DNA from: Halostella salina
Lineage (GTDB): Archaea > Halobacteriota > Halobacteria > Halobacteriales > Natronoarchaeaceae
Reading direction: 5' to 3'
DNA length: 64,000 bases
Assembly: GCF_003675855.1 (NCBI RefSeq)
Contig: NZ_RCIH01000003.1
Location: forward strand, 248,001 to 312,000
Part shown: positions 1 through 64,000 of the stretch, one piece after another
How the letters are laid out: the number at the start of each line of letters is the position of its first letter
Position numbering within the stretch: position 1 is the first letter of the stretch
Position numbers and translations under genes: made by a program
The notes under the pieces: generated by a model
The model's database searches: none
Told to the model about the DNA's origin: nothing
The model's input: the letters and a program-made list of their open reading frames with translations, nothing else

Positions 1-71
1 GATGTGGCGGCCTGCATCAGCGGGGGATCGCCTTGCGGTGTCGAACCAGCACCGTGCGATTCGTCGCTCAT
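1..71 (-). CDS. Possible 5' end of a gene cut by the window edge
   Basis: A minus-strand ATG at 71-69 opens a frame that stays open to the left edge (about 23 codons, beginning MSDESHGAGSTPQGDPP). The MSD-E start with polar, Gly- and Pro-rich residues is typical of haloarchaeal N-termini. There is no clear TATA box at the usual leaderless distance and too little sequence to name a product, so this is a tentative gene start only. Confidence 0.3.
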   Translation of the reverse strand, partial: MSDESHGAGSTPQGDPPLMQAAT

Positions 72-786
72 CGCTCTCCCGTTCGGCGTGTGGGGATGGG
101 TGGTGGAGATACGGTCCAATCCCAGCCGCCGACGATTTTTCGCGATTCGGGCGTACAATCAGGTTTAGGACCCGGATATCAGCACTTGATGCATGACTCG
201 ACCTGCGCCACTCTGCGGACGGCGTATCACCTGTCTGTCCCCCTCTCAGACACTCTCGGCCGACTATCGTCGAATAGAGCTACACGCAATAAGTATCAGA
301 TACAGCACTCATGGCGGGTATATAGAACCTGTAAAGTCGTACAATCGGGTTCAGTACTGCGATCTTGACTATCTCAATCCAAATATAGAGATACAAGTAT
401 AACTAATCTTAATCCGGCTGTCAAGCCGTCTCTCCGGGGATGAGCGGGGTCTGTATTGGCCGCCGCCACCATGATTATCGGCAGAGAGGGGTACTGGGGA
501 TCCCGAAGGGTACACACCACGGTTCACGGACCCTTTGCGGTCTGTAGCGGGAGTGTACGATCCCGGAGCGTCCTCGATAACCGCGATACGGGATCCTCAC
601 GCTTTCAGAGCCCCGATTACAGGGTGTACTCGGTTGACTCCAGACTACCTCATCTGTCGCGGTAGCTCCTGTAGGTACACTGTACTGAACGGCACAGAAG
701 TCACGCATGATCTCACTCGAGGCAGAAGATGGTACGCCCGACTACAGGGCAAGGACCCGCCTCCCTACAAACAGGTCGGCCGCCGA
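72..786. other. Stretch without a recognisable gene
   Basis: I see no convincing reading frame here: frames of 60-90 codons exist on both strands but have compositions unlike the acidic proteins around them (rich in Arg, Ser, Cys). The part near 290-420 is relatively AT-rich and includes a TATA-like run (gggtatatagaa, near 316-327). GTGTAC/GTACAC hexamers recur between about 510 and 680. It may be a long intergenic region, decayed coding DNA or a regulatory region; nothing identifies which. Confidence 0.5.
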
Positions 787-996
787 CTACGGTAGACTGA
801 TCCCGTGTCGGGAGAGGTACTTGCTCGCCTCCTTGATCTCCACGGGGCTGCCGATGATCCGGTAGTAGCCGTCCTCCTCGTAGATGGTGACGACGAACTC
901 CTCGCGCAGGCCGTCTTTCAGCCCGCCGGATCCGTCCAGGTCGTCGAAGGGAAGGACGATCTGGGTGCTGTCTCGCAACCTGGACGGATCCGGCAT
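787..996 (-). CDS. Small conserved haloarchaeal protein, VNG_1110C-like
   Basis: This 69-residue acidic protein has an N-terminal part beginning MPDPSRLRDSTQIVLPFDDL and a C-terminal motif GSPVEIKEASKYLSRHG. I recognise it as resembling the haloarchaeal VNG_1110C family of small proteins of unknown function. The alternation of beta-type residues around EEFVVTIYEEDGYYRIIG suggests a small beta fold like the SpoVT/AbrB or VapB type, but that is inference. An AT-rich TATA-like sequence (gttaataca on the minus strand, about 1022-1030) lies some 30 bases upstream of the ATG, consistent with leaderless transcription. The gene is divergent from the neighbouring GTPase gene. Confidence 0.7.
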   Translation of the reverse strand: MPDPSRLRDSTQIVLPFDDLDGSGGLKDGLREEFVVTIYEEDGYYRIIGSPVEIKEASKYLSRHGISLP

Positions 997-1101
997 TCTC
1001 TATTCGTTGCGAACGGTGGCCGGTGTATTAACGTGTCGAAGTTTCCTCCTCCCCGCCCCGGAAGGAAGGCTTTTTCGGCGTCGGCGGCCGACTGGGGGAC
1101 G

Positions 1102-2211
1102 ATGGGGCTCGAAGAGGAGATCGAGGAACTCGAGGAGGAGATAGCGACCACTCCCTACAACAAGTCCACCGAGGCCCACATCGGTCGCCTGAAGTCCAAG
1201 CTCGCCGAGAAAAAGGAGAAGCTGGAGAACCAGAGCTCCGCCGGCGGCGGCACCGGCTACCACGTCGAGAAACACGGCGACGCGACAGTCGCACTCGTCG
1301 GGTTCCCCAGCGTCGGCAAGTCGACGCTTCTGAACGCCATGACGAACGCCGACAGCGAGGTCGGCTCCTACGAGTTCACGACGCTGGACGTCAACCCCGG
1401 GATGCTCCAGTACAACGGCGCGAACATCCAGATGCTCGACGTGCCCGGGCTGATCGAGGGCGCGGCCAGCGGCCGCGGCGGCGGGCAGGAGGTGCTCTCC
1501 GTCGTCCGCGCCGCGGACCTCGTCGTGTTCGTCCTCTCCGCCTTCGAGATCGACCAGTACGAACGCCTCCGGGAGGAGCTGTACGCGAACAAGATCCGGC
1601 TCGACCAGAAGCCCCCGCGCGTATCGATCACGAAGAAGGGGAAAGGCGGTCTGAAAATAAACGCCAGCGTCGACCTCGATCTCTCCGAGGAGGCGATCAA
1701 GGGCGTCCTCCGCGAGCACGACTACATCAACGCCGACGTGGCGATCGGCGAGAAGCTCGACCTCGACCGGCTCATCGACGGCGTGATGGACAACCGTGAG
1801 TACATTTCCTCCGTCGTCACCGTCAACAAGGCCGACCTCATCGATCCCGACTACCTCGAGACCGTCAACGAGAACCTCCGCGCCCACGACATCGACCCGG
1901 ACGACGCCGTGTTCATCAGCGCCGAGGAGGAGAAGGGGCTGGACGCGCTGGCCGAGCGCATCTGGGACGAACTCGGCCTGATGCGGATCTACATGGACAA
2001 GCCCGGCCGCGGCGTCGATTACGAGGAGCCGCTCGTCCTCTTCGAGGGGGCGACCGTCGAGGACGCCTGTCACAAGCTCGGCGGCGAGTTCGAGGACCGG
2101 TTCCGCTTCGCCCGCGTCTCCGGCCCCAGCGCGAAACACGACGAACAGCAGGTCGGCACCGACCACGAACTCGCCGACGAGGACGTGCTCCGGCTGATCA
2201 CACGGAAGTGA
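1102..2211 (+). CDS. drg: DRG-family GTP-binding protein (Obg/DRG with TGS domain)
   Basis: This 369-residue protein belongs to the DRG (developmentally regulated GTP-binding) family, ribosome-associated translational GTPases. Visible are an N-terminal charged helical region (residues 1-45), G1 GFPSVGKST at about 67-75, G3 DVPGLIEG at about 113-120 followed by the family's Gly-rich GRGGG loop, G4 NKADL near 240, and a C-terminal TGS domain (about 290-369, beginning RIYMDKPG). The frame is open further upstream, but family length, the MGLEEEIEELEEE start and a TATA-like sequence about 28 bases upstream support 1102. It overlaps the next gene by 4 bases (GTGA), suggesting coupled translation. 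Confidence 0.93.
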   Translation: MGLEEEIEELEEEIATTPYNKSTEAHIGRLKSKLAEKKEKLENQSSAGGGTGYHVEKHGDATVALVGFPSVGKSTLLNAMTNADSEVGSYEFTTLDVNPGMLQYNGANIQMLDVPGLIEGAASGRGGGQEVLSVVRAADLVVFVLSAFEIDQYERLREELYANKIRLDQKPPRVSITKKGKGGLKINASVDLDLSEEAIKGVLREHDYINADVAIGEKLDLDRLIDGVMDNREYISSVVTVNKADLIDPDYLETVNENLRAHDIDPDDAVFISAEEEKGLDALAERIWDELGLMRIYMDKPGRGVDYEEPLVLFEGATVEDACHKLGGEFEDRFRFARVSGPSAKHDEQQVGTDHELADEDVLRLITRK

Positions 2212-2645
2212 TCGACCGCCGCCTCGCAGCCGTTCTCGCGCTTGCACTGCTTCCCTGGACCGTGACGATCTACCCCGGCGGGAGCGGGTTCGTCTTCCCG
2301 TGGGCGCTCTACTACCCGGGTGCCGGCGGTGCGGTTCCGATAACGGAGTACTACATCACGTACACGCACGCGACAACGCTCCCCCCACACCTGACCGCGT
2401 GGGGCCTCAGCGCGCTCGTCTACGGCATCGCTGCCGGGAGCGCGCTTCTCGGGGCCATCGCCGACCGCGAGGACAGACGGGTCACGGGGGCGCTGCTGCT
2501 GATCGCCGCGCTCGCCCATCTCCGCTTCTCGCTCGGCACAGACCACGCCGGGATCATCACGGTGCCCGTCGGCCCCGTGGCCGCTCTCGTCGTTGCGTGG
2601 TGGTTCCACGCCGACGACCTCCGGCGGCTCGTGAGTCCGGGGTAA
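2208..2645 (+). CDS. Small integral membrane protein, TIGR04206-like
   Basis: A 145-residue hydrophobic protein with about four predicted membrane segments: near 5-22, 62-80, 92-110 and 117-133. The N-terminal motif LALALLPWTVTIYP and overall layout resemble the haloarchaeal TIGR04206 family, whose role is unknown. It starts at a GTG that overlaps the stop of the DRG gene (GTGA), so the two are probably translated from one message. No catalytic motif is visible. Confidence 0.75.
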   Translation: MIDRRLAAVLALALLPWTVTIYPGGSGFVFPWALYYPGAGGAVPITEYYITYTHATTLPPHLTAWGLSALVYGIAAGSALLGAIADREDRRVTGALLLIAALAHLRFSLGTDHAGIITVPVGPVAALVVAWWFHADDLRRLVSPG

Positions 2646-2726
2646 CGCGGACCCACCCTCCCTACGGCCCCGGAACCGTCCGCCCCTTCCGGTACCCTTT
2701 TCGAGCGAGCGACGGTACGATCGGGC

Positions 2727-3485
2727 ATGAGCGCACCGCTCGACCACACGATGATGCGCGTCGAGGACCTGGAGGCATCGCTGGACTGGTACCAGGACTA
2801 CTTCGACTACGAGGAGAAGGGCCGCTGGGAGGCCGACACGTTCACCAACGTGTTCCTCGGTCCCGAGGACGCACACGACGAGGGCGCGCTGCTGGAACTC
2901 ACGTACAACCACGACGGGCGCACGTACGACATGGGCGACGCCTGGGGGCACATCGCCGTCCGCGTCGAGGACGTGTACGACGCCTACGAGGAACTGATGG
3001 ACGCCGGCGTCGAGGACTACCGCGACCCCGACTCCTGCGGCGGCCAGTACGCGTTCGTCACGGACCCGGACGGCCACGAGATAGAGATCGTCGAGCGCGA
3101 CCACGGCGCGCGCTGGAGCCTCGACCACACGATGATCCGCGTCGAGGACGCCGAGGAGGCCATCGGCTGGTACACGCGCGTGCTCGACTACGAACTGTTC
3201 CGTCGGAGCGAGCACGACTCCTTCGCGCTGTACTTCATGAAGCCCGACGACGCCGCCGACGAGGCGATGTCGGTCGAACTCACGTACAACTACGACGGCC
3301 GTTCCTACGACGTGGGCGACGCCTGGGGCCACGTCGCCGTCGAGGTCGACGACCTGCAGGGCTTCTGGGACACCGCGATGTTGCGCGACGCCGAGGACTA
3401 CCGCGACCCCGAGTCCTGCGACATGCGCTACGCGTTCACCAAGGACCCGGACGGCCGCGAAGTTGAGATCGTCACGTCGGACTGA
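2727..3485 (+). CDS. Tandem VOC/glyoxalase-superfamily protein
   Basis: This 252-residue protein contains two similar VOC (vicinal oxygen chelate) domains, residues about 4-128 and 130-252. Each begins LDHTMxRVED, continues with a WYxxxxDYE segment, a VELTYNxDGR strand, GDAWGHxAV (metal-site histidine) and ends in TDPDG or KDPDG followed by xEIEIV or xEVEIV. This fits a fused glyoxalase I-like protein that would form one or two metal sites within a single chain. Glyoxalase, dioxygenase and related activities share the fold, so the substrate is uncertain. It stands alone on the plus strand. Confidence 0.88.
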   Translation: MSAPLDHTMMRVEDLEASLDWYQDYFDYEEKGRWEADTFTNVFLGPEDAHDEGALLELTYNHDGRTYDMGDAWGHIAVRVEDVYDAYEELMDAGVEDYRDPDSCGGQYAFVTDPDGHEIEIVERDHGARWSLDHTMIRVEDAEEAIGWYTRVLDYELFRRSEHDSFALYFMKPDDAADEAMSVELTYNYDGRSYDVGDAWGHVAVEVDDLQGFWDTAMLRDAEDYRDPESCDMRYAFTKDPDGREVEIVTSD

Positions 3486-3541
3486 GGATGGACTTGTCGA
3501 ACTGCGAGTGACGAAGGTGCTCGCCTCGTTCGGATACGGGG

Positions 3542-3952
3542 TCAACTGCGGTACGTCTCGACGCTGACTCCGTCGATATTCTCGAAATGGATGTCGCCGG
3601 TGAGAACAGGCTCGTCACGTTCGATGGCAGTAGCGGCGATCGCTGCATCCCCTTTCCCGATCCCGGGTCCCTCCCCTTCGTCGGTCGTCGCCATACGCTC
3701 GCCGAGGAGTCGACCCGCTCGGCGGGAAATGCTCGGTGTCATTTCGACTATCGGGTACGAATCGAGCACAGCCTCGACTGATCGGCGTTCCTGCCGAGTG
3801 TTCGCGACCGTTCCGACACCGATGTACAGCTCCAGTACGGTCATCGTGGGGATCGCTAACGGGACGCCTTCGGCTTCGAGTTTCCGTTCCTTCGAGATGG
3901 CCGATTCGACACCGTCGATGACATCGAGGACGAAACTCGTGTCGACGATCAT
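3542..3952 (-). CDS. vapC: PIN-domain toxin (VapC family)
   Basis: This 136-residue protein has the PIN nuclease signature: N-terminal MIVDTSFVLDVIDG (first acidic residue D4), a conserved Glu in TVLELYIG near residue 41, and KGDAAIAATAI near 100 with further acidic residues. VapC toxins cleave structured RNAs, often tRNA, with a metal ion held by these acidic residues. It follows its presumed antitoxin with a 4-base ATGA overlap (3949-3952), the usual toxin-antitoxin arrangement. The target cannot be inferred. Confidence 0.88.
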   Translation of the reverse strand: MIVDTSFVLDVIDGVESAISKERKLEAEGVPLAIPTMTVLELYIGVGTVANTRQERRSVEAVLDSYPIVEMTPSISRRAGRLLGERMATTDEGEGPGIGKGDAAIAATAIERDEPVLTGDIHFENIDGVSVETYRS

Positions 3953-4179
3953 TCGAACCGCTCGGCGACGCTCCGGACCTCCTTGCGGTCGCTCTCGTCG
4001 GCGGCGTCGATGGCGTCACGCATCCTGCTCGTCTGGTCGTCGTCGAACACGTCGCGGAGATCGCGCAGCGAACGGCCACCGATTAGCCGATCGACGGCGT
4101 CGCTGAACGACTCGTCGGCACGCTTGTTCGACTTGATGCGTTCGTACACGTGATCCTCGAGGCGAATCTGTGGCGACAT
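3949..4179 (-). CDS. vapB: VapB-type antitoxin
   Basis: A 76-residue acidic protein starting MSPQIRLEDHVYERIKS, with SFSDAVDRLIGG and a charged C-terminal tail. This matches the archaeal DUF217-like VapB antitoxins: an N-terminal ribbon-helix-helix-type DNA-binding part and a C-terminal part that neutralises the PIN toxin. The frame continues upstream, but 4179 gives the family-like start. It precedes vapC by an ATGA overlap. A direct repeat GTTGAC-N3-GTTGAC lies 5 bases upstream of the start and may be the autoregulatory operator. Confidence 0.85.
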   Translation of the reverse strand: MSPQIRLEDHVYERIKSNKRADESFSDAVDRLIGGRSLRDLRDVFDDDQTSRMRDAIDAADESDRKEVRSVAERFE

Positions 4180-4183
4180 CCCT

Positions 4184-4198
4184 GTTGACAGCGTTGAC
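4184..4198. promoter_or_regulatory. Direct repeat upstream of vapB, candidate operator
   Basis: Two GTTGAC hexamers separated by AGC (9-bp period) lie immediately upstream of the vapB start codon. Antitoxin genes are commonly autoregulated by the antitoxin binding short repeats at this position. No binding has been shown; this is inference from position and symmetry. Confidence 0.4.
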
Positions 4199-4323
4199 GC
4201 TCCGACCGAATCAATATTGCGGTGCCGCCCCGAAATCCGCGACCAAGCGCCCACACGCACTCTCTGCCGGATCTCCCACAGTCCCGACTGGTCCGTTGGA
4301 CGGAACGACGGATTCCAGTTTCC

Positions 4324-4331
4324 TTTATATA
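4324..4331 (+). promoter_or_regulatory. TATA box, possible distal promoter of the S-layer gene
   Basis: The sequence TTTATATA in an otherwise GC-rich region is a strong archaeal TATA element. Transcription would start near 4355, about 220 bases before the S-layer ATG. No other plus-strand gene begins here, so it may be a second promoter of the S-layer gene. Confidence 0.45.
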
Positions 4332-4435
4332 CCTTCCCTCCCCCCGTCGACGACGCTCACGCGGCGAAAACCGGCGGTAACCCGGCGCTACCGAGGTTGT
4401 GAAAGGTTCTCACGCGGTACTCCCACCACAAAGCA

Positions 4436-4442
4436 TTTATAA
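4436..4442 (+). promoter_or_regulatory. TATA box, proximal promoter of the S-layer gene
   Basis: TTTATAA preceded by the purine-rich ACAAAGC (BRE-like). A start site about 25 bases downstream (about 4465) would give a leader of roughly 110 bases, unusual for haloarchaea, where most messages have very short leaders. Confidence 0.65.
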
Positions 4443-4476
4443 CGACGGGACAAGGGTATCAATCGTACCCCTACCC

Positions 4477-4578
4477 ATGGTGACAGTAGCGAGTATCGAT
4501 GGTCGCACCCCGTTCACGGGTGCATCTGCGGCAGAGAAAGCTGCGGTCGCCGGTGCAGCAATCCAAGACAAACTATGA
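4477..4578 (+). CDS. 33-codon leader reading frame of the S-layer gene
   Basis: An ATG about a dozen bases after the predicted transcription start opens a 33-codon frame (starting MVTVASIDGRTPFTG, ending AIQDKL). Its TGA stop overlaps the S-layer ATG as ATGA (4575-4578). A 6-bp hairpin GCACCC/GGGTGC with a 7-base loop (4505-4523) lies inside it. There is no Shine-Dalgarno sequence before the S-layer ATG, so ribosomes finishing this frame could restart there. It could be a coupled leader peptide; it could also be a chance frame in an untranslated leader. Confidence 0.45.
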   Translation: MVTVASIDGRTPFTGASAAEKAAVAGAAIQDKL

Positions 4579-7025
4579 CAAGCAAAACAGAGAAGTTCCG
4601 TGGCCTGTTCCTGGCCGCTCTCATGGTCTTCTCCGTGTTCGCAGGCTCCGTCGCCTTCGCTGGTTCCGCCGCCGCGGCGAACCAGGCCGATGGTGACGAG
4701 GAGCTGACGAGCAACGGACAGACTTTCTGGGAGGGTCAGCAGGTCTACGTAGACTTTACTAACACACCAGACATTGCACAGGGCGAAGACTATCAGATCC
4801 GCGACGCTGACGACGGTACCCTCGAGCGCGAGCGTACCGCCGACTCGTCCGGTAACGGGTTCCTCATCGACACGTCGGGGCTCGACGGTCAGTACAACCT
4901 GACCGACTCGACTGGCACCGTCCAGTACACGTTCGAGGTCGCCCCGCAGGACTTCAACGTCACGGCTGACGACGGTCGGGTCGTCAACGACGGCTCCACC
5001 GAGGAGTTCGACATCGACTCCCGCCGTGGCACGTTCTTCGTGAACGCCTCCGCGGACGGCCTGAACGCGTCTGAAGTCTTCGCGGACGAGAACGTCGACA
5101 CCGTCTACGGTGACACGGTCAAGCTCGAGGTCTCCGGTGGCGGCTCGCTCGTAGGTAACTTCAGCGGCGTCTCCGCTGACACCTACGATCTGGAATTCAG
5201 CGTGAACGACACTGACGCCGAAGACACGGCGTCGGTCAACGTGACCAGCGCGGGCGAGGCTGACACCAGCTTCCAGAACCGCCTCATCACCGAGCAGATC
5301 GGTGACAACGCGCAGTTCACGGTCGAAATGGACAACACCGATACGGCTTCGGTCGTCATCGGTGACATCCAGAGCTCCGGCTACCAGGCCAACCTGACCG
5401 TCGTGGACGGTGACGACGACGGCCAGGCCACGGTCCAGTTCAACACGTTCCAGGCTGGCAGCGGCAACGGTGACGCGATCAGCGTCGTCAGCGAGGACGA
5501 CGAGCTGACCGACGCAGACGACTCCAACCTGGGCGAGCTTCTGGCCACGACCACGTACGAGGTCAACGTGGCTGCCGGTGACCAGAGCTACGACGCCAGC
5601 TCCGACGCGCGCGCCTCGCTGAACCTGCAGAGTCGCTCGACCAACGACATGACCATCGGTACGGTGCCGGGCACTGCGAGCCCGAGCGAGTTCTCCGACG
5701 TGACGGAGGCCGTCACCGAGGATAGCTCCATCGTCGAGGGCGACTGGATCGTCCACGAGGTCGACGCAACCGGTCTGTCCGGCGCGATCGCCGCACAGAA
5801 CGGTGCTGACACGACCGAGAAGTTCTTCAACCTGCTCGGCACCGGCGCCGGGGAGGCCAACGTCACGCTCACGGCCACGCAGGACAACCCTGCCCCGAAC
5901 CGTGACGCCAAGTCGCTCGCGCTGAACGACAGCAACACCGTCGTCTTCGCTGACGGTGCCAACGACACGTACTACGTCGTCGTTGACAGCGCGAACGTCG
6001 AAAACGCAGACGGCACCGCGTTCACCCCGGACGACGGCAGCTACACTACGGATCTGACCATCGCCGAGGAGTCGCCCCTCGCCAGCGGTGACGAGGACGA
6101 GGTGGTCAGCGGGTCCTACGAGCTCTCTGAGCTCGAGGCAACCGTGACGCCGCCGGAGGTCTCGGCGGAGTCCGGTCAGACCATCGAGGGCACTTCGACT
6201 GCGGCCGCCGGCACCGAGCTGACCATCCGCGTCGAAAGCACATCCGACGTCAGCCCGCCGTTCATCCTGGAGGACCAGGTGACGGTTCAGGAAGACGGCA
6301 CGTGGTCCGCTGACTTCGACTTCAGCGAAGACGCGTCCGCCGGTGACAACTTCACCGTTCAGGTGATCGGCGACACCGAGCTCCTGGACGAACCCCAGAC
6401 GGGCACGGTCGGCGACGCGCCTGACGCCCAGGTCACCTTCAGCGGTGAGATCAGCGACGACGGGTCGACTGTCACGGTCGACGAGGCCTTCCTGCCCGAG
6501 GGCGGCTTCGTCACCATCCACGACAGCACCCTCGTCAGCGAGGACGACCCGCTCGGTAGCGTGCTCGGTACGTCCGAGTACCTCGAGTCCGGCCAGCACA
6601 CGGACGTGCAGGTCGAACTCGACAGCGCCCTCACCGAGGATCAGGAGCTCATCGCGATGCCGCACATGGACTCCAACGACAACGAGGAGTACGACTTCGT
6701 CTCCTCCGAGGGTGACGCTGACGGTCCGTACACCGCTGACGGGAACGCCGTGACGGCCAGCGCGGACGTCACGCTCCCGACTGACGAGACGACGACCACG
6801 ACGACTACCACGACGACTACGACGACCGAAGAAACCACGACGACCACGACGACCGAGGAAACCACCACCACCACCACCACCGACGACCCCGGCACGACGC
6901 CGAGCGACGGTGACGGTGACGGTGACGGTGACTCCGACTCCGGCGGTCAGCCCGGCTTCGGCATCAGCATCGCCATCGTGGCGCTGCTCGCCGCCGCCAT
7001 GCTGGCCCTGCGTCGTCAGGACTAA
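4575..7025 (+). CDS. csg: S-layer (cell surface) glycoprotein with PGF-CTERM anchor
   Basis: This 816-residue protein forms the cell-surface lattice. Residues 1-34 are a Sec signal peptide (basic start, hydrophobic core LFLAALMVFSVFAG, cleavage near GSAAAA-NQ). The long acidic ectodomain has about a dozen N-X-S/T glycosylation sequons, for example near residues 108, 128, 157, 164 and 195. Residues about 735-775 are almost entirely Thr with EE spacers, a likely O-glycosylated stalk. The end has PGFG, a hydrophobic segment and RRQD, the PGF-CTERM signal handled by archaeosortase ArtA, which replaces the segment with lipid. Ile/Leu/Val-poor, Asp-rich composition fits haloarchaeal S-layers. The gene has its own promoter, leader and terminator. 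Confidence 0.95.
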   Translation: MTSKTEKFRGLFLAALMVFSVFAGSVAFAGSAAAANQADGDEELTSNGQTFWEGQQVYVDFTNTPDIAQGEDYQIRDADDGTLERERTADSSGNGFLIDTSGLDGQYNLTDSTGTVQYTFEVAPQDFNVTADDGRVVNDGSTEEFDIDSRRGTFFVNASADGLNASEVFADENVDTVYGDTVKLEVSGGGSLVGNFSGVSADTYDLEFSVNDTDAEDTASVNVTSAGEADTSFQNRLITEQIGDNAQFTVEMDNTDTASVVIGDIQSSGYQANLTVVDGDDDGQATVQFNTFQAGSGNGDAISVVSEDDELTDADDSNLGELLATTTYEVNVAAGDQSYDASSDARASLNLQSRSTNDMTIGTVPGTASPSEFSDVTEAVTEDSSIVEGDWIVHEVDATGLSGAIAAQNGADTTEKFFNLLGTGAGEANVTLTATQDNPAPNRDAKSLALNDSNTVVFADGANDTYYVVVDSANVENADGTAFTPDDGSYTTDLTIAEESPLASGDEDEVVSGSYELSELEATVTPPEVSAESGQTIEGTSTAAAGTELTIRVESTSDVSPPFILEDQVTVQEDGTWSADFDFSEDASAGDNFTVQVIGDTELLDEPQTGTVGDAPDAQVTFSGEISDDGSTVTVDEAFLPEGGFVTIHDSTLVSEDDPLGSVLGTSEYLESGQHTDVQVELDSALTEDQELIAMPHMDSNDNEEYDFVSSEGDADGPYTADGNAVTASADVTLPTDETTTTTTTTTTTTTEETTTTTTTEETTTTTTTDDPGTTPSDGDGDGDGDSDSGGQPGFGISIAIVALLAAAMLALRRQD

Positions 7026-7038
7026 CGTCCACTAACTT

Positions 7039-7073
7039 CCGGCTCACGCCGGTTCTTCGCGGTTTCATTTTTT
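7039..7073 (+). terminator. Terminator of the S-layer gene
   Basis: A perfect stem CCGGC-TCAC-GCCGG (7039-7052) is followed within 16 bases by T6 (7068-7073). It lies just after the S-layer stop codon and is a plausible intrinsic-type terminator for a highly expressed message. Confidence 0.65.
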
Positions 7074-7153
7074 CGCGTGCTACCCCCGACAGCGACGGCT
7101 GTTCGCTGAGGAGTTACTGTACTCGCACCGCCTGGAACTAACAGGTTCGTCGC

Positions 7154-7957
7154 TCAGTCGAGCAGTTCGGCCGGCGCGTCGGCAAGGTCCCGAAGCGCAT
7201 CTCGTTCGATGTGATGGAGGTCGCCCGGGACGACGAGCAGGTGGAGCGGACCGCCGAACGATTCCGTGGCGAGGTCGGCCATCCTGCCGGCACGGACCAG
7301 CGGATCGGAGCTACCAGCGCGTGCGACCACGACGGCGAGCAGGTCCGGGTACTCCGCGGCGAGATACTCGGCGGCCGTGTCCGCGGTCATGTACTCCTGT
7401 AGCTCCTCGTCGCCGGCGCGGGCGACCGCGGCCTCGTTGTCTACCTTGATGTCGAGGTAGACGAGCGTGTGGAGGCCGCGCTCCCGGTTCTCGTCGATCG
7501 TCTCGGTGACGCTGGCGGGGAGACCGTCCGCGCCGTGGGCGTAGTCGAACGGGAGCGTCGTCGCCTCCCCGAAGCGGTAGTTCTGGAGCCCGGTCAGCGC
7601 GCTGGCAGCCGTCTGTGCGGTCGTGCCGTGGATCACGCGGGTCTCGACTCCGCGGTCCTGTGCGCGGAGGCGCAGGTCGACGTGGGTCGTCGAGATCATC
7701 GTGTCGCCGGCGGTGAGGAAGGCGACGTGCTCCGACTCGGCGGCATCAAGGATCTGCTCGGGATGCTGTTCCACGTCCGCGCGTTCCAGTACCTCGATCT
7801 CCGTGTCGTGATACGCTTCCAGGTCCGCTACGTTCGTCCCGACGAGCGTGCTGGTGTAGAACTCCGCGAAGGCGCGGTCGGCGTCGCGGAGCGCATCGCG
7901 CCCGGCGACGGTGACCGACCGCTCGTCGTAGAGACCGAGACCGATGAACGTGAGCAT
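7154..7957 (-). CDS. dph5: Diphthine synthase
   Basis: This 267-residue SAM-dependent methyltransferase (Dph5/DphB) methylates the modified histidine of elongation factor aEF2 in diphthamide synthesis. Visible family motifs are the N-terminal MLTFIGLGLYDERSVTVAG, LVGTNVADLE, FLTAGDTMISTTHVDLR (SAM-binding loop), VIHGTTAQTAA and the C-terminal LHLLVVPGDLHHIE. Length matches archaeal Dph5. It is a single gene on the minus strand, convergent with the S-layer gene and divergent from the Trm5-type gene. Confidence 0.93.
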   Translation of the reverse strand: MLTFIGLGLYDERSVTVAGRDALRDADRAFAEFYTSTLVGTNVADLEAYHDTEIEVLERADVEQHPEQILDAAESEHVAFLTAGDTMISTTHVDLRLRAQDRGVETRVIHGTTAQTAASALTGLQNYRFGEATTLPFDYAHGADGLPASVTETIDENRERGLHTLVYLDIKVDNEAAVARAGDEELQEYMTADTAAEYLAAEYPDLLAVVVARAGSSDPLVRAGRMADLATESFGGPLHLLVVPGDLHHIERDALRDLADAPAELLD

Positions 7958-8063
7958 ATCCGGACTCGGCGGCCCGGCCGCTTAACGGCCGGGGTTCGGA
8001 CGCGTCACGCGTGCGGACCCGGAAGCGTTAGCCTTACGCCCGCGAGGGGTCCACGTCAGCCGT

Positions 8064-9053
8064 ATGGAAGCTCCGTGCGTACGGGTCGCCCGAGAGGACG
8101 GCGAGGAGACCCGCCGCATCCTTGCCGACGCCGACCTCGTCGCCGAGGACCTGGAGATCGAGTTCGAGGACGGCTCCCTCTATCTCCCCGTCACCGACGC
8201 GGCGGCGGTCCCCGACGAGTACGAGGTGGTGGTCCGCGACGTCCCGGAACGTGAGACCCAGACGACGCCCGCCGACCTGCTCGACGACGAGCCGAGCTAC
8301 GGCCGGCTGGGCGACATCGTGGTTCTGGACGAGGACGACCCCGAGCGCGCCCGGACGGTCGCCGATGCAGTCGTCGAGTCGGACCTGCCCGTCGGGACCG
8401 TCGTCAATCGCGCCTCGAAGGTTCGGGGCGAGCTGCGGGTCCGCGACTGGGACGTGCTAGCCGGCGACTCCACGGAGACAGTCCACCGCGAATACGGCTG
8501 CGAGTACGCCGTCGACATCGCGGAGATGTACTTCTCGCCGCGGCTCGCCACCGAACGCCACCGCGTCGCCGAGCAGGTCCAGTCCGGCGAGCGCTTCTTC
8601 GACATGTTCGCCGGCGTCGGCCCGTTCGTGATCCCGGCCGCGAAACGGGGCGCGACGGCCGTCGGCGTGGACCTGAACGAGCGCGCGGTCGCGTACCTCC
8701 GCGAGAACGCCGAGCGCAACGGCGTCGCCGACCGCGTGACGGCGGTGGCCGGCGACGTGCGCGACACGGCGGCCGACTACGCGGACTGGGCCGACCGGAT
8801 CGTGATGAACCTGCCCCACAGTGCCGACGAGTTCCTCGACACGGCGGTGTCGCTCGCCGGCAACGACTGCGTCCTCCACTACTACGACATCCAGCATGAG
8901 GACGACCCGTTCGGCCCCGGCGAGGCGGCGATCCGTGAGGCGGCAGGGGACGAGTACGACGTGACCGTCGAGACGCGACACACGGTGCGTTCGTACGCCC
9001 CCCACGAACTGAACGTCTGTCTCGACGTGCGACTGACTCGCGAGGGCGGGTGA
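8064..9053 (+). CDS. trm5: Trm5-type tRNA (guanine-37) methyltransferase family protein
   Basis: A 329-residue class I SAM methyltransferase with the Trm5/Taw family layout: a short N-terminal domain (about 1-90), then RDWDVLAG, YFSPRLATERHRVAEQV, the SAM loop MFAGVGPFVIPAAKRG near residue 180 and NLPHSADEFLD near 250, the NPP-like catalytic motif typical of Trm5 (N-L-P). Such enzymes make m1G37 in tRNA, preventing frameshifting, or act in wyosine-type modification. Which of the archaeal sub-types (Trm5a, b or Taw2) this is cannot be fixed by eye; the N-terminal length suggests a Trm5b- or Taw2-like form. Confidence 0.82.
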   Translation: MEAPCVRVAREDGEETRRILADADLVAEDLEIEFEDGSLYLPVTDAAAVPDEYEVVVRDVPERETQTTPADLLDDEPSYGRLGDIVVLDEDDPERARTVADAVVESDLPVGTVVNRASKVRGELRVRDWDVLAGDSTETVHREYGCEYAVDIAEMYFSPRLATERHRVAEQVQSGERFFDMFAGVGPFVIPAAKRGATAVGVDLNERAVAYLRENAERNGVADRVTAVAGDVRDTAADYADWADRIVMNLPHSADEFLDTAVSLAGNDCVLHYYDIQHEDDPFGPGEAAIREAAGDEYDVTVETRHTVRSYAPHELNVCLDVRLTREGG

Positions 9054-9114
9054 ATTCGCAATCCTTAAACCGATTATCGCGCCTATCAGTAAGTGCGCGA
9101 GCGAACGCGAGCGC

Positions 9115-9189
9115 GCCGGTGTAGCTCAGACTGGCTAGAGCGAATCCTTCGTAAGGATTAGGCCGAGGGTTCAAATCCCTCCACCGGCT
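9115..9189 (+). tRNA. tRNA-Thr(CGT)
   Basis: A complete 75-base cloverleaf folds: acceptor GCCGGTG/CACCGGC, D-stem GCTC/GAGC, anticodon stem AATCC/GGATT with loop TTCGTAA (anticodon CGT, threonine), variable loop AGGCC, T-stem GAGGG/CCCTC with loop TTCAAAT, and discriminator T. CCA is not encoded and no intron is present. The 3' end is duplicated about 101 bases downstream. Confidence 0.96.
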
Positions 9190-9303
9190 CTTTCTGCCGA
9201 ACGGAGTGAGGCTGAAGAGCCCTCTGTGGTGGGATTTGAATCAGGGAGGAGCTTCGCTCCGACCGTGGTTCACGATTCCCTCCACCGGCTCTTTCTGTCG
9301 AAC
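9176..9303 (+). repeat. Duplicated tRNA 3' end, likely attachment-site remnant
   Basis: The 21-base block from the tRNA T-arm through 7 bases past the tRNA (9176-9196) recurs exactly at 9277-9297, and the next six bases match at five positions (CCGAAC, TCGAAC). Between them, 9214-9240 holds an inverted, degenerate copy of the same tRNA end (its GGGATTTGAA is the reverse complement of TTCAAATCCC), and 9248-9260 is a hairpin GGAGC-TTC-GCTCC. This layout is what integration and loss of an element that uses the tRNA 3' end as attachment site would leave. No integrase gene is nearby. Confidence 0.7.
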
Positions 9304-9306
9304 AGG

Positions 9307-10737
9307 TCACCCGCCAGCCAGCAGCTTTGCCTCCCACCGCGGCACCGCCCGCTGATACAACGCGACACCGACGATAGCGAAGGCGACACCGCCGGCCGCC
9401 AGTCCACCGAGCAGGGTCGTCGAGACGGGCGAGACGACGAGCGCGATCACGAGTACCGGCACCAGCGCGACGGCGACGGCCGCGCCGAACACGGCGAACA
9501 GCACGCTGTCGAAGAGGAACTCGTTTGGCTGGAAGCCGGCGAGGTACGTCGTCAGGCCGAACAGGTACAGCTCGACGCCGACGAGCAGGGCCGCACCGAC
9601 GGCGACGTGGGCCGGGTCGCCGCCGAGCCACGCGACCGAAAGCGCGAGAAAGAGGAGGCCGTTCGGGACGGCGAGCAGGAGGAACGCGCGGAACTTCGCG
9701 GCGAACAGGTCGGCGACGGAGACGGGGTAGGCGAGGTGTTCGCCGGGGTCGTCGAACTGCGTCAGCCAGTTGTAGCTGGTGAAGGCGGTCAGCCCGAGCA
9801 GCGCGCCGAAGGAGAGCCCGGTCGACGGCTCGACGCCGGTAACCGTCTCCGTGACGCCGATGAGCGCGGCGCTGACGCCGAAGAGGACGGCACCGGAGAA
9901 CACCACCTTCCAGAGACCGCCGCTGGAGCGGGCCACGTCGAGCAGACTGCGGGTGAGCAGGCCGTTCTCGTCCCCGAGGCGGCGACGCCAGCGGCCGAAC
10001 GACGGGTCGGCGGTCCGCGCGCCGCTCCGACTCGTCGGGTCGTACGCCGCCAGGCCGACGGCGGCAAGCGCGAGCGCGGGGAGGACGGCCGCGCCGAGCG
10101 CGGCGGCCGACGGGTCGCGGTACAGCGCGTACGGCGTGAGTGCGAGGGGGTCGACCTCCGCGACGACGGCCAGCCCGAGCGCGGCCGCCGCCGCGAGGCC
10201 GGCGACCCGCGCCGACAGCCCGCGCGTCGAGAGGCCGACGAGCGCGAACGTGACGCTCATCCCGAGCAGGAACGTCAGCGTCGTCGTCGCCCACAGCGCC
10301 GGCACGCCGGCCAGCAGCGCCGGGTCGCGGGCGTACGCCAGCGGCGCGACCGACAGCGCCAGCGGCAGGAGGAAGGCGACGGCGTAGAACGCCACGTCCT
10401 TGACGAGGAAGACGGCGAGCAGCCGGCGGCGCGACAGCGGGAGCGTCCGTGCCGAGAACACCAGCAGCGTCATGTCGCCGAGCAGGTTCTCCAGAGCGTC
10501 GCGCCCGACGAACCCGACAGAGCCGGTGTGCAGGCCGAACGCGAACGCCAGCGCGTGCAGGCCGGCGGTGACCGTCGCGACGGTCACGTCGGTCAGCGAG
10601 AGGAACCACATCGTGCCAGTCCCGAGCGCGCCGATGAGCAGGGGAAAGCCGACGAAGCGCCGACCGCCGAACAGTTCGGCGTGCAGGCGGTACTCCTCGC
10701 GGACCATCGCGCCGAACAGGGTCCGGGTCAGGCTCAT
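9307..10737 (-). CDS. ABC-2 type exporter permease
   Basis: A 476-residue polytopic membrane protein with roughly 12 hydrophobic segments, starting MSLTRTLFGAMVREEYRLHA. It directly follows the ATP-binding gene with a 4-base overlap (10734-10737), so the two should form one ABC transporter. Large permeases of this kind, paired with an ATPase and no binding protein, usually export substrates or act in membrane-protein or antibiotic efflux. No substrate can be read from the sequence. The 3' end lies against the tRNA-derived repeat. Confidence 0.85.
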   Translation of the reverse strand: MSLTRTLFGAMVREEYRLHAELFGGRRFVGFPLLIGALGTGTMWFLSLTDVTVATVTAGLHALAFAFGLHTGSVGFVGRDALENLLGDMTLLVFSARTLPLSRRRLLAVFLVKDVAFYAVAFLLPLALSVAPLAYARDPALLAGVPALWATTTLTFLLGMSVTFALVGLSTRGLSARVAGLAAAAALGLAVVAEVDPLALTPYALYRDPSAAALGAAVLPALALAAVGLAAYDPTSRSGARTADPSFGRWRRRLGDENGLLTRSLLDVARSSGGLWKVVFSGAVLFGVSAALIGVTETVTGVEPSTGLSFGALLGLTAFTSYNWLTQFDDPGEHLAYPVSVADLFAAKFRAFLLLAVPNGLLFLALSVAWLGGDPAHVAVGAALLVGVELYLFGLTTYLAGFQPNEFLFDSVLFAVFGAAVAVALVPVLVIALVVSPVSTTLLGGLAAGGVAFAIVGVALYQRAVPRWEAKLLAGG

Positions 10738-11480
10738 GGCTCCGGAGGTGCCGCCTCGCGGGCTTCGGGCGCGTCGACGTTGTCGAGGAAGATGTCGAGC
10801 AGCGACTCGTCGTCACCCATCTCGCGCGGGTCGCGTTCGGCGAGCAGTTCGCCGTCCCCGACGATGCCGACCCGGGTACAGATCTCCTCCGCCACCTCGA
10901 CGTGGTGGGTCGAGAAGAACAGCGTGTTCCCGTCGGCGGCGTAGGACTCGAAGAACCGCTTCGTTCGCTCCTGGACGATCGGGTCGAGGTTCGCCAGCGG
11001 CTCATCGATGAACACCAGATCCGGCTCGTGGAGGAACGCGCCGGCGATCATCGCCTTCTGCTGTTGGCCCCGCGAGAGGTCCGTCGAGATCGTATCGAGC
11101 TTCTCCGCGAAGGAGAGCCGGTCGGCCCATTCGGCGACGCGTTCCTCGCGGTCCTCGTCGTCGATCCCCCGGACAGCGCCGACGAACTCGAAGTACTCTC
11201 GCGGCGTGAGGAAGCTCGGCGGCGACTCGCGCTCGGGGAGGATGCCGACGCGCCGCCGGGTCTCCACCGGATCGGTCGTCGGGTCGGTGCCCAGAACCGA
11301 CACCTCGCCGCTGTCCGGCCGGAGCTGTCCCGTGAGGATCCCGATGGTCGTCGACTTCCCTGCGCCGTTCGGCCCGAGCAGGCCGAACAGTTCGCCCTCG
11401 TCGACCGAAAGCGAGAGGTCCGAAAGCGCCGTCAGGTCGCCGTAGGACTTCCGGAGTCCCTCGGTGCGTATCGCGGTCAT
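10734..11480 (-). CDS. ABC exporter ATP-binding protein
   Basis: This 248-residue ATPase has all nucleotide-binding motifs: Walker A GPNGAGKST near residue 36, a Q-loop-like region before ERESPPSFLTPREYFEF, the signature LSRGQQQKAMIA (R replaces the usual G), Walker B LVFIDEPLANLD and the switch His in FFSTHHVEVAEE. The signature change is common in this exporter group. It is the first gene of the two-gene minus-strand operon with the permease; a phosphate-to-membrane export role is inferred from the lack of a binding protein. Confidence 0.9.
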   Translation of the reverse strand: MTAIRTEGLRKSYGDLTALSDLSLSVDEGELFGLLGPNGAGKSTTIGILTGQLRPDSGEVSVLGTDPTTDPVETRRRVGILPERESPPSFLTPREYFEFVGAVRGIDDEDREERVAEWADRLSFAEKLDTISTDLSRGQQQKAMIAGAFLHEPDLVFIDEPLANLDPIVQERTKRFFESYAADGNTLFFSTHHVEVAEEICTRVGIVGDGELLAERDPREMGDDESLLDIFLDNVDAPEAREAAPPEP

Positions 11481-11610
11481 CGCCCCGACAGTCGCACGGC
11501 CGCCCCAAATTCCTGTCGCCGACCGGACGGTTTGCCGCTACCGGCTCCGGACCGCTCCTCCCGACGGGTCACGTCGCCGCACATATGCCGACGCACCGTG
11601 AAGTAACGGT

Positions 11611-12681
11611 ATGGGGCTCTACGACGAACTCGCGGACCTCCCGCTCCGCGTCGACGCGGTCGAACTCGTTCGCAACGAACGCGAGACGTCCTCCGACTTC
11701 ACTCGCGTGACGACCACCGTGGAACTCCACGGGCCAGACGTGACGGGCCGCGGCGAGGACGTGACCTACGACGCCGGGGCACACGACGCGGTCGACGTGG
11801 CGGACTTCGACTTCGCCGGCAAGTACACGCTAGACGAGTTCTCCGACGCCGTCGGGGCCGCCGACCTGTTTCCGGCGGGCGACCCCGAGCAGAAGGCAGC
11901 GCGGAACTACCGACAGTGGGCGTTCGAGAGCGCGGCGCTGGACCTCGCGCTGCGGCGGGCCGGCGAGACGCTCGCCTCGGCGCTCGGCCGGACGTACGAC
12001 CCGGTGCATTTCGTCGCCTCGACGCGGCTGGGCGACCCGCCGACGACGGACCGGATCGAGACGCTGCTCGGCGTCCACGACGACCTGGCGTTCAAGCTAG
12101 ACCCCACGTCTGACTGGGACGACGACCTCGTCGCGGATCTGGCCGACCTGGCGACGGTCCGCATCCTTGACCTGAAGGGGCAGTACGAGGGGACGGAGGT
12201 CGACCAGGAGCCCGATCCTGAACTGTACCGCCGCGTCGCCGACGCGTTCCCCGAGGCGGCCATCGAGGACCCGGCGCTGACCGACGAGACCGAGGCGTTC
12301 GTCGAGGACGAGGCCGACCGGATCTCGTGGGACTACCCGATCACCGGCGTCGAGAGCGTCGAGTCGCTCCCGTTCGAGCCGAACTGGCTCAACGTCAAGC
12401 CCTCGCGCTTCGGCTCCGTCGAGTCGCTGCTCGACACGGTCGAGTACGCGCTGGAGCGAGATATCACGCTGTACGGCGGCGGTCAGTTCGAACTCGGCGT
12501 CGGCCGCGAGCACCTGCACGCGGTCGCGTCGCTGTTCTACTCCGACTCCCCCAACGACGTGGCTCCGGGCGGCTACAACCTCCCGGACCCGCCGTCGGAC
12601 CTCCCGGCGAGTCCGCTCGAACCGCCCGCTGACCCGTCCGGGCTCGCCTGGGCATCGCCGGACGCGAGTTCGTCGCGATAA
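11611..12681 (+). CDS. Enolase-superfamily protein, function unknown
   Basis: A 356-residue acidic protein. The N-terminal part (1-120) could form the alpha/beta capping domain and the C-terminal part the barrel of the enolase superfamily: LAFKLDPTSDW (a Lys strand near 155), RILDLKGQYEGT, an EDPALTDET strand near 218 and LNVKPSRFGSVES near 260, then LYGGGQFELGVGREHLHA. Muconate cycloisomerase, dipeptide epimerase and o-succinylbenzoate synthase look like this, but the catalytic Lys/Asp/Glu pattern is incomplete by eye, so the activity is unassigned. The last 25 residues are Pro-rich and probably disordered. Confidence 0.7.
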   Translation: MGLYDELADLPLRVDAVELVRNERETSSDFTRVTTTVELHGPDVTGRGEDVTYDAGAHDAVDVADFDFAGKYTLDEFSDAVGAADLFPAGDPEQKAARNYRQWAFESAALDLALRRAGETLASALGRTYDPVHFVASTRLGDPPTTDRIETLLGVHDDLAFKLDPTSDWDDDLVADLADLATVRILDLKGQYEGTEVDQEPDPELYRRVADAFPEAAIEDPALTDETEAFVEDEADRISWDYPITGVESVESLPFEPNWLNVKPSRFGSVESLLDTVEYALERDITLYGGGQFELGVGREHLHAVASLFYSDSPNDVAPGGYNLPDPPSDLPASPLEPPADPSGLAWASPDASSSR

Positions 12682-12725
12682 GCCGGAGTCCCACGCCTAT
12701 GTACACGGGGCTCTAACGGGGGACC

Positions 12726-13781
12726 ATGAGCGAGAGGGCCGCGGAGGACACCGAACAGCGGCGAGACGAGACCGCCGACATGGGCGGGAGCGGCGGGTCG
12801 CTGGCGATCGACGTGGACGGGTTGCAACTGACGTACGGCGACGGGACGGAGGCCGTCCGCGACGTGTCGATTGCCGTCCCGGAGGGCGAGTTCTTCGGCT
12901 TCCTCGGGCCGAACGGCGCGGGGAAGACGACGACGATCAAGGTGCTCGCGACGCTGCTCCGGCCGACCGGCGGCGACGTGCACGTCAACGGGTTCGACGT
13001 CGAGCGCGACGCCCGGGCGGTCCGGGAGTCGATCGGCTACATGGCCCAGGAGACGAGCATCGACCCGGAGCTCACCGCCCGGGAGAACGTCCGGTTCGCC
13101 TGCGAGGCGTACGGCGTCCCCCGGAGCGACCGGGACGACCGGATCGACGAACTGCTCGAACTGGTCGACCTCGCGGACGTGGCCGACAAGCGCTCCGACG
13201 AGTTCTCCGGCGGGATGAAAAAGCGCCTCGACGCCGCGACCGCGCTGGTCCACCGCCCGCCGCTCGTCTTCCTCGACGAGCCGACGACCGGGCTGGACCC
13301 CTCGGCGCGCAACCGCCTCTGGGAGTACTTCCGCCGGATCAACGACCGGGGGACGACCATCTTCCTGACGACGCAGTACCTGGAGGAGGCCGACCAGCTC
13401 TGCGACCGCCTCTCGGTGATCGCCGACGGCGAGATTGTCGCCGAGGGGTCGCCGGCCGAACTCAAGCGGGAGGTCGGCGGCGAGATCCTCGACGTGAACG
13501 TCGCGGGCGACGCGGACGCCCGCCGGCGGGCCGCCGAGGTCGCACGCGAGGGCGACGTGTTCGACGACGCCGCGGTCGAGGTGACGGACGACGGCATCAC
13601 CGTCACCTCGCCCGTGGCGCGCCAGCGCGGGACGGACCTGCTGGTCGCCCTGCGGGACGCCGAGGTGTCGGTGTCGGGGTTCAACGTCCGTGCGCCGACG
13701 CTCGACGACGTGTTCCTCGCGATCACCGGCGAGCGGGCCGAGGCCGAGGACGACGCGGCGGCCGCGGAGGTGGGCCGATGA
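12726..13781 (+). CDS. ABC exporter ATP-binding protein, DrrA-like
   Basis: A 351-residue ATPase of the daunorubicin-resistance (DrrA) group. Walker A GPNGAGKTT is near residue 60, signature FSGGMKKRLDAA near 160, Walker B LVFLDEPTTGLD near 180 and the switch region FLTTQYLEEADQLCDR near 215; the C-terminal extension (about 250-350) is typical of DrrA-type proteins. The first 27 residues are a charged, likely disordered tail; a start at the second Met (MGGSGG) is possible. It overlaps the permease gene by ATGA (13778-13781). Substrate unknown, export of hydrophobic compounds inferred. Confidence 0.9.
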   Translation: MSERAAEDTEQRRDETADMGGSGGSLAIDVDGLQLTYGDGTEAVRDVSIAVPEGEFFGFLGPNGAGKTTTIKVLATLLRPTGGDVHVNGFDVERDARAVRESIGYMAQETSIDPELTARENVRFACEAYGVPRSDRDDRIDELLELVDLADVADKRSDEFSGGMKKRLDAATALVHRPPLVFLDEPTTGLDPSARNRLWEYFRRINDRGTTIFLTTQYLEEADQLCDRLSVIADGEIVAEGSPAELKREVGGEILDVNVAGDADARRRAAEVAREGDVFDDAAVEVTDDGITVTSPVARQRGTDLLVALRDAEVSVSGFNVRAPTLDDVFLAITGERAEAEDDAAAAEVGR

Positions 13782-14500
13782 GCGACGCGGCCGCCGACCG
13801 GACGGTGCGCCGGTCGGGCAACACGTTCCTCGGCGACGCGTGGATCAACTTCAAGCGCTGGAACCTGAAGGCGGTCCGCAACCCGTTCGTGCTGGTCGTC
13901 TCGCTCGTCCAGCCCGTGATCTTCCTCGTGCTGTTTACGCAGGTGTTCGGGCAGGTGGCGACCGGCGCGGTCAACCAGGGCGCTGGGGGGATCACCTACG
14001 AGACGTATCTCGTGCCCGCCATCGCGATGCAGGTGTCGCTCGCCGCCGCCGCGACCTCCGGCATCGGCCTCGTCAACGACATCGAGGAGGGGATGTTCGA
14101 GAAGGTGATGGTGTCGCCGATGAACCGCACCGCCGTCTTCCTCGGCAAGACCGCCGCGGAGATGGTCCGGATCGTCGTCCAGATAGCGATCATCCTCGGG
14201 CTCGGCGTCCTGCTCGGCGCGGAGATAGCGACGGGCGTCGTCGGCGCGCTCGGCATCGTCGCGGTCGGGATCCTCTTCTCGGTGTGGTTCGTCTCGCTGT
14301 CGAACACGCTGGCCGTGCTCACCCGCGACCAGGAGTCGACGATCATCGGCGCGAACCTGCTCCAGTTCCCGCTGCTGTTCGTCTCGACGGCGTTCCTGCC
14401 CCTCGCGGTGCTGCCGGACTGGATCCAGACGGTCGCCACGTACAACCCGGTCACGTACGGCGTCGACGCCGCGCGGGCGCTGATCCTCGCCGCGACGTGA
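13778..14500 (+). CDS. ABC-2 exporter permease, DrrB-like, C-terminus out of frame
   Basis: A 240-residue membrane protein starting with a cytoplasmic tail and TFLGDAWINFKRWNLKAVRNP, followed by five hydrophobic segments, and ending abruptly after TYNPVTYGVDAARALILAAT. DrrB-type permeases normally continue with a short loop and a last membrane segment. Those residues are present just downstream in another frame (14500-14670), so one base appears to have been lost near 14490-14497. The gene partners the preceding ATPase. Whether this is a real mutation, an assembly error or a split protein is unknown. Confidence 0.85.
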   Translation: MSDAAADRTVRRSGNTFLGDAWINFKRWNLKAVRNPFVLVVSLVQPVIFLVLFTQVFGQVATGAVNQGAGGITYETYLVPAIAMQVSLAAAATSGIGLVNDIEEGMFEKVMVSPMNRTAVFLGKTAAEMVRIVVQIAIILGLGVLLGAEIATGVVGALGIVAVGILFSVWFVSLSNTLAVLTRDQESTIIGANLLQFPLLFVSTAFLPLAVLPDWIQTVATYNPVTYGVDAARALILAAT

Positions 14501-14670
14501 TGACCGTCGTGGAGGTGACGGCGTTCCCGACGACCGTCGGCGGCGTCGAGTTCGGCGCGGTCTGGAACACGCTGTTCCCTGCCGTGGGGATCCTGCTGGC
14601 GCTCGACCTCGCCCTCGGTGCGGTCGCCGTCGTCGCGATCCGCCGGGCGTCGAGTTCCGACGTGCGGTAG
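14500..14670 (+). pseudogene. Frameshifted C-terminal piece of the DrrB-like permease
   Basis: This 56-codon frame encodes MTVVEVTAFPTTVGG, then a hydrophobic segment LFPAVGILLALDLALGAVAV and a basic end. It matches what should follow GVDAARAL in DrrB-like permeases (DVMTVxxVTAF is the expected join). Its ATG shares a base with the stop of the main frame (TGATG), so translational restart could in principle supply the last membrane segment as a separate peptide. Confidence 0.65.
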
Positions 14671-15174
14671 CTACTCCAGGTCGACCCCTATCTCCATCTC
14701 GTACCGGCGGAGCGACTCGCCGTCGTCGCTCAGGACGAACTCGCCGGCAAACGTCTCGCCGGCCAGCAGGTGCGGGACCCACACGCGGTCGTCGACCCAC
14801 ATCTCGCCGTACGGCGGGTCGTCGACCGGGTGCCACTCCGGCACCGCCTCCGCGGTCGCCCGCGGTTCGCCGTCCACGCCGTCGGCCGCGAAGACGTGGA
14901 CGTACATCGAGTCGTCGTCGGCCTCGCCGTCGCGGAAGTGGAAGGCGAACTCGCCGCGCTTTGCCAGCCCGACCGGGTCGACCCGCAACTCCTCGCGCAC
15001 TTCCCGCTGGGCGGCCTCCGCCGGCGTCTCCCCGGTCTCCACCTTCCCGCCCGGGCCGACGAGTTTCCCCTCGCCGACGCCGCGCTGTTTGCGGATCAGG
15101 AGGAGTTCGCCGTCGACGACGGGGTGACACAGCGTCGCGTCCTGCATGCCGCCGTATCCTCGCTCCCCCGACAT
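14671..15174 (-). CDS. Nudix hydrolase (MutT/MTH1-like)
   Basis: A 167-residue protein carrying a complete Nudix box, GGKVETGETPAEAAQREVRE (first 20 residues) then EL, with the catalytic REVREE glutamates. Preceding GEGKLVGPGG and the start MQDATLCHPVV resemble MTH1/8-oxo-dGTP diphosphatases that cleanse the nucleotide pool, but other nucleoside-diphosphate derivatives are possible. The second Met (start at 15147) gives the more family-like N-terminus and may be the true start. Its 3' end abuts that of the permease remnant (convergent). Confidence 0.87.
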   Translation of the reverse strand: MSGERGYGGMQDATLCHPVVDGELLLIRKQRGVGEGKLVGPGGKVETGETPAEAAQREVREELRVDPVGLAKRGEFAFHFRDGEADDDSMYVHVFAADGVDGEPRATAEAVPEWHPVDDPPYGEMWVDDRVWVPHLLAGETFAGEFVLSDDGESLRRYEMEIGVDLE

Positions 15175-15284
15175 AATCCTCGCGGCCTGTGGCCCGCGAT
15201 GCGGGCCGTCGCCGCCGGCTCGCTCCGCGCCGAAACGCTGCCCGAAGCCGAAGGAATAATTCGACGGCCGCCGTGGTGACAGCT

Positions 15285-15968
15285 ATGAACCGGACGATCG
15301 TCGACCTGCTGCGCCGCAACGCCGACCACGCCGCCGCGTTCCACGACCGTTTCGACGACGTACAGGACGCCCAGCATCCCGACGCCGTCACCGTCTGCTG
15401 TTCCGACTCCCGCGTCCTGCAGGACAGCATGTGGGGCAACGACGACCCCGGCCACGTGTTCACGGTCGGCAACATCGGGAACCGGGTCGTCCAGCGGACC
15501 GCGGACGGCGAGGCGGTGTCCGGCGACGTGCTGTACCCGATCGCCCACACCGGGACGGAGACCGCCATCGTGGTGGGCCACACCGGTTGCGGGGCCGTGA
15601 CGGCGACCTACGACGCGATCACCGGCGACATCGGCGACGAACCGGCGGGCATCGAGCACTGCGTCGACCTGCTGAAACCCCGCCTCGAACCGGGCGTCGA
15701 GGCGCTCCCCGACGACATCGAGCGCACGGCGGCGATCAACCGCCTCGTCGAGTACAACGTCGACCGGCAGGTCGAGTTCCTGCGGGAGAGCGACGACGTA
15801 CCGGACGACGTGTCGGTCATCGGCGTCGTGTACGACTTTCAGGACGTGTACTCCGGCCAGCGCGGCGAGGTCCACGTGATCAACGTCGACGGCGAAACGG
15901 ACGTCGAGCAGCTGCGGGACGCCGACCCCGAGATCGCGTCGCGCGTGGAACGGCTTGAAGAGTTCTGA
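15285..15968 (+). CDS. Beta-class carbonic anhydrase
   Basis: This 227-residue enzyme interconverts CO2 and bicarbonate with a zinc ion. The zinc ligands are evident in TVCCSDSRV (Cys and the Asp-Arg dyad, near 37-43) and VVGHTGCGAV (His and Cys, near 95-104). VGNIGNRV also matches the family. The ATG at 15285 gives a family-like start MNRTIVDLLRRNADHAAAFH; the frame is open upstream but not recognisable. It is divergent from the Nudix gene. Cytoplasmic, since no signal peptide is present. Confidence 0.92.
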   Translation: MNRTIVDLLRRNADHAAAFHDRFDDVQDAQHPDAVTVCCSDSRVLQDSMWGNDDPGHVFTVGNIGNRVVQRTADGEAVSGDVLYPIAHTGTETAIVVGHTGCGAVTATYDAITGDIGDEPAGIEHCVDLLKPRLEPGVEALPDDIERTAAINRLVEYNVDRQVEFLRESDDVPDDVSVIGVVYDFQDVYSGQRGEVHVINVDGETDVEQLRDADPEIASRVERLEEF

Positions 15969-16172
15969 CGTCGGCCCTCAGCCCGGAAACCACGCGCTCA
16001 CGAGGTTTTCATCCCGATCTCGGAATTTGTCTCCGGCTGTTCGACCAGACCAGATCAACATAGCGGGGACTGTCCCCCTCGCGGTTCCGGATCCTATCGG
16101 GTGACTCCGCAGAAATATTCGGATCGGATCTGTTCAAAAAATTCTTGATGCGTTGCCCACGATGACGGTACG
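15969..16172. other. Intergenic region with a hairpin
   Basis: No gene is seen in these 204 bases. A palindrome GGGGA-CTG-TCCCC lies near 16063-16075 and an A-rich run (ttcaaaaaattcttgatg, about 16133-16150) just upstream of the next start may be its promoter. Confidence 0.5.
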
Positions 16173-16625
16173 ATGACTCGCTTTCGGTCCGGTTCCTCGG
16201 AAGGGGCCGCCTCACTACCGGGTCTCCTGCTCGTCTGGCTGCTCGTCGGGCCGTCGTTTTTCGGTCTCGGCCGGGAGTTGACCGATGCAGTTCCGCTCTC
16301 GGTTTCGCTCTCCTCGATGGGAACTGGACTGCTCTTCGGAACCCTCGTCGTCGTCTCGCTCTGGATAGTCGGGGTTCGCCCCTCGCCCTCCGCTACTGGT
16401 GGCTATTTTATCGCCGAGTTGGGGTTGCACTCGCTACTGGCTATCGGCGGTGGCCTGTTCCTCCCCGGGTGGCTCGTATCACCGTGGTACGACGTTCTGC
16501 TTCGGAGCCTCTCGATAGCACTCGCGGCCGCGCTCGTCTTCACCAGTTCGGGAAGACGGGTTCGTGAGTTCGTCCGGAAGCAGGGACTGAAGCTAGTCAA
16601 AACGCCCCGTGAAGTGAACGGATAG
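16173..16625 (+). CDS. Membrane protein of unknown function
   Basis: A 150-residue protein with four predicted membrane segments: about residues 16-36, 45-66, 78-98 and 104-124. The short N-terminus (MTRFRSGSSEGAASLP) and the basic C-terminal tail (RRVREFVRKQGLKLVKTPRE) would face the cytoplasm. Codon use is less GC-biased than in neighbouring genes. I do not recognise a family. An A-rich element about 30 bases upstream supports the start. Confidence 0.6.
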   Translation: MTRFRSGSSEGAASLPGLLLVWLLVGPSFFGLGRELTDAVPLSVSLSSMGTGLLFGTLVVVSLWIVGVRPSPSATGGYFIAELGLHSLLAIGGGLFLPGWLVSPWYDVLLRSLSIALAAALVFTSSGRRVREFVRKQGLKLVKTPREVNG

Positions 16626-16789
16626 GTGGTCAGCGGCGAATACGGTGGTTTCGGTCACCTGTTCTCCCGCTGTTCGACGTTGTCCAAATTGATGTGACCT
16701 ACCCCACACACTACTGAAACGATTTGGTGGATGCCATCAAACACGTTTTAGTGGTAAGATTCTTTGTCTGTGGCGCTCTACACTCATCT

Positions 16790-17035
16790 ATGTCAACAGA
16801 GACGGATGCACAGGGGCGGTTGTATATCCCGAAGGAGGTGCGCGAGAAGTACGGCCAGAAGTATCACATCGTCATGTACGAGGACAGAATCGAGCTGATT
16901 CCGGTCGCGGACGACCCGCTCGCGGCTGTCCGCGAGGCGGCAGGCGAACTCCACGACGCATCAGTCGAGGAAATCCGAGCGGATATCGAGGCCGAGGCGA
17001 AAGACGAGGCCGAGCAAGTAGGCGGCGACAGATGA
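16790..17035 (+). CDS. AbrB/MazE-type antitoxin
   Basis: An 81-residue protein with an N-terminal SpoVT/AbrB swapped-hairpin domain: TDAQGRLYIPKEVREKYG followed by YHIVMYEDRIELIPV, the usual DNA-binding part, and an acidic C-terminal helix (about 42-81) that would bind the toxin. The start at 16790 removes an unrelated hydrophobic extension. Its stop overlaps the toxin start (ATGA, 17032-17035). The pair is a type II toxin-antitoxin module, distinct from the VapBC at 3.5-4.2 kb because the antitoxin has a different fold. Confidence 0.87.
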   Translation: MSTETDAQGRLYIPKEVREKYGQKYHIVMYEDRIELIPVADDPLAAVREAAGELHDASVEEIRADIEAEAKDEAEQVGGDR

Positions 17036-17418
17036 CCGTGTACGTCGAGACGGATTTCCTGCTCGCACTCGCCAAAGATACCGATTGGCTACAGGGCTCC
17101 GCAGAGGACGCCCTCACCAAGTACGATGTCGAGACGTCACCGTTCTCGTATCTCGAACTCCTCCTCGCACGGGAACGCTACGAGTTCGACTACGTGCCGC
17201 TTGTGGCGAACCTGCTCGAACTCGTCCCCGTACGGGACGAGGAGGAGAAACAGGTAGTGCTGAAAGCCGTCAACTACTACGACGAGGGAATGACGCCGTT
17301 CGACGCGTTCCACGCGGCGACTGCGGAAACCCGAGGGGCGGAGGTACTCTCCTCGGAGACGGACTACGACGATATCGAGGTCGAACGAGTTCCTCTCGAA
17401 CCGACCGACGACGAGTGA
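17032..17418 (+). CDS. vapC: PIN-domain toxin
   Basis: A 128-residue PIN nuclease: acidic residues in VYVETDFLLALAKD (D8), SYLELLLARERYEF (Glu near 41), MTPFDAFHAATAE (Asp near 95) and SSETDYDDI near 113. The residue following VYV is Glu-Thr-Asp rather than the common Asp-Thr-Ser, as in a sub-group of archaeal PIN toxins linked to AbrB antitoxins. It is translationally coupled to the antitoxin. It probably cleaves RNA; the target is unknown. Confidence 0.87.
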   Translation: MTVYVETDFLLALAKDTDWLQGSAEDALTKYDVETSPFSYLELLLARERYEFDYVPLVANLLELVPVRDEEEKQVVLKAVNYYDEGMTPFDAFHAATAETRGAEVLSSETDYDDIEVERVPLEPTDDE

Positions 17419-17435
17419 CGTTCGCCCCGTTTCTG

Positions 17436-17702
17436 CTACCGACTCTCCCGCTGCTCGACCTTGTTCAACTCGATCAGCAGCCGGAAGATCGCCTTCACGA
17501 GGTTGGCGTCGACGCCGAACTGCTCGGCGTTCTCGCCCGCCCGCTCCATCACCGCCTCCTCCTGTTTCTCGTCGGTCGTCGGCAGGCCCTCCTGTGCCTT
17601 GACCTCGGCGACGGTGTCGGCGACGTAGGTGCGTCGCGCGATGAGTTCGACGAGTTCGCGGTCGATGCTCTCTATCTCCTCGCGGAGTTCGTCCAGACTC
17701 AT
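17436..17702 (-). CDS. aroQ: Chorismate mutase (AroQ class)
   Basis: An 88-residue all-helical enzyme that converts chorismate to prephenate in Phe/Tyr synthesis. AroQ motifs are clear: SLDELREEIESIDRELVELI, RRTYVADTVAEVK (active-site Arg and Lys) and AIFRLLIELNKVEQ. I chose the Met at 17702 because it gives an ATGA overlap with the shikimate kinase stop; an earlier Met at 17765 would add 21 disordered residues and a 67-base overlap. It is the second gene of a two-gene aromatic amino acid operon. Confidence 0.9.
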   Translation of the reverse strand: MSLDELREEIESIDRELVELIARRTYVADTVAEVKAQEGLPTTDEKQEEAVMERAGENAEQFGVDANLVKAIFRLLIELNKVEQRESR

Positions 17703-18550
17703 CTCGTCCGGCCGCCGCTGGTCTCCGTCGTCGTCAGCCGTGTCGTTCCCGGTCGTGTCTCCCATTGTTCTCGTAGTTCCTCCAGTGTTTCGCGCTCCCC
17801 GACCGCCGTAAAGCTCGGCCCGGTGCCCGACAGCGAGACGCCGGTCACGTCGGGCAACGCCTCCAGCAGCGGATCGGTCGGGGCGTCGAGCGCCGCGCAG
17901 AACGCGAAGCCGTTGACCGTCATCGCCTCGCCGTACCGGCCGTCGAGCGCCAGTTCCGCGACGAGGTCCGCGACCGGCGCGATCCGGCGGCACCGGTCCA
18001 CGTCCGCGTCCGCCGAGAAGGCCCGCTCGGGCGGCGTCCACACGAGCACGTCCCAGTCGACCGTCTCACGGGCGAGCAGGTCGTCGGTCCGGTTGTCGGT
18101 GACGGTGACGCCGCCGAGCATGCTCGCGCTGGCGTCGTCGAACGCGCCGGTGACGGTGACGCCGGCCTCGCGGGCCGCAGTCACGCCGATCCGGCAGGCG
18201 GCCTCGCGGTCCACGTCCTCGACGCCGAGGGCGTCGAGCGTCGCCAGCACCGTCGCGTTGGCGGCGGCGCTGGAGCTTTTCAGTCCGGAAGCCATCGGCA
18301 CGTCGCTCTCGGTCCGGACCGTGCCGCCCTCGCCGTCGCCGAACTCGGCGGTCACCAGTTCGACGCAGCGCTCGATCAGGTCGGTGTCGGCGTCCGGCGC
18401 GCCGGCTATCTCGCCGCGCACGTCGTCGGCGTCGCCGTCCAGACGCACCTCTGCGGTCGTGTGCTCGTCGATGGCGAAGGCCGCGCCTCTGCCGCTGGCG
18501 AGCGCGTTCAACACCGTCCCGGCCGCCGGGGCCTCGGCCCGACCGTCCAT
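17699..18550 (-). CDS. aroK: Archaeal shikimate kinase (GHMP family)
   Basis: A 283-residue GHMP-superfamily kinase, the archaeal non-orthologous shikimate kinase. It phosphorylates shikimate on the way to chorismate. The ATP loop is VPMASGLKSSSAAANA (near residues 84-99); APAAGTVLNALASGRGAAFA at the N-terminus and GVSLSGTGPSFTAV near the C-terminus are the other GHMP motifs. Immediate coupling to chorismate mutase supports the assignment over homoserine or mevalonate kinase, which share the fold. Confidence 0.92.
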   Translation of the reverse strand: MDGRAEAPAAGTVLNALASGRGAAFAIDEHTTAEVRLDGDADDVRGEIAGAPDADTDLIERCVELVTAEFGDGEGGTVRTESDVPMASGLKSSSAAANATVLATLDALGVEDVDREAACRIGVTAAREAGVTVTGAFDDASASMLGGVTVTDNRTDDLLARETVDWDVLVWTPPERAFSADADVDRCRRIAPVADLVAELALDGRYGEAMTVNGFAFCAALDAPTDPLLEALPDVTGVSLSGTGPSFTAVGERETLEELREQWETRPGTTRLTTTETSGGRTR

Positions 18551-18679
18551 ACGGGAAGGGAATCAGAACGCGCACTTACCGCTGGCGGTCCCCGCGGATT
18601 TGGCCGGGTGGTCGTCGCGCACGAGCGCTCCCCGGGCCGGAGCGGGCCGCTTTTGGGTGCGCCGGGCGAAGGCGGAGGC

Positions 18680-19093
18680 ATGAGCGCCCGCAACAACGTC
18701 TCGCCGTCGACGCTCTCCGTCCGTCTGGAGGAGGAGGGCGTGTACGTCGAGTACGTCGACGGCCGCGAGGTCCTGTACCACGGCATCCCGGAGAAGGTCG
18801 AGGGGTCGGTACGCACGCCGCCCGGCAAACACGTGCAGGTGCTCGTCACCGACCCCTCCGAGACGGAGGGCGTCATGATGTACGTCAACGACCGCAACAC
18901 GCACGACGACATCCTCGAAACGACCGGCGTCGGGCGGATCTTCGTCGAGGACGAGACCGAACTGTTCCCTGGCGTCACCGCGTGGGTGGACGGCCACGCG
19001 GTCGTCGTCGAGGCCGACCCCGAGGTCGCCCGCGGCCGGGTGTTCGTCTTCGCGGAGGACGAGATGAGCGAGCGGTCCTACGAGGTCGTCTGA
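18680..19093 (+). CDS. Conserved haloarchaeal protein, DUF5796-like
   Basis: A 137-residue acidic, beta-rich protein: MSARNNVSPSTLSVRLEEEG, VEYVDGREVLYHGIPE, HVQVLVTDPSETEGVMMYVN and RVFVFAEDEMSERSYEVV. This matches my recollection of the haloarchaeal DUF5796 family, of unknown function. No catalytic motif, signal peptide or membrane segment is visible. It overlaps the next gene by one base (TGATG), implying coupled translation. Start chosen from the family-like MSARNN. Confidence 0.75.
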   Translation: MSARNNVSPSTLSVRLEEEGVYVEYVDGREVLYHGIPEKVEGSVRTPPGKHVQVLVTDPSETEGVMMYVNDRNTHDDILETTGVGRIFVEDETELFPGVTAWVDGHAVVVEADPEVARGRVFVFAEDEMSERSYEVV

Positions 19094-19332
19094 TGCCGCT
19101 GGGCAAGCAGTGGCGGCCGCTCTCCCGGGAGACGGTCGGGCGAGCGCCCGAGCGCTACGGCATGTACGAACTCGGCGAGGACGGCGACGTGGTCGAGGTC
19201 GGGCACGGCGTCCTGCGCGACGAACTGAAGACGGCGCTAACGTACGGCGACGGGTCACAGGTACGGTGGGAGGAAACGAACACTGCGGAGCGGGCGGCGG
19301 AACTCGCGGAGCAACACCGGGACCGCCGCTGA
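19093..19332 (+). CDS. Small protein resembling a degenerate GIY-YIG fold (DUF7508-like)
   Basis: A 79-residue protein starting MPLGKQWRPLSRETVGRAPE. The middle YGMYELGEDGDVVEVGHGVL followed by RDELKTAL has the spacing of a GIY-YIG nuclease N-terminal half, with YGMYEL in place of GIY and VEVGHG in place of YIG. The downstream catalytic Arg/Glu region is absent, so nuclease activity is doubtful. Similar small proteins are found in haloarchaea. It is coupled to the upstream DUF5796-like gene. Confidence 0.65.
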   Translation: MPLGKQWRPLSRETVGRAPERYGMYELGEDGDVVEVGHGVLRDELKTALTYGDGSQVRWEETNTAERAAELAEQHRDRR

Positions 19333-19340
19333 GGCGGCCC

Positions 19341-19475
19341 TCACTGGATGTACGACGGCTCCTCGGCGTCGCAGTTCGTCTCGTGCTGGCGCGCGTCGTC
19401 CCGGTCGTCGAACAGCAGGCCGCAGGCCTCGCACTCGAACCAGGTCATGTCGTCGCGCTCCGTTTGTACGACCAT
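19341..19475 (-). CDS. 44-residue zinc-finger protein, DUF7128-like
   Basis: A very short protein starting MVVQTERDDMTWFECEACG and ending CDAEEPSYIQ. Cys15, Cys18, His31 and Cys35 have the spacing of a single C2H2/C2HC zinc finger (CEAC-x12-H-x3-C). Haloarchaea carry many one-finger micro-proteins of this type, proposed as regulators. I recall the DUF7128 family as matching. The frame is open far upstream, but this start fits the family. It lies convergent with the DUF7508-like gene. Confidence 0.75.
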   Translation of the reverse strand: MVVQTERDDMTWFECEACGLLFDDRDDARQHETNCDAEEPSYIQ

Positions 19476-19551
19476 GTGATGGCTTCGAACGCGCGGCGAC
19501 ATATGCGTTTCTCCGGAAAGGGTCAAGGGCGTCGCGGCGCTACGGGCGGGC

Positions 19552-21684
19552 ATGAACTCGCAGGATTCCGCCGCCGTCGAACTCGTCGTTCGGGGCGCGG
19601 AGAAGCGCGACGCCGGCCGCGGCGTCGCAAGGATCCCCGAGGCGGCGCGCCGGAAGCTTGGCGTTCTCTCCGGCGACACCGTCGTCGTCCGGGGCGAGCG
19701 GACGACCGTCGCCAAGGTGTGGCCCGCCGACGGCGACGTGGCCGCCGACGCCATCCTCGTCGACGCCGACACGCGGGCCAACGCCGGCGTGCAGATCGGC
19801 GACAGCGTCGTCGTCGCCAAGCGCGCCGTCGAGGACGCGACCTCGGTCACCGTCGCGCCGCCGCCGTCGCTCGACGACGTGGACGCGGCGGTCGTCGAAC
19901 GGGCGGTCACCAGCGACCTCCACGACCGGCCGGTCAGCGAGGGCGAGCAGGTCCGCCTCGAACGCGTCGCCGACGCGCCGTTCAGGGTCGTCGACACCGA
20001 CCCCGACGGGCCGGTCCGCGTGACCACGACGACGACGGTGTTTACCGCACCTGACTCGTACGAACCCGACGATTCCGGCGTCCCGGCGGACGCGCGCGAC
20101 GACGGCGAGGCGGTCGTCACCTACGAGGACATCGGCGGGCTGGACGAGGAACTGGAACTCGTCCGGGAGATGATCGAGATCCCGCTGTCGGAGCCGGAGC
20201 TGTTCCGCGAACTCGGCGTCGACGCGCCGAAGGGCGTCCTGCTGTACGGGCCGCCGGGAACCGGGAAGACGCTCATCGCGAAAGCCGTCTCGAACGAGGT
20301 GGACGCGGAGTTCGTCACGGTCCACGGCCCGGAGATCATGTCGAAGTACAAGGGCGAGAGCGAGGAGCGCCTGCGCGAGGCGTTCGACCGCGCGGCGGAG
20401 AACGCGCCCGCCGTGGTCTTCTTCGACGAGATCGACTCCATCGCGGGCGACCGCGACGACAGCGACGGCGCTGAGAACCGCGTCGTCGCCCAGCTTCTCT
20501 CGCTGATGGACGGGCTGGACAGCCGCGAGGACGTGGTCGTCATCGGCGCGACGAACCGTCCGGATGCGATCGACCCGGCACTGCGGCGCGGCGGCCGCTT
20601 CGACCGCGAGATCGGTATCGGCGTGCCGGACGAGGTCGGCCGCCGGGAGATCCTGCAGGTCCAGACCCGCGGGATGCCGCTGTCCGACGACGTGTCGCTC
20701 GAAACGCTCGCCGCTCGGACCCACGGCTTCGTCGGCGCGGACCTCCACGCGCTGGTGACGGAGGCCGCCATGCACGCCCTCCCGCGGTTCCGCGAGGCCG
20801 ACGACGACGAGCCGCGCGAGGTGACCCGCGCCGACTTCGATTCGGCGCTCGCGGCCGTCGAACCGTCGGCGATGCGGGAGTACGTCGCGGAGACGCCCTC
20901 GACCAGCTTCGATGACGTGGGTGGGTTGCAGGACGCCAAGGACACGCTCACCGAGGCCGTCGAGTGGCCGCTCGCCTACGACCGGCTGTTCGAGGTGACG
21001 AACACCGACCCGCCGAGCGGCGTCCTCCTGCACGGGCCGCCGGGCACCGGCAAGACTCTGCTCGCCCGCGCGCTGGCCGGCGAGACGGACGTGAACTTCG
21101 TCCACGTCAACGGCCCCGAGATCATCGACAAGTACGTCGGCGAGAGCGAGAAGGCCGTCCGGGAGGTGTTCGACCGCGCCCGGCAGGCCGCGCCGAGCAT
21201 CGTCTTCTTCGACGAGATAGACGCCGTCACGGCCAGGCGCGGCGAGGGCCACGAGGTGACCGAGCGCGTCGTCTCACAGCTGCTGACCGAACTCGACGGC
21301 CTCGCGGAGAACCCGAACGTCGTCGTGCTGGCGGCGACGAACCGCCGCGACGCCATCGACCCGGCGATCCTCCGACCGGGCCGGATCGACACCCACGTCG
21401 AGGTGCCCGAGCCCGACGAGGCCGCCCGCCGGAAGATCCTCGCGGTCCACGCCCGCGGCAAGCCCCTCGCCGACGAGGTGGACCTGGACGCGCTCGCCGC
21501 CGAACTCGCGGGCTACACCGGTGCGGACCTCGAAGCGGTCGTCCGCGACGCGACGATGCGGGCGATCCGCGAACTCGCCGACGAACTCGGCCCCGAGGAA
21601 GCCAACGAGCGCGCCGAGGAGGTCGAGGTCACGCCGGCACATTTCGACGCCGCGGTCGCGGCGGTCGACCCGAGCGGCCGTTAG
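19552..21684 (+). CDS. cdc48: CDC48/VAT-type AAA+ ATPase
   Basis: This 710-residue protein unfolds or remodels proteins, in archaea feeding the proteasome. The N-domain (1-190) carries the double-psi barrel motif GVARIPEAARRKLGV and GDTVVVRG. Two AAA modules follow: Walker A GPPGTGKTL near 232 and again near 496, Walker B VFFDEID near 289 and 552, and arginine-finger regions NRPDAIDPALRRGGRFDRE and NRRDAIDPAILRPGRIDTH. The final residues are not the usual hydrophobic-tyrosine motif; it ends DPSGR. Its 3' end overlaps the convergent membrane-protein gene by 4 bases. Confidence 0.94.
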   Translation: MNSQDSAAVELVVRGAEKRDAGRGVARIPEAARRKLGVLSGDTVVVRGERTTVAKVWPADGDVAADAILVDADTRANAGVQIGDSVVVAKRAVEDATSVTVAPPPSLDDVDAAVVERAVTSDLHDRPVSEGEQVRLERVADAPFRVVDTDPDGPVRVTTTTTVFTAPDSYEPDDSGVPADARDDGEAVVTYEDIGGLDEELELVREMIEIPLSEPELFRELGVDAPKGVLLYGPPGTGKTLIAKAVSNEVDAEFVTVHGPEIMSKYKGESEERLREAFDRAAENAPAVVFFDEIDSIAGDRDDSDGAENRVVAQLLSLMDGLDSREDVVVIGATNRPDAIDPALRRGGRFDREIGIGVPDEVGRREILQVQTRGMPLSDDVSLETLAARTHGFVGADLHALVTEAAMHALPRFREADDDEPREVTRADFDSALAAVEPSAMREYVAETPSTSFDDVGGLQDAKDTLTEAVEWPLAYDRLFEVTNTDPPSGVLLHGPPGTGKTLLARALAGETDVNFVHVNGPEIIDKYVGESEKAVREVFDRARQAAPSIVFFDEIDAVTARRGEGHEVTERVVSQLLTELDGLAENPNVVVLAATNRRDAIDPAILRPGRIDTHVEVPEPDEAARRKILAVHARGKPLADEVDLDALAAELAGYTGADLEAVVRDATMRAIRELADELGPEEANERAEEVEVTPAHFDAAVAAVDPSGR

Positions 21685-22571
21685 CGCCCGTCGCAGTCGC
21701 CGCCGGCATTGCGGTCGCGGCGGTCGTTCCGGTCCGGTCGTCGCTCGCGCTGGCCGTCCCGTCGTCCCTGTTCCTCGCTGCGCCCCGTTCGTCCGGCGTT
21801 CGGCCCGCGCCCTGCTCGGTTCCGGGCGGCCGTCCGCCGTCCACCGGAACGGTCTTCGCTGCCGGGCGGCCGCGGACCGGGCCGCTGCCGATCACCGGAT
21901 CGGCCCGACAGTGTGCGTGCGGCGTACCCTCCGACTGCTCCGAACACGACCGGGTAGCCGACCGCTGCGACGAGCAGCGACGGCGAGAGCGTCGGCCCGA
22001 ATCGGACCGAGTACTCGACGAACTCGCCGGTGCCGAGGCCGGACTGGCCCCACTGGAACCCCAGTGCGGCGAGGGCGGCGACGACGGCGTACCCGACGGC
22101 GATCGTCGCACCGGCCGTTGCCGCCTCCGCTGCCGAGCGAGACCCGCCTCGCCTGACCACGAGGTACCCCGCCGCGACGAGCAGGAGCGGCGGGACGGCC
22201 ATCAGCCACGCGTCAGCCGAAACAGCCAGCGAGAGGTCGAACGTCTGCGATCCGCTGCCGCCGGACATCGTTAGCTCGCCGTCCAGAGCGGCCCCGTGAC
22301 GGTCGAAGAACGCCCAGCCGACGACGGTGCGCGTCCCGGGCGGCGAGAGACCCTGGAAATCCGAGGCGACCAGCTCCGTCGACGTGCCCCGTCGCGAGAG
22401 CGTCAGAAAGCCCTCCTCCGTGATCGCCGACTCGACCGTGCTCCGTGCTGCCAGATACGTGACGGCGTAGCCGGCGAGGAAGGCGAGCGCCCCCAGCACG
22501 GCCGGGAAGCCGAAACCGGCGTCGTCGGATCCTGTCGTTGCCACGGTGGCGCGTTTGCCCACCGGACGCAA
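21681..22571 (-). CDS. Membrane protein (DUF7978-like) with basic C-terminal tail
   Basis: A protein of up to 296 residues with about five membrane segments in the first 215: residues near 25-42, 122-137, 151-170, 194-212. The segments PPLLLVAAGYLVVRRGG, TIAVGYAVVAALAALGFQW and VGYPVVFGAVGGYAARTL match the paralogue at 24379-25140 closely. Unlike the paralogue it ends in about 75 residues dominated by Arg, Gly, Asp and Pro, strongly basic for a halophile. The start is uncertain; an internal GTG (22562 or so) is as good as the most upstream TTG. Function unknown. Confidence 0.72.
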   Translation of the reverse strand: MRPVGKRATVATTGSDDAGFGFPAVLGALAFLAGYAVTYLAARSTVESAITEEGFLTLSRRGTSTELVASDFQGLSPPGTRTVVGWAFFDRHGAALDGELTMSGGSGSQTFDLSLAVSADAWLMAVPPLLLVAAGYLVVRRGGSRSAAEAATAGATIAVGYAVVAALAALGFQWGQSGLGTGEFVEYSVRFGPTLSPSLLVAAVGYPVVFGAVGGYAARTLSGRSGDRQRPGPRPPGSEDRSGGRRTAARNRAGRGPNAGRTGRSEEQGRRDGQRERRPDRNDRRDRNAGGDCDGR

Positions 22572-22605
22572 ATAGCTTGGTCACCCGGTGGCTGGTTCCG
22601 TGCCC

Positions 22606-23643
22606 TCAGGGCCAGTACACGTCGGTCGCGCGGTGGCGCTCGTTGTACGCTTCCACGCCCTCGCCGAGCAGCCCCGTCATGTAGAAGTCGTCGTACAGCG
22701 TCGAGTGCGTGTAGTCGACGAACGTGACGGGGATCACGAGGTCGCCGTCCTCCCGGACGACGCTCCCGACGCCGGTGTACACGTGCTTGTGGCGCTCGTC
22801 GATCACCTTCAGGCCGACCGCCGGACGGCGCTGCCCCCACGCCGGCACCGCGTGGAGCGCTTCCAGCGAGCGGTTCGTGAACTCCCAGCAGAACATCCCC
22901 GTCCCGTCGTCCTCGCGGACCGCGTCGAAGTTCGCGGGCGTCCGGAAGTGCTGGCGCAGGTCGACGGTCCCGAACAGCACGTTGTCCTCGATCGACCCGG
23001 CGACGTACCGCGCCACGTCGTAGGAGGAGTGCTCGCGGAACGCGTCGACCAGCCCGCGGAGTACCTCGCGCGGTCGCGTCGGGTCGACGTCGGCGAACGC
23101 CCGGATCGTCTCGGGGTCGACGTCGTCGTAGTACGGTCCCCGGAGCGCCCCCGTCGTATATGCCCGCGGTTCGGCGGCGTCGACGCGCTCGAAGAAGGGG
23201 TCGCGCTTCGAGAACGCGTACTCGTAGTTCCCCCGGCGGATGTCCGACAGGTCGGCGACGAGCTGTTCGACCGGGCCGTCCGCAAACCCGAGTTCGTCGT
23301 CGACGGCGGCTCCCTCCGACGGGTCGGCCGGGAGCGCAACGGACGCGGCCACTTCGTCGCCGTCCATCACGAACAGCGTCGCGTCGTCCACGGCGAGGCG
23401 GTGGCCGTCCGGCAGGGGGGAGTCGCCCAGCGACGGGTCGAGGCGCTCGTCGACCAGCGCCGCGAGGTCCTGGGTGACGAGGTTCGTGCCGACGACGACG
23501 CCGTAGCCGATCAGTACGTTGTCGACGGCCTTGCCAGCGCCGAGCGCGCCGACGCCGCCCGCGCCTGCGAGCAGCCGGCGGCGGGTGATCTCCACATCGC
23601 CGACGCGGTCGCGCACCGAGCGGGACTCCTCCTCGCCGCTCAT
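22606..23643 (-). CDS. Haloarchaeal hypothetical protein with Tat-like signal
   Basis: A 345-residue acidic protein. Residues about 19-40 hold a twin-arginine motif TRRRLLAGAGG followed by a mildly hydrophobic Gly/Ala stretch, so it may be exported or membrane-anchored by Tat. Beyond that I see DGHRLAVDDATLFVMDGDE, EYAFSKRDPFFERV, MFCWEFTNRSLEALHAVPAW and a C-terminus VTFVDYTHSTLYDDFYMTG. No known catalytic motif was recognised. It overlaps the phosphatidylserine decarboxylase gene by 4 bases, so it is probably part of a membrane-lipid related operon; that link is inference. Confidence 0.7.
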   Translation of the reverse strand: MSGEEESRSVRDRVGDVEITRRRLLAGAGGVGALGAGKAVDNVLIGYGVVVGTNLVTQDLAALVDERLDPSLGDSPLPDGHRLAVDDATLFVMDGDEVAASVALPADPSEGAAVDDELGFADGPVEQLVADLSDIRRGNYEYAFSKRDPFFERVDAAEPRAYTTGALRGPYYDDVDPETIRAFADVDPTRPREVLRGLVDAFREHSSYDVARYVAGSIEDNVLFGTVDLRQHFRTPANFDAVREDDGTGMFCWEFTNRSLEALHAVPAWGQRRPAVGLKVIDERHKHVYTGVGSVVREDGDLVIPVTFVDYTHSTLYDDFYMTGLLGEGVEAYNERHRATDVYWP

Positions 23644-24335
23644 GCCGGATCACCCTCCTCGGCGGGGGCGTCGCCGGCGGCCGGGTCGACGCCGCCATCG
23701 TTCTCGGCTCCTAGCACGGTCGTCCCGTCGAGGTCGGCGGTCCCGTCCCCGGTCCGGGCGATGACGCTCTCGCCGGCGGTCACCTTCTCGCCCGTTTCGA
23801 CGGCAAGGTCCTCGCGGTCCACGTCCGGCGGCAGGACCACGTCGGCCCGGCTCCCGAACGCGATGTGGCCGATTCGGTCGCCCCGGGAGACGGCGTCCCC
23901 CGCGTCGACGTAGGGGTGGATCCGCCGCGCGAACGCGCCGGCGATGAGGCTCACCTCGTGGTCGCCGAAGTCGATCCACACCCGCTCGTTCCGGTCGGAG
24001 TCCTTCGAGAACGCGGGGCGGTGTGCCCCGGGGCGGTGTTCGACCGACTCGACGGTGCCGCCGGCCGGCGCGCGATTGACGTGGACGTTCCAGACGTTCA
24101 TGAACACGCCGACGCGGAGGCGGTTGTCCTCCTCACGGATCACCGACACTTTGCCGTCGGCGGGCGAGAGGATCCCGGTCGGCGGCGGCGTCCGGTCGGG
24201 GTCACGGAAGAAGGCGACGACGCCGACGGCCAGCGCCACCAGCGCGGCGCTCAGGCCGACCGAGAAGACGAGGGCGGGGGCGGCGGCGAGCGCCGGGGGC
24301 ACCGCGTAGCGCCAGCCGCCGGGCGCGAGGTTCAT
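23640..24335 (-). CDS. asd: Phosphatidylserine decarboxylase, archaeal type
   Basis: A 231-residue enzyme (archaetidylserine decarboxylase) that makes archaetidylethanolamine. After an N-terminal pair of membrane segments (about 10-42) come FFRDPDRTPPPTGILSPADG, RVGVFMNVWNVHVNRAP, the HRPAFSKDSDRNER block, and HIAFGSRADVVLPP, where self-cleavage before the Ser of FGSR generates the pyruvoyl cofactor. This is the short PSD class. The last 30 residues form an acidic, low-complexity tail. The gene is flanked by two related membrane-protein genes on the same strand. Confidence 0.9.
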   Translation of the reverse strand: MNLAPGGWRYAVPPALAAAPALVFSVGLSAALVALAVGVVAFFRDPDRTPPPTGILSPADGKVSVIREEDNRLRVGVFMNVWNVHVNRAPAGGTVESVEHRPGAHRPAFSKDSDRNERVWIDFGDHEVSLIAGAFARRIHPYVDAGDAVSRGDRIGHIAFGSRADVVLPPDVDREDLAVETGEKVTAGESVIARTGDGTADLDGTTVLGAENDGGVDPAAGDAPAEEGDPA

Positions 24336-24378
24336 GTGTGGATGCGTGGGAAGCCGTGGGTATGTGCGTTACGGACGC

Positions 24379-25140
24379 CTACAGCCGGTCGGTGTCGTCG
24401 AACGACGGCGCGTCGGTCGACGCCCGCCGGAACGCCACGTACCCGCCGAGCGCCCCGAAGACGAGGGGGTACGCGACGCCCATCACCGCGACTGCGAGCA
24501 GCGGGTTCGGCCCGTAGGAGAGCGCCGTCGAGGACGACCCGGAGGCGTTGAGCACCGCGCCGGTCTGGCTCCAGCGGAACAGCGCGACCGCCGCGACCGT
24601 GGCGAGCGCGTAGCCGACGGCGACGGTGCCGCCGAGCCGGCCGGCCGCCTGCATCTCCTCGGGCGCGCCGACCCGCGAGACGACCGTGTACCCCGCCGCG
24701 GTCAGCACGACCGGCGGGACCAGCAGGAGGTACGTCTCGACCGGCACCGCGAGCGAGAGCGCGTACGTCGCCGACTCGCTGCCGGTCTCGACGACGAGGC
24801 GACCCGAGGGGTTGAGTCCGTGCGCGCCCTCGTACAGCCACGCGACCATCGTCGCGTCGCCCGGCGGGTCGACGCCGAAGACGTTCAGCGTCCACTGGAC
24901 GCCCGACTCCTGCGCGGAGATGACCAGTTCCTCGCCGAACACGTCCCCGGCGGGGATCGTCGAGGACTCGTGGGTCGCGACGAACAGGCCGCCGTCCGAC
25001 GCCGACCTGGCCTTCGCGGCCGCCACGTCGCCTACCTTCAGCAGGTACGTGACGAGGTAGCCGGCGACGAAGGCGGCTACGCCCGCGACGCCGCCCTCCA
25101 CCAGCGGCAGGTCGTCGACGCGCTCCGAGAGCGATGACAT
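24379..25140 (-). CDS. Membrane protein (DUF7978-like), paralogue of the 21.7 kb gene
   Basis: A 253-residue protein with four to five membrane segments, sharing with the gene at 21681-22571 the blocks PPVVLTAAGYTVV, LGGTVAVGYALATVAAVALF and VAYPLVFGALGGYVA at corresponding spacings, so the two are diverged duplicates. Residues about 50-140 form an outside-facing soluble loop. It ends shortly after the last membrane segment (SFDDTDRL). It is the first gene of the run leading into phosphatidylserine decarboxylase. Function unknown. Confidence 0.75.
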   Translation of the reverse strand: MSSLSERVDDLPLVEGGVAGVAAFVAGYLVTYLLKVGDVAAAKARSASDGGLFVATHESSTIPAGDVFGEELVISAQESGVQWTLNVFGVDPPGDATMVAWLYEGAHGLNPSGRLVVETGSESATYALSLAVPVETYLLLVPPVVLTAAGYTVVSRVGAPEEMQAAGRLGGTVAVGYALATVAAVALFRWSQTGAVLNASGSSSTALSYGPNPLLAVAVMGVAYPLVFGALGGYVAFRRASTDAPSFDDTDRL

Positions 25141-25208
25141 TGCCGGCAGTTACCGGAGGGGCGACAAGTGCTTTCGGGGGCCACTGCGGCCGACGGGCGT
25201 ACACGCTA

Positions 25209-28052
25209 TCAGTCCCAGAATGACTGCGTCCGGGCGTACTGGCGCTCCTGCGCGAGGATGTCGCGGTAGAACTCGTCCTCGTCCTCGCGGAGCTTGTTGA
25301 TGATCCGGGCGGCGTTGTGCGGACCGACGCCCCGTGCGGCGAGCGCGATCACCGCCCGCTTCCCGTGGCTCTGAACGAGGCTGGCCGACCGGTAGGCCCG
25401 TTCGGTCTGCTTCTCCTGTTCCTCGTCTTTCTCCCCGGCGCGAACCGCCTTCACGACCTCGTCGGCCCAGGGGTTCAGCGCGGCGACCCGCGTCGACCCG
25501 CACTCCGGACACTCCGGCCGGTCGCGGACGCGTCGGACCGGCTTCTTGCGCTTCCAGTCCTGGCAGTGCAGGCAGAACAGGATCACGCGGTCGTTCCGGA
25601 TGCGCTCCCGGACGGTGTCGATGACGCTCGCGTCGGCGTTTTCGGGCGCGAGCAGTTCGCGCCCGCCCGACCGGCCGCCGGTGCCGACGCTGGTGCGCCC
25701 GCCGACGGAGACCAGTTCGAGGTCGCCCGCCTGTATCGCGGACAGCACCTCGGCCGCGCCCGCCACGTCGAGTTCCTCGTGGAACACCTCGCGGACCGCC
25801 TCGTCGTAGACGGGCGTGTCCTCCAGCGCGGCGAGCAGGCGGTCGGCGGAGAAGCCGCCCGACCCCTGCCAGCGCTTCAGCGCGCCGAACTTCGCGGCCA
25901 CCTGCGAGAGCTTGAACTTCAGCGCGTCCGAGCGCTTGAGGCTCAGTTCGATAATCGCCTCGACGTGGTCGGGATCGGTCTCTTCGAGCACTTCGACCAC
26001 GTCCGGCCCGGTCACGCCGCTGGGCACCTCCAGTTCGATCCGGTAGGGGTCCACGTCGAGGCCGACCGACGACCCCGTGCGCTGGCCGACCAGCGCCGAG
26101 AGGACGCGCCCGAGCGTCTCGTTGACCTGGTGGCCGAACGCGGCGTTGACGACGACCGTTCGCCCCTGGTGCTCGACGACGATCCGGCCGTCGGTCGGCA
26201 TCGGGGCCTCGGCCTCGACCTGGCGCTCGACCTGTTCCAGCGCGCGCTCGGCGGTCCGCTCGTCGGTCGGATAGCGCGACGCGAACTCGCTGGCGACGCC
26301 GGCGGCGTCCGCGCCCGCGCCGAACTGCGGTTCGGCGACGCCGCGCATCTCGCCGACCTCGCCCGCGACGGCGCGGGGCACCGGGATCTCCTGGCCGACC
26401 CACGACGGCACCTCGCCGGCGGGGTCCTCGATGGGGGTGACCAGCACCTCGCTCTCGTCGTCGTCTATCTCGGTGATGCGCCACATCTCGCCGCGCTGGA
26501 TGAACACCTCGCCCGGCTCCGCGAAGTTGACGACGAACCGCTCGTCGAGCGTCCCGATCCCGCGGCCGCTGGCCACGTCCTCGACGGTGTACGTCTCCTC
26601 GTCGGGGATCATCGAGAGGTTGGCGTACACGTACTGCCAGGTGCTCCCCGAGGACTCGATCCGGTCTTCCGCCTCGTCGAGCCAGACGATCCGGTTGCCC
26701 TTCAGTTCCCGGAGAACCGCCCGGAACTCGTCCTGCGAGAGGTCCCGGAACGGGTAGGCGTTCGTCACGACATCGTAGGCGTACATCGCGGAGACGCCGT
26801 CCTCGCTCGCCATCACCATCCCCGGGACCTGATTGGCGACCACGTCGAGGCTCCCGTCGTGGATCGCCGTCGGCTCGACCTCGCCGTCCTTCGCGCGCCG
26901 GGCGATGGCCAGCGCCTCGAACGTGTCGTCGGGCCGGGTCGTGATGACCGTCCCCTCCGAGACCTGGTCCATCCGGTGCCCGGCCCGGCCGACGCGCTGG
27001 AGGAGCCGGGTCACCTGTCGGGGGCTGCCGTACTGGACGACGTGGTCGATGCGGCCCACGTCGATGCCGAGTTCCATCGACGACGTGCAGAGCAGGGCGT
27101 CGATCGCCCCGTCCTTGAACTGGTCCTCGACCTCGATGCGGGCCGACTTCGACAGCGACCCGTGGTGGACGCCGATCGGCAGGTCCAGTTCCTTGAACCG
27201 CGAGCCGAGCGCCTCCGCGGTCTGGCGCGTGTTGACGAAGATCAGCGTCGACTCGTTCTCGGCCACCACGTCACGGATCGCCCGGACGTGGCTGGCCGTC
27301 TCCGCGTCGGTCATCAGCTCCCCGGCCAGTCGCTCGTCCTCGTCGGTGACCGTCGGCTCGCGGACGGTCACCTCGACCTTGCTCCCCACGTCGACCGAGC
27401 GCACGGTACAGCCGCGGCCGCCGGTGAGAAAGCGCCCGACTTCGGCCGGGTCGCCGACCGTCGCGGAGAGGCCGACGCGCTGGAACGGCCCGGCGAGTTC
27501 GCGCAGGCGTTCCAGCCCGACCGTCAACTGCGCGCCGCGCTTCGACGCCGCGAGTTCGTGGACCTCGTCGACGACGACGTGTTCCACGTCCTCGAGCGCG
27601 CGCCGGAGCTTCGACCCGGTGAACATCGCCTGCAGGGTCTCCGGCGTCGTCACCAGCACGTCCGGCGGGTCCTCGGCCTGTTTGCTCCGCTGGTAGTCGG
27701 TTGTGTCGCCGTGGCGCACGTCGATGTCGACGCCGAGTTCCTCGCCCCACCACTCCAGACGTTCGCGCATGTCACGGTTGAGCGCGCGCAGCGGCGTGAC
27801 GTACAGCGCCGAGACGCCGAAGCGCGGCTCGGCCCGGGCGATGGCGTCGAAGACGGGGAGCATCGCCGTCTCGGTCTTGCCAGTGCCGGTGGGTGCCACG
27901 ACCAGCGTGTCCTCGCCGGCGGCGAGCGGCGGGATGGCGCGCTTCTGTGGCTCGGTCGGCGTGTGGAACCCCCGTTCGGAGAGCGCCGCCCGGACCTCGT
28001 CGCCGAGTCGGGTGAACGCCGCAGAATCGGGGGCGACGCGGCCGTCGCTCAT
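25209..28052 (-). CDS. lhr: Lhr-type superfamily 2 ATP-dependent helicase
   Basis: A 947-residue large helicase related. Motifs in order: Q-motif FHTPTEPQKRAIPPL, Walker A VAPTGTGKTETA near 52, Ia/Ib ALYVTPLRALN and TPETLQAMF, DEVH in VVDEVHELAASKRG near 165, SATVGD motif III, TLIFVNTRQTAEALG (IV) and QRVGRAGHRMDQ (VI). The remaining 500 residues form the Lhr winged-helix and beta-barrel domains, and there is a C4 zinc-like cluster CLHCQDWKRKKP plus CPECGS near 830-860. Lhr proteins act on replication forks and repair RNA-DNA hybrids with 3'-5' polarity. It is a single-gene unit. Confidence 0.94.
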   Translation of the reverse strand: MSDGRVAPDSAAFTRLGDEVRAALSERGFHTPTEPQKRAIPPLAAGEDTLVVAPTGTGKTETAMLPVFDAIARAEPRFGVSALYVTPLRALNRDMRERLEWWGEELGVDIDVRHGDTTDYQRSKQAEDPPDVLVTTPETLQAMFTGSKLRRALEDVEHVVVDEVHELAASKRGAQLTVGLERLRELAGPFQRVGLSATVGDPAEVGRFLTGGRGCTVRSVDVGSKVEVTVREPTVTDEDERLAGELMTDAETASHVRAIRDVVAENESTLIFVNTRQTAEALGSRFKELDLPIGVHHGSLSKSARIEVEDQFKDGAIDALLCTSSMELGIDVGRIDHVVQYGSPRQVTRLLQRVGRAGHRMDQVSEGTVITTRPDDTFEALAIARRAKDGEVEPTAIHDGSLDVVANQVPGMVMASEDGVSAMYAYDVVTNAYPFRDLSQDEFRAVLRELKGNRIVWLDEAEDRIESSGSTWQYVYANLSMIPDEETYTVEDVASGRGIGTLDERFVVNFAEPGEVFIQRGEMWRITEIDDDESEVLVTPIEDPAGEVPSWVGQEIPVPRAVAGEVGEMRGVAEPQFGAGADAAGVASEFASRYPTDERTAERALEQVERQVEAEAPMPTDGRIVVEHQGRTVVVNAAFGHQVNETLGRVLSALVGQRTGSSVGLDVDPYRIELEVPSGVTGPDVVEVLEETDPDHVEAIIELSLKRSDALKFKLSQVAAKFGALKRWQGSGGFSADRLLAALEDTPVYDEAVREVFHEELDVAGAAEVLSAIQAGDLELVSVGGRTSVGTGGRSGGRELLAPENADASVIDTVRERIRNDRVILFCLHCQDWKRKKPVRRVRDRPECPECGSTRVAALNPWADEVVKAVRAGEKDEEQEKQTERAYRSASLVQSHGKRAVIALAARGVGPHNAARIINKLREDEDEFYRDILAQERQYARTQSFWD

Positions 28053-28140
28053 CGGTCCTCAGTAGCGGTTCGAACGGATTAAGCGCGTCGTCCGCCCCGG
28101 TCGAAAAATGCGGTGGCCCCTCGCGTTTCCCGCGGCCGCG

Positions 28141-28455
28141 TCACTCGGCTTCCGCGACCCGCCCGACGTCCAGATCCTCGCCGTCGTCGAAGTACTGTGC
28201 CTCCCACTCGCGCCGGGCCTCGACCTCGCGCTCGCCGCGCTGGGTCAGGGCGTAGTAGTTCGTCCGCCTGTCGACCTCGCCCTTGTCGACGATGCCTTTC
28301 TCCACCAGCGTGTCGAGGTTCGGGTACAGCCGCCCGTGGTGGATCTCGGACTCGTAGTAGTCCTCCAGTTCGTCCTTGATAGCCAGTCCGTGCGGGTCGT
28401 CTTCCCCGGCGATCACGTACAGCAGATCGCGCTGAAATCCTGTTAGGTCATGCAT
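28141..28455 (-). CDS. PadR-family transcriptional regulator
   Basis: A 104-residue winged-helix protein: MHDLTGFQRDLLYVIAGEDD, HGLAIKDELEDYY, then ESEIHHGRLYPNLDTLVEKG (recognition helix, PadR signature GRLYPNLxxL) and the wing RTNYYALTQRGERE. Such proteins repress genes in response to small molecules. The start at 28455 begins the family-conserved MHDLTGFQRDLL. Its target is not clear; neighbours are the helicase and the RPA operon, both on the same strand. Confidence 0.9.
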   Translation of the reverse strand: MHDLTGFQRDLLYVIAGEDDPHGLAIKDELEDYYESEIHHGRLYPNLDTLVEKGIVDKGEVDRRTNYYALTQRGEREVEARREWEAQYFDDGEDLDVGRVAEAE

Positions 28456-28610
28456 TGGTTTCCCCCCAGTTGCCCCCCTGCTGGAGGCGGCTACCCCTAC
28501 CACGCTCAGTCGGGTAAACCCTTGTCCCAAAGAGTTTGGTAGCTCCGCGGACAGTGTCACGGGACCGAACGTCCCGGCCGCTGTCCTCCCGGCCGGGTCC
28601 GCATGCCGTC

Positions 28611-29360
28611 TCAGACCCGGTCGTACGCGCCGAGTCGAGTGCCGTCGAGCAGGTACGCCTGCCCGTCGACCAGCCCCTCAGGCAGGAACGGCGACAGGAA
28701 TCCCTGTCCCTCGACGTTGACCCACGTCCCGCCCGAGAGGTCGTTGAACGCCGGAAACACGACGAGGTCGGGGTCCGTCCAGTCGAGCCCCTCGTACCGG
28801 TCCACGAAGGGGCCGGGGGCCGCCCTCCCGCGGAGCCAGACGCGCTCGACCCGGCTCCCGCCGACCTCGTCCTCCAGCCGGACCGCGGGATGCTCGTGGC
28901 CCGTACACACCACGTCGGCCGCGAGCACGTCCCGCGAGGGCCACGTGTGCCCGTGCGCGAACCCGACGTTTCCGATCCGGACGCCCGCCCCGTCGGTCAC
29001 CTCGACGCCCTCCACCCACGACTCCGCGTCGCCGTCGTGGTTCCCCTTGACGAGCGTGACGGGCAGGTCCGCCGGGAGCGACTCCAGCAACACCTCAACC
29101 TCGCCGCGCTCCGCGCCGCCCGGCTCCCCGATGGCGTGCAACAGGTCGCCGAGCACCACCAGCCGGTCGGGGTCGGTCTCCACGATCAGTCCCCGAAGCC
29201 GGTCCCGCCGGCGCTCCGCACGGCTGTCGATCTCCACGCCCTGCTCGTACCGCAGTCCGGCCTCGATCCCGGCGTGGTAGTCCGCGACCACAAGCGCCCG
29301 CTCGCCGCCGAGGTCCGCGGTCGCGGCCGGCGTGCCCGGGACCGGCTCGACCGCCGCCAT
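28611..29360 (-). CDS. rpe: Calcineurin-like metallophosphoesterase of the RPA operon
   Basis: A 249-residue enzyme with the two-metal phosphoesterase motifs: VVADYHAGIE, VVLGDLLHAIG, VKGNHDGD, FAHGHTWPS and VCTGHEHPA. In Haloferax a calcineurin-like phosphoesterase gene lies downstream of the rpa1 and rpap1 genes; the order here is the same. Start at 29360 shares one base with the stop of the upstream gene (TGATG). The substrate is unknown, probably a phosphodiester or nucleic-acid end inferred from the replication context. Confidence 0.87.
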   Translation of the reverse strand: MAAVEPVPGTPAATADLGGERALVVADYHAGIEAGLRYEQGVEIDSRAERRRDRLRGLIVETDPDRLVVLGDLLHAIGEPGGAERGEVEVLLESLPADLPVTLVKGNHDGDAESWVEGVEVTDGAGVRIGNVGFAHGHTWPSRDVLAADVVCTGHEHPAVRLEDEVGGSRVERVWLRGRAAPGPFVDRYEGLDWTDPDLVVFPAFNDLSGGTWVNVEGQGFLSPFLPEGLVDGQAYLLDGTRLGAYDRV

Positions 29361-30922
29361 CAGATCGGCTTCAGCGTGTCGTCGCCGGACTCGTAGCACT
29401 GTCCGCCCATCAGTGCCTCCTGGATCGCGTCCTCGACGGCGCCCGGGTCCGCGCCGGTCCGGTCGACGACCGCGGCGACCAGCTCCTCGCGGGGCGCGCC
29501 GTCGCCGTCGTCCAGGTCCTCCATCGCGTCCATCACGACGGTGTCGAGCGGCGCGTCCGCGTCGGCCGGCCCGGCGTCGTCCTCGTCGTCGCCCGCAGCA
29601 GCGGCGTCCGCGTCCCCGTCGCTCGCCGACCCCGCTTCGCTCTCCGAGTCGTCCCCGTCGTCGGTGGCGTCGGTCGCGCCCGCCTCCCCTTCGACTGGCG
29701 GATCGACGTCGATGCCGGCCTCGCCGGGTTCGTCGACCTCGGTTCCGGTCGAGAACTCGGTGCCGTACTCGGCCTCGATCTCCTCGCGTTCCTCCTCGTC
29801 GAACTCGTACATCTCGTCGCCCGCGCCGGGCATCTCTCCCTCGGTCGCGCCGTCGGAGGCTTCGCTCGCACGCTCGCCCTCGTCCGTGGACGCCGAGGTG
29901 TCCATCCCGGGTTCGAAGTCGCCGGGACCGTCGTCGCCGGCGTCCGCTTCGGCGTCGGCGTCGACCGACGTAGTGTCCGGTTCGGCGGTCGTCGTGACCG
30001 TCTTGCCGCCCGTGTCTGCGGACGTTTCGGCCGCCTCGTCGCCCGGTTCTGCGGTCGGCTCGGCCGTCTCGGCGTCGGTGTCCGCAGTTGCAGGCTCGTC
30101 GGACGTCGCCTCGTTGGCCGCGGCGTCCGACGCCGTCGTCGCCGAGTCGTCCCCCGTGGACGCCGCTGCCGTCGCTTCGCCGACCTGCGAACGTGTGAAC
30201 GGGACGCCCGCCTCGTCGCCGCCCTCGCCCGGTTCGAGCGACAGCGGGCCGACATCGTCGGTGTCTATCTCGCCGGCGACGACGCGGGCGGCGTCCACCG
30301 CCACTGCGTGGAGTTCCCCGAGGTACTCGCGGGTCGTGCCGTAGTGGTCGAGCGCGACGGCGGTCCCCTGTGCCAGCGCGGGGTCGACGCCGCGGTCCGC
30401 GAGGGCCGCTTCGAGTTCGTCGCCCGTTGCGCCGAGTTCCAGCGCGTCGGCGAACGTGCCGACGCGCTCCAGCGTCTGCTCGGCGGTGGCGACGACCCAG
30501 CGGTCACGCGTGTCCGCGCCGACCTCGTTGATGCTCTCGGGGCGGATCGAGGTGAACACGCGGTCCGAGTCGTCCGGCTGGAAGGTGTTTGCCTTCCCCG
30601 TCACCGCGACGAACGCCGGCGGGTCCAGTCGCTCCAGCGCCGCCATCTCGTCTGGCTGGTACTGGCCGGCGTACACGACGAACGCGCCGGTCGGGTCGAC
30701 CACGCGGGCACGCAGCACGTCCTCGCTGACCTGCTCTATCTCCGTGAGCACGCCCACCGCGAACAGGCGGTTGACGCGCGCGCCGGTCGGCGTCACGACG
30801 TAGTTCGGGGCGCGCTCCTCGTCGCTCTCGGAGAACTCCACCTCGGCGTCCTCGTACTCGGCGGCGAACAGGCGGTGGGCGACCTCGCGGGTGCCCGGCC
30901 CGCCGTCGTCGCTCTCGCTCAT
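29360..30922 (-). CDS. rpap1: RPA-associated protein
   Basis: A 520-residue protein. Residues about 1-135 form an OB-fold (VVTPTGARVNRLFAVGVLTE, RARVVDPTGAFVVYAGQYQP) and about 140-230 a helical region. The next ~200 residues are acidic, Asp/Ala/Thr-rich low complexity, followed by a C-terminal helical domain (about 465-520) ending GGQCYESGDDTLKPI. This is the RPA-associated protein encoded with RPA in haloarchaea and presumed to bind with it to single-stranded DNA. The acidic linker is unusually long by eye. It overlaps the RPA gene by 4 bases (30919-30922). Confidence 0.85.
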   Translation of the reverse strand: MSESDDGGPGTREVAHRLFAAEYEDAEVEFSESDEERAPNYVVTPTGARVNRLFAVGVLTEIEQVSEDVLRARVVDPTGAFVVYAGQYQPDEMAALERLDPPAFVAVTGKANTFQPDDSDRVFTSIRPESINEVGADTRDRWVVATAEQTLERVGTFADALELGATGDELEAALADRGVDPALAQGTAVALDHYGTTREYLGELHAVAVDAARVVAGEIDTDDVGPLSLEPGEGGDEAGVPFTRSQVGEATAAASTGDDSATTASDAAANEATSDEPATADTDAETAEPTAEPGDEAAETSADTGGKTVTTTAEPDTTSVDADAEADAGDDGPGDFEPGMDTSASTDEGERASEASDGATEGEMPGAGDEMYEFDEEEREEIEAEYGTEFSTGTEVDEPGEAGIDVDPPVEGEAGATDATDDGDDSESEAGSASDGDADAAAAGDDEDDAGPADADAPLDTVVMDAMEDLDDGDGAPREELVAAVVDRTGADPGAVEDAIQEALMGGQCYESGDDTLKPI

Positions 30923-32193
30923 GCTTCCACCTCCTCGACGAGGGCGCTCGCACGCTCGGCCGGGTCGTCGTCGGTCCGGTCGAACTCGGCGGCGTCCAAG
31001 TTCGCGCCGTACTCGTCGACCGAGAGGTGGCCGCGGACGCGGTACTCGCGCCCCACGATGTTCTCACGGATCGTGTCCGCGACGACCTCCTGGTCCATCG
31101 CGTCGCGGGCCTGCTCGCGGGCGTCCTCGACGCCGCCGCCGTACACGTCCTCGGTGAGTTCCTCGTCCAGCACCGCGGTGAGCGCGCCAGTGCCGTCATC
31201 GACGATGGCCTTGACGCGCAGGTCGTCCTCGCCGTCGACCTCGCCGTGGGTGCGACACTGGCCCTTCTGGATGACGCGCCCGCACTCGGGGCAGCGCTGG
31301 ACCAGTCCGGAGCCGTCACGCACCGCGATGACGTTGCCGACGACCGCCACGTCGTACACGCCGCCCGTGGCGATGGCCTCGCCGACGCCCATCTCCGGCG
31401 CGGCGTCGCTCAGGTCGACCGCGCGGTCGAGCGCGTCGACTGTCGAGAACTCGGAGACGTTCACCGACGGCACGCCGCGGTACTCCCTGACGTAGACGTT
31501 CTCGACCCGGAGGTCCGCGCCCTCCTCGATCTCGGGATGTGGGTCCCAGTCGGTGAACGGGAGCCGCGCGGTCTCGTCGCCGAGCACGCCCGAGAGGATC
31601 TCCGTCTCGCCGTCGCGGCCGTCGATGGTGCGGCGCTCGACCTCGACGACGCGGGCCTCGACGTTCACGCCGCGGTCGCCCACGTCCACGTCGATCAGGT
31701 CGGCGTCGCCGCCGACCTCGTACTCGACGGCCAGGTCCTCGTCCGCCCGGGCGACGGTCGTGCTCTCGCCGACGTTCAGCTCGGGTTCGCCCTCCCACTC
31801 GCGGACGCCGGCGTTGCCGAGCGTGACGGTGTCGCCCGGCTCGAAGCTCACGTCGGTCCAGGCGGTGTAGTCGATGACGCCGCTCTCGTCGGCGAGGCGG
31901 CCCTCGTAGATGACGTTGTCCTCGCCCTGGTAGCGGATCGAGCGCTTGCCCTTTGTCAGCACCGTCGCGGTGACCGTGACGTTGCCGTCGTCGGTTTCCA
32001 CGTCGGCGATGTCGGTCTGACTCGGCGCGCCGCCACCGCCGTCGCTCCCGTCGCCGTACTTCCGGCGGAGGCTCTGCTTCGCCTCGTCCATCGGCACGCT
32101 GTACGACACCAGGTTCTCCAGGTCCTCTTTGACCTCCTCTTTGTCGACACCGAGGTCGGAGGCGAGATCCTCGGCATGGTCGTCTAAACTCAT
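30919..32193 (-). CDS. rpa1: Replication protein A, large subunit
   Basis: A 424-residue single-stranded DNA-binding protein. After a UBA-like N-terminal helix region (1-50, LGVDKEEVKEDLENLVSY) come three OB folds, near 65-170, 170-275 and 290-400. A zinc finger CPECGRVIQKGQCRTHG interrupts the third. Such RPA proteins protect DNA in replication and repair. The start at 32193 follows a TATA-like ctaaaaacc element about 26 bases upstream (32217-32225, minus strand), consistent with a leaderless operon promoter. First gene of rpa1-rpap1-rpe. Confidence 0.93.
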   Translation of the reverse strand: MSLDDHAEDLASDLGVDKEEVKEDLENLVSYSVPMDEAKQSLRRKYGDGSDGGGGAPSQTDIADVETDDGNVTVTATVLTKGKRSIRYQGEDNVIYEGRLADESGVIDYTAWTDVSFEPGDTVTLGNAGVREWEGEPELNVGESTTVARADEDLAVEYEVGGDADLIDVDVGDRGVNVEARVVEVERRTIDGRDGETEILSGVLGDETARLPFTDWDPHPEIEEGADLRVENVYVREYRGVPSVNVSEFSTVDALDRAVDLSDAAPEMGVGEAIATGGVYDVAVVGNVIAVRDGSGLVQRCPECGRVIQKGQCRTHGEVDGEDDLRVKAIVDDGTGALTAVLDEELTEDVYGGGVEDAREQARDAMDQEVVADTIRENIVGREYRVRGHLSVDEYGANLDAAEFDRTDDDPAERASALVEEVEA

Positions 32194-32610
32194 CAGCGGT
32201 ACTTCGGCGGGGTTCCCTAAAAACCATTCCGTGGGTTCGGCCCGTGGAGCGTGCGCTCGCACTCAGCGCCCGGACTCAGTGTCACCGAACCGCACTCGTT
32301 TTTTCGCACACATCCGGGCGATATTTTATCCACCTTATAAACATCTATTGTTTATTTGGACTCATATACTATTTCTAATATAACTGGTGGCGTGGTCTGT
32401 CTATTCAAGATCGAAGTTTCTCCCGTCTCGAGGAAGCACGATTGTACTCATGTCGATCATCTTCGGTACGGCTCGGCAATGCGCCACAGAACTTTGGTCT
32501 CTTAGATTTGCACTAGCTAAAATTGAAACTGAAGTAACTAATATAGAATACAAATTATTTTTAAAATTAGCTAATTTTATATAGTATAGATATGTTATTT
32601 GGGATGAGTT
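32194..32610. other. AT-rich intergenic region at the edge of a low-GC islet
   Basis: No protein gene is seen in these 417 bases. From about 32320 the sequence becomes markedly AT-rich, unlike the flanks. It holds the promoter of the rpa operon on the minus strand (near 32217-32225) and, at its right end, the TATA box of the following plus-strand gene. It marks the left border of a region of different base composition. Confidence 0.6.
32576..32583 (+). promoter_or_regulatory. TATA box of the Tat-exported islet gene
   Basis: TTTATATA ends 28 bases before the ATG at 32611, the distance expected for leaderless transcription. Confidence 0.6.
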
Positions 32611-33306
32611 ATGAGGAAATCAAACGACTTCACTCGACGCAGAATTTTAGCATCAAGTACAGGTATTGTCGGCATTAGTGCACTATGCGGTGGCTCCGTG
32701 GCAGCCGACTCTGCTCGAAAGTCCCAAGACACGGAGAATGGACTCAGTATCAAAGAACTATCAAACGCGATTACGATCGCAAATGGAAAAGCGAAGGTGA
32801 AGGGGTGAGCTCGTTCCTCAAAGAAAGCCGAAGTTTTAGTGAAGACAGAAAGTGGGGAATCAATTACATATACCGCCATGGATTTGGCGGAAGATATCAA
32901 CCGAGCGGTTGAAATGGGCTTTATGATCGTCCGCGACGGCCCGAGCGGACTTCAGTTCGACCTGACGGCGAGGGGTCAACAACTCATCAGCGGAGTTCAG
33001 GACACACCTGTCAAAGTATCCGATCATTGTGACGGTAAAAACAAGATCGAGGGGGACACTATCTACCTCGATGACGACTCAGTAGACGAGTTAGTGATGG
33101 GAGGGACTCTGAGCGGCGGTGTGTTTACAGTCGCTGGTACCATCGTCGGATTGCTTACAACTGCTACGCTTGGACCGATCGTTTTCGCTGCAGCTGGCGT
33201 CCTCATTGGTGTGGGTGCAACTGGAGTCAACCTGGAGAACGATGGTTGCGGCATCAAAATCGACACGAACTCGAATTCACTATCTTCACAGCATTGCGAC
33301 TGTTGA
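32611..33306 (+). pseudogene. Tat-exported hydrophobic protein, interrupted by an in-frame TGA
   Basis: One frame of 231 codons is interrupted only by TGA at 32806-32808. The first 65 residues carry a Tat signal (NDFTRRRILASSTGIVGISA). After the stop the same frame continues ARSSKKAEVLVKTES and ends in a layout seen in haloarchaeal secreted peptides: DHCDGKNKIEGDTIYLDDDS, a Gly/Ala/Val double-hydrophobic stretch (about 165-205), DGCGIKI and a Cys-rich end SSQHCDC. Restart at GTG 32839 would give a 155-residue protein without a signal. A pore-forming or halocin-like role is speculation; a pseudogene is the simplest reading. Confidence 0.65.
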
Positions 33307-33413
33307 ACGGCCAACGACAAGGAAGACTTCGTTCCGTTACCGTACGGAACCCGTGGGACTGACCCCGAATGTCAAATTATTTTATGGTATAATAATAAAA
33401 ACAATTATGCCGG

Positions 33414-34343
33414 ATGATACGATTCATACAAGTAAGGTCGAAACCGATGGGAACGGCTGATACAAACAGGCTTCCGGCGCTGGAAGTTCATGACACCCGG
33501 TTCGGCATGCTCGCCGGAAGCTACACGGCGTCGCTGCTTGCGCCTGTTATCACGCTCCTCATGGTACAGTACTTTCAGGTTCGTAGTTGGCCGCTCGCGA
33601 TCGGCCTTCTCGGGGCCACCGGTGCTGCCATCTACTCCGTGGTCATCTTGCTGCTCGCCGACAGCGGCGAAATGCTCAGGTGGCTCAACGAAGGATGGTC
33701 ATCTTGGATTCTTCCACTCCTCGGGTTCGCGCCACTCACCGCCTACGATTTCTTTGTCATCGAGTTCTTTGCCTATTCGCTCACTGAATTCAAGTCCGGA
33801 GCGGCGGCTACCTTGGTCGGTACGGTCGGTTTCATCCTCGCCATTGCGGCCTGTTTACTGGGTGAAATCACGGTGCGAGAAGCTCGAAACCGGGTTGCTT
33901 CGTTGGCAATCGCAGATGAAGACGTATTGGTCGAATGGACGGCTGCAAGGCCAATGGAGGACAGAGTCAAAGTACAATCGGTTGTGGTCCTCGTCGGGTT
34001 CGTGCTCGTCGGCTTGCTCGCGGCCAAGTATTCAGTGTTGACAACAGTGTATACACTACTGTTCGTCGCAGCGACTGCGTTCGCTGTAAAATCGAACTTC
34101 GCTGAACGGGTCTATCGGCTAACTCCGTCGGGGCTGGAGCAATCTCGGGAATCTACACTTTTCAAACACCGACAATTCATCGCGTGGTCACAGTTCGATG
34201 CGTTCAGCATGACCGACAAGGCGTTTATCCTCCACCGACAGTCACTTCGCCCAGACATCCGGTTCTCTCGAAAAGACGCCCGCTCGAATGAAGAAACTAT
34301 CAGGGATGCGTTAAGAACGCATCTCGACCATCGCGATTCGTAG
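33414..34343 (+). CDS. Islet membrane protein with PH-like C-terminal domain
   Basis: A 309-residue protein (or 298 from the Met at 33447) with about six membrane segments between residues 30 and 225. The C-terminal 75 residues, beginning ERVYRLTPSGLEQSRES, are soluble and have the strand pattern of a bacterial PH/YcxB-like domain. A TATA-like run TATAATAAT (33388-33396) sits 18-26 bases upstream of the ATG at 33414, suggesting leaderless transcription from there. It follows the broken Tat-exported gene and shares its low GC, so it may be its accessory or immunity partner; that is inference. Confidence 0.7.
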   Translation: MIRFIQVRSKPMGTADTNRLPALEVHDTRFGMLAGSYTASLLAPVITLLMVQYFQVRSWPLAIGLLGATGAAIYSVVILLLADSGEMLRWLNEGWSSWILPLLGFAPLTAYDFFVIEFFAYSLTEFKSGAAATLVGTVGFILAIAACLLGEITVREARNRVASLAIADEDVLVEWTAARPMEDRVKVQSVVVLVGFVLVGLLAAKYSVLTTVYTLLFVAATAFAVKSNFAERVYRLTPSGLEQSRESTLFKHRQFIAWSQFDAFSMTDKAFILHRQSLRPDIRFSRKDARSNEETIRDALRTHLDHRDS

Positions 34344-34559
34344 TACTCTCGAACCTGTCATCGAATTGTATCTATGTTTGCTCTCACACAACAACTGCTC
34401 TCGGCAGCGAAACTACCATTATCGGTCATTCGGCAAGCGTGCGACGAAGTGGGCAATTGACTACCTCTATAGCCCGCGTTACCGGTCCAAGTCGGTTATT
34501 AAACACGACAGCTATCGATCGGAGCAACGGTGCCTCGTAATTCGACCGCGCGTTCGCGG
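34344..34559. other. Intergenic region, right border of the low-GC islet
   Basis: No gene recognised in these 216 bases. Composition returns to high GC at about 34540. No terminal inverted repeats or tRNA-derived attachment sequence was seen, so the mode of entry of the islet is unknown. Confidence 0.5.
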
Positions 34560-35423
34560 TCAGTACCCCGACTCCAGCGTGCCGCCGAGCGTCTCGAACT
34601 CCAGCGCGTCGAACTCCTCGGGCGCGGTGTCGGTTTCGGCGTAGGCGTACAGCGCCGTCTTGATGACGCCCCAGAGCGCGCTGTGGACGAGGAACCCGAG
34701 CACCGCGACGGTCCCGGCGAGGATTCCCCCGACAGCGAATCCGCCGAGCGACGGGACGAGCACGGCGGGGACAGCGAAGGCGACGAGGACGGCGAGCACC
34801 GTGACGAGACCGGTGATCAGCCCGATCCCGAACCCTGCGCCGATCGACTCGCCCCACGTCTGCTTGAACGTGTTCACGCTCTCGCCGAACATCCCGGTGA
34901 CGGAGGTGTCCTCGAAGACGATGACCGGGACGACGAAGAACGTCGCTATCGACCAGCCGGCCGAGAACACGACCGAGACGACCTTCGCGGCGATGGAGCT
35001 CCGGCTCTCCAGCCACTGGATGAGTATCCCGACGGCCGCCGCGATGAGCGCCCAGACCGCGATGATCCCGGCCTTGTTCCCGGTCGCCTTCAGGGACCGG
35101 ACGACCCTCGGCTCCTTCCCGGCGAAGCTCTCGCCGACGGCGTGGACGAGCGCCGCGTTGGCGAAGGTGGCGATGAAGGTCGTACCGAAGTAGACCACGA
35201 ACAATCCGACCCACAGGCCGGCCTCGCCGAGCTGCGCCAGCCCGTACGTCGTCTCGAACAGGAACACCGGGCCGAGCAATGCGACCAGAAACGCGATCGA
35301 GAGGACGCCGCTGACGAGCGGGAACACGAGCAGCTTCGGATGGTTTCGGAGGACGCGGAGCCCGCCGACCGTGAGGGTCAGGCCGAGCCGGATCCGCTGG
35401 ATGAACGATCTGATTCCGAACAT
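34560..35423 (-). CDS. Membrane protein, DUF6159-like
   Basis: A 287-residue protein with six or so membrane segments. It begins with the amphipathic FIQRIRLGLTLTVGGLRVLR, then LLVFPLVSGVLSIAFLVALL, and contains FGTTFIATFANAALVHAVGE, FFVVPVIVFEDTSVTGMF and ESVNTFKQTWGESI. This layout matches the DUF6159 family of archaeal and bacterial membrane proteins of unknown function. A TATA-like ttttataac (minus, about 35450-35458) is some 30 bases upstream of the ATG. Confidence 0.82.
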   Translation of the reverse strand: MFGIRSFIQRIRLGLTLTVGGLRVLRNHPKLLVFPLVSGVLSIAFLVALLGPVFLFETTYGLAQLGEAGLWVGLFVVYFGTTFIATFANAALVHAVGESFAGKEPRVVRSLKATGNKAGIIAVWALIAAAVGILIQWLESRSSIAAKVVSVVFSAGWSIATFFVVPVIVFEDTSVTGMFGESVNTFKQTWGESIGAGFGIGLITGLVTVLAVLVAFAVPAVLVPSLGGFAVGGILAGTVAVLGFLVHSALWGVIKTALYAYAETDTAPEEFDALEFETLGGTLESGY

Positions 35424-35531
35424 GTGGGTGGTCGTTTCTCTCTTCTACGTTATAAAATTTTGCTACTGTAGACCGAAAACGAGGTATCGAAGGGCGAAAG
35501 CGGTTACACGCCCGCCCCGCAACGGACCGTC

Positions 35532-36203
35532 ATGCACGTCGTCGTCAACGCCGCGATGAGCGCGGACGGGAAGCTCTCCCACTGCGAGCGCGAGCAGGTC
35601 GCCATCAGCGGGCCGGCGGACTTCGACCGCGTCGACCGCGTCCGGGCCGACAGCGACGCCGTCGCGGTCGGCGTCGGCACCGTCCTCGCGGACGACCCAC
35701 ACCTCACGCTGGACGACACCGACCGCGTGGCGGCGCGGCGCGAGCGCGGCGAGCCGGCCCATCCCGCCCGCGTCGTCGCCGACTCGCGGGCACGGACGCC
35801 GACCGATGCCCGAGTACTGGACGAGGCGGCGATGACCTACGTGCTCGTGAGCGACGCCGCGCCCGCCGACAGAGCCGAGGCGCTCCGCGATGCCGGCGCG
35901 GAAGTCGTCGCGGCCGGCGAGGAGCGCGTCGACCTCGCGGCGGCCTTCGCCGAACTGGAAGCGCGCGGGGTCGACCGGCTCATGGTCGAGGGCGGCGGCG
36001 AGGTCATCTTCTCGCTGTTCGACGCGGGGCTGGTCGACGAGCTATCCGTCTTCGTCGGGCCGACCGTCATCGGCGGCCGCGACGCGCCGACGCTGGCCGA
36101 CGGCGAGGGGTTCGTCGAGGAGTTCCCGGCGCTGTCGCTGTCGGGCGTCGAGCGCATCGACGACGGGGTCCTCCTGCGCTGGACCGTCGAAAAGAGCGAC
36201 TGA
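35532..36203 (+). CDS. arfC: 2,5-diamino-6-ribosylamino-pyrimidinone 5'-phosphate reductase
   Basis: A 223-residue RibD-C/dihydrofolate reductase-like enzyme that reduces the ribose of the pyrimidine intermediate in archaeal riboflavin and F420 biosynthesis with NAD(P)H. Family signatures are the start MHVVVNAAMSADGKLS, DRVRADSDAVAVGVGTVLAD, RVVADSRARTP, RLMVEGGGEVIFSLFDAGLV and VGPTVIGGRDAPTL. It lacks the N-terminal deaminase domain of bacterial RibD, as expected for archaea. Single gene, divergent from the DUF6159-like gene. Confidence 0.93.
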   Translation: MHVVVNAAMSADGKLSHCEREQVAISGPADFDRVDRVRADSDAVAVGVGTVLADDPHLTLDDTDRVAARRERGEPAHPARVVADSRARTPTDARVLDEAAMTYVLVSDAAPADRAEALRDAGAEVVAAGEERVDLAAAFAELEARGVDRLMVEGGGEVIFSLFDAGLVDELSVFVGPTVIGGRDAPTLADGEGFVEEFPALSLSGVERIDDGVLLRWTVEKSD

Positions 36204-36205
36204 CG

Positions 36206-36490
36206 CTAGTGGTCGTGGCCGGTTAGCTCGCCGAACGTCGCGCCGAAGCGCTCCTCGAAGATCTCCATCGTGTCGGCCTCGACTTCCTTCACGGCCTCGC
36301 TCGGTTCGCCCTGACCGTGGTGGATCGCGCCGTGGATCCGCTGGGCGCAGCCAAAGAGTGCGATGTCGCCGATAACCGTCGCGGCGTCCTCGTCGTCCTC
36401 CGCGAGCATGTCGATCAGGTCCTCGGGGAGTTCGATCTCGTCCTCGCCGTCGTCGGACGACGCTATCGTCACCGAAACAGTGTCCGTCAT
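36206..36490 (-). CDS. Small conserved haloarchaeal protein, DUF7545-like
   Basis: A 94-residue very acidic protein: MTDTVSVTIASSDDGEDEIE, LPEDLIDMLAEDDEDAATVI and the C-terminal RFGATFGELTGHDH. It resembles the haloarchaeal DUF7545 family. HxH residues near IHGAIHHGQG and the final GHDH might bind metal, but no activity is known. It lies on the minus strand downstream of the thioredoxin reductase gene, separated from it by the 58-bp tandem repeat. Confidence 0.75.
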   Translation of the reverse strand: MTDTVSVTIASSDDGEDEIELPEDLIDMLAEDDEDAATVIGDIALFGCAQRIHGAIHHGQGEPSEAVKEVEADTMEIFEERFGATFGELTGHDH

Positions 36491-36568
36491 GCGGCGTCCT
36501 TCGGGGGTCCGACTAATCCGTCTTTGGGTCGCGTGTTCCGTCGATGGGCATCCGTTCGCGCGGACGGG

Positions 36569-36699
36569 CGATCAGTCGTCGGCAAAACAGAAGCCGCGAC
36601 CGCAGTCTCGCGATGAAACGCTCACCCGATCAGTCGTCGGCAAAACAGAAGCCGCGACCGCAGCCTCGCGATGAAACGCTCAGCCGATCAGTCGTCGGC
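36569..36699. repeat. 58-bp tandem repeat copying the end of the reductase gene
   Basis: Units start at 36569, 36627 and 36685 (exact 58-base period). The first two are full and differ at two positions; the third is the first 15 bases of the unit and is the real stop region of the reductase gene (its TGA and last codons on the minus strand). Each full unit contains, on the minus strand, GCTGCGGTCGCGGC, able to form a 5-bp hairpin, followed by ttctgtttt. The repeat therefore duplicates the gene end with its terminator-like hairpin. Confidence 0.85.
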
Positions 36700-38010
36700 T
36701 TCCGCCACGGCGTCCGCGGACGCCTCCGTCCCGGGGCTTTCGAGCGTTTCGAGGTAATCGTCGGCGTCCAGCGCGGCCTTGCAGCCCATGCCGGCGGCGG
36801 TGACGGCCTGCTGGTAGTGGTAGTCGACCACGTCGCCGGCACCGAAGATGCCGGGGACGCCCGTTTTCGTCTGGCCGCCGCCCTTGCCGCCCTCGGTCCT
36901 GATGTAGCCGGCCTCGTCCATCTCGACGGCGGTGTCTTCGAGGTACTCAGTGTTGGGCGTGTGGCCGATGGCGAGGAACACCGCGCCCACGTCCATCTCG
37001 TACTCCTCGGTCTCGGGGTCGTCGCGCTTCTCGGAGGGGTAGCCCTCCGGGTGTTCGACCAGCGTCGCCTCGTCGACGCCGTCCTCGGCGCTGCCCTCGA
37101 TCCCGACGAGTTCGGTGTTTCGCAGGATCTCGACCTCGCCCTCGTCGACTTTCTCCTGAATGCGGTCGACCCAGTAGTCCTCCGCGCGGAACTCCTCGCG
37201 GCGGTGGGCGATGTACACTTTCGAGGCGAACTTGGTGAGGAAGTCGGCCTCCTCCATCGCGGCGTCGCCGCCGCCGACGACGAGCATCTCCTCGCCGCGG
37301 AAGAACGCGCCGTCGCAGGTCGCACACGTCGAGACGCCGTACCCCATCAGTTCGTCCTCGCCGGGGACGCCGAGCGTGCGGGCGCTCGCGCCGCTGGCGG
37401 CGATGACGGCGTCGGCCGTGTAGGTGTCGCCGTTTTTCATCTCGACGCGGTAGGGGCGCGACGAGTCGTCGACCTGCTCGATGACGCCGTTTACCGTCTC
37501 CGCGCCGAACTTCCGGGCCTGCTCTTTCATGTTGTTGATCAGGTCCGGGCCGCTGATCCCCTCGGGGAAGCCGGGGTAGTTCTCCACGTCGGTCGTGAGC
37601 GTGAGTTGACCGCCCGGCTCGTCGCCCTCGATAACAAGCGGGTCGTTGTTCGACCGGGCGGCGTAGATGGCCGCCGTCAGTCCGGCGATGCCGGTGCCCG
37701 CGATGACCAGTTTACGGTGCTCGACCACGTCGCTCCCGCCGTCCGCGATGCCGAGCTTCTCGTCCAGTTCGCCCGTCTCGTTCAGCGCGCTCGTGTCGTC
37801 CCAGCCGCCGATAAGTTCGTCGTCGATGAACACTTCGGGCGCTGTCTGCCGGCCGTCCGCTCGTTCGACCATCTCGTCGAACAGGTCGTCGTCGCCGGTG
37901 ACGTTGTACTCCTCGTACTCGATACCCTTGGCGTCGAACAGGTCCTTCGCCTTCTCGCAGTAAGAGCAGTTCTCCTTGGTGTATATCTCCACGCGCGGCT
38001 GGTCACTCAT
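36688..38010 (-). CDS. trxB: Glutaredoxin-thioredoxin reductase fusion
   Basis: A 440-residue flavoprotein with two modules. Residues 1-85 are a glutaredoxin/thioredoxin-like domain with active site CSYC (NCSYCEKAKDLF) and the cis-Pro region TAPEVFIDDELIGGWDD. Residues about 100-430 are a TrxR: GxGxxG in VIAGTGIAGLTAAIYA, GDEPGGQLTLTTDVENYPGF, redox site CATC (STCATCDGAFFRGEE), NAD(P) loop VVGGGDAAMEEA and C-terminal GIFGAGDV. The fusion would let the reductase pass electrons directly to its own glutaredoxin domain. A connecting acidic linker is at about 82-97. Confidence 0.93.
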   Translation of the reverse strand: MSDQPRVEIYTKENCSYCEKAKDLFDAKGIEYEEYNVTGDDDLFDEMVERADGRQTAPEVFIDDELIGGWDDTSALNETGELDEKLGIADGGSDVVEHRKLVIAGTGIAGLTAAIYAARSNNDPLVIEGDEPGGQLTLTTDVENYPGFPEGISGPDLINNMKEQARKFGAETVNGVIEQVDDSSRPYRVEMKNGDTYTADAVIAASGASARTLGVPGEDELMGYGVSTCATCDGAFFRGEEMLVVGGGDAAMEEADFLTKFASKVYIAHRREEFRAEDYWVDRIQEKVDEGEVEILRNTELVGIEGSAEDGVDEATLVEHPEGYPSEKRDDPETEEYEMDVGAVFLAIGHTPNTEYLEDTAVEMDEAGYIRTEGGKGGGQTKTGVPGIFGAGDVVDYHYQQAVTAAGMGCKAALDADDYLETLESPGTEASADAVAEADD

Positions 38011-38157
38011 GCTCGATAGTTCGCCTGCGCGGCGTATTTACCTTGTGTTGTGTACATGGATTTCCGACACCTGCGACGCGACAGTCGGCCGCTGACGCTT
38101 GCTATCGCCCGTCAGGACCCCGAAGGGCTTACGGCCGCGTCGGCCGTCTCCCCGCCC

Positions 38158-38442
38158 ATGCCCGCCGACCTCGCCGAGAAGACGGACCGCTACGAGCGAC
38201 TGCTGGCCGAGGCGCTGGACGCCGCCGAGCCGGTCGCCCCGGACGGGACGCCGCTCGACGACGCGAGCGCGGAGTGCCTCGAAATGGCCGAGTCGTACCT
38301 CGACGACGGCAGGCACTTCCGCGAGAACGACGACCCCGTCAACGCGCTGGCCGCGTTCTCCTACGGCCACGCGTGGCTCGACGCGGGCGCTCGCATCGGC
38401 CTGTTCGACGTGCCGACCGACGGCCACCTCTTTACCGTCTGA
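38158..38442 (+). CDS. DUF357 family protein
   Basis: A 94-residue helical protein: MPADLAEKTDRYERLLAEAL, ASAECLEMAESYLDDGRHF, DPVNALAAFSYGHAWLDAGA and RIGLFDVPTDGHLFTV. The motif DDPVNALAAFSYGHAWLDAG identifies the archaeal DUF357 family, whose fold is a helical bundle and whose role is unknown. The frame continues upstream to 38050, but 38158 gives the family-like start. It lies just upstream of the TFB gene on the same strand, with its own 190-base gap before it. Confidence 0.85.
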   Translation: MPADLAEKTDRYERLLAEALDAAEPVAPDGTPLDDASAECLEMAESYLDDGRHFRENDDPVNALAAFSYGHAWLDAGARIGLFDVPTDGHLFTV

Positions 38443-38542
38443 CCGGAACGCGGACCACCACGGACACAGCAAACGATCTACCGGTACTCTCCAACAACCT
38501 CTTACGGCTCCGCAAGAAGACATTTAAAACCAACAGCAATAG

Positions 38543-38574
38543 TTATATGCTTATCGGCCTAACCTACAGTTAGG
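38543..38574 (+). promoter_or_regulatory. TFB promoter: TATA element and perfect palindrome
   Basis: TTATAT at 38543-38548 is followed by a perfect inverted repeat CCTAAC-CTACA-GTTAGG at 38558-38574, centred about where transcription should begin. The palindrome is a candidate operator or leader hairpin for the TFB gene, giving a leader of about 60 bases. Confidence 0.5.
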
Positions 38575-38633
38575 AAGACGCCCGGGTTCTTTTGGTTTCC
38601 CGCCCCCGGTAGCCGGTTCCGTCCCACCCCATC

Positions 38634-39605
38634 ATGACAGACCACACGATACGAACGATCAGCGACGAGACGGACGCGGAACGGACAGCGGAACGCGACG
38701 AGGCGGAGACCTGCCCCGAGTGTACAGGACCGCTTCGTCAGGACACCGAGCGCGGCGAGACGGTGTGTGCGGACTGCGGGCTCGTCGTCGAGGCGGACGA
38801 GATAGACCACGGTCCGGAGTGGCGCGCCTTCGACGCCGGCGAACGCGACCGGAAGAGCCGCGTCGGCGCGCCGACGACGAAGATGATGCACGACGAGGGC
38901 CTCTCGACCAACATCGGCTGGCAGGACAAGGACGCCTACGGCAACTCCCTGTCCTCGCGCCAGCGCCAGAAGATGCAGCGGCTCCGGAAGTGGAACGAGC
39001 GGTTCCGCACGCGTGATTCCCAGGAACGCAACCTGAAGCAGGCGCTGGGCGAGATCGACCGCATGGCCTCGGCGCTGGGCCTCCCCGAGAACGTCCGCGA
39101 GACGGCAAGCGTTATTTACCGGCGAGCGCTGGAGGAAGACCTGCTCCCCGGTCGCTCGATCGAGGGCGTCGCAACGTCCTCGCTGTACGCCGCCGCACGA
39201 CAGGCCGGCATGCCGCGCAGTCTCGACGAGATCGCCGCCGTCAGCCGCGTCGATCGGATGGAACTCACCAGGACGTACCGCTACGTCGTCCGCGAACTCG
39301 GACTGGAGGTTCAGCCGGCCGACCCGGGGAGCTTCGTTCCCCGGTTCTGTTCGGACCTGGGCCTCTCCGAGGAGGTCGAACGCCGGGCGCGGGCGCTCCT
39401 CGAAGACGGCAGAACCAGCGGTCTCCACAGCGGGAAGTCGCCGGTCGGCCTCGCGGCCGCCGCCGTCTACGCGGCGTCGCTGCTCACCAACGAGAAGGTG
39501 ACGCAGTCGGCCGTCGGCGAGGTCGCGAGCGTCAGCGAGGTCACCATCCGGAACCGCTACACGGAACTGCTCGAGGCGTCCGAGTCGGCCGCCGCCGTCG
39601 CCTGA
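38634..39605 (+). CDS. tfb: Transcription initiation factor TFB
   Basis: A 323-residue TFIIB homologue that joins TBP-bound promoters to RNA polymerase. It has a zinc ribbon (CPEC near 27-30 and CADC near 45-48), the B-reader region GPEWRAFDAGERDRKSRVGA, and two cyclin repeats (about 120-215 and 220-310) with GRSIEGVATSSLYAAARQ and GKSPVGLAAAAVYAAS. Haloarchaea carry several TFBs with different promoter preferences; which paralogue this is cannot be told. The promoter carries a palindrome at the probable start site. Confidence 0.95.
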   Translation: MTDHTIRTISDETDAERTAERDEAETCPECTGPLRQDTERGETVCADCGLVVEADEIDHGPEWRAFDAGERDRKSRVGAPTTKMMHDEGLSTNIGWQDKDAYGNSLSSRQRQKMQRLRKWNERFRTRDSQERNLKQALGEIDRMASALGLPENVRETASVIYRRALEEDLLPGRSIEGVATSSLYAAARQAGMPRSLDEIAAVSRVDRMELTRTYRYVVRELGLEVQPADPGSFVPRFCSDLGLSEEVERRARALLEDGRTSGLHSGKSPVGLAAAAVYAASLLTNEKVTQSAVGEVASVSEVTIRNRYTELLEASESAAAVA

Positions 39606-39717
39606 TACCGGCGGCTGCCCGTTTCCGGTGACGTACCGGTCGCTCCGGTAGATCGTCGCGCGCTCTTCATTATGGCTCCGACAAGATTTTTCACGGTGCC
39701 GCGTGAGGGTCTATGGC

Positions 39718-39897
39718 ATGGAGGAAGCGTTTGTGCAGTTGGTCTGCCCCGAATGTGCGAAAGACTGGGAATCCTCGCCGAGCGACCTCCCCCAGTACGA
39801 CGATATGTTCCACTGCCCGAACTGTCATGCGACCCGGAGAACCGCCGAGTTCACGCGTACGAACCGCGACCTGGAGACGCTGAAGTCCCTCCAATAA
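39718..39897 (+). CDS. Small zinc-binding protein, DUF7836-like
   Basis: A 59-residue protein: MEEAFVQLVCPECAKDWESS, YDDMFHCPNCHATRRTAEFT and LETLKSLQ. Two CxxC knuckles (CPEC near 10-13 and CPNC near 33-36) define one zinc ribbon. It matches the haloarchaeal DUF7836-type putative zinc-binding proteins. A TATA-like gattttt is about 30 bases upstream of the chosen ATG. Function unknown. Confidence 0.8.
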   Translation: MEEAFVQLVCPECAKDWESSPSDLPQYDDMFHCPNCHATRRTAEFTRTNRDLETLKSLQ

Positions 39898-39975
39898 GCA
39901 GACCCAGGGCGACTGTTTCGGACCGTTCGCGGGGACGCTCCGGCGAAACGGTTCGACTGTTCTCGTCGTCCGGGC

Positions 39976-40380
39976 TCACGAACTCGTCGCCGAGCGTGCG
40001 CCACACGCCTCGCACCGCAACACGGGCACGCCCTGCTCACGTTCGATCCGCGTGTCCGGCAGCCCACACTCGTCACAGAGGACGAACTCCTCGGTGTACG
40101 CCTCGATCGCTTCGTCGATGCGCTGCTGGCTGAACTCGCCGGTGAGCCGCGCCCGGCCGCTCTCGTCGATGTGGCCGCTGGTTCCGAGTTCGTTCTGGAG
40201 GGACTTCATCACATGCTCGTCGTCCCTGTCGAGCCGGTCGACCGTGTCCTGAAAGTTCTCGTACACGGTGACGTTGCCCTCCTGACGAACGTCCGGGTCC
40301 GGAACGTCGAAGCGGTCGGTCGTCCCCTCGATCTCCGGCGTCGCCTCGATCGCGCGGTCCAGTTGCTCGTCGTAGTCCAT
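39976..40380 (-). CDS. eif2b: Translation initiation factor aIF2 beta subunit
   Basis: A 134-residue protein, the beta subunit of heterotrimeric aIF2 that carries initiator tRNA to the ribosome. MDYDEQLDRAIEATPEIEGT is the N-terminal helix that binds aIF2 gamma; VYENFQDTVDRLDRDDEHVM and LQNELGTSGHIDESGRARLT form the central domain; CDECGLPDT and CEACGARS are the zinc ribbon. The Met at 40380 gives the standard archaeal start. Minus strand, divergent from the UPF0058 gene. Confidence 0.94.
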   Translation of the reverse strand: MDYDEQLDRAIEATPEIEGTTDRFDVPDPDVRQEGNVTVYENFQDTVDRLDRDDEHVMKSLQNELGTSGHIDESGRARLTGEFSQQRIDEAIEAYTEEFVLCDECGLPDTRIEREQGVPVLRCEACGARSATSS

Positions 40381-40521
40381 ATCGGGCAAAAGCCGATCGG
40401 CGAACAAAAAGCTTCAGACTTTTGCCGTACCTTCATGTGTACCCGAGCGATCCGAAATACCGTGTCAAAAGCTCTCACAACCCCGATATTTGGAGATGTG
40501 TGTTAACGGGACTCAAGATAA

Positions 40522-40529
40522 TAATATAA
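40522..40529 (+). promoter_or_regulatory. TATA box of the UPF0058 gene
   Basis: TAATATAA lies 28 bases before the ATG at 40557, consistent with a leaderless transcript. Confidence 0.55.
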
Positions 40530-40556
40530 CCCTCCAGTCGTAAGGCATGGCTGTCC

Positions 40557-40796
40557 ATGAAAAAGCAGGAGCTTATCCACCTTCACGGCCTGCTTGCAGA
40601 GATTTCCAACCATTACGAAGAGCGAAACGGAGTGCCCGTAGACCTCGACGAGTACGAGTCCCTGGGCGTACGCCCGACATCGATCCACAAGTCGAAGACC
40701 GACCACAAGGCCGCCGTTTTTGCCCTGGCAACTGGCATCACTTCCGAGATGGAAGACGAGGAGACGTCCGAGACGGTTCCCGCCGCCGCTGACTGA
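40557..40796 (+). CDS. UPF0058 family protein
   Basis: A 79-residue protein with the archaeal UPF0058 pattern: MKKQELIHLHGLLAEISNHY, VDLDEYESLGVRPTSIHKSK and AVFALATGITSEM. The N-terminal helices and the TSIHKSKTDHKAAVFAL block are the most conserved in the family. No catalytic residues are known. A TATA box 28 bases upstream fits a leaderless message. Function unknown. Confidence 0.87.
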   Translation: MKKQELIHLHGLLAEISNHYEERNGVPVDLDEYESLGVRPTSIHKSKTDHKAAVFALATGITSEMEDEETSETVPAAAD

Positions 40797-40897
40797 CGGG
40801 ACACTCGCGTTCTGCCGGATCTCACACTCTCCAGCGATAGCTCCGTGTTCGAATCCGTCACCTGCTTCGAAAGAGACGAACTGCAGCAGCCGTCGCG

Positions 40898-41356
40898 CTA
40901 CTCGATCAGGTCCTCGAACTCGGGGAGGACCTCGTCGTCGTCATCGCCGGTCCCGTCCGAGGACTCGTCGTCGACGGCCACGCTTCCGTCGTCCTCGGTC
41001 TCGTCTTCGATCTCCTCTTCCTCGACGACCTCGACCTCCAGCACTTCGAGCGGGATGTTCTCCAGGCGCTGTCCGATCTCCTTGCGCGCGATTCGGGAGG
41101 CGTGTTCCTCCCGCTCGACGTTGAACACCGTCATCTCCAGTTCGAGCGCGACGAGGCTCTCGTCGGCCGCGAGGAACGCCGGGTCGATGCCCTCCCCGCA
41201 GTGCGGGCAGTGCCGTTCCCCCATGTTTATTTCGACGTAGTTCAGGTCCGGATTCAGCATCTCGCCCGTCTTCGAGATGGCGATCCGGACCGCCTCGTCG
41301 GGGGTTTCCACGTCGTACACCGGCACCGCGGCCTCGACGACGACTCTGCAGTTCAT
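40898..41356 (-). CDS. DUF555/UPF0212 family protein
   Basis: A 152-residue protein starting MNCRVVVEAAVPVYDVETPD and containing EAVRIAISKTGEMLNPDLNY and HCPHCGEGIDPAF, a CPHC knuckle typical of the archaeal UPF0212 family. The last 40 residues are acidic and low complexity. The Met at 41356 matches the family; two codons earlier another Met exists. Function unknown. Confidence 0.85.
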   Translation of the reverse strand: MNCRVVVEAAVPVYDVETPDEAVRIAISKTGEMLNPDLNYVEINMGERHCPHCGEGIDPAFLAADESLVALELEMTVFNVEREEHASRIARKEIGQRLENIPLEVLEVEVVEEEEIEDETEDDGSVAVDDESSDGTGDDDDEVLPEFEDLIE

Positions 41357-41447
41357 GGCCATCCTGTGTTTCGTCGGCCAACAGTATGAAGCTTAGCCCC
41401 GGCCGAACTCGAAACCGGCTTTACGCGGCCGTCCCACATCGAAACCG

Positions 41448-42332
41448 ATGGAAACGGGCACGATCGACGTGGCGACGCTCCCCGGCGGCTTCGACCTCCA
41501 GTCGACCGTCGAGAGCGGCCAGTCGTACCTCTGGCGGCGCGAGGACGGGCGAACGTACGAGACCGACGGGCTGTACGGCGGGTCGGCGTGGTACGCGACG
41601 GTCGTCGACGGCGAGGTGATCCGGGCCAGACAGGTCGACGGTCGACTGGAGTGGGCGTCGACGACCGACGCGGCGCCGCAGCTCCGGGAACTGCTCCGGC
41701 TGGACGACGACCTGCCGGGCATCGTCGACGCCTCGCCCGGCGACGACCTGATCCGCGAGGCGTACGACGCCTACCGCGGGATGCGGCTGGTGAACGACCC
41801 GCCGTTTGGCTGTCTGATATCCTTCATCTGCTCGGCACAGATGCGCGTCTCGCGGATCCACTCGATGGTGACGGCGCTCGCGGAGGCGTACGGCGACCCC
41901 GTCGAGTTCGACGGCCGGACGTACCACGCGTTCCCGCGACCCGAACAGCTCGCCGCGGCGACCGAGGACGAACTCCGGGACCTCGGACTCGGCTACCGCG
42001 CGCCGTACGTCCAGCGCACCGCCGAGATGGTCGCCGACGGCGAGGCTCACCCGGCCGAGGCGCGGGAGATGACCTACGAGGACGCTCGCGAGTACCTCAC
42101 GCAGTTCGTCGGCGTCGGCGACAAGGTGGCCGACTGCGTGCTGCTGTTCTCACTGGACTTCCTCGAAGCCGTCCCGCTGGACACCTGGATCCGGACGACG
42201 ATCGAGGAGTACTATCCGGACTGCGACCGCGGCAACTACGCCGACACCGCCCGGGCCATCCGGAAGCGGTTCGGCGGCGCGTACGCGGGGTACGTCCAGA
42301 CGTACGTGTTTCACCACCTGCGGACCCAGTAG
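41448..42332 (+). CDS. 8-oxoguanine / 3-methyladenine DNA glycosylase (OGG1-like)
   Basis: A 294-residue HhH-GPD glycosylase for base excision repair. The N-terminal domain (about 1-110) is the OGG-type beta domain (GFDLQSTVESGQSYLWRRED). The helix-hairpin-helix is LTQFVGVGDKVADCVLLFSL with catalytic Lys and the conserved Asp in AVPLDTWIRTTIEEYYP. Presence of Lys favours a bifunctional OGG1-type glycosylase/lyase. No zinc or iron-sulphur cluster is seen. Single gene, divergent from UPF0212. Confidence 0.9.
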   Translation: METGTIDVATLPGGFDLQSTVESGQSYLWRREDGRTYETDGLYGGSAWYATVVDGEVIRARQVDGRLEWASTTDAAPQLRELLRLDDDLPGIVDASPGDDLIREAYDAYRGMRLVNDPPFGCLISFICSAQMRVSRIHSMVTALAEAYGDPVEFDGRTYHAFPRPEQLAAATEDELRDLGLGYRAPYVQRTAEMVADGEAHPAEAREMTYEDAREYLTQFVGVGDKVADCVLLFSLDFLEAVPLDTWIRTTIEEYYPDCDRGNYADTARAIRKRFGGAYAGYVQTYVFHHLRTQ

Positions 42333-42383
42333 CCACCCGCACCGCTCGATACTTTCTTGCCCGGGGCAGTCGATCCGCCGACC

Positions 42384-42662
42384 ATGAGCGACCGAGTGCG
42401 CGCACACGTGTTCGTCTCCGGCCGGGTGCAGGGCGTCTACTTCCGTGCGACGACGCGGGACACGGCCGAGGAGGCCGGCGTCGACGGCTGGGTGCGGAAC
42501 CTGCAGGACGGCCGCGTCGAGGCGGCGTTCGAGGGTCCCGAGGCCGCCGTCGAGTCGATGGTCGAGTTCTGTCACGAGGGGAGCGAGATGGCGAGCGTCG
42601 AGGGCGTCGAGGTGGAGTACGAGGAGCCACAGGGCGAGGACGGGTTCCGGATCCGGCGGTGA
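42384..42662 (+). CDS. acyP: Acylphosphatase
   Basis: A 92-residue enzyme hydrolysing acyl phosphates. The active-site loop is VSGRVQGVYFRATTRDTAEE with catalytic Arg and the Asn in VDGWVRNLQDGRVEAAFEGP. Length and motifs agree with the family. The Met at 42384 gives the usual start (MSDRVRAHVFVSGRVQG). No operon partner is clear; it lies close to the DNA glycosylase and to a membrane protein on the same strand. Confidence 0.93.
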   Translation: MSDRVRAHVFVSGRVQGVYFRATTRDTAEEAGVDGWVRNLQDGRVEAAFEGPEAAVESMVEFCHEGSEMASVEGVEVEYEEPQGEDGFRIRR

Positions 42663-42758
42663 GTGCGGGCCGCTGGCCGCGGCGGTGTCCAGTACCGGGG
42701 TTTTCTTCCCGGTCCGACACTCCAGAAAGCATATCACGACCCGCCCGAACCGAGGGAT

Positions 42759-43502
42759 GTGACCAGTCGTCCCTCCCTCCGCGTCTCGGTTCTGGTGCTC
42801 GTCATGGGCGTCGCCCTGCTCGCGCTTGCGGTCACCACCGGCGGCCCGGTGACGGACTCCGTCTACCAGTACACGGCGTTCGAGGTGGACCACGACAACG
42901 ACGAACTCGTCCTCACGAACGCCGCGACCGGCCGGGAACGCCGGGGCAGCAGTGCGACGGAGACGAACGTCGACGAACGGATCGCCTGTCTCCCGGCCTA
43001 CGTCAGGGAGTGTACCTTCGAGTACCTGGCTATCGAGGAGAACCGAACCGTCGATGGTGTCGGTAGCGAACACGACTTCGTCTACCTCGACGGGACGTTC
43101 TACGGGATCGTAGAGGCCAGTCCCGGAAGCCTGGCGTACGGCTACGAGCGAACCGACGCGGACGCGGCGTTCGAGTACCTCGCGATGGACGCCGCCGGAC
43201 TGACCGACGACGAACGGACCGCAGTCGAACGCGGGCGGGTGATCACGACACACCCGCTGCCGAACGCGAACCGGATCGTCGAACACGACGGAACGTACTA
43301 CACGATCCTGGAGACGGGCGTGAAGTCGTACGGCGAGGGCGGGTCGTTCTGCTCGTCGGGCGGGGACGGGTTCTGTAGCGCCGCGAACGACAAGCGGTGG
43401 GACACACGGCTCCGACGCGCCGGACTCGGACTGCTCGGACTGCTGGGCATTGTCACAGGCGGCGGCAACCTGCTGGTGGCCTGGAGCAACCGCAACGAGT
43501 AG
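42759..43502 (+). CDS. Membrane-anchored protein of unknown function
   Basis: A 247-residue protein starting with GTG. It has one membrane segment near the N-terminus (VSVLVLVMGVALLALAVTT, about 9-27) and one near the C-terminus (about 222-240), with an outside domain between them holding Cys in IACLPAYVRECTFEY and GGSFCSSGGDGFCSAANDK. The soluble part is acidic and beta-rich by eye. The paired cysteines may form disulphides outside the cell. The GTG fits best because it places the first membrane segment near the N-terminus. No family recognised. Confidence 0.65.
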   Translation: MTSRPSLRVSVLVLVMGVALLALAVTTGGPVTDSVYQYTAFEVDHDNDELVLTNAATGRERRGSSATETNVDERIACLPAYVRECTFEYLAIEENRTVDGVGSEHDFVYLDGTFYGIVEASPGSLAYGYERTDADAAFEYLAMDAAGLTDDERTAVERGRVITTHPLPNANRIVEHDGTYYTILETGVKSYGEGGSFCSSGGDGFCSAANDKRWDTRLRRAGLGLLGLLGIVTGGGNLLVAWSNRNE

Positions 43503-43576
43503 CGCCGCTGCGACCGTCTCCCGCCGCCGACCGCGGTTCCGCAACTGCAAAGGCCCGCCCCGCCCGCTTTCGAACC

Positions 43577-44281
43577 ATGTACGAGGGCGTCCACGCCCGC
43601 CCCGACGGCGACAGCACGGTCGCGCGGCTCGCCAGCACCGCGGCCGACTACGGCTTCGACGGCGTCGTCGTCCGCAACCACGGCGACGCCCGCGCCGACT
43701 ACGACGCCGAGCGCGTCGCCGACGAGTACGGCGTCGACGTGGTCGAGGGCCTCGAAGTGCGGGCGGACGACCCGGAGGCGGCGAGCGGCTACGTCGGCAA
43801 CTACCGGCGGGACGTGACCGTGCTCGCGCTCCACGGCGGGACGCCCGCGCTGAACCGCTTCGCCGTCGAACAGCCCCGCGTCGACGTGCTGGCCCATCCG
43901 ATGGCCGGCGACGGCGACTTCAACCACGTGCTAGCCAAAGCCGCCCGCGAGAACGGTGTCCGTGTGGAGTTCGACCTCTCGCCGGTCCTGCGGGCGAGCG
44001 GCGGCCGGCGGGTGCAGGCGCTGTCGGACCTCCGGAAGCTTCGGGAGGTCGTCGAACACTACGATGCCCCATACGTCGTCAGCGCCGACCCGGCATCACA
44101 TCTCCAGCTCCGCGCGCCGCGGGAGCTGGTCGCGGTCGGCGAGGCGGTCGGCTTCTCGGCCGAGCAGGTCCGGACGGGGCTCCGGGAGTGGGGCCGCCTC
44201 GCGGAGCGCAACCGCGAGCACCAGTCCGAGGCGTTCATTGAGCCGGGGGTCGAACGTGGCCGGTATGAAGAAGAGCCTTGA
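43577..44281 (+). CDS. rnp3: RNase P protein component 3 (Rpp30)
   Basis: A 234-residue TIM-barrel protein subunit of RNase P, which trims the 5' ends of tRNA precursors. Typical segments are MYEGVHARPDGDSTVARLAS, GFDGVVVRNHGD, VEGLEVRADDP, VLALHGGTPALNRFAVEQPR, VDVLAHPM and AASHLQLRAPRELV. It starts a run with a methyltransferase, Pop5, proteasome alpha and SBDS genes, and overlaps the methyltransferase gene by 17 bases. Confidence 0.93.
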   Translation: MYEGVHARPDGDSTVARLASTAADYGFDGVVVRNHGDARADYDAERVADEYGVDVVEGLEVRADDPEAASGYVGNYRRDVTVLALHGGTPALNRFAVEQPRVDVLAHPMAGDGDFNHVLAKAARENGVRVEFDLSPVLRASGGRRVQALSDLRKLREVVEHYDAPYVVSADPASHLQLRAPRELVAVGEAVGFSAEQVRTGLREWGRLAERNREHQSEAFIEPGVERGRYEEEP

Positions 44282-44930
44282 GGAACACGCCGAGCGATTC
44301 TCCGAGAAGGCCGACGAGTACGACGAGCACAAGTCCGACGAGTACCGGGCCTGCGCGGATCTGGTCGTCGACCACGCCGCGCCGGAGGCGGACGACACCG
44401 TCCTCGATCTGGGCACCGGTACCGGGGCCATCGCGCTGGCGCTCGCGCCCGACGCCGGCCGCGTGATCGGCCGCGACATCAGCGAGGGGATGCTGGAGCA
44501 GGCCGAGACGAAGGCGGCCGACCGGGGGATCGACAACGCCGAGTTCGGCGAGGGGCGGTTCCGCGACTCGAACGCGCCCGACGACGCCGACGTGGACGTG
44601 GTGACGACGAACTTCGCCATGCACCACCTGAGCGACGACGAGAAGCGCGAGGCGATCGCGGCCATCGCCGCGCTCGAACCGCGACGGGTCGTGGTCGGCG
44701 ACGTGATGTTCTTCGGCAACCCCGACCCCGACGAGCCGTTCTACAGCCCCGAGGTCGACGACCCCGCGACCGTCGGCGTCCTCGCGGACGCGCTGACGGA
44801 CGCCGGCTTCGCGCTGACCGCAGTCGAGATGGTTCATGAACAGGTCGGCGTCCTCGCCGCCGAGCGCGCGCCGGACGCTGCGGGCGCGGTCGGGGACGAC
44901 CTCGCAGCCGACGGGACCGACGACGGATGA
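44265..44930 (+). CDS. Class I SAM-dependent methyltransferase
   Basis: A 221-residue protein with the SAM loop VLDLGTGTGAIALALAPDAG near 45-64, an acidic residue after RVIGRDISEGMLEQAE and NFAMHHLSDDEKREAI, the layout of a small-molecule or RNA methyltransferase. It sits between the RNase P genes Rpp30 and Pop5, overlapping both (17 and 4 bases), so an RNA substrate is plausible but unproven. A gene with this position is common in haloarchaea. Confidence 0.85.
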   Translation: MKKSLEEHAERFSEKADEYDEHKSDEYRACADLVVDHAAPEADDTVLDLGTGTGAIALALAPDAGRVIGRDISEGMLEQAETKAADRGIDNAEFGEGRFRDSNAPDDADVDVVTTNFAMHHLSDDEKREAIAAIAALEPRRVVVGDVMFFGNPDPDEPFYSPEVDDPATVGVLADALTDAGFALTAVEMVHEQVGVLAAERAPDAAGAVGDDLAADGTDDG

Positions 44931-45406
44931 AACACCTCCCGAAGCACCTGCGGCCGCGGTGGCGGTACCTCGCCGTCACTGTCGAGGGCTGGCCCGACGC
45001 CGAGATCGACCGCGGCGCGTTCCAGCGGGCGCTGTGGTACGCCGGGCAGAACCTGCTCGGCGACGCCGGGGCCGCCGACGCCGACCTCACCGTGCTGGAC
45101 TTCGACTTTTCCGACGGGTACGGCGAGACCGTGGTCCGTGCACGCCGGGGCCACGCCGACGACGCGCGGGCCGCGGTCGCCTGCGTCGACGCGGTCGACG
45201 ACCAGCCCGTCGGCGTCGCCGTCCGCGGGACGAGCGGCACCGTCCGCGCCTGTGAAGAAAAGTATTTAGGACGCCGTCCGGAAGTTCCCGGCCAGAGCAC
45301 GGTCGTGTTCGAGAACGAGGAGCGGGCCGCAGTCGGCCGGAACGACGCGTACGACGTGCGGCTCGACGGCTCGTTTGCGGGCGCGACGGAACTCGATTTC
45401 GAGTGA
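44927..45406 (+). CDS. rnp2: RNase P protein component 2 (Pop5)
   Basis: A 159-residue RNase P subunit: MKHLPKHLRPRWRYLAVTVE, FQRALWYAGQNLLGDAGAAD and a central FDFSDGYGETVVRARRGHAD beta-sheet. Pop5 pairs with Rpp30, encoded two genes upstream, in the catalytic complex. It overlaps the methyltransferase by ATGA and is immediately followed by the proteasome alpha gene. The C-terminal extension after about residue 120 is acidic. Confidence 0.9.
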   Translation: MKHLPKHLRPRWRYLAVTVEGWPDAEIDRGAFQRALWYAGQNLLGDAGAADADLTVLDFDFSDGYGETVVRARRGHADDARAAVACVDAVDDQPVGVAVRGTSGTVRACEEKYLGRRPEVPGQSTVVFENEERAAVGRNDAYDVRLDGSFAGATELDFE

Positions 45407-45410
45407 TACT

Positions 45411-46196
45411 ATGCAGGGACAAGCCCAACAGCAGGCCTACGACCGCGGGATCACGATCTTCTCGCCGGACGGACGCCTCTATCAGGTGGAGTACGCGCGA
45501 GAGGCGGTCAAGCGAGGCACGGCGAGCATCGGGGTGCGAACCAGCGACGGCGTGGTGCTGGCGGTGGACAAGCGCATCCGGTCGCCGCTGCTGGAAGGCA
45601 CGAGCGTCGAGAAACTGCACAAGGCCGACGACCACGTCGGCATCGCGAGCGCGGGCCACGTCGCCGACGCCCGCCAGCTCATCGACTTCGCCCGCCGCCG
45701 CGCGCAGGTGAACCAGATCCGCTACGGCGAGCCGGTCGGCGTCGAGACGCTGACCAAGGAGGTCACCGACCACATCCAGCAGTACACCCAGGTCGGCGGC
45801 GCGCGCCCGTTCGGCGTCGCGCTGATCGTCGGCGGCATCGACAACGGCGAGCCCCGCCTGTTCGAGACCGACCCGTCGGGGACTCCCTACGAATGGAAGG
45901 CGCTGGCCGTCGGCGCGGACCGCGGCGAGATCCAGGAGTACCTGGAGGACAACTACGACGAGGACGCCGACCTCGAGGGCGGGATCAAGCTCGCGCTTGA
46001 GGCGCTGGCCTCGGTCAACGACGGCGGGCTCTCCCCGCAGGGACTGGGTCTCGCGACCGTCGACGGCGAGTCCGAGAGCTACATCTCGCTGACCGACGAC
46101 GAGATCGAGGAGTACCTCGTCGAGAACGACCTGCTGGCCGACGAGACGCCCGAGGACGCCGACACCGAGGGCGAGTCGGACGACGCCGACGAGTAA
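45411..46196 (+). CDS. psmA: Proteasome subunit alpha
   Basis: A 261-residue 20S proteasome alpha subunit. The N-terminus MQGQAQQQAYDRGITIFSPD then GRLYQVEYAREAVKRGTASI is the family signature, followed by SIGVRTSDGVVLAVDKRIRS and GGARPFGVALIVGG. The chain ends with an acidic tail. Alpha rings gate the protease; the CDC48-like ATPase elsewhere in this window could feed it. The ATG follows the Pop5 stop by four bases. Confidence 0.95.
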   Translation: MQGQAQQQAYDRGITIFSPDGRLYQVEYAREAVKRGTASIGVRTSDGVVLAVDKRIRSPLLEGTSVEKLHKADDHVGIASAGHVADARQLIDFARRRAQVNQIRYGEPVGVETLTKEVTDHIQQYTQVGGARPFGVALIVGGIDNGEPRLFETDPSGTPYEWKALAVGADRGEIQEYLEDNYDEDADLEGGIKLALEALASVNDGGLSPQGLGLATVDGESESYISLTDDEIEEYLVENDLLADETPEDADTEGESDDADE

Positions 46197-46255
46197 TCCC
46201 GTCCGGCGATTTCTCGCGGGAAACACCTTTTACCCGGGCCGCGTTACTGCCCGAT

Positions 46256-46981
46256 ATGATTTCGCTGGAGGACGCGGTGACGGCGCGGCTCGAATCCCAC
46301 GGGGCGCGCTTCGAGGTGCTCGTCGACCCCGACGCAGCCCTGGAGATAGCACGCGACGAGTTCGAGGGCGACCTCGAAGACGTGATCGCGGCCGAGGACG
46401 TGTTCGAGAACGCCAGCAGGGGGGACCGCCCGGCCGAGAGCGACCTGGAAGACGTGTTCGGGACGACCGAACCGCTGGAGATCATCCCCGAGGTCATCAA
46501 GCGCGGCGAGATCCAGATCACCGCCGAGCAGCGCCGCGAGATGCAGGAACAGAAGCGCAAACAGCTGATCCAGCGCATCGCGCGCAACGCCGTCAACCCA
46601 CAGATGGACGACGCGCCCCACCCGCCCGACCGCATCGAGAGCGCGCTGGAGGAAGCCGGCTTCACCGTCGACCCGATGGAACCCGTCGAGAGTCAGGTCG
46701 ACGAGGCGCTGGACGACCTCCGGCCGGTCATCCCGATCCGGTTCGACGAGGTGACCGTCGCCGTGAACGTCCCGGCGGACCACGCCGGCAGCGCGCAGGC
46801 GAAGATCCGGTCGTACGGCGACCTCGAACGCGAGGAGTGGCAGCCCGACGGCTCGTGGATCGGCGTGCTGACGTTCCCGGCCGGCCTGCAGAACGATTTC
46901 TACGACACCGTCAACGAGATCACGAGCGGCGAAGCCGAGACGCGGATCGTCCGCGACGAGGACGAGATCAGCACCCGCTAA
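46256..46981 (+). CDS. sbds: SBDS ribosome maturation factor
   Basis: A 241-residue protein of the SBDS family that helps release the anti-association factor aIF6 from the large ribosomal subunit. Domain I (about 1-90) starts MISLEDAVTARLESHGARFE and includes EIARDEFEGDLEDVIAAEDV; domain II has RQMQEQKRKQ-like ITAEQRREMQEQKRKQLIQR; domain III ends SWIGVLTFPAGLQNDFYDTV. Its position after psmA and the RNase P genes matches the conserved archaeal exosome-proteasome neighbourhood. Confidence 0.93.
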   Translation: MISLEDAVTARLESHGARFEVLVDPDAALEIARDEFEGDLEDVIAAEDVFENASRGDRPAESDLEDVFGTTEPLEIIPEVIKRGEIQITAEQRREMQEQKRKQLIQRIARNAVNPQMDDAPHPPDRIESALEEAGFTVDPMEPVESQVDEALDDLRPVIPIRFDEVTVAVNVPADHAGSAQAKIRSYGDLEREEWQPDGSWIGVLTFPAGLQNDFYDTVNEITSGEAETRIVRDEDEISTR

Positions 46982-47030
46982 CCCACTGCGGACAGCCGTT
47001 TTACTCCTCGGTGAGTCCCCGTTGTCCGGG

Positions 47031-47471
47031 TCATTGCGTCACCGTCGCGGCGTCCTGTAGGGACGCCGGCTTCGGCCCCGTCTGGTGACGGAGGGTGAGT
47101 TCAAGCCCGTACCGCGGCGGTGCCTCGACCGTCAGCCGGAGCCACTCCGGGTCGAGGAGCGTCAGCAGGTCGTCGTACACCTCGGCCGCAAACTCCTCGT
47201 GGCCGATCTCGCGGTCCCGGAACGTCTGCATGTAATCCCGGTAGCTCATCAGTTCGACCACGTACTCGTCCGGGCAGTACTCCAGGGTGACCTCGTAGTA
47301 GTCCGCGGTGCCCTCGTACGGACACCAGGCGGTTGCGTCCGACGTTTCGATCGTCAGCAGTCCATCCGTCTCGGTGGCGACGCGCCGCAGCACGGGCACG
47401 TCCGCGACCGCCTCGCCGTCCTTCGACGGGCTCCGTCGCCCCGCCCCTTCGGAGTCTGCATCATCGCTCAT
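47031..47471 (-). CDS. QueF-like protein (candidate archaeosine synthase)
   Basis: A 146-residue protein of the QueF family. After a disordered N-terminus (1-28) come the catalytic Cys in TSDATAWCPYEGTADYYEVT (Cys50, with Asp57), a strand VVELMSYRDYMQTF and the His-Glu pair REIGHEEFAAEVYDDLL. The E-K-S-x-K NADPH loop of bacterial QueF reductases is replaced by ELMSYRDYM. That pattern fits archaeal QueF-like amidinotransferases, which convert preQ0 in tRNA to archaeosine. A true preQ0 reductase is the alternative. Confidence 0.75.
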   Translation of the reverse strand: MSDDADSEGAGRRSPSKDGEAVADVPVLRRVATETDGLLTIETSDATAWCPYEGTADYYEVTLEYCPDEYVVELMSYRDYMQTFRDREIGHEEFAAEVYDDLLTLLDPEWLRLTVEAPPRYGLELTLRHQTGPKPASLQDAATVTQ

Positions 47472-47527
47472 GGGTCGATGTCGGCTTCGTGGAGCGCGGT
47501 AAAATGAGTGACGACAGCAGCGCGGCG

Positions 47528-47836
47528 CTATCCCTTCTTGAAGCCGACCAGGAAGCCGCCGGTGAAGCCGACGCCGATGGACATCGTAGAGAGGATGGGG
47601 GCGATCCAGCCCGGGTCCTGCACCTGTTCGCCGGTCTTCAGCAGGCCGGCGGAGAGGCGGTTCCAGTCGACGGAGAGGATCCCCTTCGCTTCGAGGAACT
47701 TGAACAGCGCCAGTTCGAGCCCGACGATGATCGCCAGTATCTTGGCGATCTTCTTGGCGGCGAAGCCGATGATGGCTCCGATGAAGGCCCCGCTACCGAA
47801 CTCGAGGCCGAGTTGTTGTGGATCGATTGCTACCAT
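47528..47836 (-). CDS. FUN14 family membrane protein
   Basis: A 102-residue membrane protein: QLGLEFGSGAFIGAIIGFAA, KKIAKILAIIVGLELALFKF, LEAKGILSVDWNRLSAGL and STMSIGVGFTGGFLVGFKKG. Three hydrophobic segments with the Gly-rich GFTGGFLVGFKKG end are characteristic of the FUN14 family. In eukaryotes FUN14 proteins sit in the mitochondrial outer membrane; in archaea the role is unknown. Single minus-strand gene divergent from hflX. Confidence 0.88.
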   Translation of the reverse strand: MVAIDPQQLGLEFGSGAFIGAIIGFAAKKIAKILAIIVGLELALFKFLEAKGILSVDWNRLSAGLLKTGEQVQDPGWIAPILSTMSIGVGFTGGFLVGFKKG

Positions 47837-47978
47837 ATCCGATACGACGGGAGCTAGATGGTATTAGTTTTGTGGGATGTCCCGTTGGGCTGTCAGTTCA
47901 CGGCAGTGTCCCGCGATACCGGTCCGGAACCCATGGCAGAATAGTAAGGTATCGGAACAGTCGGCGGTGCGGCCCGGG

Positions 47979-47986
47979 TTTAAATA
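47979..47986 (+). promoter_or_regulatory. TATA box of hflX
   Basis: TTTAAATA in GC-rich surroundings, about 53 bases before the ATG at 48039. A start near 48010 gives a leader of about 30 bases. Confidence 0.55.
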
Positions 47987-48038
47987 GGTCGAACCCGTAG
48001 CTCCGTGAAAGGGTGACGGCGATATCGCAAGCACCAGC

Positions 48039-49334
48039 ATGAAGGCCATCATCGCAAAACGCGTCGACTCCGGGACGGCCGACACCGGGGAGATCCGCGA
48101 CCTGGCTCGCGCCGCCGGCTACACGGTCGCCGGCGAGGTGACCCAGACCCGGACGGAGGACCCGGCGCTCGAATTGGGTGAGGGGAAAGTCGAGGAGCTG
48201 GCGGCGACGGTCCATCGGACCGACGCCGACGCGGTCGTCTTCGACAACCGCCTCGGGCCGTACCAGACGTTCAACCTGGGTCAGAAGCTCCCGGAAGGCG
48301 TCGAGGTTATCGACCGGTTCACGCTCATTCTCGACATCTTCGGGCAGCGCGCACAGACCCGGAAGGCGCAGCTACAGGTCGAACTCGCGGAGCTGCGCTA
48401 CGAACTGCCCCGCGCCGAGGCGAAGGCGAGCCTCGCCAAGCGCGACGAGCGCCCCGGGTTCATGGGGCTCGGCGAGTACGACGAGAGCCGCGAACAGGAC
48501 ATCAAGGCACAGATCAGCCGGATCAAGGACGAACTCGACAAGATCGAGCGGACCGAGGAGCAGCGCCGCGCCCAGCGCCGCGAGTCCGGCTTCGACCTCG
48601 TCGCGCTCGCTGGCTACACCAACGCCGGCAAGTCGACGCTGATGCGCCGCCTCGCCGAGGACCTGGACGTCGACGAGAACGAGGACCTCCACCCGGATCT
48701 GGACGAGACCGCCGAGTCCGAGGACCGCCTGTTCACCACGCTTGGCACCACCACGCGCCGGATGGACATGGACCGCCGCGACGTGTTGCTCACCGACACC
48801 GTCGGGTTCATCAGCGACCTGCCCCACTGGCTCGTCGAGTCGTTCAAGTCGACGCTGGACGAGGTGTATCAGGCCGACCTCGTCCTGCTCGTCGTCGACG
48901 TGAGCGAGTCCGTGGAGGCGATCCGCGAGAAGCTCGTCACCTCCCACGACACGCTGTACGAGCGCAACGAAGCGCCCATCGTCACGGTCCTGAACAAGAT
49001 CGACCTCGTGGACGACGAGGAACTCGCCGAGAAGCGCGAGGCACTGTCCGCGCTCGCGCCGAACCCCATCGCGGTCAGCGGGAAGGAGGGGATCGACGTG
49101 GACCGCCTCCGGGACCGCATCGACCGGGAACTGCCCGACTGGGAGCGCGAGACGCTCGTGATGCCGATGACCGACGACACGATGAGCGTCGTCTCCTGGC
49201 TCCACGACCACGCCCGCGTCGACGACGTGACGTACGGCGACGGCGACGTGGTCGTCGAGTTCGAGGCCCGGCCGACCGTCGTCGAACAGTCTCGCGCGAA
49301 GGCGTCCGACCTGTCGGTCCCCGAGTCCGCCTAA
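48039..49334 (+). CDS. hflX: GTPase HflX
   Basis: A 431-residue ribosome-associated GTPase. The N-terminal HflX domain (about 1-180) includes VFDNRLGPYQTFNLGQKLPE, VIDRFTLILDIFGQRAQTRK and a coiled-coil. The GTPase has G1 GYTNAGKSTLMRRL near 192, switch DRLFTTLGTTTRRM, G3 DTVGFISDLPHWLVESFKST and G4 NKIDL near 318. HflX splits stalled ribosomes in stress. The end overlaps the convergent thioesterase gene by 4 bases. Confidence 0.94.
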   Translation: MKAIIAKRVDSGTADTGEIRDLARAAGYTVAGEVTQTRTEDPALELGEGKVEELAATVHRTDADAVVFDNRLGPYQTFNLGQKLPEGVEVIDRFTLILDIFGQRAQTRKAQLQVELAELRYELPRAEAKASLAKRDERPGFMGLGEYDESREQDIKAQISRIKDELDKIERTEEQRRAQRRESGFDLVALAGYTNAGKSTLMRRLAEDLDVDENEDLHPDLDETAESEDRLFTTLGTTTRRMDMDRRDVLLTDTVGFISDLPHWLVESFKSTLDEVYQADLVLLVVDVSESVEAIREKLVTSHDTLYERNEAPIVTVLNKIDLVDDEELAEKREALSALAPNPIAVSGKEGIDVDRLRDRIDRELPDWERETLVMPMTDDTMSVVSWLHDHARVDDVTYGDGDVVVEFEARPTVVEQSRAKASDLSVPESA

Positions 49335-49780
49335 TCCATCTCCGTCTGCTCCATCTCCTCGGCCGCCGCCAGTAGCTCCTCGCCGCGTCCCGAGTCGACC
49401 GACAGGTCGGGCACCGGCGACGGCGACCCGTCCTCGTCGACCGCGACGAAGACGAACCGCGACTCGGTCGTCTGCTCGCGCTCGCCGGTCTCTGGCTTCT
49501 CGCGGAACGCCCGGATCCGTGTCCTGACGCTCGTCTTCCCCGCACCGTAGACGTACGCCTCGACGACGACGGTGTCCCCCGTCGGGACCGGGCGCTGGAA
49601 ATCCATATGGTCGATGCTGGCCGTCACGCAGGACTGGCCGGCGAATCGGATCGCCGACATCGCGCCGACCTCGTCCATCCACTTCATCACGTTCCCCCCG
49701 TGGACCGTTCCGAGATTGTTGGCGTGGTTCGGCTGCACGCGGCTCCGGTTCTCGATGTAGGTGTCCATCAGGTTCGGCAT
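49331..49780 (-). CDS. Acyl-CoA thioesterase (hotdog fold)
   Basis: A 149-residue single hotdog domain: MDTYIENRSRVQPNHANNLG, TVHGGNVMKWMDEVGAMSAI and VTASIDHMDFQRPVPTGDTV. The NHANNLGTVHGGNVMKWMDE block (active-site Asn/Asp region) is the acyl-CoA thioesterase/BFIT signature. It hydrolyses CoA thioesters in lipid or amino-acid metabolism. The Met at 49780 gives the family start. The acidic C-terminal tail is extra to the fold. Confidence 0.9.
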   Translation of the reverse strand: MPNLMDTYIENRSRVQPNHANNLGTVHGGNVMKWMDEVGAMSAIRFAGQSCVTASIDHMDFQRPVPTGDTVVVEAYVYGAGKTSVRTRIRAFREKPETGEREQTTESRFVFVAVDEDGSPSPVPDLSVDSGRGEELLAAAEEMEQTEMD

Positions 49781-49820
49781 ACCCGGAGTTGACTCGGCAC
49801 GCGGAAGAGTCTTGGCTGAG

Positions 49821-50828
49821 CTACGACCGACGGCCCGAGACACGGTCTATCGCTGCTTCCGTCTCGTCGACGAGGTCGGCGACGACGGTCGCAGCGGGCG
49901 AGACCGCCCCCGTCAGTCCCGCGCTCTGCCCAGCGAACAGCGCCATCGCGTCGATGTCGCCAGCCACGTCCGGCGTCGCGAGCGCCTCGTCGTACCGCTC
50001 GATCGACTCCCCGTCGCCCGTCGTGGCGACGACCTCGTCCTCGCCGGGTCGGTCGCCGGGTTCCGGCTCACCGGCGTCGGTCCAGCCCTCGACCGTGTCG
50101 TTCTCGACCACGCGGTGCGGGGTCCCCGGCCACCCCTTGTCGAACAGTTCGGTGTGGACCGTGTCCGTCTCGTCGGCCGCCGCGACCCGTTCCCGGTAGG
50201 CACGGTGGACGTTCGCCTCCTCGGTCGCCACGAACCGGGTCCCCAGCCACGCCGCGTCGGCACCGAGCGCGAGCGCCGCGGCCACCCCTCGCCCGTCCGC
50301 GATGCCGCCCGCCGCAACGACGGGCACCTCGACGGCGTCGGCGACCCGCGGAACGAGCGGCATCGTCGCTACGTCGCTCTGGACGTGGCCGCCGGCCTCC
50401 CAGCCCTGTGCGACGACGGCGTCGACGCCGGCGGCCGCCGCCTCCCGCGCCTCGGCGGCGCTTCCGACGGTCTGGAACACGACGCCGCCGGCCTGGTGCA
50501 CCTGGTCGACGTACGGCGCGGCGTTACCGAACGACAGGGAGACGACTTCCGCCCCCGCGTCCAGACAGGCGGCGAGGTGGTCCTCCGTCGGATGCCGGGT
50601 CGTCGCCTCGTCCAGCACGAGATTGACCGCGAACGGGCGGTCAGTCAGTTCACGGGTGCGATCGATCGCGTGCTTCGTCTCGTCGACCCCTCGCCACGTG
50701 ACCGCGAGGTGGCCGAGTCCGCCGGCGTTCGACACTGCGGCGGCCAGTTCCGGGCACGTCGCGCTCCCGATCGGTGCCTGCACGAGGGGGTGGTCGACAC
50801 CGACCAGATCGGTAAACGGCGTGTCCAT
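49821..50828 (-). CDS. NAD(P)H-dependent flavin oxidoreductase / nitronate monooxygenase family
   Basis: A 335-residue FMN TIM-barrel protein. It begins FTDLVGVDHPLVQAPIGSAT, has FAVNLVLDEA, VVSLSFGNAAPYV, AVVAQGWEAGGHVQSDVATM and VPVVAAGGIADGRGVAAALA, ALGADAAWLGTRFVATEEAN. The GWEAGGH catalytic His region supports nitronate monooxygenase-like activity; enoyl-reductase FabK-like enzymes share the pattern. The start at 50828 removes an unrelated extension. Minus strand, close to the thioesterase gene. Confidence 0.85.
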   Translation of the reverse strand: MDTPFTDLVGVDHPLVQAPIGSATCPELAAAVSNAGGLGHLAVTWRGVDETKHAIDRTRELTDRPFAVNLVLDEATTRHPTEDHLAACLDAGAEVVSLSFGNAAPYVDQVHQAGGVVFQTVGSAAEAREAAAAGVDAVVAQGWEAGGHVQSDVATMPLVPRVADAVEVPVVAAGGIADGRGVAAALALGADAAWLGTRFVATEEANVHRAYRERVAAADETDTVHTELFDKGWPGTPHRVVENDTVEGWTDAGEPEPGDRPGEDEVVATTGDGESIERYDEALATPDVAGDIDAMALFAGQSAGLTGAVSPAATVVADLVDETEAAIDRVSGRRS

Positions 50829-50985
50829 ACACTGGCAAGCACCGGTGACACGGAAAACCTTCGCCCCCACCGCAGGTTTATCCGCGAAGCCGCGGCCAAC
50901 CCCGCCGTGACCTGACCGTCGCCGTGGGGCGTCGAGCGGTTGCGCGACGCACCGCCCCACGGGTCGCTTGCGTCGCCTGCTCGCC

Positions 50986-51465
50986 CTACTCCAGCGGCCG
51001 CTTCGTCTTCTCGACGACTTCCACGTCGCCGATCCCGGTCTCCGGGTACTCCCCTTCGGCGTCCTTCTCGGCCGCCTTCACCATGTCCCAGACGACGTTC
51101 AGGCCGGTCGTCACTCCCTCCAGCGCCTCCATCTCGCAGCCGGTCTTGCCGGTCGTCTCGACGGCGACCGTCAGCTCGATCCGGTCGTCGCCCACGTCGA
51201 ACTCGGTGTCGACGTTCGTGATGGGGATCTGGTGGCACATCGGGATCGTCTCCCAGGTGTGCTTGACGGCCTGGACCGCGCCGACGCGGGCCGTCGCGAG
51301 CACGTCGCCCTTCCCGATCCCGTCCTCGCGAACCGCCTCGACCGTCGAGGGCTGGAGGCGGATAGTCCCGCGTGCGACCGCTCGCCGCGCCGTGTCGGGC
51401 TTGTCGCCAACGTCGACCATCTGCACGTCGCCGTCGTCGTCCGTGTGAGTCAGGTCGTCGCTCAT
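50986..51465 (-). CDS. moaC: Cyclic pyranopterin monophosphate synthase MoaC
   Basis: A 159-residue enzyme of molybdenum cofactor synthesis that makes cyclic pyranopterin monophosphate with MoaA. Motifs: MVDVGDKPDTARRAVARGTI, KGDVLATARVGAVQAVKHTW, IPMCHQIPITNVD and TGCEMEALEGVTTGLNVVWD. It overlaps the upstream nnr gene by ATGA (51462-51465). The N-terminus has an acidic tail of ~15 residues. MoaA is not in this window. Confidence 0.95.
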   Translation of the reverse strand: MSDDLTHTDDDGDVQMVDVGDKPDTARRAVARGTIRLQPSTVEAVREDGIGKGDVLATARVGAVQAVKHTWETIPMCHQIPITNVDTEFDVGDDRIELTVAVETTGKTGCEMEALEGVTTGLNVVWDMVKAAEKDAEGEYPETGIGDVEVVEKTKRPLE

Positions 51466-52898
51466 TCGTCGTCACCCCACATCGCCTCGGGAACCCGGTC
51501 CAGCAGGTCCGTCGCCAGCAGCCCGTACCCCTGCTCCTCGACGACGAGGTCGCCGGCTCGACCGTTGACGTACGCTGCGAGGCCGGCCGCCGTCACGGGG
51601 TCCCGGATGCTCGCCAGCGCGCCGGTGATCCCGGCGAGCACGTCGCCGGTGCCGCCGACGGTCATGCCGGGGTTGCCGGTGCGTCCGACCCGGGTTCGGT
51701 CGCCGTCCGAGATCACGTCGTACGCTCCCTTCACCAGCAGCGTGTGGCCGAGGTCGGCCGCGAACCGCTCGACCAGGTCCCGGCGTTCGCGCCAGTCGTC
51801 GGCCGTCTCGCCGCCCATCGCAACCAGTTCGCCCTGGTGGGGCGTACAGACCAGTTCGGCGTCCGTCTCCACGTCCGGCACCTCGCGGAGCGGGTCTGCG
51901 TCGACGACGCAGGTGCCGTCGAACGACGACAGGAACTCCCGGGCCGCTGCGCCGGTCTCCTCGGCGTCGCCGAGTCCCGGGCCGAACACGACGGCGTCGT
52001 GGTCGGCGGCCAAGTCGAGCAGTCGGTCGACGTGGCCCGCACGCAGGCGTTCGCCCGGCAGCGGGCGGACGATGAGGCTCTCCTCGTACCCCTGCACCTC
52101 GCGGGCGACGGATTCCGGACAGGCGACCCGGACGAGGTCGGCCCCCGCCCGGAGCGCCGCTTGCGCCGACAGTGCGGGTGCGCCGGTGTAGGGGCCGCCG
52201 CCGACGACCAGCACCTCGCCGTGGTCGCCCTTGTGGCTCTGTGGGTCCCGCGAGAGCGTCCGCAAGTCGCCGCGCTCGACGAACAGTTCGGCAGCGTCGG
52301 GGATGCCGATGTCCGCGACCCGGACCCGGGCGTCCAGTTCGGACAGGCCAGGCTTCTCGTCGTGGAACGTCACTACACGGTCGGCCTCGACCGCGACGCC
52401 GTCGCTCTCGCCGGTGTCCGCGTCGACGCCGGACGGCACGTCCACCGCGATCACCGTCGCGTCGGCGTCGTTGATCGCCGCGGCCGCCGTCGCCTCGGGC
52501 TCGCGGAGCGCCCCTGTCACGCCGGTGCCGAGCATCGCGTCGACGATAACGTCGGCGTCGGGGAGTTCGAAGTCAGCCGAGTCGGTGACCTCTCGCGTGT
52601 CGGCCTCCGCGGCCGTCAGCGCGTCCCAGTTCGCCCGAGCGATGTCGGTGCCGATCCGTTCGGCGCGGCCGAGCAGGAGCGTAGTCACGTTGTACTCGTC
52701 GAGAAAGCGGGCGGCGACGAAGGCGTCGCCGCCGTTGTTCCCCCGTCCAGCGACGATACAGACAGCGTCGCCGGGGTCGGCGACCTCCCGGACCTCGCGC
52801 GCGACCGCGTTGCCACTCGACTCCATGAGCTGCTTCCGCGGGACGCCGAGCGCCGCGGCGTTTGCGTCCACGGCGGCCATCCGCTCGCTTGTGATCAT
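51462..52898 (-). CDS. nnr: Bifunctional NAD(P)H-hydrate repair enzyme
   Basis: A 478-residue fusion. Residues 1-210 are the NAD(P)HX epimerase (GRGNNGGDAFVAARFLDEYN, VDAMLGTGVTGALREPEATA, DVPSGVDADTG); about 225-478 are the ADP-dependent dehydratase of the ribokinase-like fold (HKGDHGEVLVVGGGPYTGAP, VVFGPGLGDAEETG, NPGMTVGGTGDVLAGITGAL). It repairs damaged hydrated NAD(P)H. Followed by moaC with an ATGA overlap. The start at 52898 matches the family (MITSERMAAVDANAAALGV). Confidence 0.94.
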   Translation of the reverse strand: MITSERMAAVDANAAALGVPRKQLMESSGNAVAREVREVADPGDAVCIVAGRGNNGGDAFVAARFLDEYNVTTLLLGRAERIGTDIARANWDALTAAEADTREVTDSADFELPDADVIVDAMLGTGVTGALREPEATAAAAINDADATVIAVDVPSGVDADTGESDGVAVEADRVVTFHDEKPGLSELDARVRVADIGIPDAAELFVERGDLRTLSRDPQSHKGDHGEVLVVGGGPYTGAPALSAQAALRAGADLVRVACPESVAREVQGYEESLIVRPLPGERLRAGHVDRLLDLAADHDAVVFGPGLGDAEETGAAAREFLSSFDGTCVVDADPLREVPDVETDAELVCTPHQGELVAMGGETADDWRERRDLVERFAADLGHTLLVKGAYDVISDGDRTRVGRTGNPGMTVGGTGDVLAGITGALASIRDPVTAAGLAAYVNGRAGDLVVEEQGYGLLATDLLDRVPEAMWGDDE

Positions 52899-52939
52899 GG
52901 CCGACGGTTCGGCGGCCGCGGGCGTTAACGTTGCGGGGA

Positions 52940-53365
52940 TTACTCCCGGGTGAGCGCCTCGCGGGCGTTCTCGACGGCGGCCGCCTTCTTGGCAGGGTAC
53001 GCCTCCACCTTCGCGCGGAAGGTGATCCCCTCGCCGAGTTCGACGTCGCCGTTGAACGCGGCCTGCTTGTCGAGGTGGACGAAGAACTCGCAGTTCTCGG
53101 TGACGCGGTCGTCGAGTTCGTCGACGAGGCGGTCGATGTCGCCGAGTTCCATCACCCGGTCGAGCACGTGTCTGATCCCATCGGCGTTCTCGACACGGGC
53201 CGACAGCACGACGATGCGGTCGCCGTGGTGGCCCTCGCTCTCGGCGCGCTCGACGGGGAACTCTTCGGGGAGAAAGCTCCGGAGCGCCCCCTCGACGCGC
53301 TTCTCGTCCTCGGTGGCGTAGCAGAACGCGCGGAGGTCGACGTAGTGGAAGGGGACGCTCGCCAT
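52940..53365 (-). CDS. RNA-binding protein, COG1325-like predicted exosome subunit
   Basis: A 141-residue alpha/beta protein: MASVPFHYVDLRAFCYATED, EKRVEGALRSFLPE, HHGDRIVVLSARVENADGIR, VTENCEFFVHLDKQAAFNGD and a final ITFRAKVEAYPAKK. This agrees with the archaeal COG1325 RNA-binding domain, grouped with predicted exosome components from neighbourhood data. No direct activity is known. It lies between nnr and a DUF1918-like gene on the same strand. Confidence 0.85.
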   Translation of the reverse strand: MASVPFHYVDLRAFCYATEDEKRVEGALRSFLPEEFPVERAESEGHHGDRIVVLSARVENADGIRHVLDRVMELGDIDRLVDELDDRVTENCEFFVHLDKQAAFNGDVELGEGITFRAKVEAYPAKKAAAVENAREALTRE

Positions 53366-53374
53366 CGGCGGGCG

Positions 53375-53557
53375 TTACTCCTCGACCGCTTCGAGCGAGT
53401 CCTCGGGGACGCCGGTCTCCTGCCCGTCCTCGAAGCTGACGGTGTACGTACTGTCGCCGAACATCGTGTCCATCACCTGCGTGACGGTGCCCTCGTCCCC
53501 GTCGTGCTCGCTGTGCTCGTCGTGCAGAACCACGCGGTCGTCTTCTTCGAAGCTCAT
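53375..53557 (-). CDS. Small SH3-like protein, DUF1918-like
   Basis: A 60-residue acidic protein starting MSFEEDDRVVLHDEHSEHDG, with DEGTVTQVMDTMFGDSTYTV and a final EDGQETGVPEDSLEAVEE. The strand order (VVLHD, GTVTQ, YTVSFEDGQE) suggests a five-stranded SH3/KOW-like barrel like DUF1918 proteins of haloarchaea. Function unknown. The Met at 53557 is chosen over an upstream in-frame Met because it is family-like. Confidence 0.82.
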   Translation of the reverse strand: MSFEEDDRVVLHDEHSEHDGDEGTVTQVMDTMFGDSTYTVSFEDGQETGVPEDSLEAVEE

Positions 53558-53596
53558 GCTCGTCCGTATCCCCGGCGGAGACAAAAATGGATCCAT

Positions 53597-54874
53597 TCAG
53601 TCGCTCCGGCGACCGAGCGACGGGGACGGCTCGTCGGACGACCAGCGCCGATAGCTGACGCAGGCGGCCAGCACGACGAGGAGACCGTACAGCGTCACGG
53701 TCCCGACCGACAGCACCGGGGTGACGACGCGCATCACGCCGGAGGTGACGACGGCCGGTGCGTCGCTGACGGCGAACGTCCGGTGGATCTGTCCGGGGAG
53801 GACTGGAAACAGCATCAGAAGGGTGCCGAGACAGAGCGCCCTGCGGACGCCGGGCCGCTCTATGCCGTAGAGCAGCGGAAGCAGCGGAACGAGGAGGTAG
53901 ACCGCATGGTGGATCATCGTCGCCGGCGTCACAAGCAGCGCGGCAGCCAGCGTCGCGAGGAATCCGACGAGGCGGTCCGTGACGGTTTCGGCGTGGAGGA
54001 CGCACGCGGCGACGGCCGGAGCGACGGCTACGGTCGCGAGCGCGAGATACGCGACCGCCGGGAGGTCCGGCACGAGCACCGACAGCGGCCGGTGGAGCGT
54101 CAGCGCCGAGTAGTTGGGGTCGATCCCGGCCGCGGCGTCGGAGAATCGACTGCGCTCGTGGAGGACGAACTCCAGATAGGCCCGGTGGGTGTCGACGCCG
54201 AACAGCGCGACGCTGGCGGCGACCGCAGCCAGCCCCGTACCGACGGCGGCGGCCACCGCGCGATACGCACGGCGGTGGAGCAGCCAGAGACCGACGACGA
54301 CCGGGAACACCTTCACGACGGACGCGAGCGCGAAGAGGACGCCGGACGTGTGGTCCCGGCCGCGTTCGAGCGCGAGGAACCCGCCGGCGAGACAGACACA
54401 GACGAGGGGGTCGATCTGTCCCTGGCCGATCACGACCGCGGCGAAGGTGTTCCCGAGCACGAACAGGCCGAGCAGCGTCCGGTCGACGGCCGGCAGGTCG
54501 TCACAGCGAACGTGTTCGACGATCCGGACGATGAGCGCGGCGGTCAGCGCCAGCAGCCCGAGGTTCACCACGGTGAACGCGGCGTACGCGCTCTCCCACG
54601 TCGGAAACGCCGACAGGGGGGCAAACAGCACCACCACGATCGGTGGGTACACCCATTCCCCGCCGCCGACCGGCGGTTTCGCGCCGACGAAGGGTTCGCC
54701 TCGGGCGAACAGTTCGGCGGCGTGGTAGTACGCCCGGAAGTCCCAGGCCAGCGGCGTCACGTCGGCCAGCAGGAGGAAGTACACCGGGACGAGCGTCCCG
54801 CCGACGAGGCCGGCAATCAGAACCGTGCGGACTGCCACGCGGTCCAGGATCCGGTCGGAGTCGGCGATGCTCAC
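53597..54874 (-). CDS. GT87-type membrane glycosyltransferase (DUF2029)
   Basis: A 425-residue polytopic protein with about 11 membrane segments. Asp in LAWDFRAYYHAAELFARGEP and the EWVYPPIVVVLFAPLS loop, then GQGQIDPLVCVCLAGGFLAL and the VVKVFPVVVGLWLLHRRAYR loop, identify the GT-C DUF2029/GT87 family of polyprenyl-phosphate-sugar mannosyltransferases. Likely role is surface-glycan or lipid glycosylation. The GTG at 54874 gives the best start, beginning with a short cytoplasmic tail; an inverted repeat CGCACC-N6-GGTGCG lies just upstream. Confidence 0.85.
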   Translation of the reverse strand: MSIADSDRILDRVAVRTVLIAGLVGGTLVPVYFLLLADVTPLAWDFRAYYHAAELFARGEPFVGAKPPVGGGEWVYPPIVVVLFAPLSAFPTWESAYAAFTVVNLGLLALTAALIVRIVEHVRCDDLPAVDRTLLGLFVLGNTFAAVVIGQGQIDPLVCVCLAGGFLALERGRDHTSGVLFALASVVKVFPVVVGLWLLHRRAYRAVAAAVGTGLAAVAASVALFGVDTHRAYLEFVLHERSRFSDAAAGIDPNYSALTLHRPLSVLVPDLPAVAYLALATVAVAPAVAACVLHAETVTDRLVGFLATLAAALLVTPATMIHHAVYLLVPLLPLLYGIERPGVRRALCLGTLLMLFPVLPGQIHRTFAVSDAPAVVTSGVMRVVTPVLSVGTVTLYGLLVVLAACVSYRRWSSDEPSPSLGRRSD

Positions 54875-54877
54875 GGT

Positions 54878-54895
54878 CGCACCACCTCCGGTGCG
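54878..54895. promoter_or_regulatory. Inverted repeat upstream of the glycosyltransferase start
   Basis: CGCACC-ACCTCC-GGTGCG, a perfect 6-bp inverted repeat with a 6-base loop, 4 bases from the chosen GTG. It could be an operator or a leader hairpin, but if the gene starts further upstream it is just coding sequence. Confidence 0.3.
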
Positions 54896-55088
54896 GTCGT
54901 CGGGGAGGGAGGACCAGCGGCGGCGTGCGTCGATCGTTCCATCGGTACGAACGCGTTGACAGGACTGACCTATCAATGTTACCGGGTGTTTCTGGCTCTG
55001 AGAAAGTGCGGTACGTCGCCTGATACAGCCATCAGCTAGTGGCTGAAGGATTTCGGGATAGCGTCCGGTCTCGTCACCGTCCGATCAG

Positions 55089-55913
55089 TCAGCCGCCGTA
55101 GCTCTCCCCGTCCTGCGCGTCCGCCTGCATCCGGCGAACGGCGGCCCGGGCGTTGCTGGCATCGTAGCCGAACAGCACCGACTCGCCGTACTCGGCTGCG
55201 ACCTCGGCCGCGTGGATCAGGTTGTCGATGTCGACGTCGACCGCGTACAGTTCGACGCTGAAGGGGGCGTCGAGCAGGTCGGCGAAGCCGCTGGCGATCG
55301 TCTCCAGCCAGTACGTCGTCTCGTAGGCCATATCGTACAGCGGGACGACGAACTCGTCGACGTGGTCGGCGAGGGCGTCGAGGTCGAGGCCGGCCCGTTC
55401 GTACAGGTGGCCCGGGTAGGGGTCGGGGTAGAGCGTGAGGTACGTCCGCCCCGGGATCCGGTCGGCGGCCTCGGCGACGAAGTCGGTGATAACGTCGGCC
55501 CGCCATGCGTAGCGGTCGTCGAACTCGCTGTCGGCGAACCGCTCGTCACAGACCTCGCAGTGGCAGTACTCGGCCCGGGGGAACCCCACGTCGTCGAGCC
55601 GAACGTCGGGGTTGGCCGCGACGCAGTCGTCGACCATCTCCAGCAGGCCCTCCCGGTACCGCTCCCGGGACGGACAGACGAACCCCCAGTCGAAGTACGG
55701 CTGCTCCCGCGTGGCCCGCTCGCCGTCCTCACTGACGGGGACGAGTTCGGGGTTCGACTCGCCGGCCGCCGTGTCGCCGAAACAGGAGATCATGTTCACG
55801 CCGCTCTCCAGCGGCTCCGCCGCACGGCCGGTGACGTCTTTGACCTCGTAGAACCCGCGGTCGAACTCGCCCCACTCAAGTTCCTCCTCGTTCCGCGTGA
55901 CGACGCCGTACAT
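55089..55913 (-). CDS. Conserved haloarchaeal protein with barrel-like motifs
   Basis: A 274-residue acidic protein: MYGVVTRNEEELEWGEFDRG, a CPSRERYREGLLEMVDDCVA helix, VRLDDVGFPRAEYCHCEVCD, YAWRADVITDFVAEAADRIP, FVVPLYDMAYETTYWLETIA and a C-terminal VLFGYDASNARAAVRRM. The order resembles a (beta/alpha) barrel of the glycoside-hydrolase-like families, where DxGFPR...CxCxxC matches DGIRYP-like lines, but catalytic acids are not certain. Activity and location (no signal seen) are unassigned. Confidence 0.65.
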   Translation of the reverse strand: MYGVVTRNEEELEWGEFDRGFYEVKDVTGRAAEPLESGVNMISCFGDTAAGESNPELVPVSEDGERATREQPYFDWGFVCPSRERYREGLLEMVDDCVAANPDVRLDDVGFPRAEYCHCEVCDERFADSEFDDRYAWRADVITDFVAEAADRIPGRTYLTLYPDPYPGHLYERAGLDLDALADHVDEFVVPLYDMAYETTYWLETIASGFADLLDAPFSVELYAVDVDIDNLIHAAEVAAEYGESVLFGYDASNARAAVRRMQADAQDGESYGG

Positions 55914-55964
55914 GCGACTCGCTACGCGGCGGCGTCGGTAAGAAGTTCCGTTACGGCCCGTCGG

Positions 55965-56072
55965 TTACGCTTCGTCGTACTCGATCTCGTCGGGCGCGTC
56001 GCCGCCCGAGACGAACTTCACGGCGACCACGATCAGTACCAGGGCGAGCAGGAATTTGACTTTCCTTGACAT
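55965..56072 (-). CDS. 35-residue single-pass membrane protein
   Basis: A very short reading frame: basic start MSRKVKF, membrane segment LLALVLIVVAVKFVSGG and acidic tail DAPDEIEYDEA. A TATATA box at 56095-56100 (minus strand gives tctatatacc) is centred 26 bases before the ATG, the leaderless distance, and the tail composition is haloarchaeal. It is too small to name; such peptides can modulate larger membrane complexes. Confidence 0.6.
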   Translation of the reverse strand: MSRKVKFLLALVLIVVAVKFVSGGDAPDEIEYDEA

Positions 56073-56094
56073 ACAAACAGGTAGGTGGCGCAGG

Positions 56095-56100
56095 TATATA
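56095..56100 (-). promoter_or_regulatory. TATA box of the 35-residue membrane protein gene
   Basis: TATATA, centred 26 bases upstream of the minus-strand ATG at 56072. Confidence 0.6.
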
Positions 56101-56116
56101 GAATTTCTGGGACGAC

Positions 56117-56578
56117 CTACGCCGAGTCGATGAGGTCCGGAATGCCGTCGCGGACGATCGTCTCGCAGTACTCACAGCGGACGCCGTCCGGCAGGACGGC
56201 GAACTTCGAGTCGATCGGTTCGTCGTCGGTGCTGATGCAGTTGCGGTTCGGACAGGTCAGGACGCCGGTGACTTCCGCGGGGCGTTCGAGGCGGTGCTTG
56301 TCGACCACGTCGTAGTCGCGGACGATGTTGATAGTCGCCTCCGGCGCGATGAGCGAGAGCACGTCGACCTCGTCCTGACTCAGTTCCCGCCCCTCGACTT
56401 TCACGATGTCCTTCCGACCGAGGCGGTCGCTTGGGACGTTCATCCCGATGCTGACCTCCTCGCCGCCGGTGCCGTCGATGTCGAGGATGGCGAGGACGTT
56501 CAGCGCCTGCCCGCCCGAGATGTGGTCGATCACGGTGCCGTCGCGGATCTTGCTGACGCGGAGTTCGTGTTCGCTCAT
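56117..56578 (-). CDS. pyrI: Aspartate carbamoyltransferase regulatory chain
   Basis: A 153-residue regulatory subunit. The N-terminal allosteric domain has [40 protein letters not shown] and [20 protein letters not shown]; the C-terminal zinc domain has CPNRNC and CEYC. It binds nucleotides and the catalytic chain, encoded immediately upstream on the same strand with a 4-base overlap (56575-56578). Together they form the ATCase that starts pyrimidine synthesis. Confidence 0.95.
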
Positions 56579-57489
56579 GCCGAATCACCCAGGAGGAGGT
56601 CGAGCAGCGCCATGCGAACCGGGACGCCGTTGTGCGCCTGCTCGAAGTACGTCGCGTGGTCGGTGTCGTCGACGTCGGCGGCGATCTCGTCGACCCGCGG
56701 CAGGGGATGCATCACGGTCAGGTCGTCCTTCGCGGCCGCGAGCGTGTCGGCGTCGACCTGGTACTCGCCGGCGATGGCGTGGTACTCGTTCTCGTCGGGG
56801 AACCGCTCGCGCTGGATCCGGGTGACGTACAGCACGTCGAGGTCCGACAGGACCGTCTCCAGTTCCGTGTGCTCCCGGACCGACGCGCCGGCCTCGTGGA
56901 GGTCGTACCGGACGCTCCGGGGGAGCTTGAGGCTCTCCGGGCTGATGAAATGCTGGTGGGCGTCGAAGTTCGTCAGCGCGTGGGCCAGCGAGTGGACCGT
57001 CCGGCCGTACTTCAGGTCCCCCATGATGCCGATGGTGAGGTCGTCCAGTCCGGCGTTCTCCCGGATCGTGTACAGGTCGAGCAGCGTCTGTGTCGGGTGG
57101 TGGCCCGCCCCGTCGCCCGCGTTCAGCAGGGGCACGTCGACGTACTCCCCCGTCATCTTCGCCGCGCCCTGCCGCGGGTGACGCAGAACGAGCGCGTCGG
57201 CGTACCCCTCGATCACCCGAACGGTGTCGGCGAGGCTCTCCCCCTTCTTCACGCTGGAGGACTCGACCGACCCCATGTCGACCACGTCCCCGCCGAGCCG
57301 TTTGATCGCCGCCTCGAAGCTCATCTTCGTCCGGGTGCTCGGCTCGAAAAACAGCAGGCCGAGCAGCGCCCCGGCGTGTCGGTCCCGAAACGCGCCCGGA
57401 TCGGCGTCGATCTCCGCGGCGCGGTCGAGGACGGTTTCGATGTCCGCCCGCGATAACTGCTTTGCCGTGACGAGATGGTCGTGCCGCAT
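56575..57489 (-). CDS. pyrB: Aspartate carbamoyltransferase catalytic chain
   Basis: A 304-residue enzyme that joins carbamoyl phosphate to aspartate. Signature loop [20 protein letters not shown], then [50 protein letters not shown] and a C-terminal [20 protein letters not shown]. Length matches catalytic chains. It precedes pyrI, the usual archaeal order. No attenuator or leader is visible; the short upstream region lies between it and a divergent MinD-like gene. Confidence 0.96.
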
Positions 57490-57591
57490 CGCCTAGTGAG
57501 GCTCACCCGGCCCCCTTGAATCCCCCCATCCTTCCGTCCCGCGACAGGTCGGACCGAAGGTTGATACGCGATCCCGCGGCGACGCCCACCT

Positions 57592-58236
57592 GTGATCGCT
57601 ATCGCCGGCGGAAAGGGTGGCTGCGGCAAGACGACGACCACGCTCGGGCTCGCCAGGGCGCTGGCCGACGCCGGGCGGCGCGTGCTCGCGGTCGACGTCG
57701 ACCTGGACATGCCGAACCTGCACGCGCTCGCCGGCGTCCCGGCGGAGCCGTCGCTGGCGGCCGTCGGCGACGAATCCGCTGCATCGCTCGCACATCCGGA
57801 CCCGCAGACTGCGGGCGTTCGCGTACTCCCCGCACCGTCGGAACGGCCGGACGACCCCGCCGCCGCGTTCGCGGCAGTCGCGGCGAATGATCAACGCGTC
57901 CTGCTCGACTGTCCTGCGGGTGCGGGCCCGGACGCGGCCGCCCCGCTCCGCGCCGCGGACGCGACGCTGCTCGTGTCGCTGCCGACGTCCGAAAGCCTGC
58001 GGGACGCCGCCAAAACCGCGGCGATGGCCCGTGAACTCGGCGCGCCGCCCGCGGGAGCGGTCGTCGTCCAGTCGGAGGCCGTTCCGGACGGCGTCGGGGA
58101 ACTGCTGGGCGTCGATACGACCGTCGCCGTCCCGGACGGCGGGGCGGCCCCGCTTCGATGCTCGGACACGAAAGCCGCGTTCCGCCGGGTAGCAGAAGCG
58201 GTCGGGGTGGGTAGCGAGACACCGCTCGTCAATTAA
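57592..58236 (+). CDS. MinD/ParA-like P-loop ATPase
   Basis: A 214-residue deviant-Walker ATPase starting with GTG. The P-loop GGKGGCGKTTTTLGLARAL has the signature KGGxGKTT at residues about 7-15; VLAVDVDLDMPNLHALAG and VLLDCPAGAGPDAAA are the switch regions. It is shorter than typical MinD and the amphipathic C-terminal membrane helix is not evident. It could be a MinD homologue of the kind haloarchaea use to position surface structures; the exact role is unknown. A RAD55-like gene follows on the same strand. Confidence 0.85.
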   Translation: MIAIAGGKGGCGKTTTTLGLARALADAGRRVLAVDVDLDMPNLHALAGVPAEPSLAAVGDESAASLAHPDPQTAGVRVLPAPSERPDDPAAAFAAVAANDQRVLLDCPAGAGPDAAAPLRAADATLLVSLPTSESLRDAAKTAAMARELGAPPAGAVVVQSEAVPDGVGELLGVDTTVAVPDGGAAPLRCSDTKAAFRRVAEAVGVGSETPLVN

Positions 58237-58295
58237 TTCACACCTCCGGACAGGGCCAAAAAGGTTAACAAGTCCGACTGTCTCTTGCACGTATC

Positions 58296-58922
58296 ATGGC
58301 GGGCCGGCTGCAGACGGGTATCGACGTCCTCGACAGGAAGCTGAACGGGGGCGTTCCCGCCGGGAACATCATCGCACTCACCGCCTCGCCTGCGAGCCAG
58401 GCGGAACTCCTGCTGTACGAGCTAACGGCCGCGCGCGGCACCCTGTATCTCACGACCCACCGATCGGACCAGGCGGTACAGGACGCCATCGACGCGACGA
58501 ACACCGGTACCGGGAGTCCGACGGTCAGAGACGTCGGCGGGAGCGAACCGCTCGACGAGGCCAACCGCCTCATCCGGGCGCTCCCCGAAGGAGCGAACCT
58601 GATAATCGACCCGGTCGACCCGCTCGAACGCCGGGAACGGCCCCGCTACCGCACGTTTCTCAACGAACTGCAGACGCACATGGTCAACACCGGTTCGATC
58701 GCCATCCTCCACTGCCTCGACGGGCAGGACCCGCCGCAGAACCGCGACGCGACCGAACACATGGCCGACGTGGTGTTCGATCTGGAGACCCGCGTCGAGG
58801 GAACCGACATGGTGAACCGCCTCGCCGTCCCGAAGTTCCGCGGCGGACAGGCGCTGAGCGAGACCATCAAGCTCGAACTGACCGAGGAAGTCGCCATCGA
58901 CACCAGCCGCGACATCGCGTAG
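58296..58922 (+). CDS. RAD55/KaiC-like protein lacking the Walker A motif
   Basis: A 208-residue protein with the RecA/KaiC-like fold: MAGRLQTGIDVLDRKLNGGV is the usual start, but the following loop is GNIIALTASPASQAELLLYE, with no GxxxxGK[ST], so ATP binding through Walker A is lost. A Walker B-like LIIDPVDPLERRE near 107 and VFDLETRVEGTDMVNRLAVP remain. Haloarchaeal RAD55-family proteins often act as regulators. It lies 59 bases after a MinD-like gene. A function as a non-catalytic partner is inferred. Confidence 0.78.
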   Translation: MAGRLQTGIDVLDRKLNGGVPAGNIIALTASPASQAELLLYELTAARGTLYLTTHRSDQAVQDAIDATNTGTGSPTVRDVGGSEPLDEANRLIRALPEGANLIIDPVDPLERRERPRYRTFLNELQTHMVNTGSIAILHCLDGQDPPQNRDATEHMADVVFDLETRVEGTDMVNRLAVPKFRGGQALSETIKLELTEEVAIDTSRDIA

Positions 58923-58931
58923 TCCGCCCGC

Positions 58932-59702
58932 CTACCCCGTCTTCGCACGGACGAACAGCGTCGTCGCCGCCGAGAACGTCAGCCCGACCGGCGCGGTACA
59001 GAGCGCTGCGACCGCGACTCCGACGATACCGAAGTTCGCGGCGACCAGCGTCGTCGGCACCGACACGAGCGCGACGGCGACGAGGAACTGGACGGCGAAG
59101 GCGAAGTACTCGTCGCCGGCGACCGCCCACTCGTAGCTTCGCCCCAGCGCCTCGCCAACGCCGTCGCCCCGGACGACGATCAGGTACGGCGCGGCGAAAA
59201 ACAGGTAGTTGAACAGGAGAAACGCCGGAACGAGCACGAGCAGAAGCGGGCCGGCGAGCAGGCCGAACCCGAGGACGGCTAGCGTAACCGCCCAGACGAG
59301 GACGTTGTAGCCGAGTATCCCCCGGACGTGTCGCTCCACGTTTCGCAGGAAGTCGAACCGCCGTTCCTCGATCCACTGGTCGATGCTCCCGAGGTAGCCC
59401 GCCGCCAGCGCGCTCTGGACCAGCACGAAGACCGGGATCAGCCACACGGGTTCGGCGACGCGAACGCCCGCGCCGGCGGCGGGAAGACTTACGAACGCCC
59501 AGAGGTCGACCACCGCCGTCGGGAACCTGAAGGCCACGCCGAGGTGGAAGTCGTAGCCGCCGGTCGTGGCCGCGCGCCGCACGTTATCGATCGCGAGCAG
59601 CGCCGTGACGAACGGGACGGCGGCGAGTATCGGAACGCTGCCGGCGACGCTGCGGGCGTCGCCGAGTAATGACCGGAAGTCCGGCACGTTACTCTCCCCC
59701 AT
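58932..59702 (-). CDS. Membrane protein of unknown function
   Basis: A 256-residue protein with six membrane segments: about 20-40, 65-85, 88-105, 133-165, 200-222 and 225-247. It contains SIDQWIEERRFDFLRNVERH and YLIVVRGDGVGEALGRSYEW, a pattern seen in haloarchaeal membrane proteins of unknown role. Its ATG lies inside the coding sequence of the tiny Tat lipoprotein upstream (14-base overlap), suggesting coupled expression. Confidence 0.75.
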   Translation of the reverse strand: MGESNVPDFRSLLGDARSVAGSVPILAAVPFVTALLAIDNVRRAATTGGYDFHLGVAFRFPTAVVDLWAFVSLPAAGAGVRVAEPVWLIPVFVLVQSALAAGYLGSIDQWIEERRFDFLRNVERHVRGILGYNVLVWAVTLAVLGFGLLAGPLLLVLVPAFLLFNYLFFAAPYLIVVRGDGVGEALGRSYEWAVAGDEYFAFAVQFLVAVALVSVPTTLVAANFGIVGVAVAALCTAPVGLTFSAATTLFVRAKTG

Positions 59703-59832
59703 CCGGACAGCGGTCGGTGTCCGGGGCGTTCACCCCGTCGTCGGATTCGAGCACGTTACAGCCCGCGACTCCCGCGATACCGGTCGCGCCGAGGAGGCCG
59801 AACCGCCGTCGAGAGATATGACTGGAGGGCAT
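59689..59832 (-). CDS. 47-residue Tat lipoprotein
   Basis: A short frame encoding MPSSHISRRRFGLLGATGIA and then GVAGCNVLESDDGVNAPDTD before ending RCPDGGE. It has a twin-arginine motif SRRRFGLLG and a lipobox GVAGC, the hallmark of haloarchaeal Tat lipoproteins, followed by an acidic tail of 22 residues. A TATA-like tttttc run lies about 28 bases upstream of its ATG on the minus strand. It overlaps the next membrane-protein gene by 14 bases. Function unknown. Confidence 0.65.
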   Translation of the reverse strand: MPSSHISRRRFGLLGATGIAGVAGCNVLESDDGVNAPDTDRCPDGGE

Positions 59833-59880
59833 ACGTTCGCTCGCGTTGGCTCGGAAGAAAAACGTTCCGTTCGGACCGAA

Positions 59881-60837
59881 TTACTCCTCGGCGTCTTCGA
59901 GTTCGTCGACGATCTCGTCGGCGTCGACGTCGGCGTCCTCGAGGGCGTCCTCGATGTCGCCGCCGCCCATGCCGCCGCCCATCATGCCGGGCATCCCGCC
60001 CATCATGCCGGCACCCTCGCCGAGGGTCTCCTGCACGATGATGCGGTCCAGGTCAAGCCGGTCGACCACGTCCTGTGCGACCTGCTGTTTCGACATCATC
60101 CACTGCTGGTTCATCGCCAGCTGGGGCGTCGACTCGATGTACAGCGTCTCCTTCTCGACGGTCTCGGTCTCGAACTCGGGTTCGGCGTCCTCGTCGTCCT
60201 CGTCGGGTTCGACCTCGACCTCCTCCTCGACCTCGTCGGTCTCGATCCACATCTCGAGGTCGGCGTCGACGTACATGCCGATCAGCCCCTGTGCCTGCTC
60301 GACGCGGTCCTCGACCTCTTCGAGCACCTCGTACTCGTACTCGACGTCCTCGCCGGCGAGCGGGTGGTTGAAGTCGACGCGGGCGCGGCCGCCGATGATC
60401 GTCTCGACGTGGCCGTGCTGGCCGTCGATGTCGACGTGTGCTCCGGGGTAGCGGTCGTCCTCCGGGATCTTGTCGGCGCTGACGGTGCGGACCTCCTCCT
60501 CGTCCTTTTCGCCGAAGGCGTCCTCGGCGGCGACGGTCACGTCGCCGGACGCGCCGACCTCCTCGCCGTAGATGTCCTCCTCGACGTCGGCGAAGATGTG
60601 GCCCTCGCCGAGCACGACGACGCGGGGCTCGAACGTCTGCTCCTGTTCGTCGACGCCCTCCTCCTCGGCGACCTCGGGGTCGGTCGTGTCGACGAGCTGG
60701 CCGCCGTCGGCTGTGCGTGCGGTGTAGTCGAGGCGGACGAAGTCGCCCTGCTGGAGTCCCTCCTCCTGCTCGACGTCTTCCTCGCCCTCGGTGGCGTCCG
60801 CTTCATCGGCCGTGTCGGCCTCTGGTTCCTCGCTCAT
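59881..60837 (-). CDS. FKBP-type peptidyl-prolyl isomerase, long form
   Basis: A 318-residue cytoplasmic isomerase/chaperone of the archaeal long FKBP type. After an acidic N-terminus (1-28) come FKBP and insert-in-flap domains: FVRLDYTARTADGGQLVDTT, FEPRVVVLGEGHIFADVEED, then DIDGQHGHVETIIGGRARVD and FNHPLAGEDVEYEYEVLEEV. A middle acidic domain follows, then QWMMSKQQVAQDVVDRLDLD and a Met/Gly-rich run GAGMMGGMPGMMGGGMGGGD near 275-294. That run resembles the GGM tails of chaperonins. The start at 60837 is family-like. Confidence 0.88.
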   Translation of the reverse strand: MSEEPEADTADEADATEGEEDVEQEEGLQQGDFVRLDYTARTADGGQLVDTTDPEVAEEEGVDEQEQTFEPRVVVLGEGHIFADVEEDIYGEEVGASGDVTVAAEDAFGEKDEEEVRTVSADKIPEDDRYPGAHVDIDGQHGHVETIIGGRARVDFNHPLAGEDVEYEYEVLEEVEDRVEQAQGLIGMYVDADLEMWIETDEVEEEVEVEPDEDDEDAEPEFETETVEKETLYIESTPQLAMNQQWMMSKQQVAQDVVDRLDLDRIIVQETLGEGAGMMGGMPGMMGGGMGGGDIEDALEDADVDADEIVDELEDAEE

Positions 60838-60944
60838 ACCTCGTACCACTGTCGGTCGCCATTTAAGGACCACGTTTTCCGGCGCGACCGCCGCTCTCGG
60901 GCGAAACGGTCACCCTTTTGCCGCCGCTGGCCGTCCCCGAAGCC

Positions 60945-61484
60945 ATGTACGAGGTGGAGGTGAAGGTCCGGGCCGACCACGACGCCGTCCGCGACCAACT
61001 CGACGAACTCGACGCCGAGCGCGTCGGCGCGGTCGTGCAGGAGGACACCTACTACGACGCGCCCCACAGGGATTTCGCGGCGACCGACGAGGCGCTCCGG
61101 ATCCGCCGGGAGCGCCCCGCCGACGGCGACGCGTTCGAGGCGCGCGTCACCTACAAGGGACCGCTCGTCGACGACGCGTCCAAGACCCGCGAGGAGTTCG
61201 AGACCGGCGTCGCCGACGGCGAGACGATGGCCGACGTACTCGACGGACTCGGCTTCGAGCCGGCCGCCACGGTTCGGAAGGAGCGCGAGCGCTACGCCGT
61301 CGACGGCTACGTCGTCACGCTCGATTCGGTCGACGGGCTCGGCGAGTTCGTCGAGGTTGAGACCGAGACCGACGAGGCGGGCGTCGCGGCGGCACGCGAG
61401 GGGGCGTTCGACCTGCTCGACCGACTCGGGCTCGATCCCGACGACGGGATCCGCACGTCGTATCTCGGCCTCCTGCTGGAGTGA
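60945..61484 (+). CDS. cyaB: CYTH-domain protein (class IV adenylate cyclase-like)
   Basis: A 179-residue CYTH/CyaB-family protein. It begins with the ExExK signature MYEVEVKVRADHDAVRDQL, and continues RAARYTYKGP-like ARVTYKGPLVDDASKTREEF, KERERYAVDGYVVTLDSVDG and LGEFVEVETETDEAGVAAA. Members include class IV adenylate cyclase and thiamine triphosphatase, so the substrate is not certain; in archaea the family is often annotated as cyaB. Divergent from the FKBP gene. Confidence 0.85.
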   Translation: MYEVEVKVRADHDAVRDQLDELDAERVGAVVQEDTYYDAPHRDFAATDEALRIRRERPADGDAFEARVTYKGPLVDDASKTREEFETGVADGETMADVLDGLGFEPAATVRKERERYAVDGYVVTLDSVDGLGEFVEVETETDEAGVAAAREGAFDLLDRLGLDPDDGIRTSYLGLLLE

Positions 61485-61537
61485 GGCGGCCGCTCGGAAT
61501 TACTGTCCGGCATTTTCCTCCATCCGCCGGTTTCCGG

Positions 61538-61560
61538 AAGTTATAGAACCACGAAAGGAG
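61538..61560 (+). promoter_or_regulatory. TATA box and purine run before methionine adenosyltransferase
   Basis: A TATA element in aagttatagaa (61538-61548) is centred about 29 bases upstream of the ATG at 61572. A purine run aaaggag (61554-61560) lies 11 bases before it and could be a Shine-Dalgarno sequence, but a transcript starting near 61570 would not include it. Confidence 0.5.
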
Positions 61561-61571
61561 AACGTCCGGCA

Positions 61572-62777
61572 ATGAGCGAGCGGAACATCGCGGTCGAGTC
61601 GATCGACCGACGCGCAGTCGAGGACCAGGAAGTGGAGATCGTCGAGCGAAAAGGCATCGGTCACCCCGACTCTATCTGCGACGGCGTCGCCGAGTGCGTC
61701 TCCGGGGCGCTGGCACGCGAGTACATCGACCGCGTCGGGAAGGTGCTGCACTACAACACCGACGAGACCCAGCTGGTCGCCGGCACCGCGGCCCCCGAGT
61801 TCGGCGGCGGCGAGGTCATCGACCCGATCTACCTGCTGATCGTCGGGCGCGCGACCAAGGAGTATCAGGGCACGCGCATCCCCGCCGAGACCATCGCGCT
61901 CCGGGCCGCCCGCGAGTACCTCTCGAACCACTTCCCGGAACTCGACGTCGGCACCGACATCATCGTCGACGTGAAGCTCGGCGAGGGGAGCGGTGACCTG
62001 CAGGAGGTGTTCGGCGAGGAGGGCCAGACAGTCCCGATGGCCAACGACACCTCCTTCGGCGTCGGCCACGCGCCCCTGACCGAGACCGAGCGGATCGTCC
62101 TGAACGCCGAGCGGAGCCTCACCGGCGAGTACGCCGCGGCCAACCCCGCGGTCGGTCCCGACGTGAAGATCATGGGCAAGCGACAGGGCGACCACATCGA
62201 CGTCACCGTCGCCGCCGCGATCGTCGACAGCTACGTCGACGACCTGGACGAGTACGACGCCGTCGTCGAGGGGATCCGCGACCACGTCGAGACGCTCGCG
62301 GCCGACTACACCGACCGCGACGTGACCGTCCACGTCAACACCGCCGACGACTATCAGGACGGCTCGATCTACCTCACGACGACGGGGACAAGCGCCGAGC
62401 AGGGCGACGACGGCTCCGTCGGCCGGGGCAACCGCGCCAACGGGCTCATCACGCCGAACCGCTCGATGAGCATGGAGGCGACAAGCGGCAAGAACCCGGT
62501 CAACCACATCGGGAAGATCTACAACCTCCTGTCGACGAGCATCGCCGAGAGCGTCGTCGCGGAGGTCGACGGCATCCGCGACCTGCGCGTCCGCCTGCTC
62601 AGCCAGATCGGCCGCCCCATCGACCAGCCCCACATCGCCGACGTTGAGGTCGTCACGGAGGACGGCGTCTCGGTCGGCGACATCGAGGACGAGGTCGTCC
62701 CCATCGTCGACGACGAACTGGCGAACGTCACCGACGTGACCGAGCAGGTCATCGCCGGCGAGCTGTCGACGTTCTGA
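61572..62777 (+). CDS. mat: Archaeal S-adenosylmethionine synthetase
   Basis: A 401-residue archaeal-type methionine adenosyltransferase. Signature regions are [100 protein letters not shown] and [18 protein letters not shown]. It is longer and diverged from bacterial MetK, as expected. It supplies SAM for methyltransferases such as the dph5, trm5 and MTase genes in this window. Followed by thiI. Confidence 0.96.
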
Positions 62778-62807
62778 ACTGCGGCCGGCGGGCCGCGCCC
62801 GAAGCCT

Positions 62808-62815
62808 GTTTATTT
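62808..62815 (+). promoter_or_regulatory. TATA box of thiI
   Basis: GTTTATTT lies about 22-29 bases before the ATG at 62837, consistent with leaderless transcription. Confidence 0.5.
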
Positions 62816-62836
62816 CCCTACCTGCAACCCCCTGGT

Positions 62837-64000
62837 ATGCACCCCCCGGGAGCCGACACCGTCGTCGTACGCCACGGCGATATCAACGGGAAGAGCGGGG
62901 GCGTCCAGCGCGACATGGAGCGCCGCCTCGTCGACAACATCTCGGCGCTCCTGGCCGACCGCGGCGTCGACGCCGACGTGGAACGCCGCTGGACGCGCCC
63001 GCTGGTTCACGCCACCCCCGACACCGTCGAGGCGGCGACCGACACGGCGACGGACGCGTTCGGCGTCGTCTCCGCCAGCCCGGCGCTCGTCGTCCCGGCT
63101 GAGCGGGACGCCATCGTCGACGCGCTGGCGCGGACGGCCCGGGAGCGCTACGACGGTGGGACGTTCGCCGTCGACGCTCGCCGGGCGGGCGATTCGCTGT
63201 CGTTCACGAGCGAGGACGTCGAGACGTTCGGCGGGCAGGCCGTGTGGGACGCCGTCGCCGACGAGTTCGACCCCGAGGTCGACCTCGACGACCCCGACCT
63301 GACCTTCTACGTCGAGTGCCGCGAGGACGGCGACGCGTTCGTCTTCCTCGAAAAGCGACCCGGTCCCGGAGGTCTCCCCCTCGGCAGTCAGGCACCCCTC
63401 GTCGCGCTGGTCAGCGGCGGCATCGACTCGCCGGTGGCCGCCTACGAGGCGATGAAACGCGGCGCGCCGGTCGTTCCCGTCTACGTCGACCTGGGCGACT
63501 ACGGCGGTCCCGACCACGCGGCCCGGGCGATGGAGACGGTCCGGACGCTTTCCGACCTGGCCCCGAACTTCGACCTCCGGCCGTACCGGGTGCCGGCCGG
63601 CGAGACGGTCGCCCTGCTCGCCGACGAACTGGAACAGGGGCGGATGCTCGCGTTCCGCCGGTTCATCTACCGCGTCGGCGAGGCCATCGCCGAGCGGGAG
63701 GGCGCATCCGGGATCGTCACGGGCGAAGCGATCGGGCAGAAGTCGAGCCAGACCGCCCGGAACTTCGGCGTCACCAGCCGCGCGGTCGATCTCCCGGTCC
63801 ACCGGCCGCTGCTGACGCTGGACAAACACGACATCACCGAGCGGGCGCGGGCGATCGGCACCTTCCGGGACTCGACCATCCCGGCGGGCTGTAACCGCTT
63901 CGCTCCGGACCAGCCCGAGACGAACGGACGGATCGAGCCGCTTCGACGGGCGGAGCCGGACGACCTGTTCGAGCGGGCAGCGCGAGCGGCCGAACGGGCC
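62837..64000 (+). CDS. thiI: tRNA sulfurtransferase ThiI, cut by the right edge
   Basis: 388 codons are present with no stop before the window edge, so the 3' end is missing. The protein begins MHPPGADTVVVRHGDINGKS, has an N-terminal ferredoxin-like plus THUMP region (about 1-170), and a PP-loop LVALVSGGIDSPVAAYEAMK near 188-207 that binds ATP. RRFIYRVGEAIAEREGASGI and TGEAIGQKSSQTARNFGVTS match the ThiI active-site segments. It makes 4-thiouridine at tRNA position 8. The C-terminal part, where a rhodanese domain would be in some bacteria, is not visible. Confidence 0.93.
   Translation, partial: MHPPGADTVVVRHGDINGKSGGVQRDMERRLVDNISALLADRGVDADVERRWTRPLVHATPDTVEAATDTATDAFGVVSASPALVVPAERDAIVDALARTARERYDGGTFAVDARRAGDSLSFTSEDVETFGGQAVWDAVADEFDPEVDLDDPDLTFYVECREDGDAFVFLEKRPGPGGLPLGSQAPLVALVSGGIDSPVAAYEAMKRGAPVVPVYVDLGDYGGPDHAARAMETVRTLSDLAPNFDLRPYRVPAGETVALLADELEQGRMLAFRRFIYRVGEAIAEREGASGIVTGEAIGQKSSQTARNFGVTSRAVDLPVHRPLLTLDKHDITERARAIGTFRDSTIPAGCNRFAPDQPETNGRIEPLRRAEPDDLFERAARAAERA

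What the first reader, a model, noticed from the sequence alone, without database searches (positions are those of the whole stretch)
32320..34540. Low-GC islet with a broken Tat-exported peptide gene and a membrane protein
A two-gene insert between the RPA operon and the DUF6159-like gene has distinctly lower GC and its own promoters. The first gene encodes a Tat-exported protein with a double-hydrophobic Gly/Ala segment and Cys-rich end, the style of haloarchaeal secreted toxins. The second is a multi-pass membrane protein with a PH-like tail, as an immunity or processing partner might be. This could be an undescribed secreted-peptide/immunity cassette; here the peptide gene has been inactivated.
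Basis: partly seen in the sequence, partly recalled or inferred. Interest (0 to 1): 0.7.

Follow-up and report, generated by a model that had tools for sequence, protein, structure and literature searches.

The report
Haloarchaeal secreted-peptide and immunity islet
A small foreign-looking DNA insert in a salt-loving archaeon carries a broken gene for an exported, membrane-seeking protein next to a membrane-protein gene; relatives show the same two-gene layout again and again, as expected for an undescribed family of secreted toxins each kept beside its own protection protein, although nobody has tested this.

Summary
A 2.3-kb insert (about 32238-34539; GC 0.43-0.57 against about 0.70) lies between the RPA gene and a DUF6159 gene and is absent from four congeners; one sibling shows the empty site. 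Gene 1 (32611-33306) is a Tat-exported protein with a Gly/Ala hydrophobic region, an N-D-G-C-G motif and a C-D-C end, broken by one in-frame stop. Gene 2 (33447-34343) has six predicted TM helices and a PH-like tail.

In six genomes gene 1 is broken, truncated or gone while gene 2 stays open.

Gene 1 founds a superfamily (about 29 genes in 392 haloarchaeal genomes). Members with other companions form low-GC two-gene islets too: 18 of 21 have a small multi-TM gene within 450 bp, against 2-6% of random anchors. The companions fall into several unrelated families and change orientation. Four genomes make the hydrophobic part as a separate, translationally coupled protein.

Best reading: a secreted antagonistic protein plus dedicated membrane immunity, an undescribed halocin-like type; in the window it is immunity-only. 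Activity is inferred, not shown. HalC8 and geobacillin-26 models do not match.

The parts
32238..34539 (.). Low-GC islet, absent from four congeneric genomes
   Evidence: GC profile; empty site in sibling G127 and no islet in G324, G327, G052
32611..33306 (+). Gene 1: Tat-exported hydrophobic protein, pseudogene by one in-frame stop
   Evidence: ORF list and reading; full-length profile match with one TGA inside, E 1.5e-74; tblastn to the intact homologue across the stop
32611..32706 (+). Tat signal region of gene 1 (RRR motif followed by a hydrophobic stretch)
   Evidence: direct reading; RR invariant or nearly so in the superfamily alignment
32806..32808 (+). In-frame TGA at codon 66; homologues have a sense codon here
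33085..33255 (+). Gly/Ala-rich hydrophobic region followed by N-D-G-C-G
   Evidence: superfamily alignments; N, G, G of the motif and a later Q invariant
33447..34343 (+). Gene 2: 298-aa protein, six predicted TM helices plus PH-like tail; candidate immunity protein
   Evidence: start chosen by homologue length
34104..34334 (+). PH-like tail of gene 2 (residues 220-296)
   Evidence: AlphaFold2 model, Foldseek to FERM/PH-superfold lobes; one homologue hits Pfam bPH_7 at E 0.0057

Best explanation
The islet is a mobile two-gene antagonism cassette. Gene 1 encodes a precursor that is folded in the cytoplasm and exported by Tat (shown: Tat-type signal; inferred: export). Its N-terminal domain masks a hydrophobic C-terminal module (two hydrophobic stretches, N-x-G-C-G, conserved terminal S-Q or S-Q-H-C-D-C). 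Outside, that module inserts into the membrane of sensitive relatives (inferred). Gene 2 is the dedicated membrane protein that protects the producer (inferred from pairing, partner swapping and asymmetric decay). In the window the secreted gene has been lost recently to a stop codon, leaving an immunity-only locus.
For: Pairing: every islet-type gene 2 in the window's subclade has an intact or decayed gene 1 beside it, except G376 where gene 1 is gone; intact pairs in five genomes. Partner swapping: of 21 superfamily loci with other companions, 18 have a small ORF of two or more TM within 450 bp, against 2.1% (same GC limit) or 6.1% (no GC filter) of random anchors. Companions form several families (4-TM in G010, G318, G086, G059, more weakly G075; 3-TM in G165, G103, G308) that lie downstream, convergent or divergent. 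Asymmetric decay: gene 1 broken, truncated or missing in six genomes while gene 2 stays open; the reverse is rare (G090). Modularity: in G106, G192, G086 and G059 the Tat part and the hydrophobic part are separate ORFs joined by an SD-like GGAGG and a TAATG stop-start. Recent break: 41% amino-acid identity to G005 on both sides of the stop, no extra stops. PH-domain membrane proteins take part in immunity or transport of leaderless bacteriocins (PMC11580447).
Against: No antagonism or protection has been measured for any member. No sequence homology to a proven halocin or bacteriocin was found. Selection on gene 2 looks relaxed in some peptide-less genomes (dN/dS 0.5-0.9 in comparisons with G376), so retention for protection is not proven. 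Gene 2 has a core paralogue, often beside radB, whose role is unlikely to be immunity to this protein. Eight further gene 2 homologues (Haloarcula, Haloferax and others) have no trace of gene 1. The split loci lack a signal on the C-terminal part, so its export must be assumed to be in complex with the Tat part.
Confidence: 0.6

Rival explanations
1. The pair is an envelope signalling or sensing system: the Tat-exported protein is a secreted signal or surface ligand and the membrane protein is its receptor.
For: Conserved pairing with a membrane protein is equally expected; gene 2 is large with a PH-like tail that could bind lipids or partners; a core paralogue exists.
Against: Companions are unrelated proteins as small as 60 aa with only two TM helices, unlikely as receptors in general; loss of the secreted gene while the partner stays is odd for a receptor without a ligand, though eavesdropping is possible.
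Confidence: 0.17
2. Gene 2 is a processing, transport or anchoring partner of the exported protein, not immunity; PH-tailed proteins of leaderless bacteriocin clusters are reported to act in transport.
For: PH-domain proteins are involved in transport of enterocin DD14, and disruption of an aureocin A53 cluster gene of this kind abolished production (PMC11580447, PMC7332713).
Against: Gene 1 brings its own Tat signal; gene 2 persists without gene 1 in several genomes.
Confidence: 0.13
3. The islet is decaying junk of no present function: a pseudogene next to a membrane gene on its way out.
For: Stop in gene 1; dN/dS of gene 2 rises in orphan genomes.
Against: True at most for the window; intact pairs and the wider superfamily are conserved, and gene 2 of the window is open across 298 codons with dN/dS about 0.2-0.4 against relatives, though with near-saturated dS.
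Confidence: 0.1

Closest known systems
Halocin C8 / HalI (ProC8, TIGR04449)
   Same: Haloarchaeal Tat-exported precursor of about 230-290 aa with a hydrophobic, Cys-bearing C-terminus; occurs in several of the same genomes.
   Different: TIGR04449 does not hit any superfamily locus; profile comparison aligns only the Tat signal. HalC8 carries immunity inside the same precursor (PMC11509114); here a separate membrane gene sits beside it. Few Cys instead of the Cys-rich HalC8 domain.
Geobacillin 26 / alicyclobacillin 24 (class III bacteriocins, NF035925)
   Same: Secreted proteins of about 240 aa with a C-terminal transmembrane helix and low mutual identity; membrane-associated killing reported for Ali24 (PMC13176240).
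   Different: No superfamily member reaches the cut-off; the model's weak hits in 392 genomes are scattered over many unrelated places. Sec signal in Bacillota, Tat here.
PH-domain membrane proteins of leaderless bacteriocin clusters (bPH_2/YdbT-like; enterocin DD14, aureocin A53)
   Same: Multi-TM protein with PH-like domain encoded beside a membrane-active peptide; implicated in immunity or transport (PMC11580447, PMC7332713).
   Different: Pfam PH families are not met (best bPH_7 E 0.0057 in one homologue); here six TM helices are followed by one PH-like tail; archaeal.
Halocin H4 and HapP (HFX_0892) protease-activated precursors
   Same: Haloarchaeal secreted precursors with antagonistic activity (PMC12893001).
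   Different: No homology tested or claimed; HapP acts through its N-terminus; no dedicated membrane partner is described in the parts read.

Membership tests
Halocin C8 family | halocin C8-like domain (TIGR04449, cut-off 24 bits) | tested here: not met
   25 superfamily-bearing genomes searched; all hits lie at other coordinates
Halocin C8 family | Tat-type signal on a larger precursor | tested here: met
   RR motif and hydrophobic stretch in full-length members
Halocin C8 family | sequence relationship of the precursor body | tested here: not met
   hhalign of A3 with two HalC8 precursors aligns only 34 columns, the Tat signal
Geobacillin-26 family | NF035925 above 40 bits | tested here: not met
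   best superfamily E 0.055, below cut-off; no hit over cut-off in 392 genomes
Geobacillin-26 family | secreted protein of about 240 aa with C-terminal hydrophobic helix | tested here: met
   about 220-285 aa, C-terminal hydrophobic region; architecture only
Secreted toxin with dedicated immunity protein (functional class) | physical linkage of secreted gene and membrane partner beyond chance | tested here: met
Secreted toxin with dedicated immunity protein (functional class) | killing by the secreted product and protection by the partner | not testable with these tools
   needs bench assay
Bacterial PH-domain (bPH) membrane proteins | PH superfold domain next to TM helices | tested here: met
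   AF2 model of residues 220-296 and Foldseek matches to FERM lobes
Bacterial PH-domain (bPH) membrane proteins | Pfam bPH match above gathering score | tested here: not met
   window protein no match; one homologue bPH_7 E 0.0057
Virus- or provirus-borne gene | occurrence in viral contigs or phage records | tested here: not met
   no relatives of gene 2 in viral contigs; no gene 1 relative in phage records; the profile scan of gene 1 in viral contigs could not run

The most novel reading that the evidence does not exclude
A widespread, undescribed haloarchaeal superfamily of Tat-exported, membrane-active bacteriocins, each linked to one of several unrelated membrane immunity proteins; in one branch the toxic module is a separate polypeptide, translationally coupled to the Tat-bearing part and exported with it as a folded complex.
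Probability: 0.45. Interest if true: 0.75.

Novelty: new variant of a known kind. Interest (0 to 1): 0.6.

Why it matters
Few halocins are known at sequence level and halocin C8 is the best described (PMC11509114). A family found in about 6% of the haloarchaeal genomes sampled, with its partner genes already mapped, would give a set of directly testable toxin and immunity pairs, explain part of the antagonism seen among haloarchaea, and offer a clean case of immunity-only loci. The split version would be an unusual use of Tat co-export.

Tried and rejected
Geobacillin-26 homology: weak hits in two members (best E 0.055) did not hold up, since the model hits scattered places across 392 genomes without passing its cut-off. 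Duplication of the DUF6159 3' end at the islet borders (attachment-site idea): similarity of the two borders no better than shuffles, dropped. Frameshift in the split loci G106, G192, G086 and G059: rejected, because the junction is an overlapping stop-start with an SD-like motif; G318 looks truly frameshifted. Structure of gene 1: AF2 from four sequences gave mean pLDDT 38, unusable, so no fold search was made. A winged-helix resemblance of the N-terminal domain (AspA E 0.07) and a mads_3 hit (E 4e-4) were not followed. dN/dS of gene 1 of the window against relatives: dS saturated. Plasmid and phage searches added only Natrinema plasmids. The 2019 mBio survey of archaeal antimicrobial peptides and toxins (Makarova and co-workers, known to me from memory) is not held, so I could not check whether this family is among its candidates.

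Full report
WHAT IS THERE. The window carries a 2.3-kb low-GC islet between the RPA gene (30919-32193, minus) and a DUF6159 gene (34560-35423, minus; Pfam E 5.3e-24). GC falls to 0.43-0.57 inside and is about 0.70 outside. A sibling genome of the same genus, G127, has RPA upstream DNA joined almost directly to sequence homologous from window 34540 on, and three further congeners lack the islet as well. No target-site repeat could be shown.

GENE 1. ATG 32611 opens a frame that starts with a Tat-type signal and runs to 33306, interrupted only by TGA at 32806-32808. The A3 profile matches it end to end with that one stop inside (E 1.5e-74; the window sequence is itself one row of A3). Independently, the intact homologue of G005 aligns across the stop (E 2.6e-49). 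The parts before and after the stop are equally similar to it (41% amino-acid identity each), and no second stop has arisen. The gene was therefore probably inactivated recently. A sequencing error in the draft assembly cannot be excluded.

GENE 2. The homologues fix the start at ATG 33447, giving 298 aa. A model from ten sequences shows six long hydrophobic helices followed by a PH-like domain at residues 220-296 (the N-terminal half of the model has low confidence). Foldseek matches that tail to FERM-domain lobes, the PH superfold (best E 2.3e-3, about 80 residues). No Pfam or NCBIfam family takes the window protein.

THE PAIR RECURS. In 392 haloarchaeal genomes, gene 1 and gene 2 were searched separately and their places compared. 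Intact pairs: G005, G329 (Natronorubrum thiooxidans), G321, G308 (Natrarchaeobius chitinivorans) and G113 (Halomicrobium katesii, gene order reversed). Damaged pairs: the window; G302 (Natrinema versiforme plasmid, gene 1 without its Tat end); G230 and G351 (Natrialba taiwanensis and N. aegyptia), where only the 3' end of gene 1 is left, split at the same site by extra DNA of different length; G143, where only the last bases remain; and G376, where nothing remains. Gene 2 is open in all of them. In the gene 2 tree these loci form one clade with G308 (99/94), next to a clade of peptide-less homologues from Haloarcula, Haloferax and others that also holds the intact G113 pair. dN/dS between gene 2 copies is 0.28-0.30 between genomes with intact pairs (G005 or G329 against G321) and rises to 0.5-0.9 in comparisons with G376. 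Purifying selection therefore seems weaker once gene 1 is lost; I do not claim that retention for protection is proven.

A CORE PARALOGUE. Weaker gene 2 homologues lie in high-GC DNA, in many cases beside a RadB-like gene, and form a group apart from the islet clade (100/99 branch; the RadB name rests on reading the neighbouring protein). The islet protein thus belongs to a broader family with a housekeeping-like branch.

THE SUPERFAMILY. Remote members found with the first search align with gene 1 over the whole length: RR signal, a G-K-N-D- or C-N-like motif, a D-D/S-D turn, a Gly/Ala hydrophobic region, N-x-G-C-G-V and a terminal S-Q or P-Q. A profile finds about 29 genes in 25-26 of 392 genomes; the other hits of that search cover mostly the Tat signal. 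Twenty-one loci outside the window's subfamily were examined. Almost all have a small multi-TM gene beside the exported protein: 18 of 21 within 450 bp, against 34 of 1619 random anchors with the same GC limit and 94 of 1536 without it. One further locus (G103) has a clear homologue of the G165 partner just beyond that limit. Random anchors drawn from the same loci control for genome and region but not perfectly for the low GC of the islets, so the recurrence of homologous partners is the firmer evidence: a 4-TM family in G010, G318, G086 and G059 (E down to 1e-28, weaker in G075) and a 3-TM family in G165, G103 and G308 (E 1e-16 to 1e-49). The 3-TM family lies downstream, convergent or divergent relative to its partner. 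Association that survives changes of orientation points to a shared function.

SPLIT VERSIONS. In G106, G192, G086 and G059 the Tat-bearing part and the hydrophobic part are separate ORFs. The first ends with a stop that overlaps the ATG of the second (TAATG), just downstream of an SD-like GGAGG stretch. In G059 the second ORF has its own stop. The hydrophobic part is therefore a separable module. If the second ORF is exported, it probably leaves in complex with the Tat part; this is inference.

HOW IT PROBABLY WORKS. Shown: signal type, domain order, linkage, partner swapping, decay, modularity. Inferred: export as a folded precursor, release of the hydrophobic module, membrane damage in relatives, protection by the neighbouring membrane protein. 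Unrelated small membrane proteins taking the same place beside a rapidly diverging secreted protein is the usual signature of toxin and immunity. PH-domain membrane proteins with a role in immunity or transport are reported for leaderless bacteriocins (PMC11580447, PMC7332713).

WHAT IT IS NOT. HalC8: its domain model misses every superfamily locus although HalC8-type genes occur elsewhere in some of the same genomes, and the profiles share only the Tat signal. Geobacillin 26: same size class and architecture (PMC13176240) but no sequence support. No viral or phage relatives were found in the searches that could run. No defence-system model explains it (one weak hit of the Natronorubrum homologue only).

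VERDICT. The finding is real and larger than first reported. I rate it as a new variant of a known kind, with two limits: no activity data, and one likely relevant survey that could not be read.

Noticed in passing
L148 4271-4974, L149 4131-4825, L170 4724-5472 (also G192, L123): Superfamily genes split into two ORFs with a TAATG stop-start overlap and an SD-like GGAGG motif, in four genomes: a bicistronic form of the exported protein.
   Followed up: partly
L196-L209, for example L200 5758-6642: A core, high-GC membrane protein distantly related to gene 2, in many loci adjacent to a RadB-like gene; function unknown.
   Followed up: partly
window 34560-35423 and L187 about 5668-5752: The DUF6159 gene beside the islet is missing from four congeners; G127 keeps only its 3' end, so the spot is variable in the genus.
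   Followed up: partly
window 36569-36699: Tandem repeat of a 58-bp unit, 2.3 copies, 97% matches, just upstream of the thioredoxin-reductase-like gene's 3' end.
   Followed up: no
L153 6618-7119 and L157 4719-5710: Extra DNA of different length at the same point within the gene 1 remnant in Natrialba taiwanensis and N. aegyptia, as if a mobile element had entered and been reshaped.
   Followed up: no
A3 profile positions 65-123: The N-terminal domain of the exported protein weakly resembles a winged helix (AspA hits, E 0.07), odd for an exported protein.
   Followed up: no
G090, G033, G106, G191, G318: Several genomes with superfamily genes also carry multiple halocin C8-type genes.
   Followed up: no
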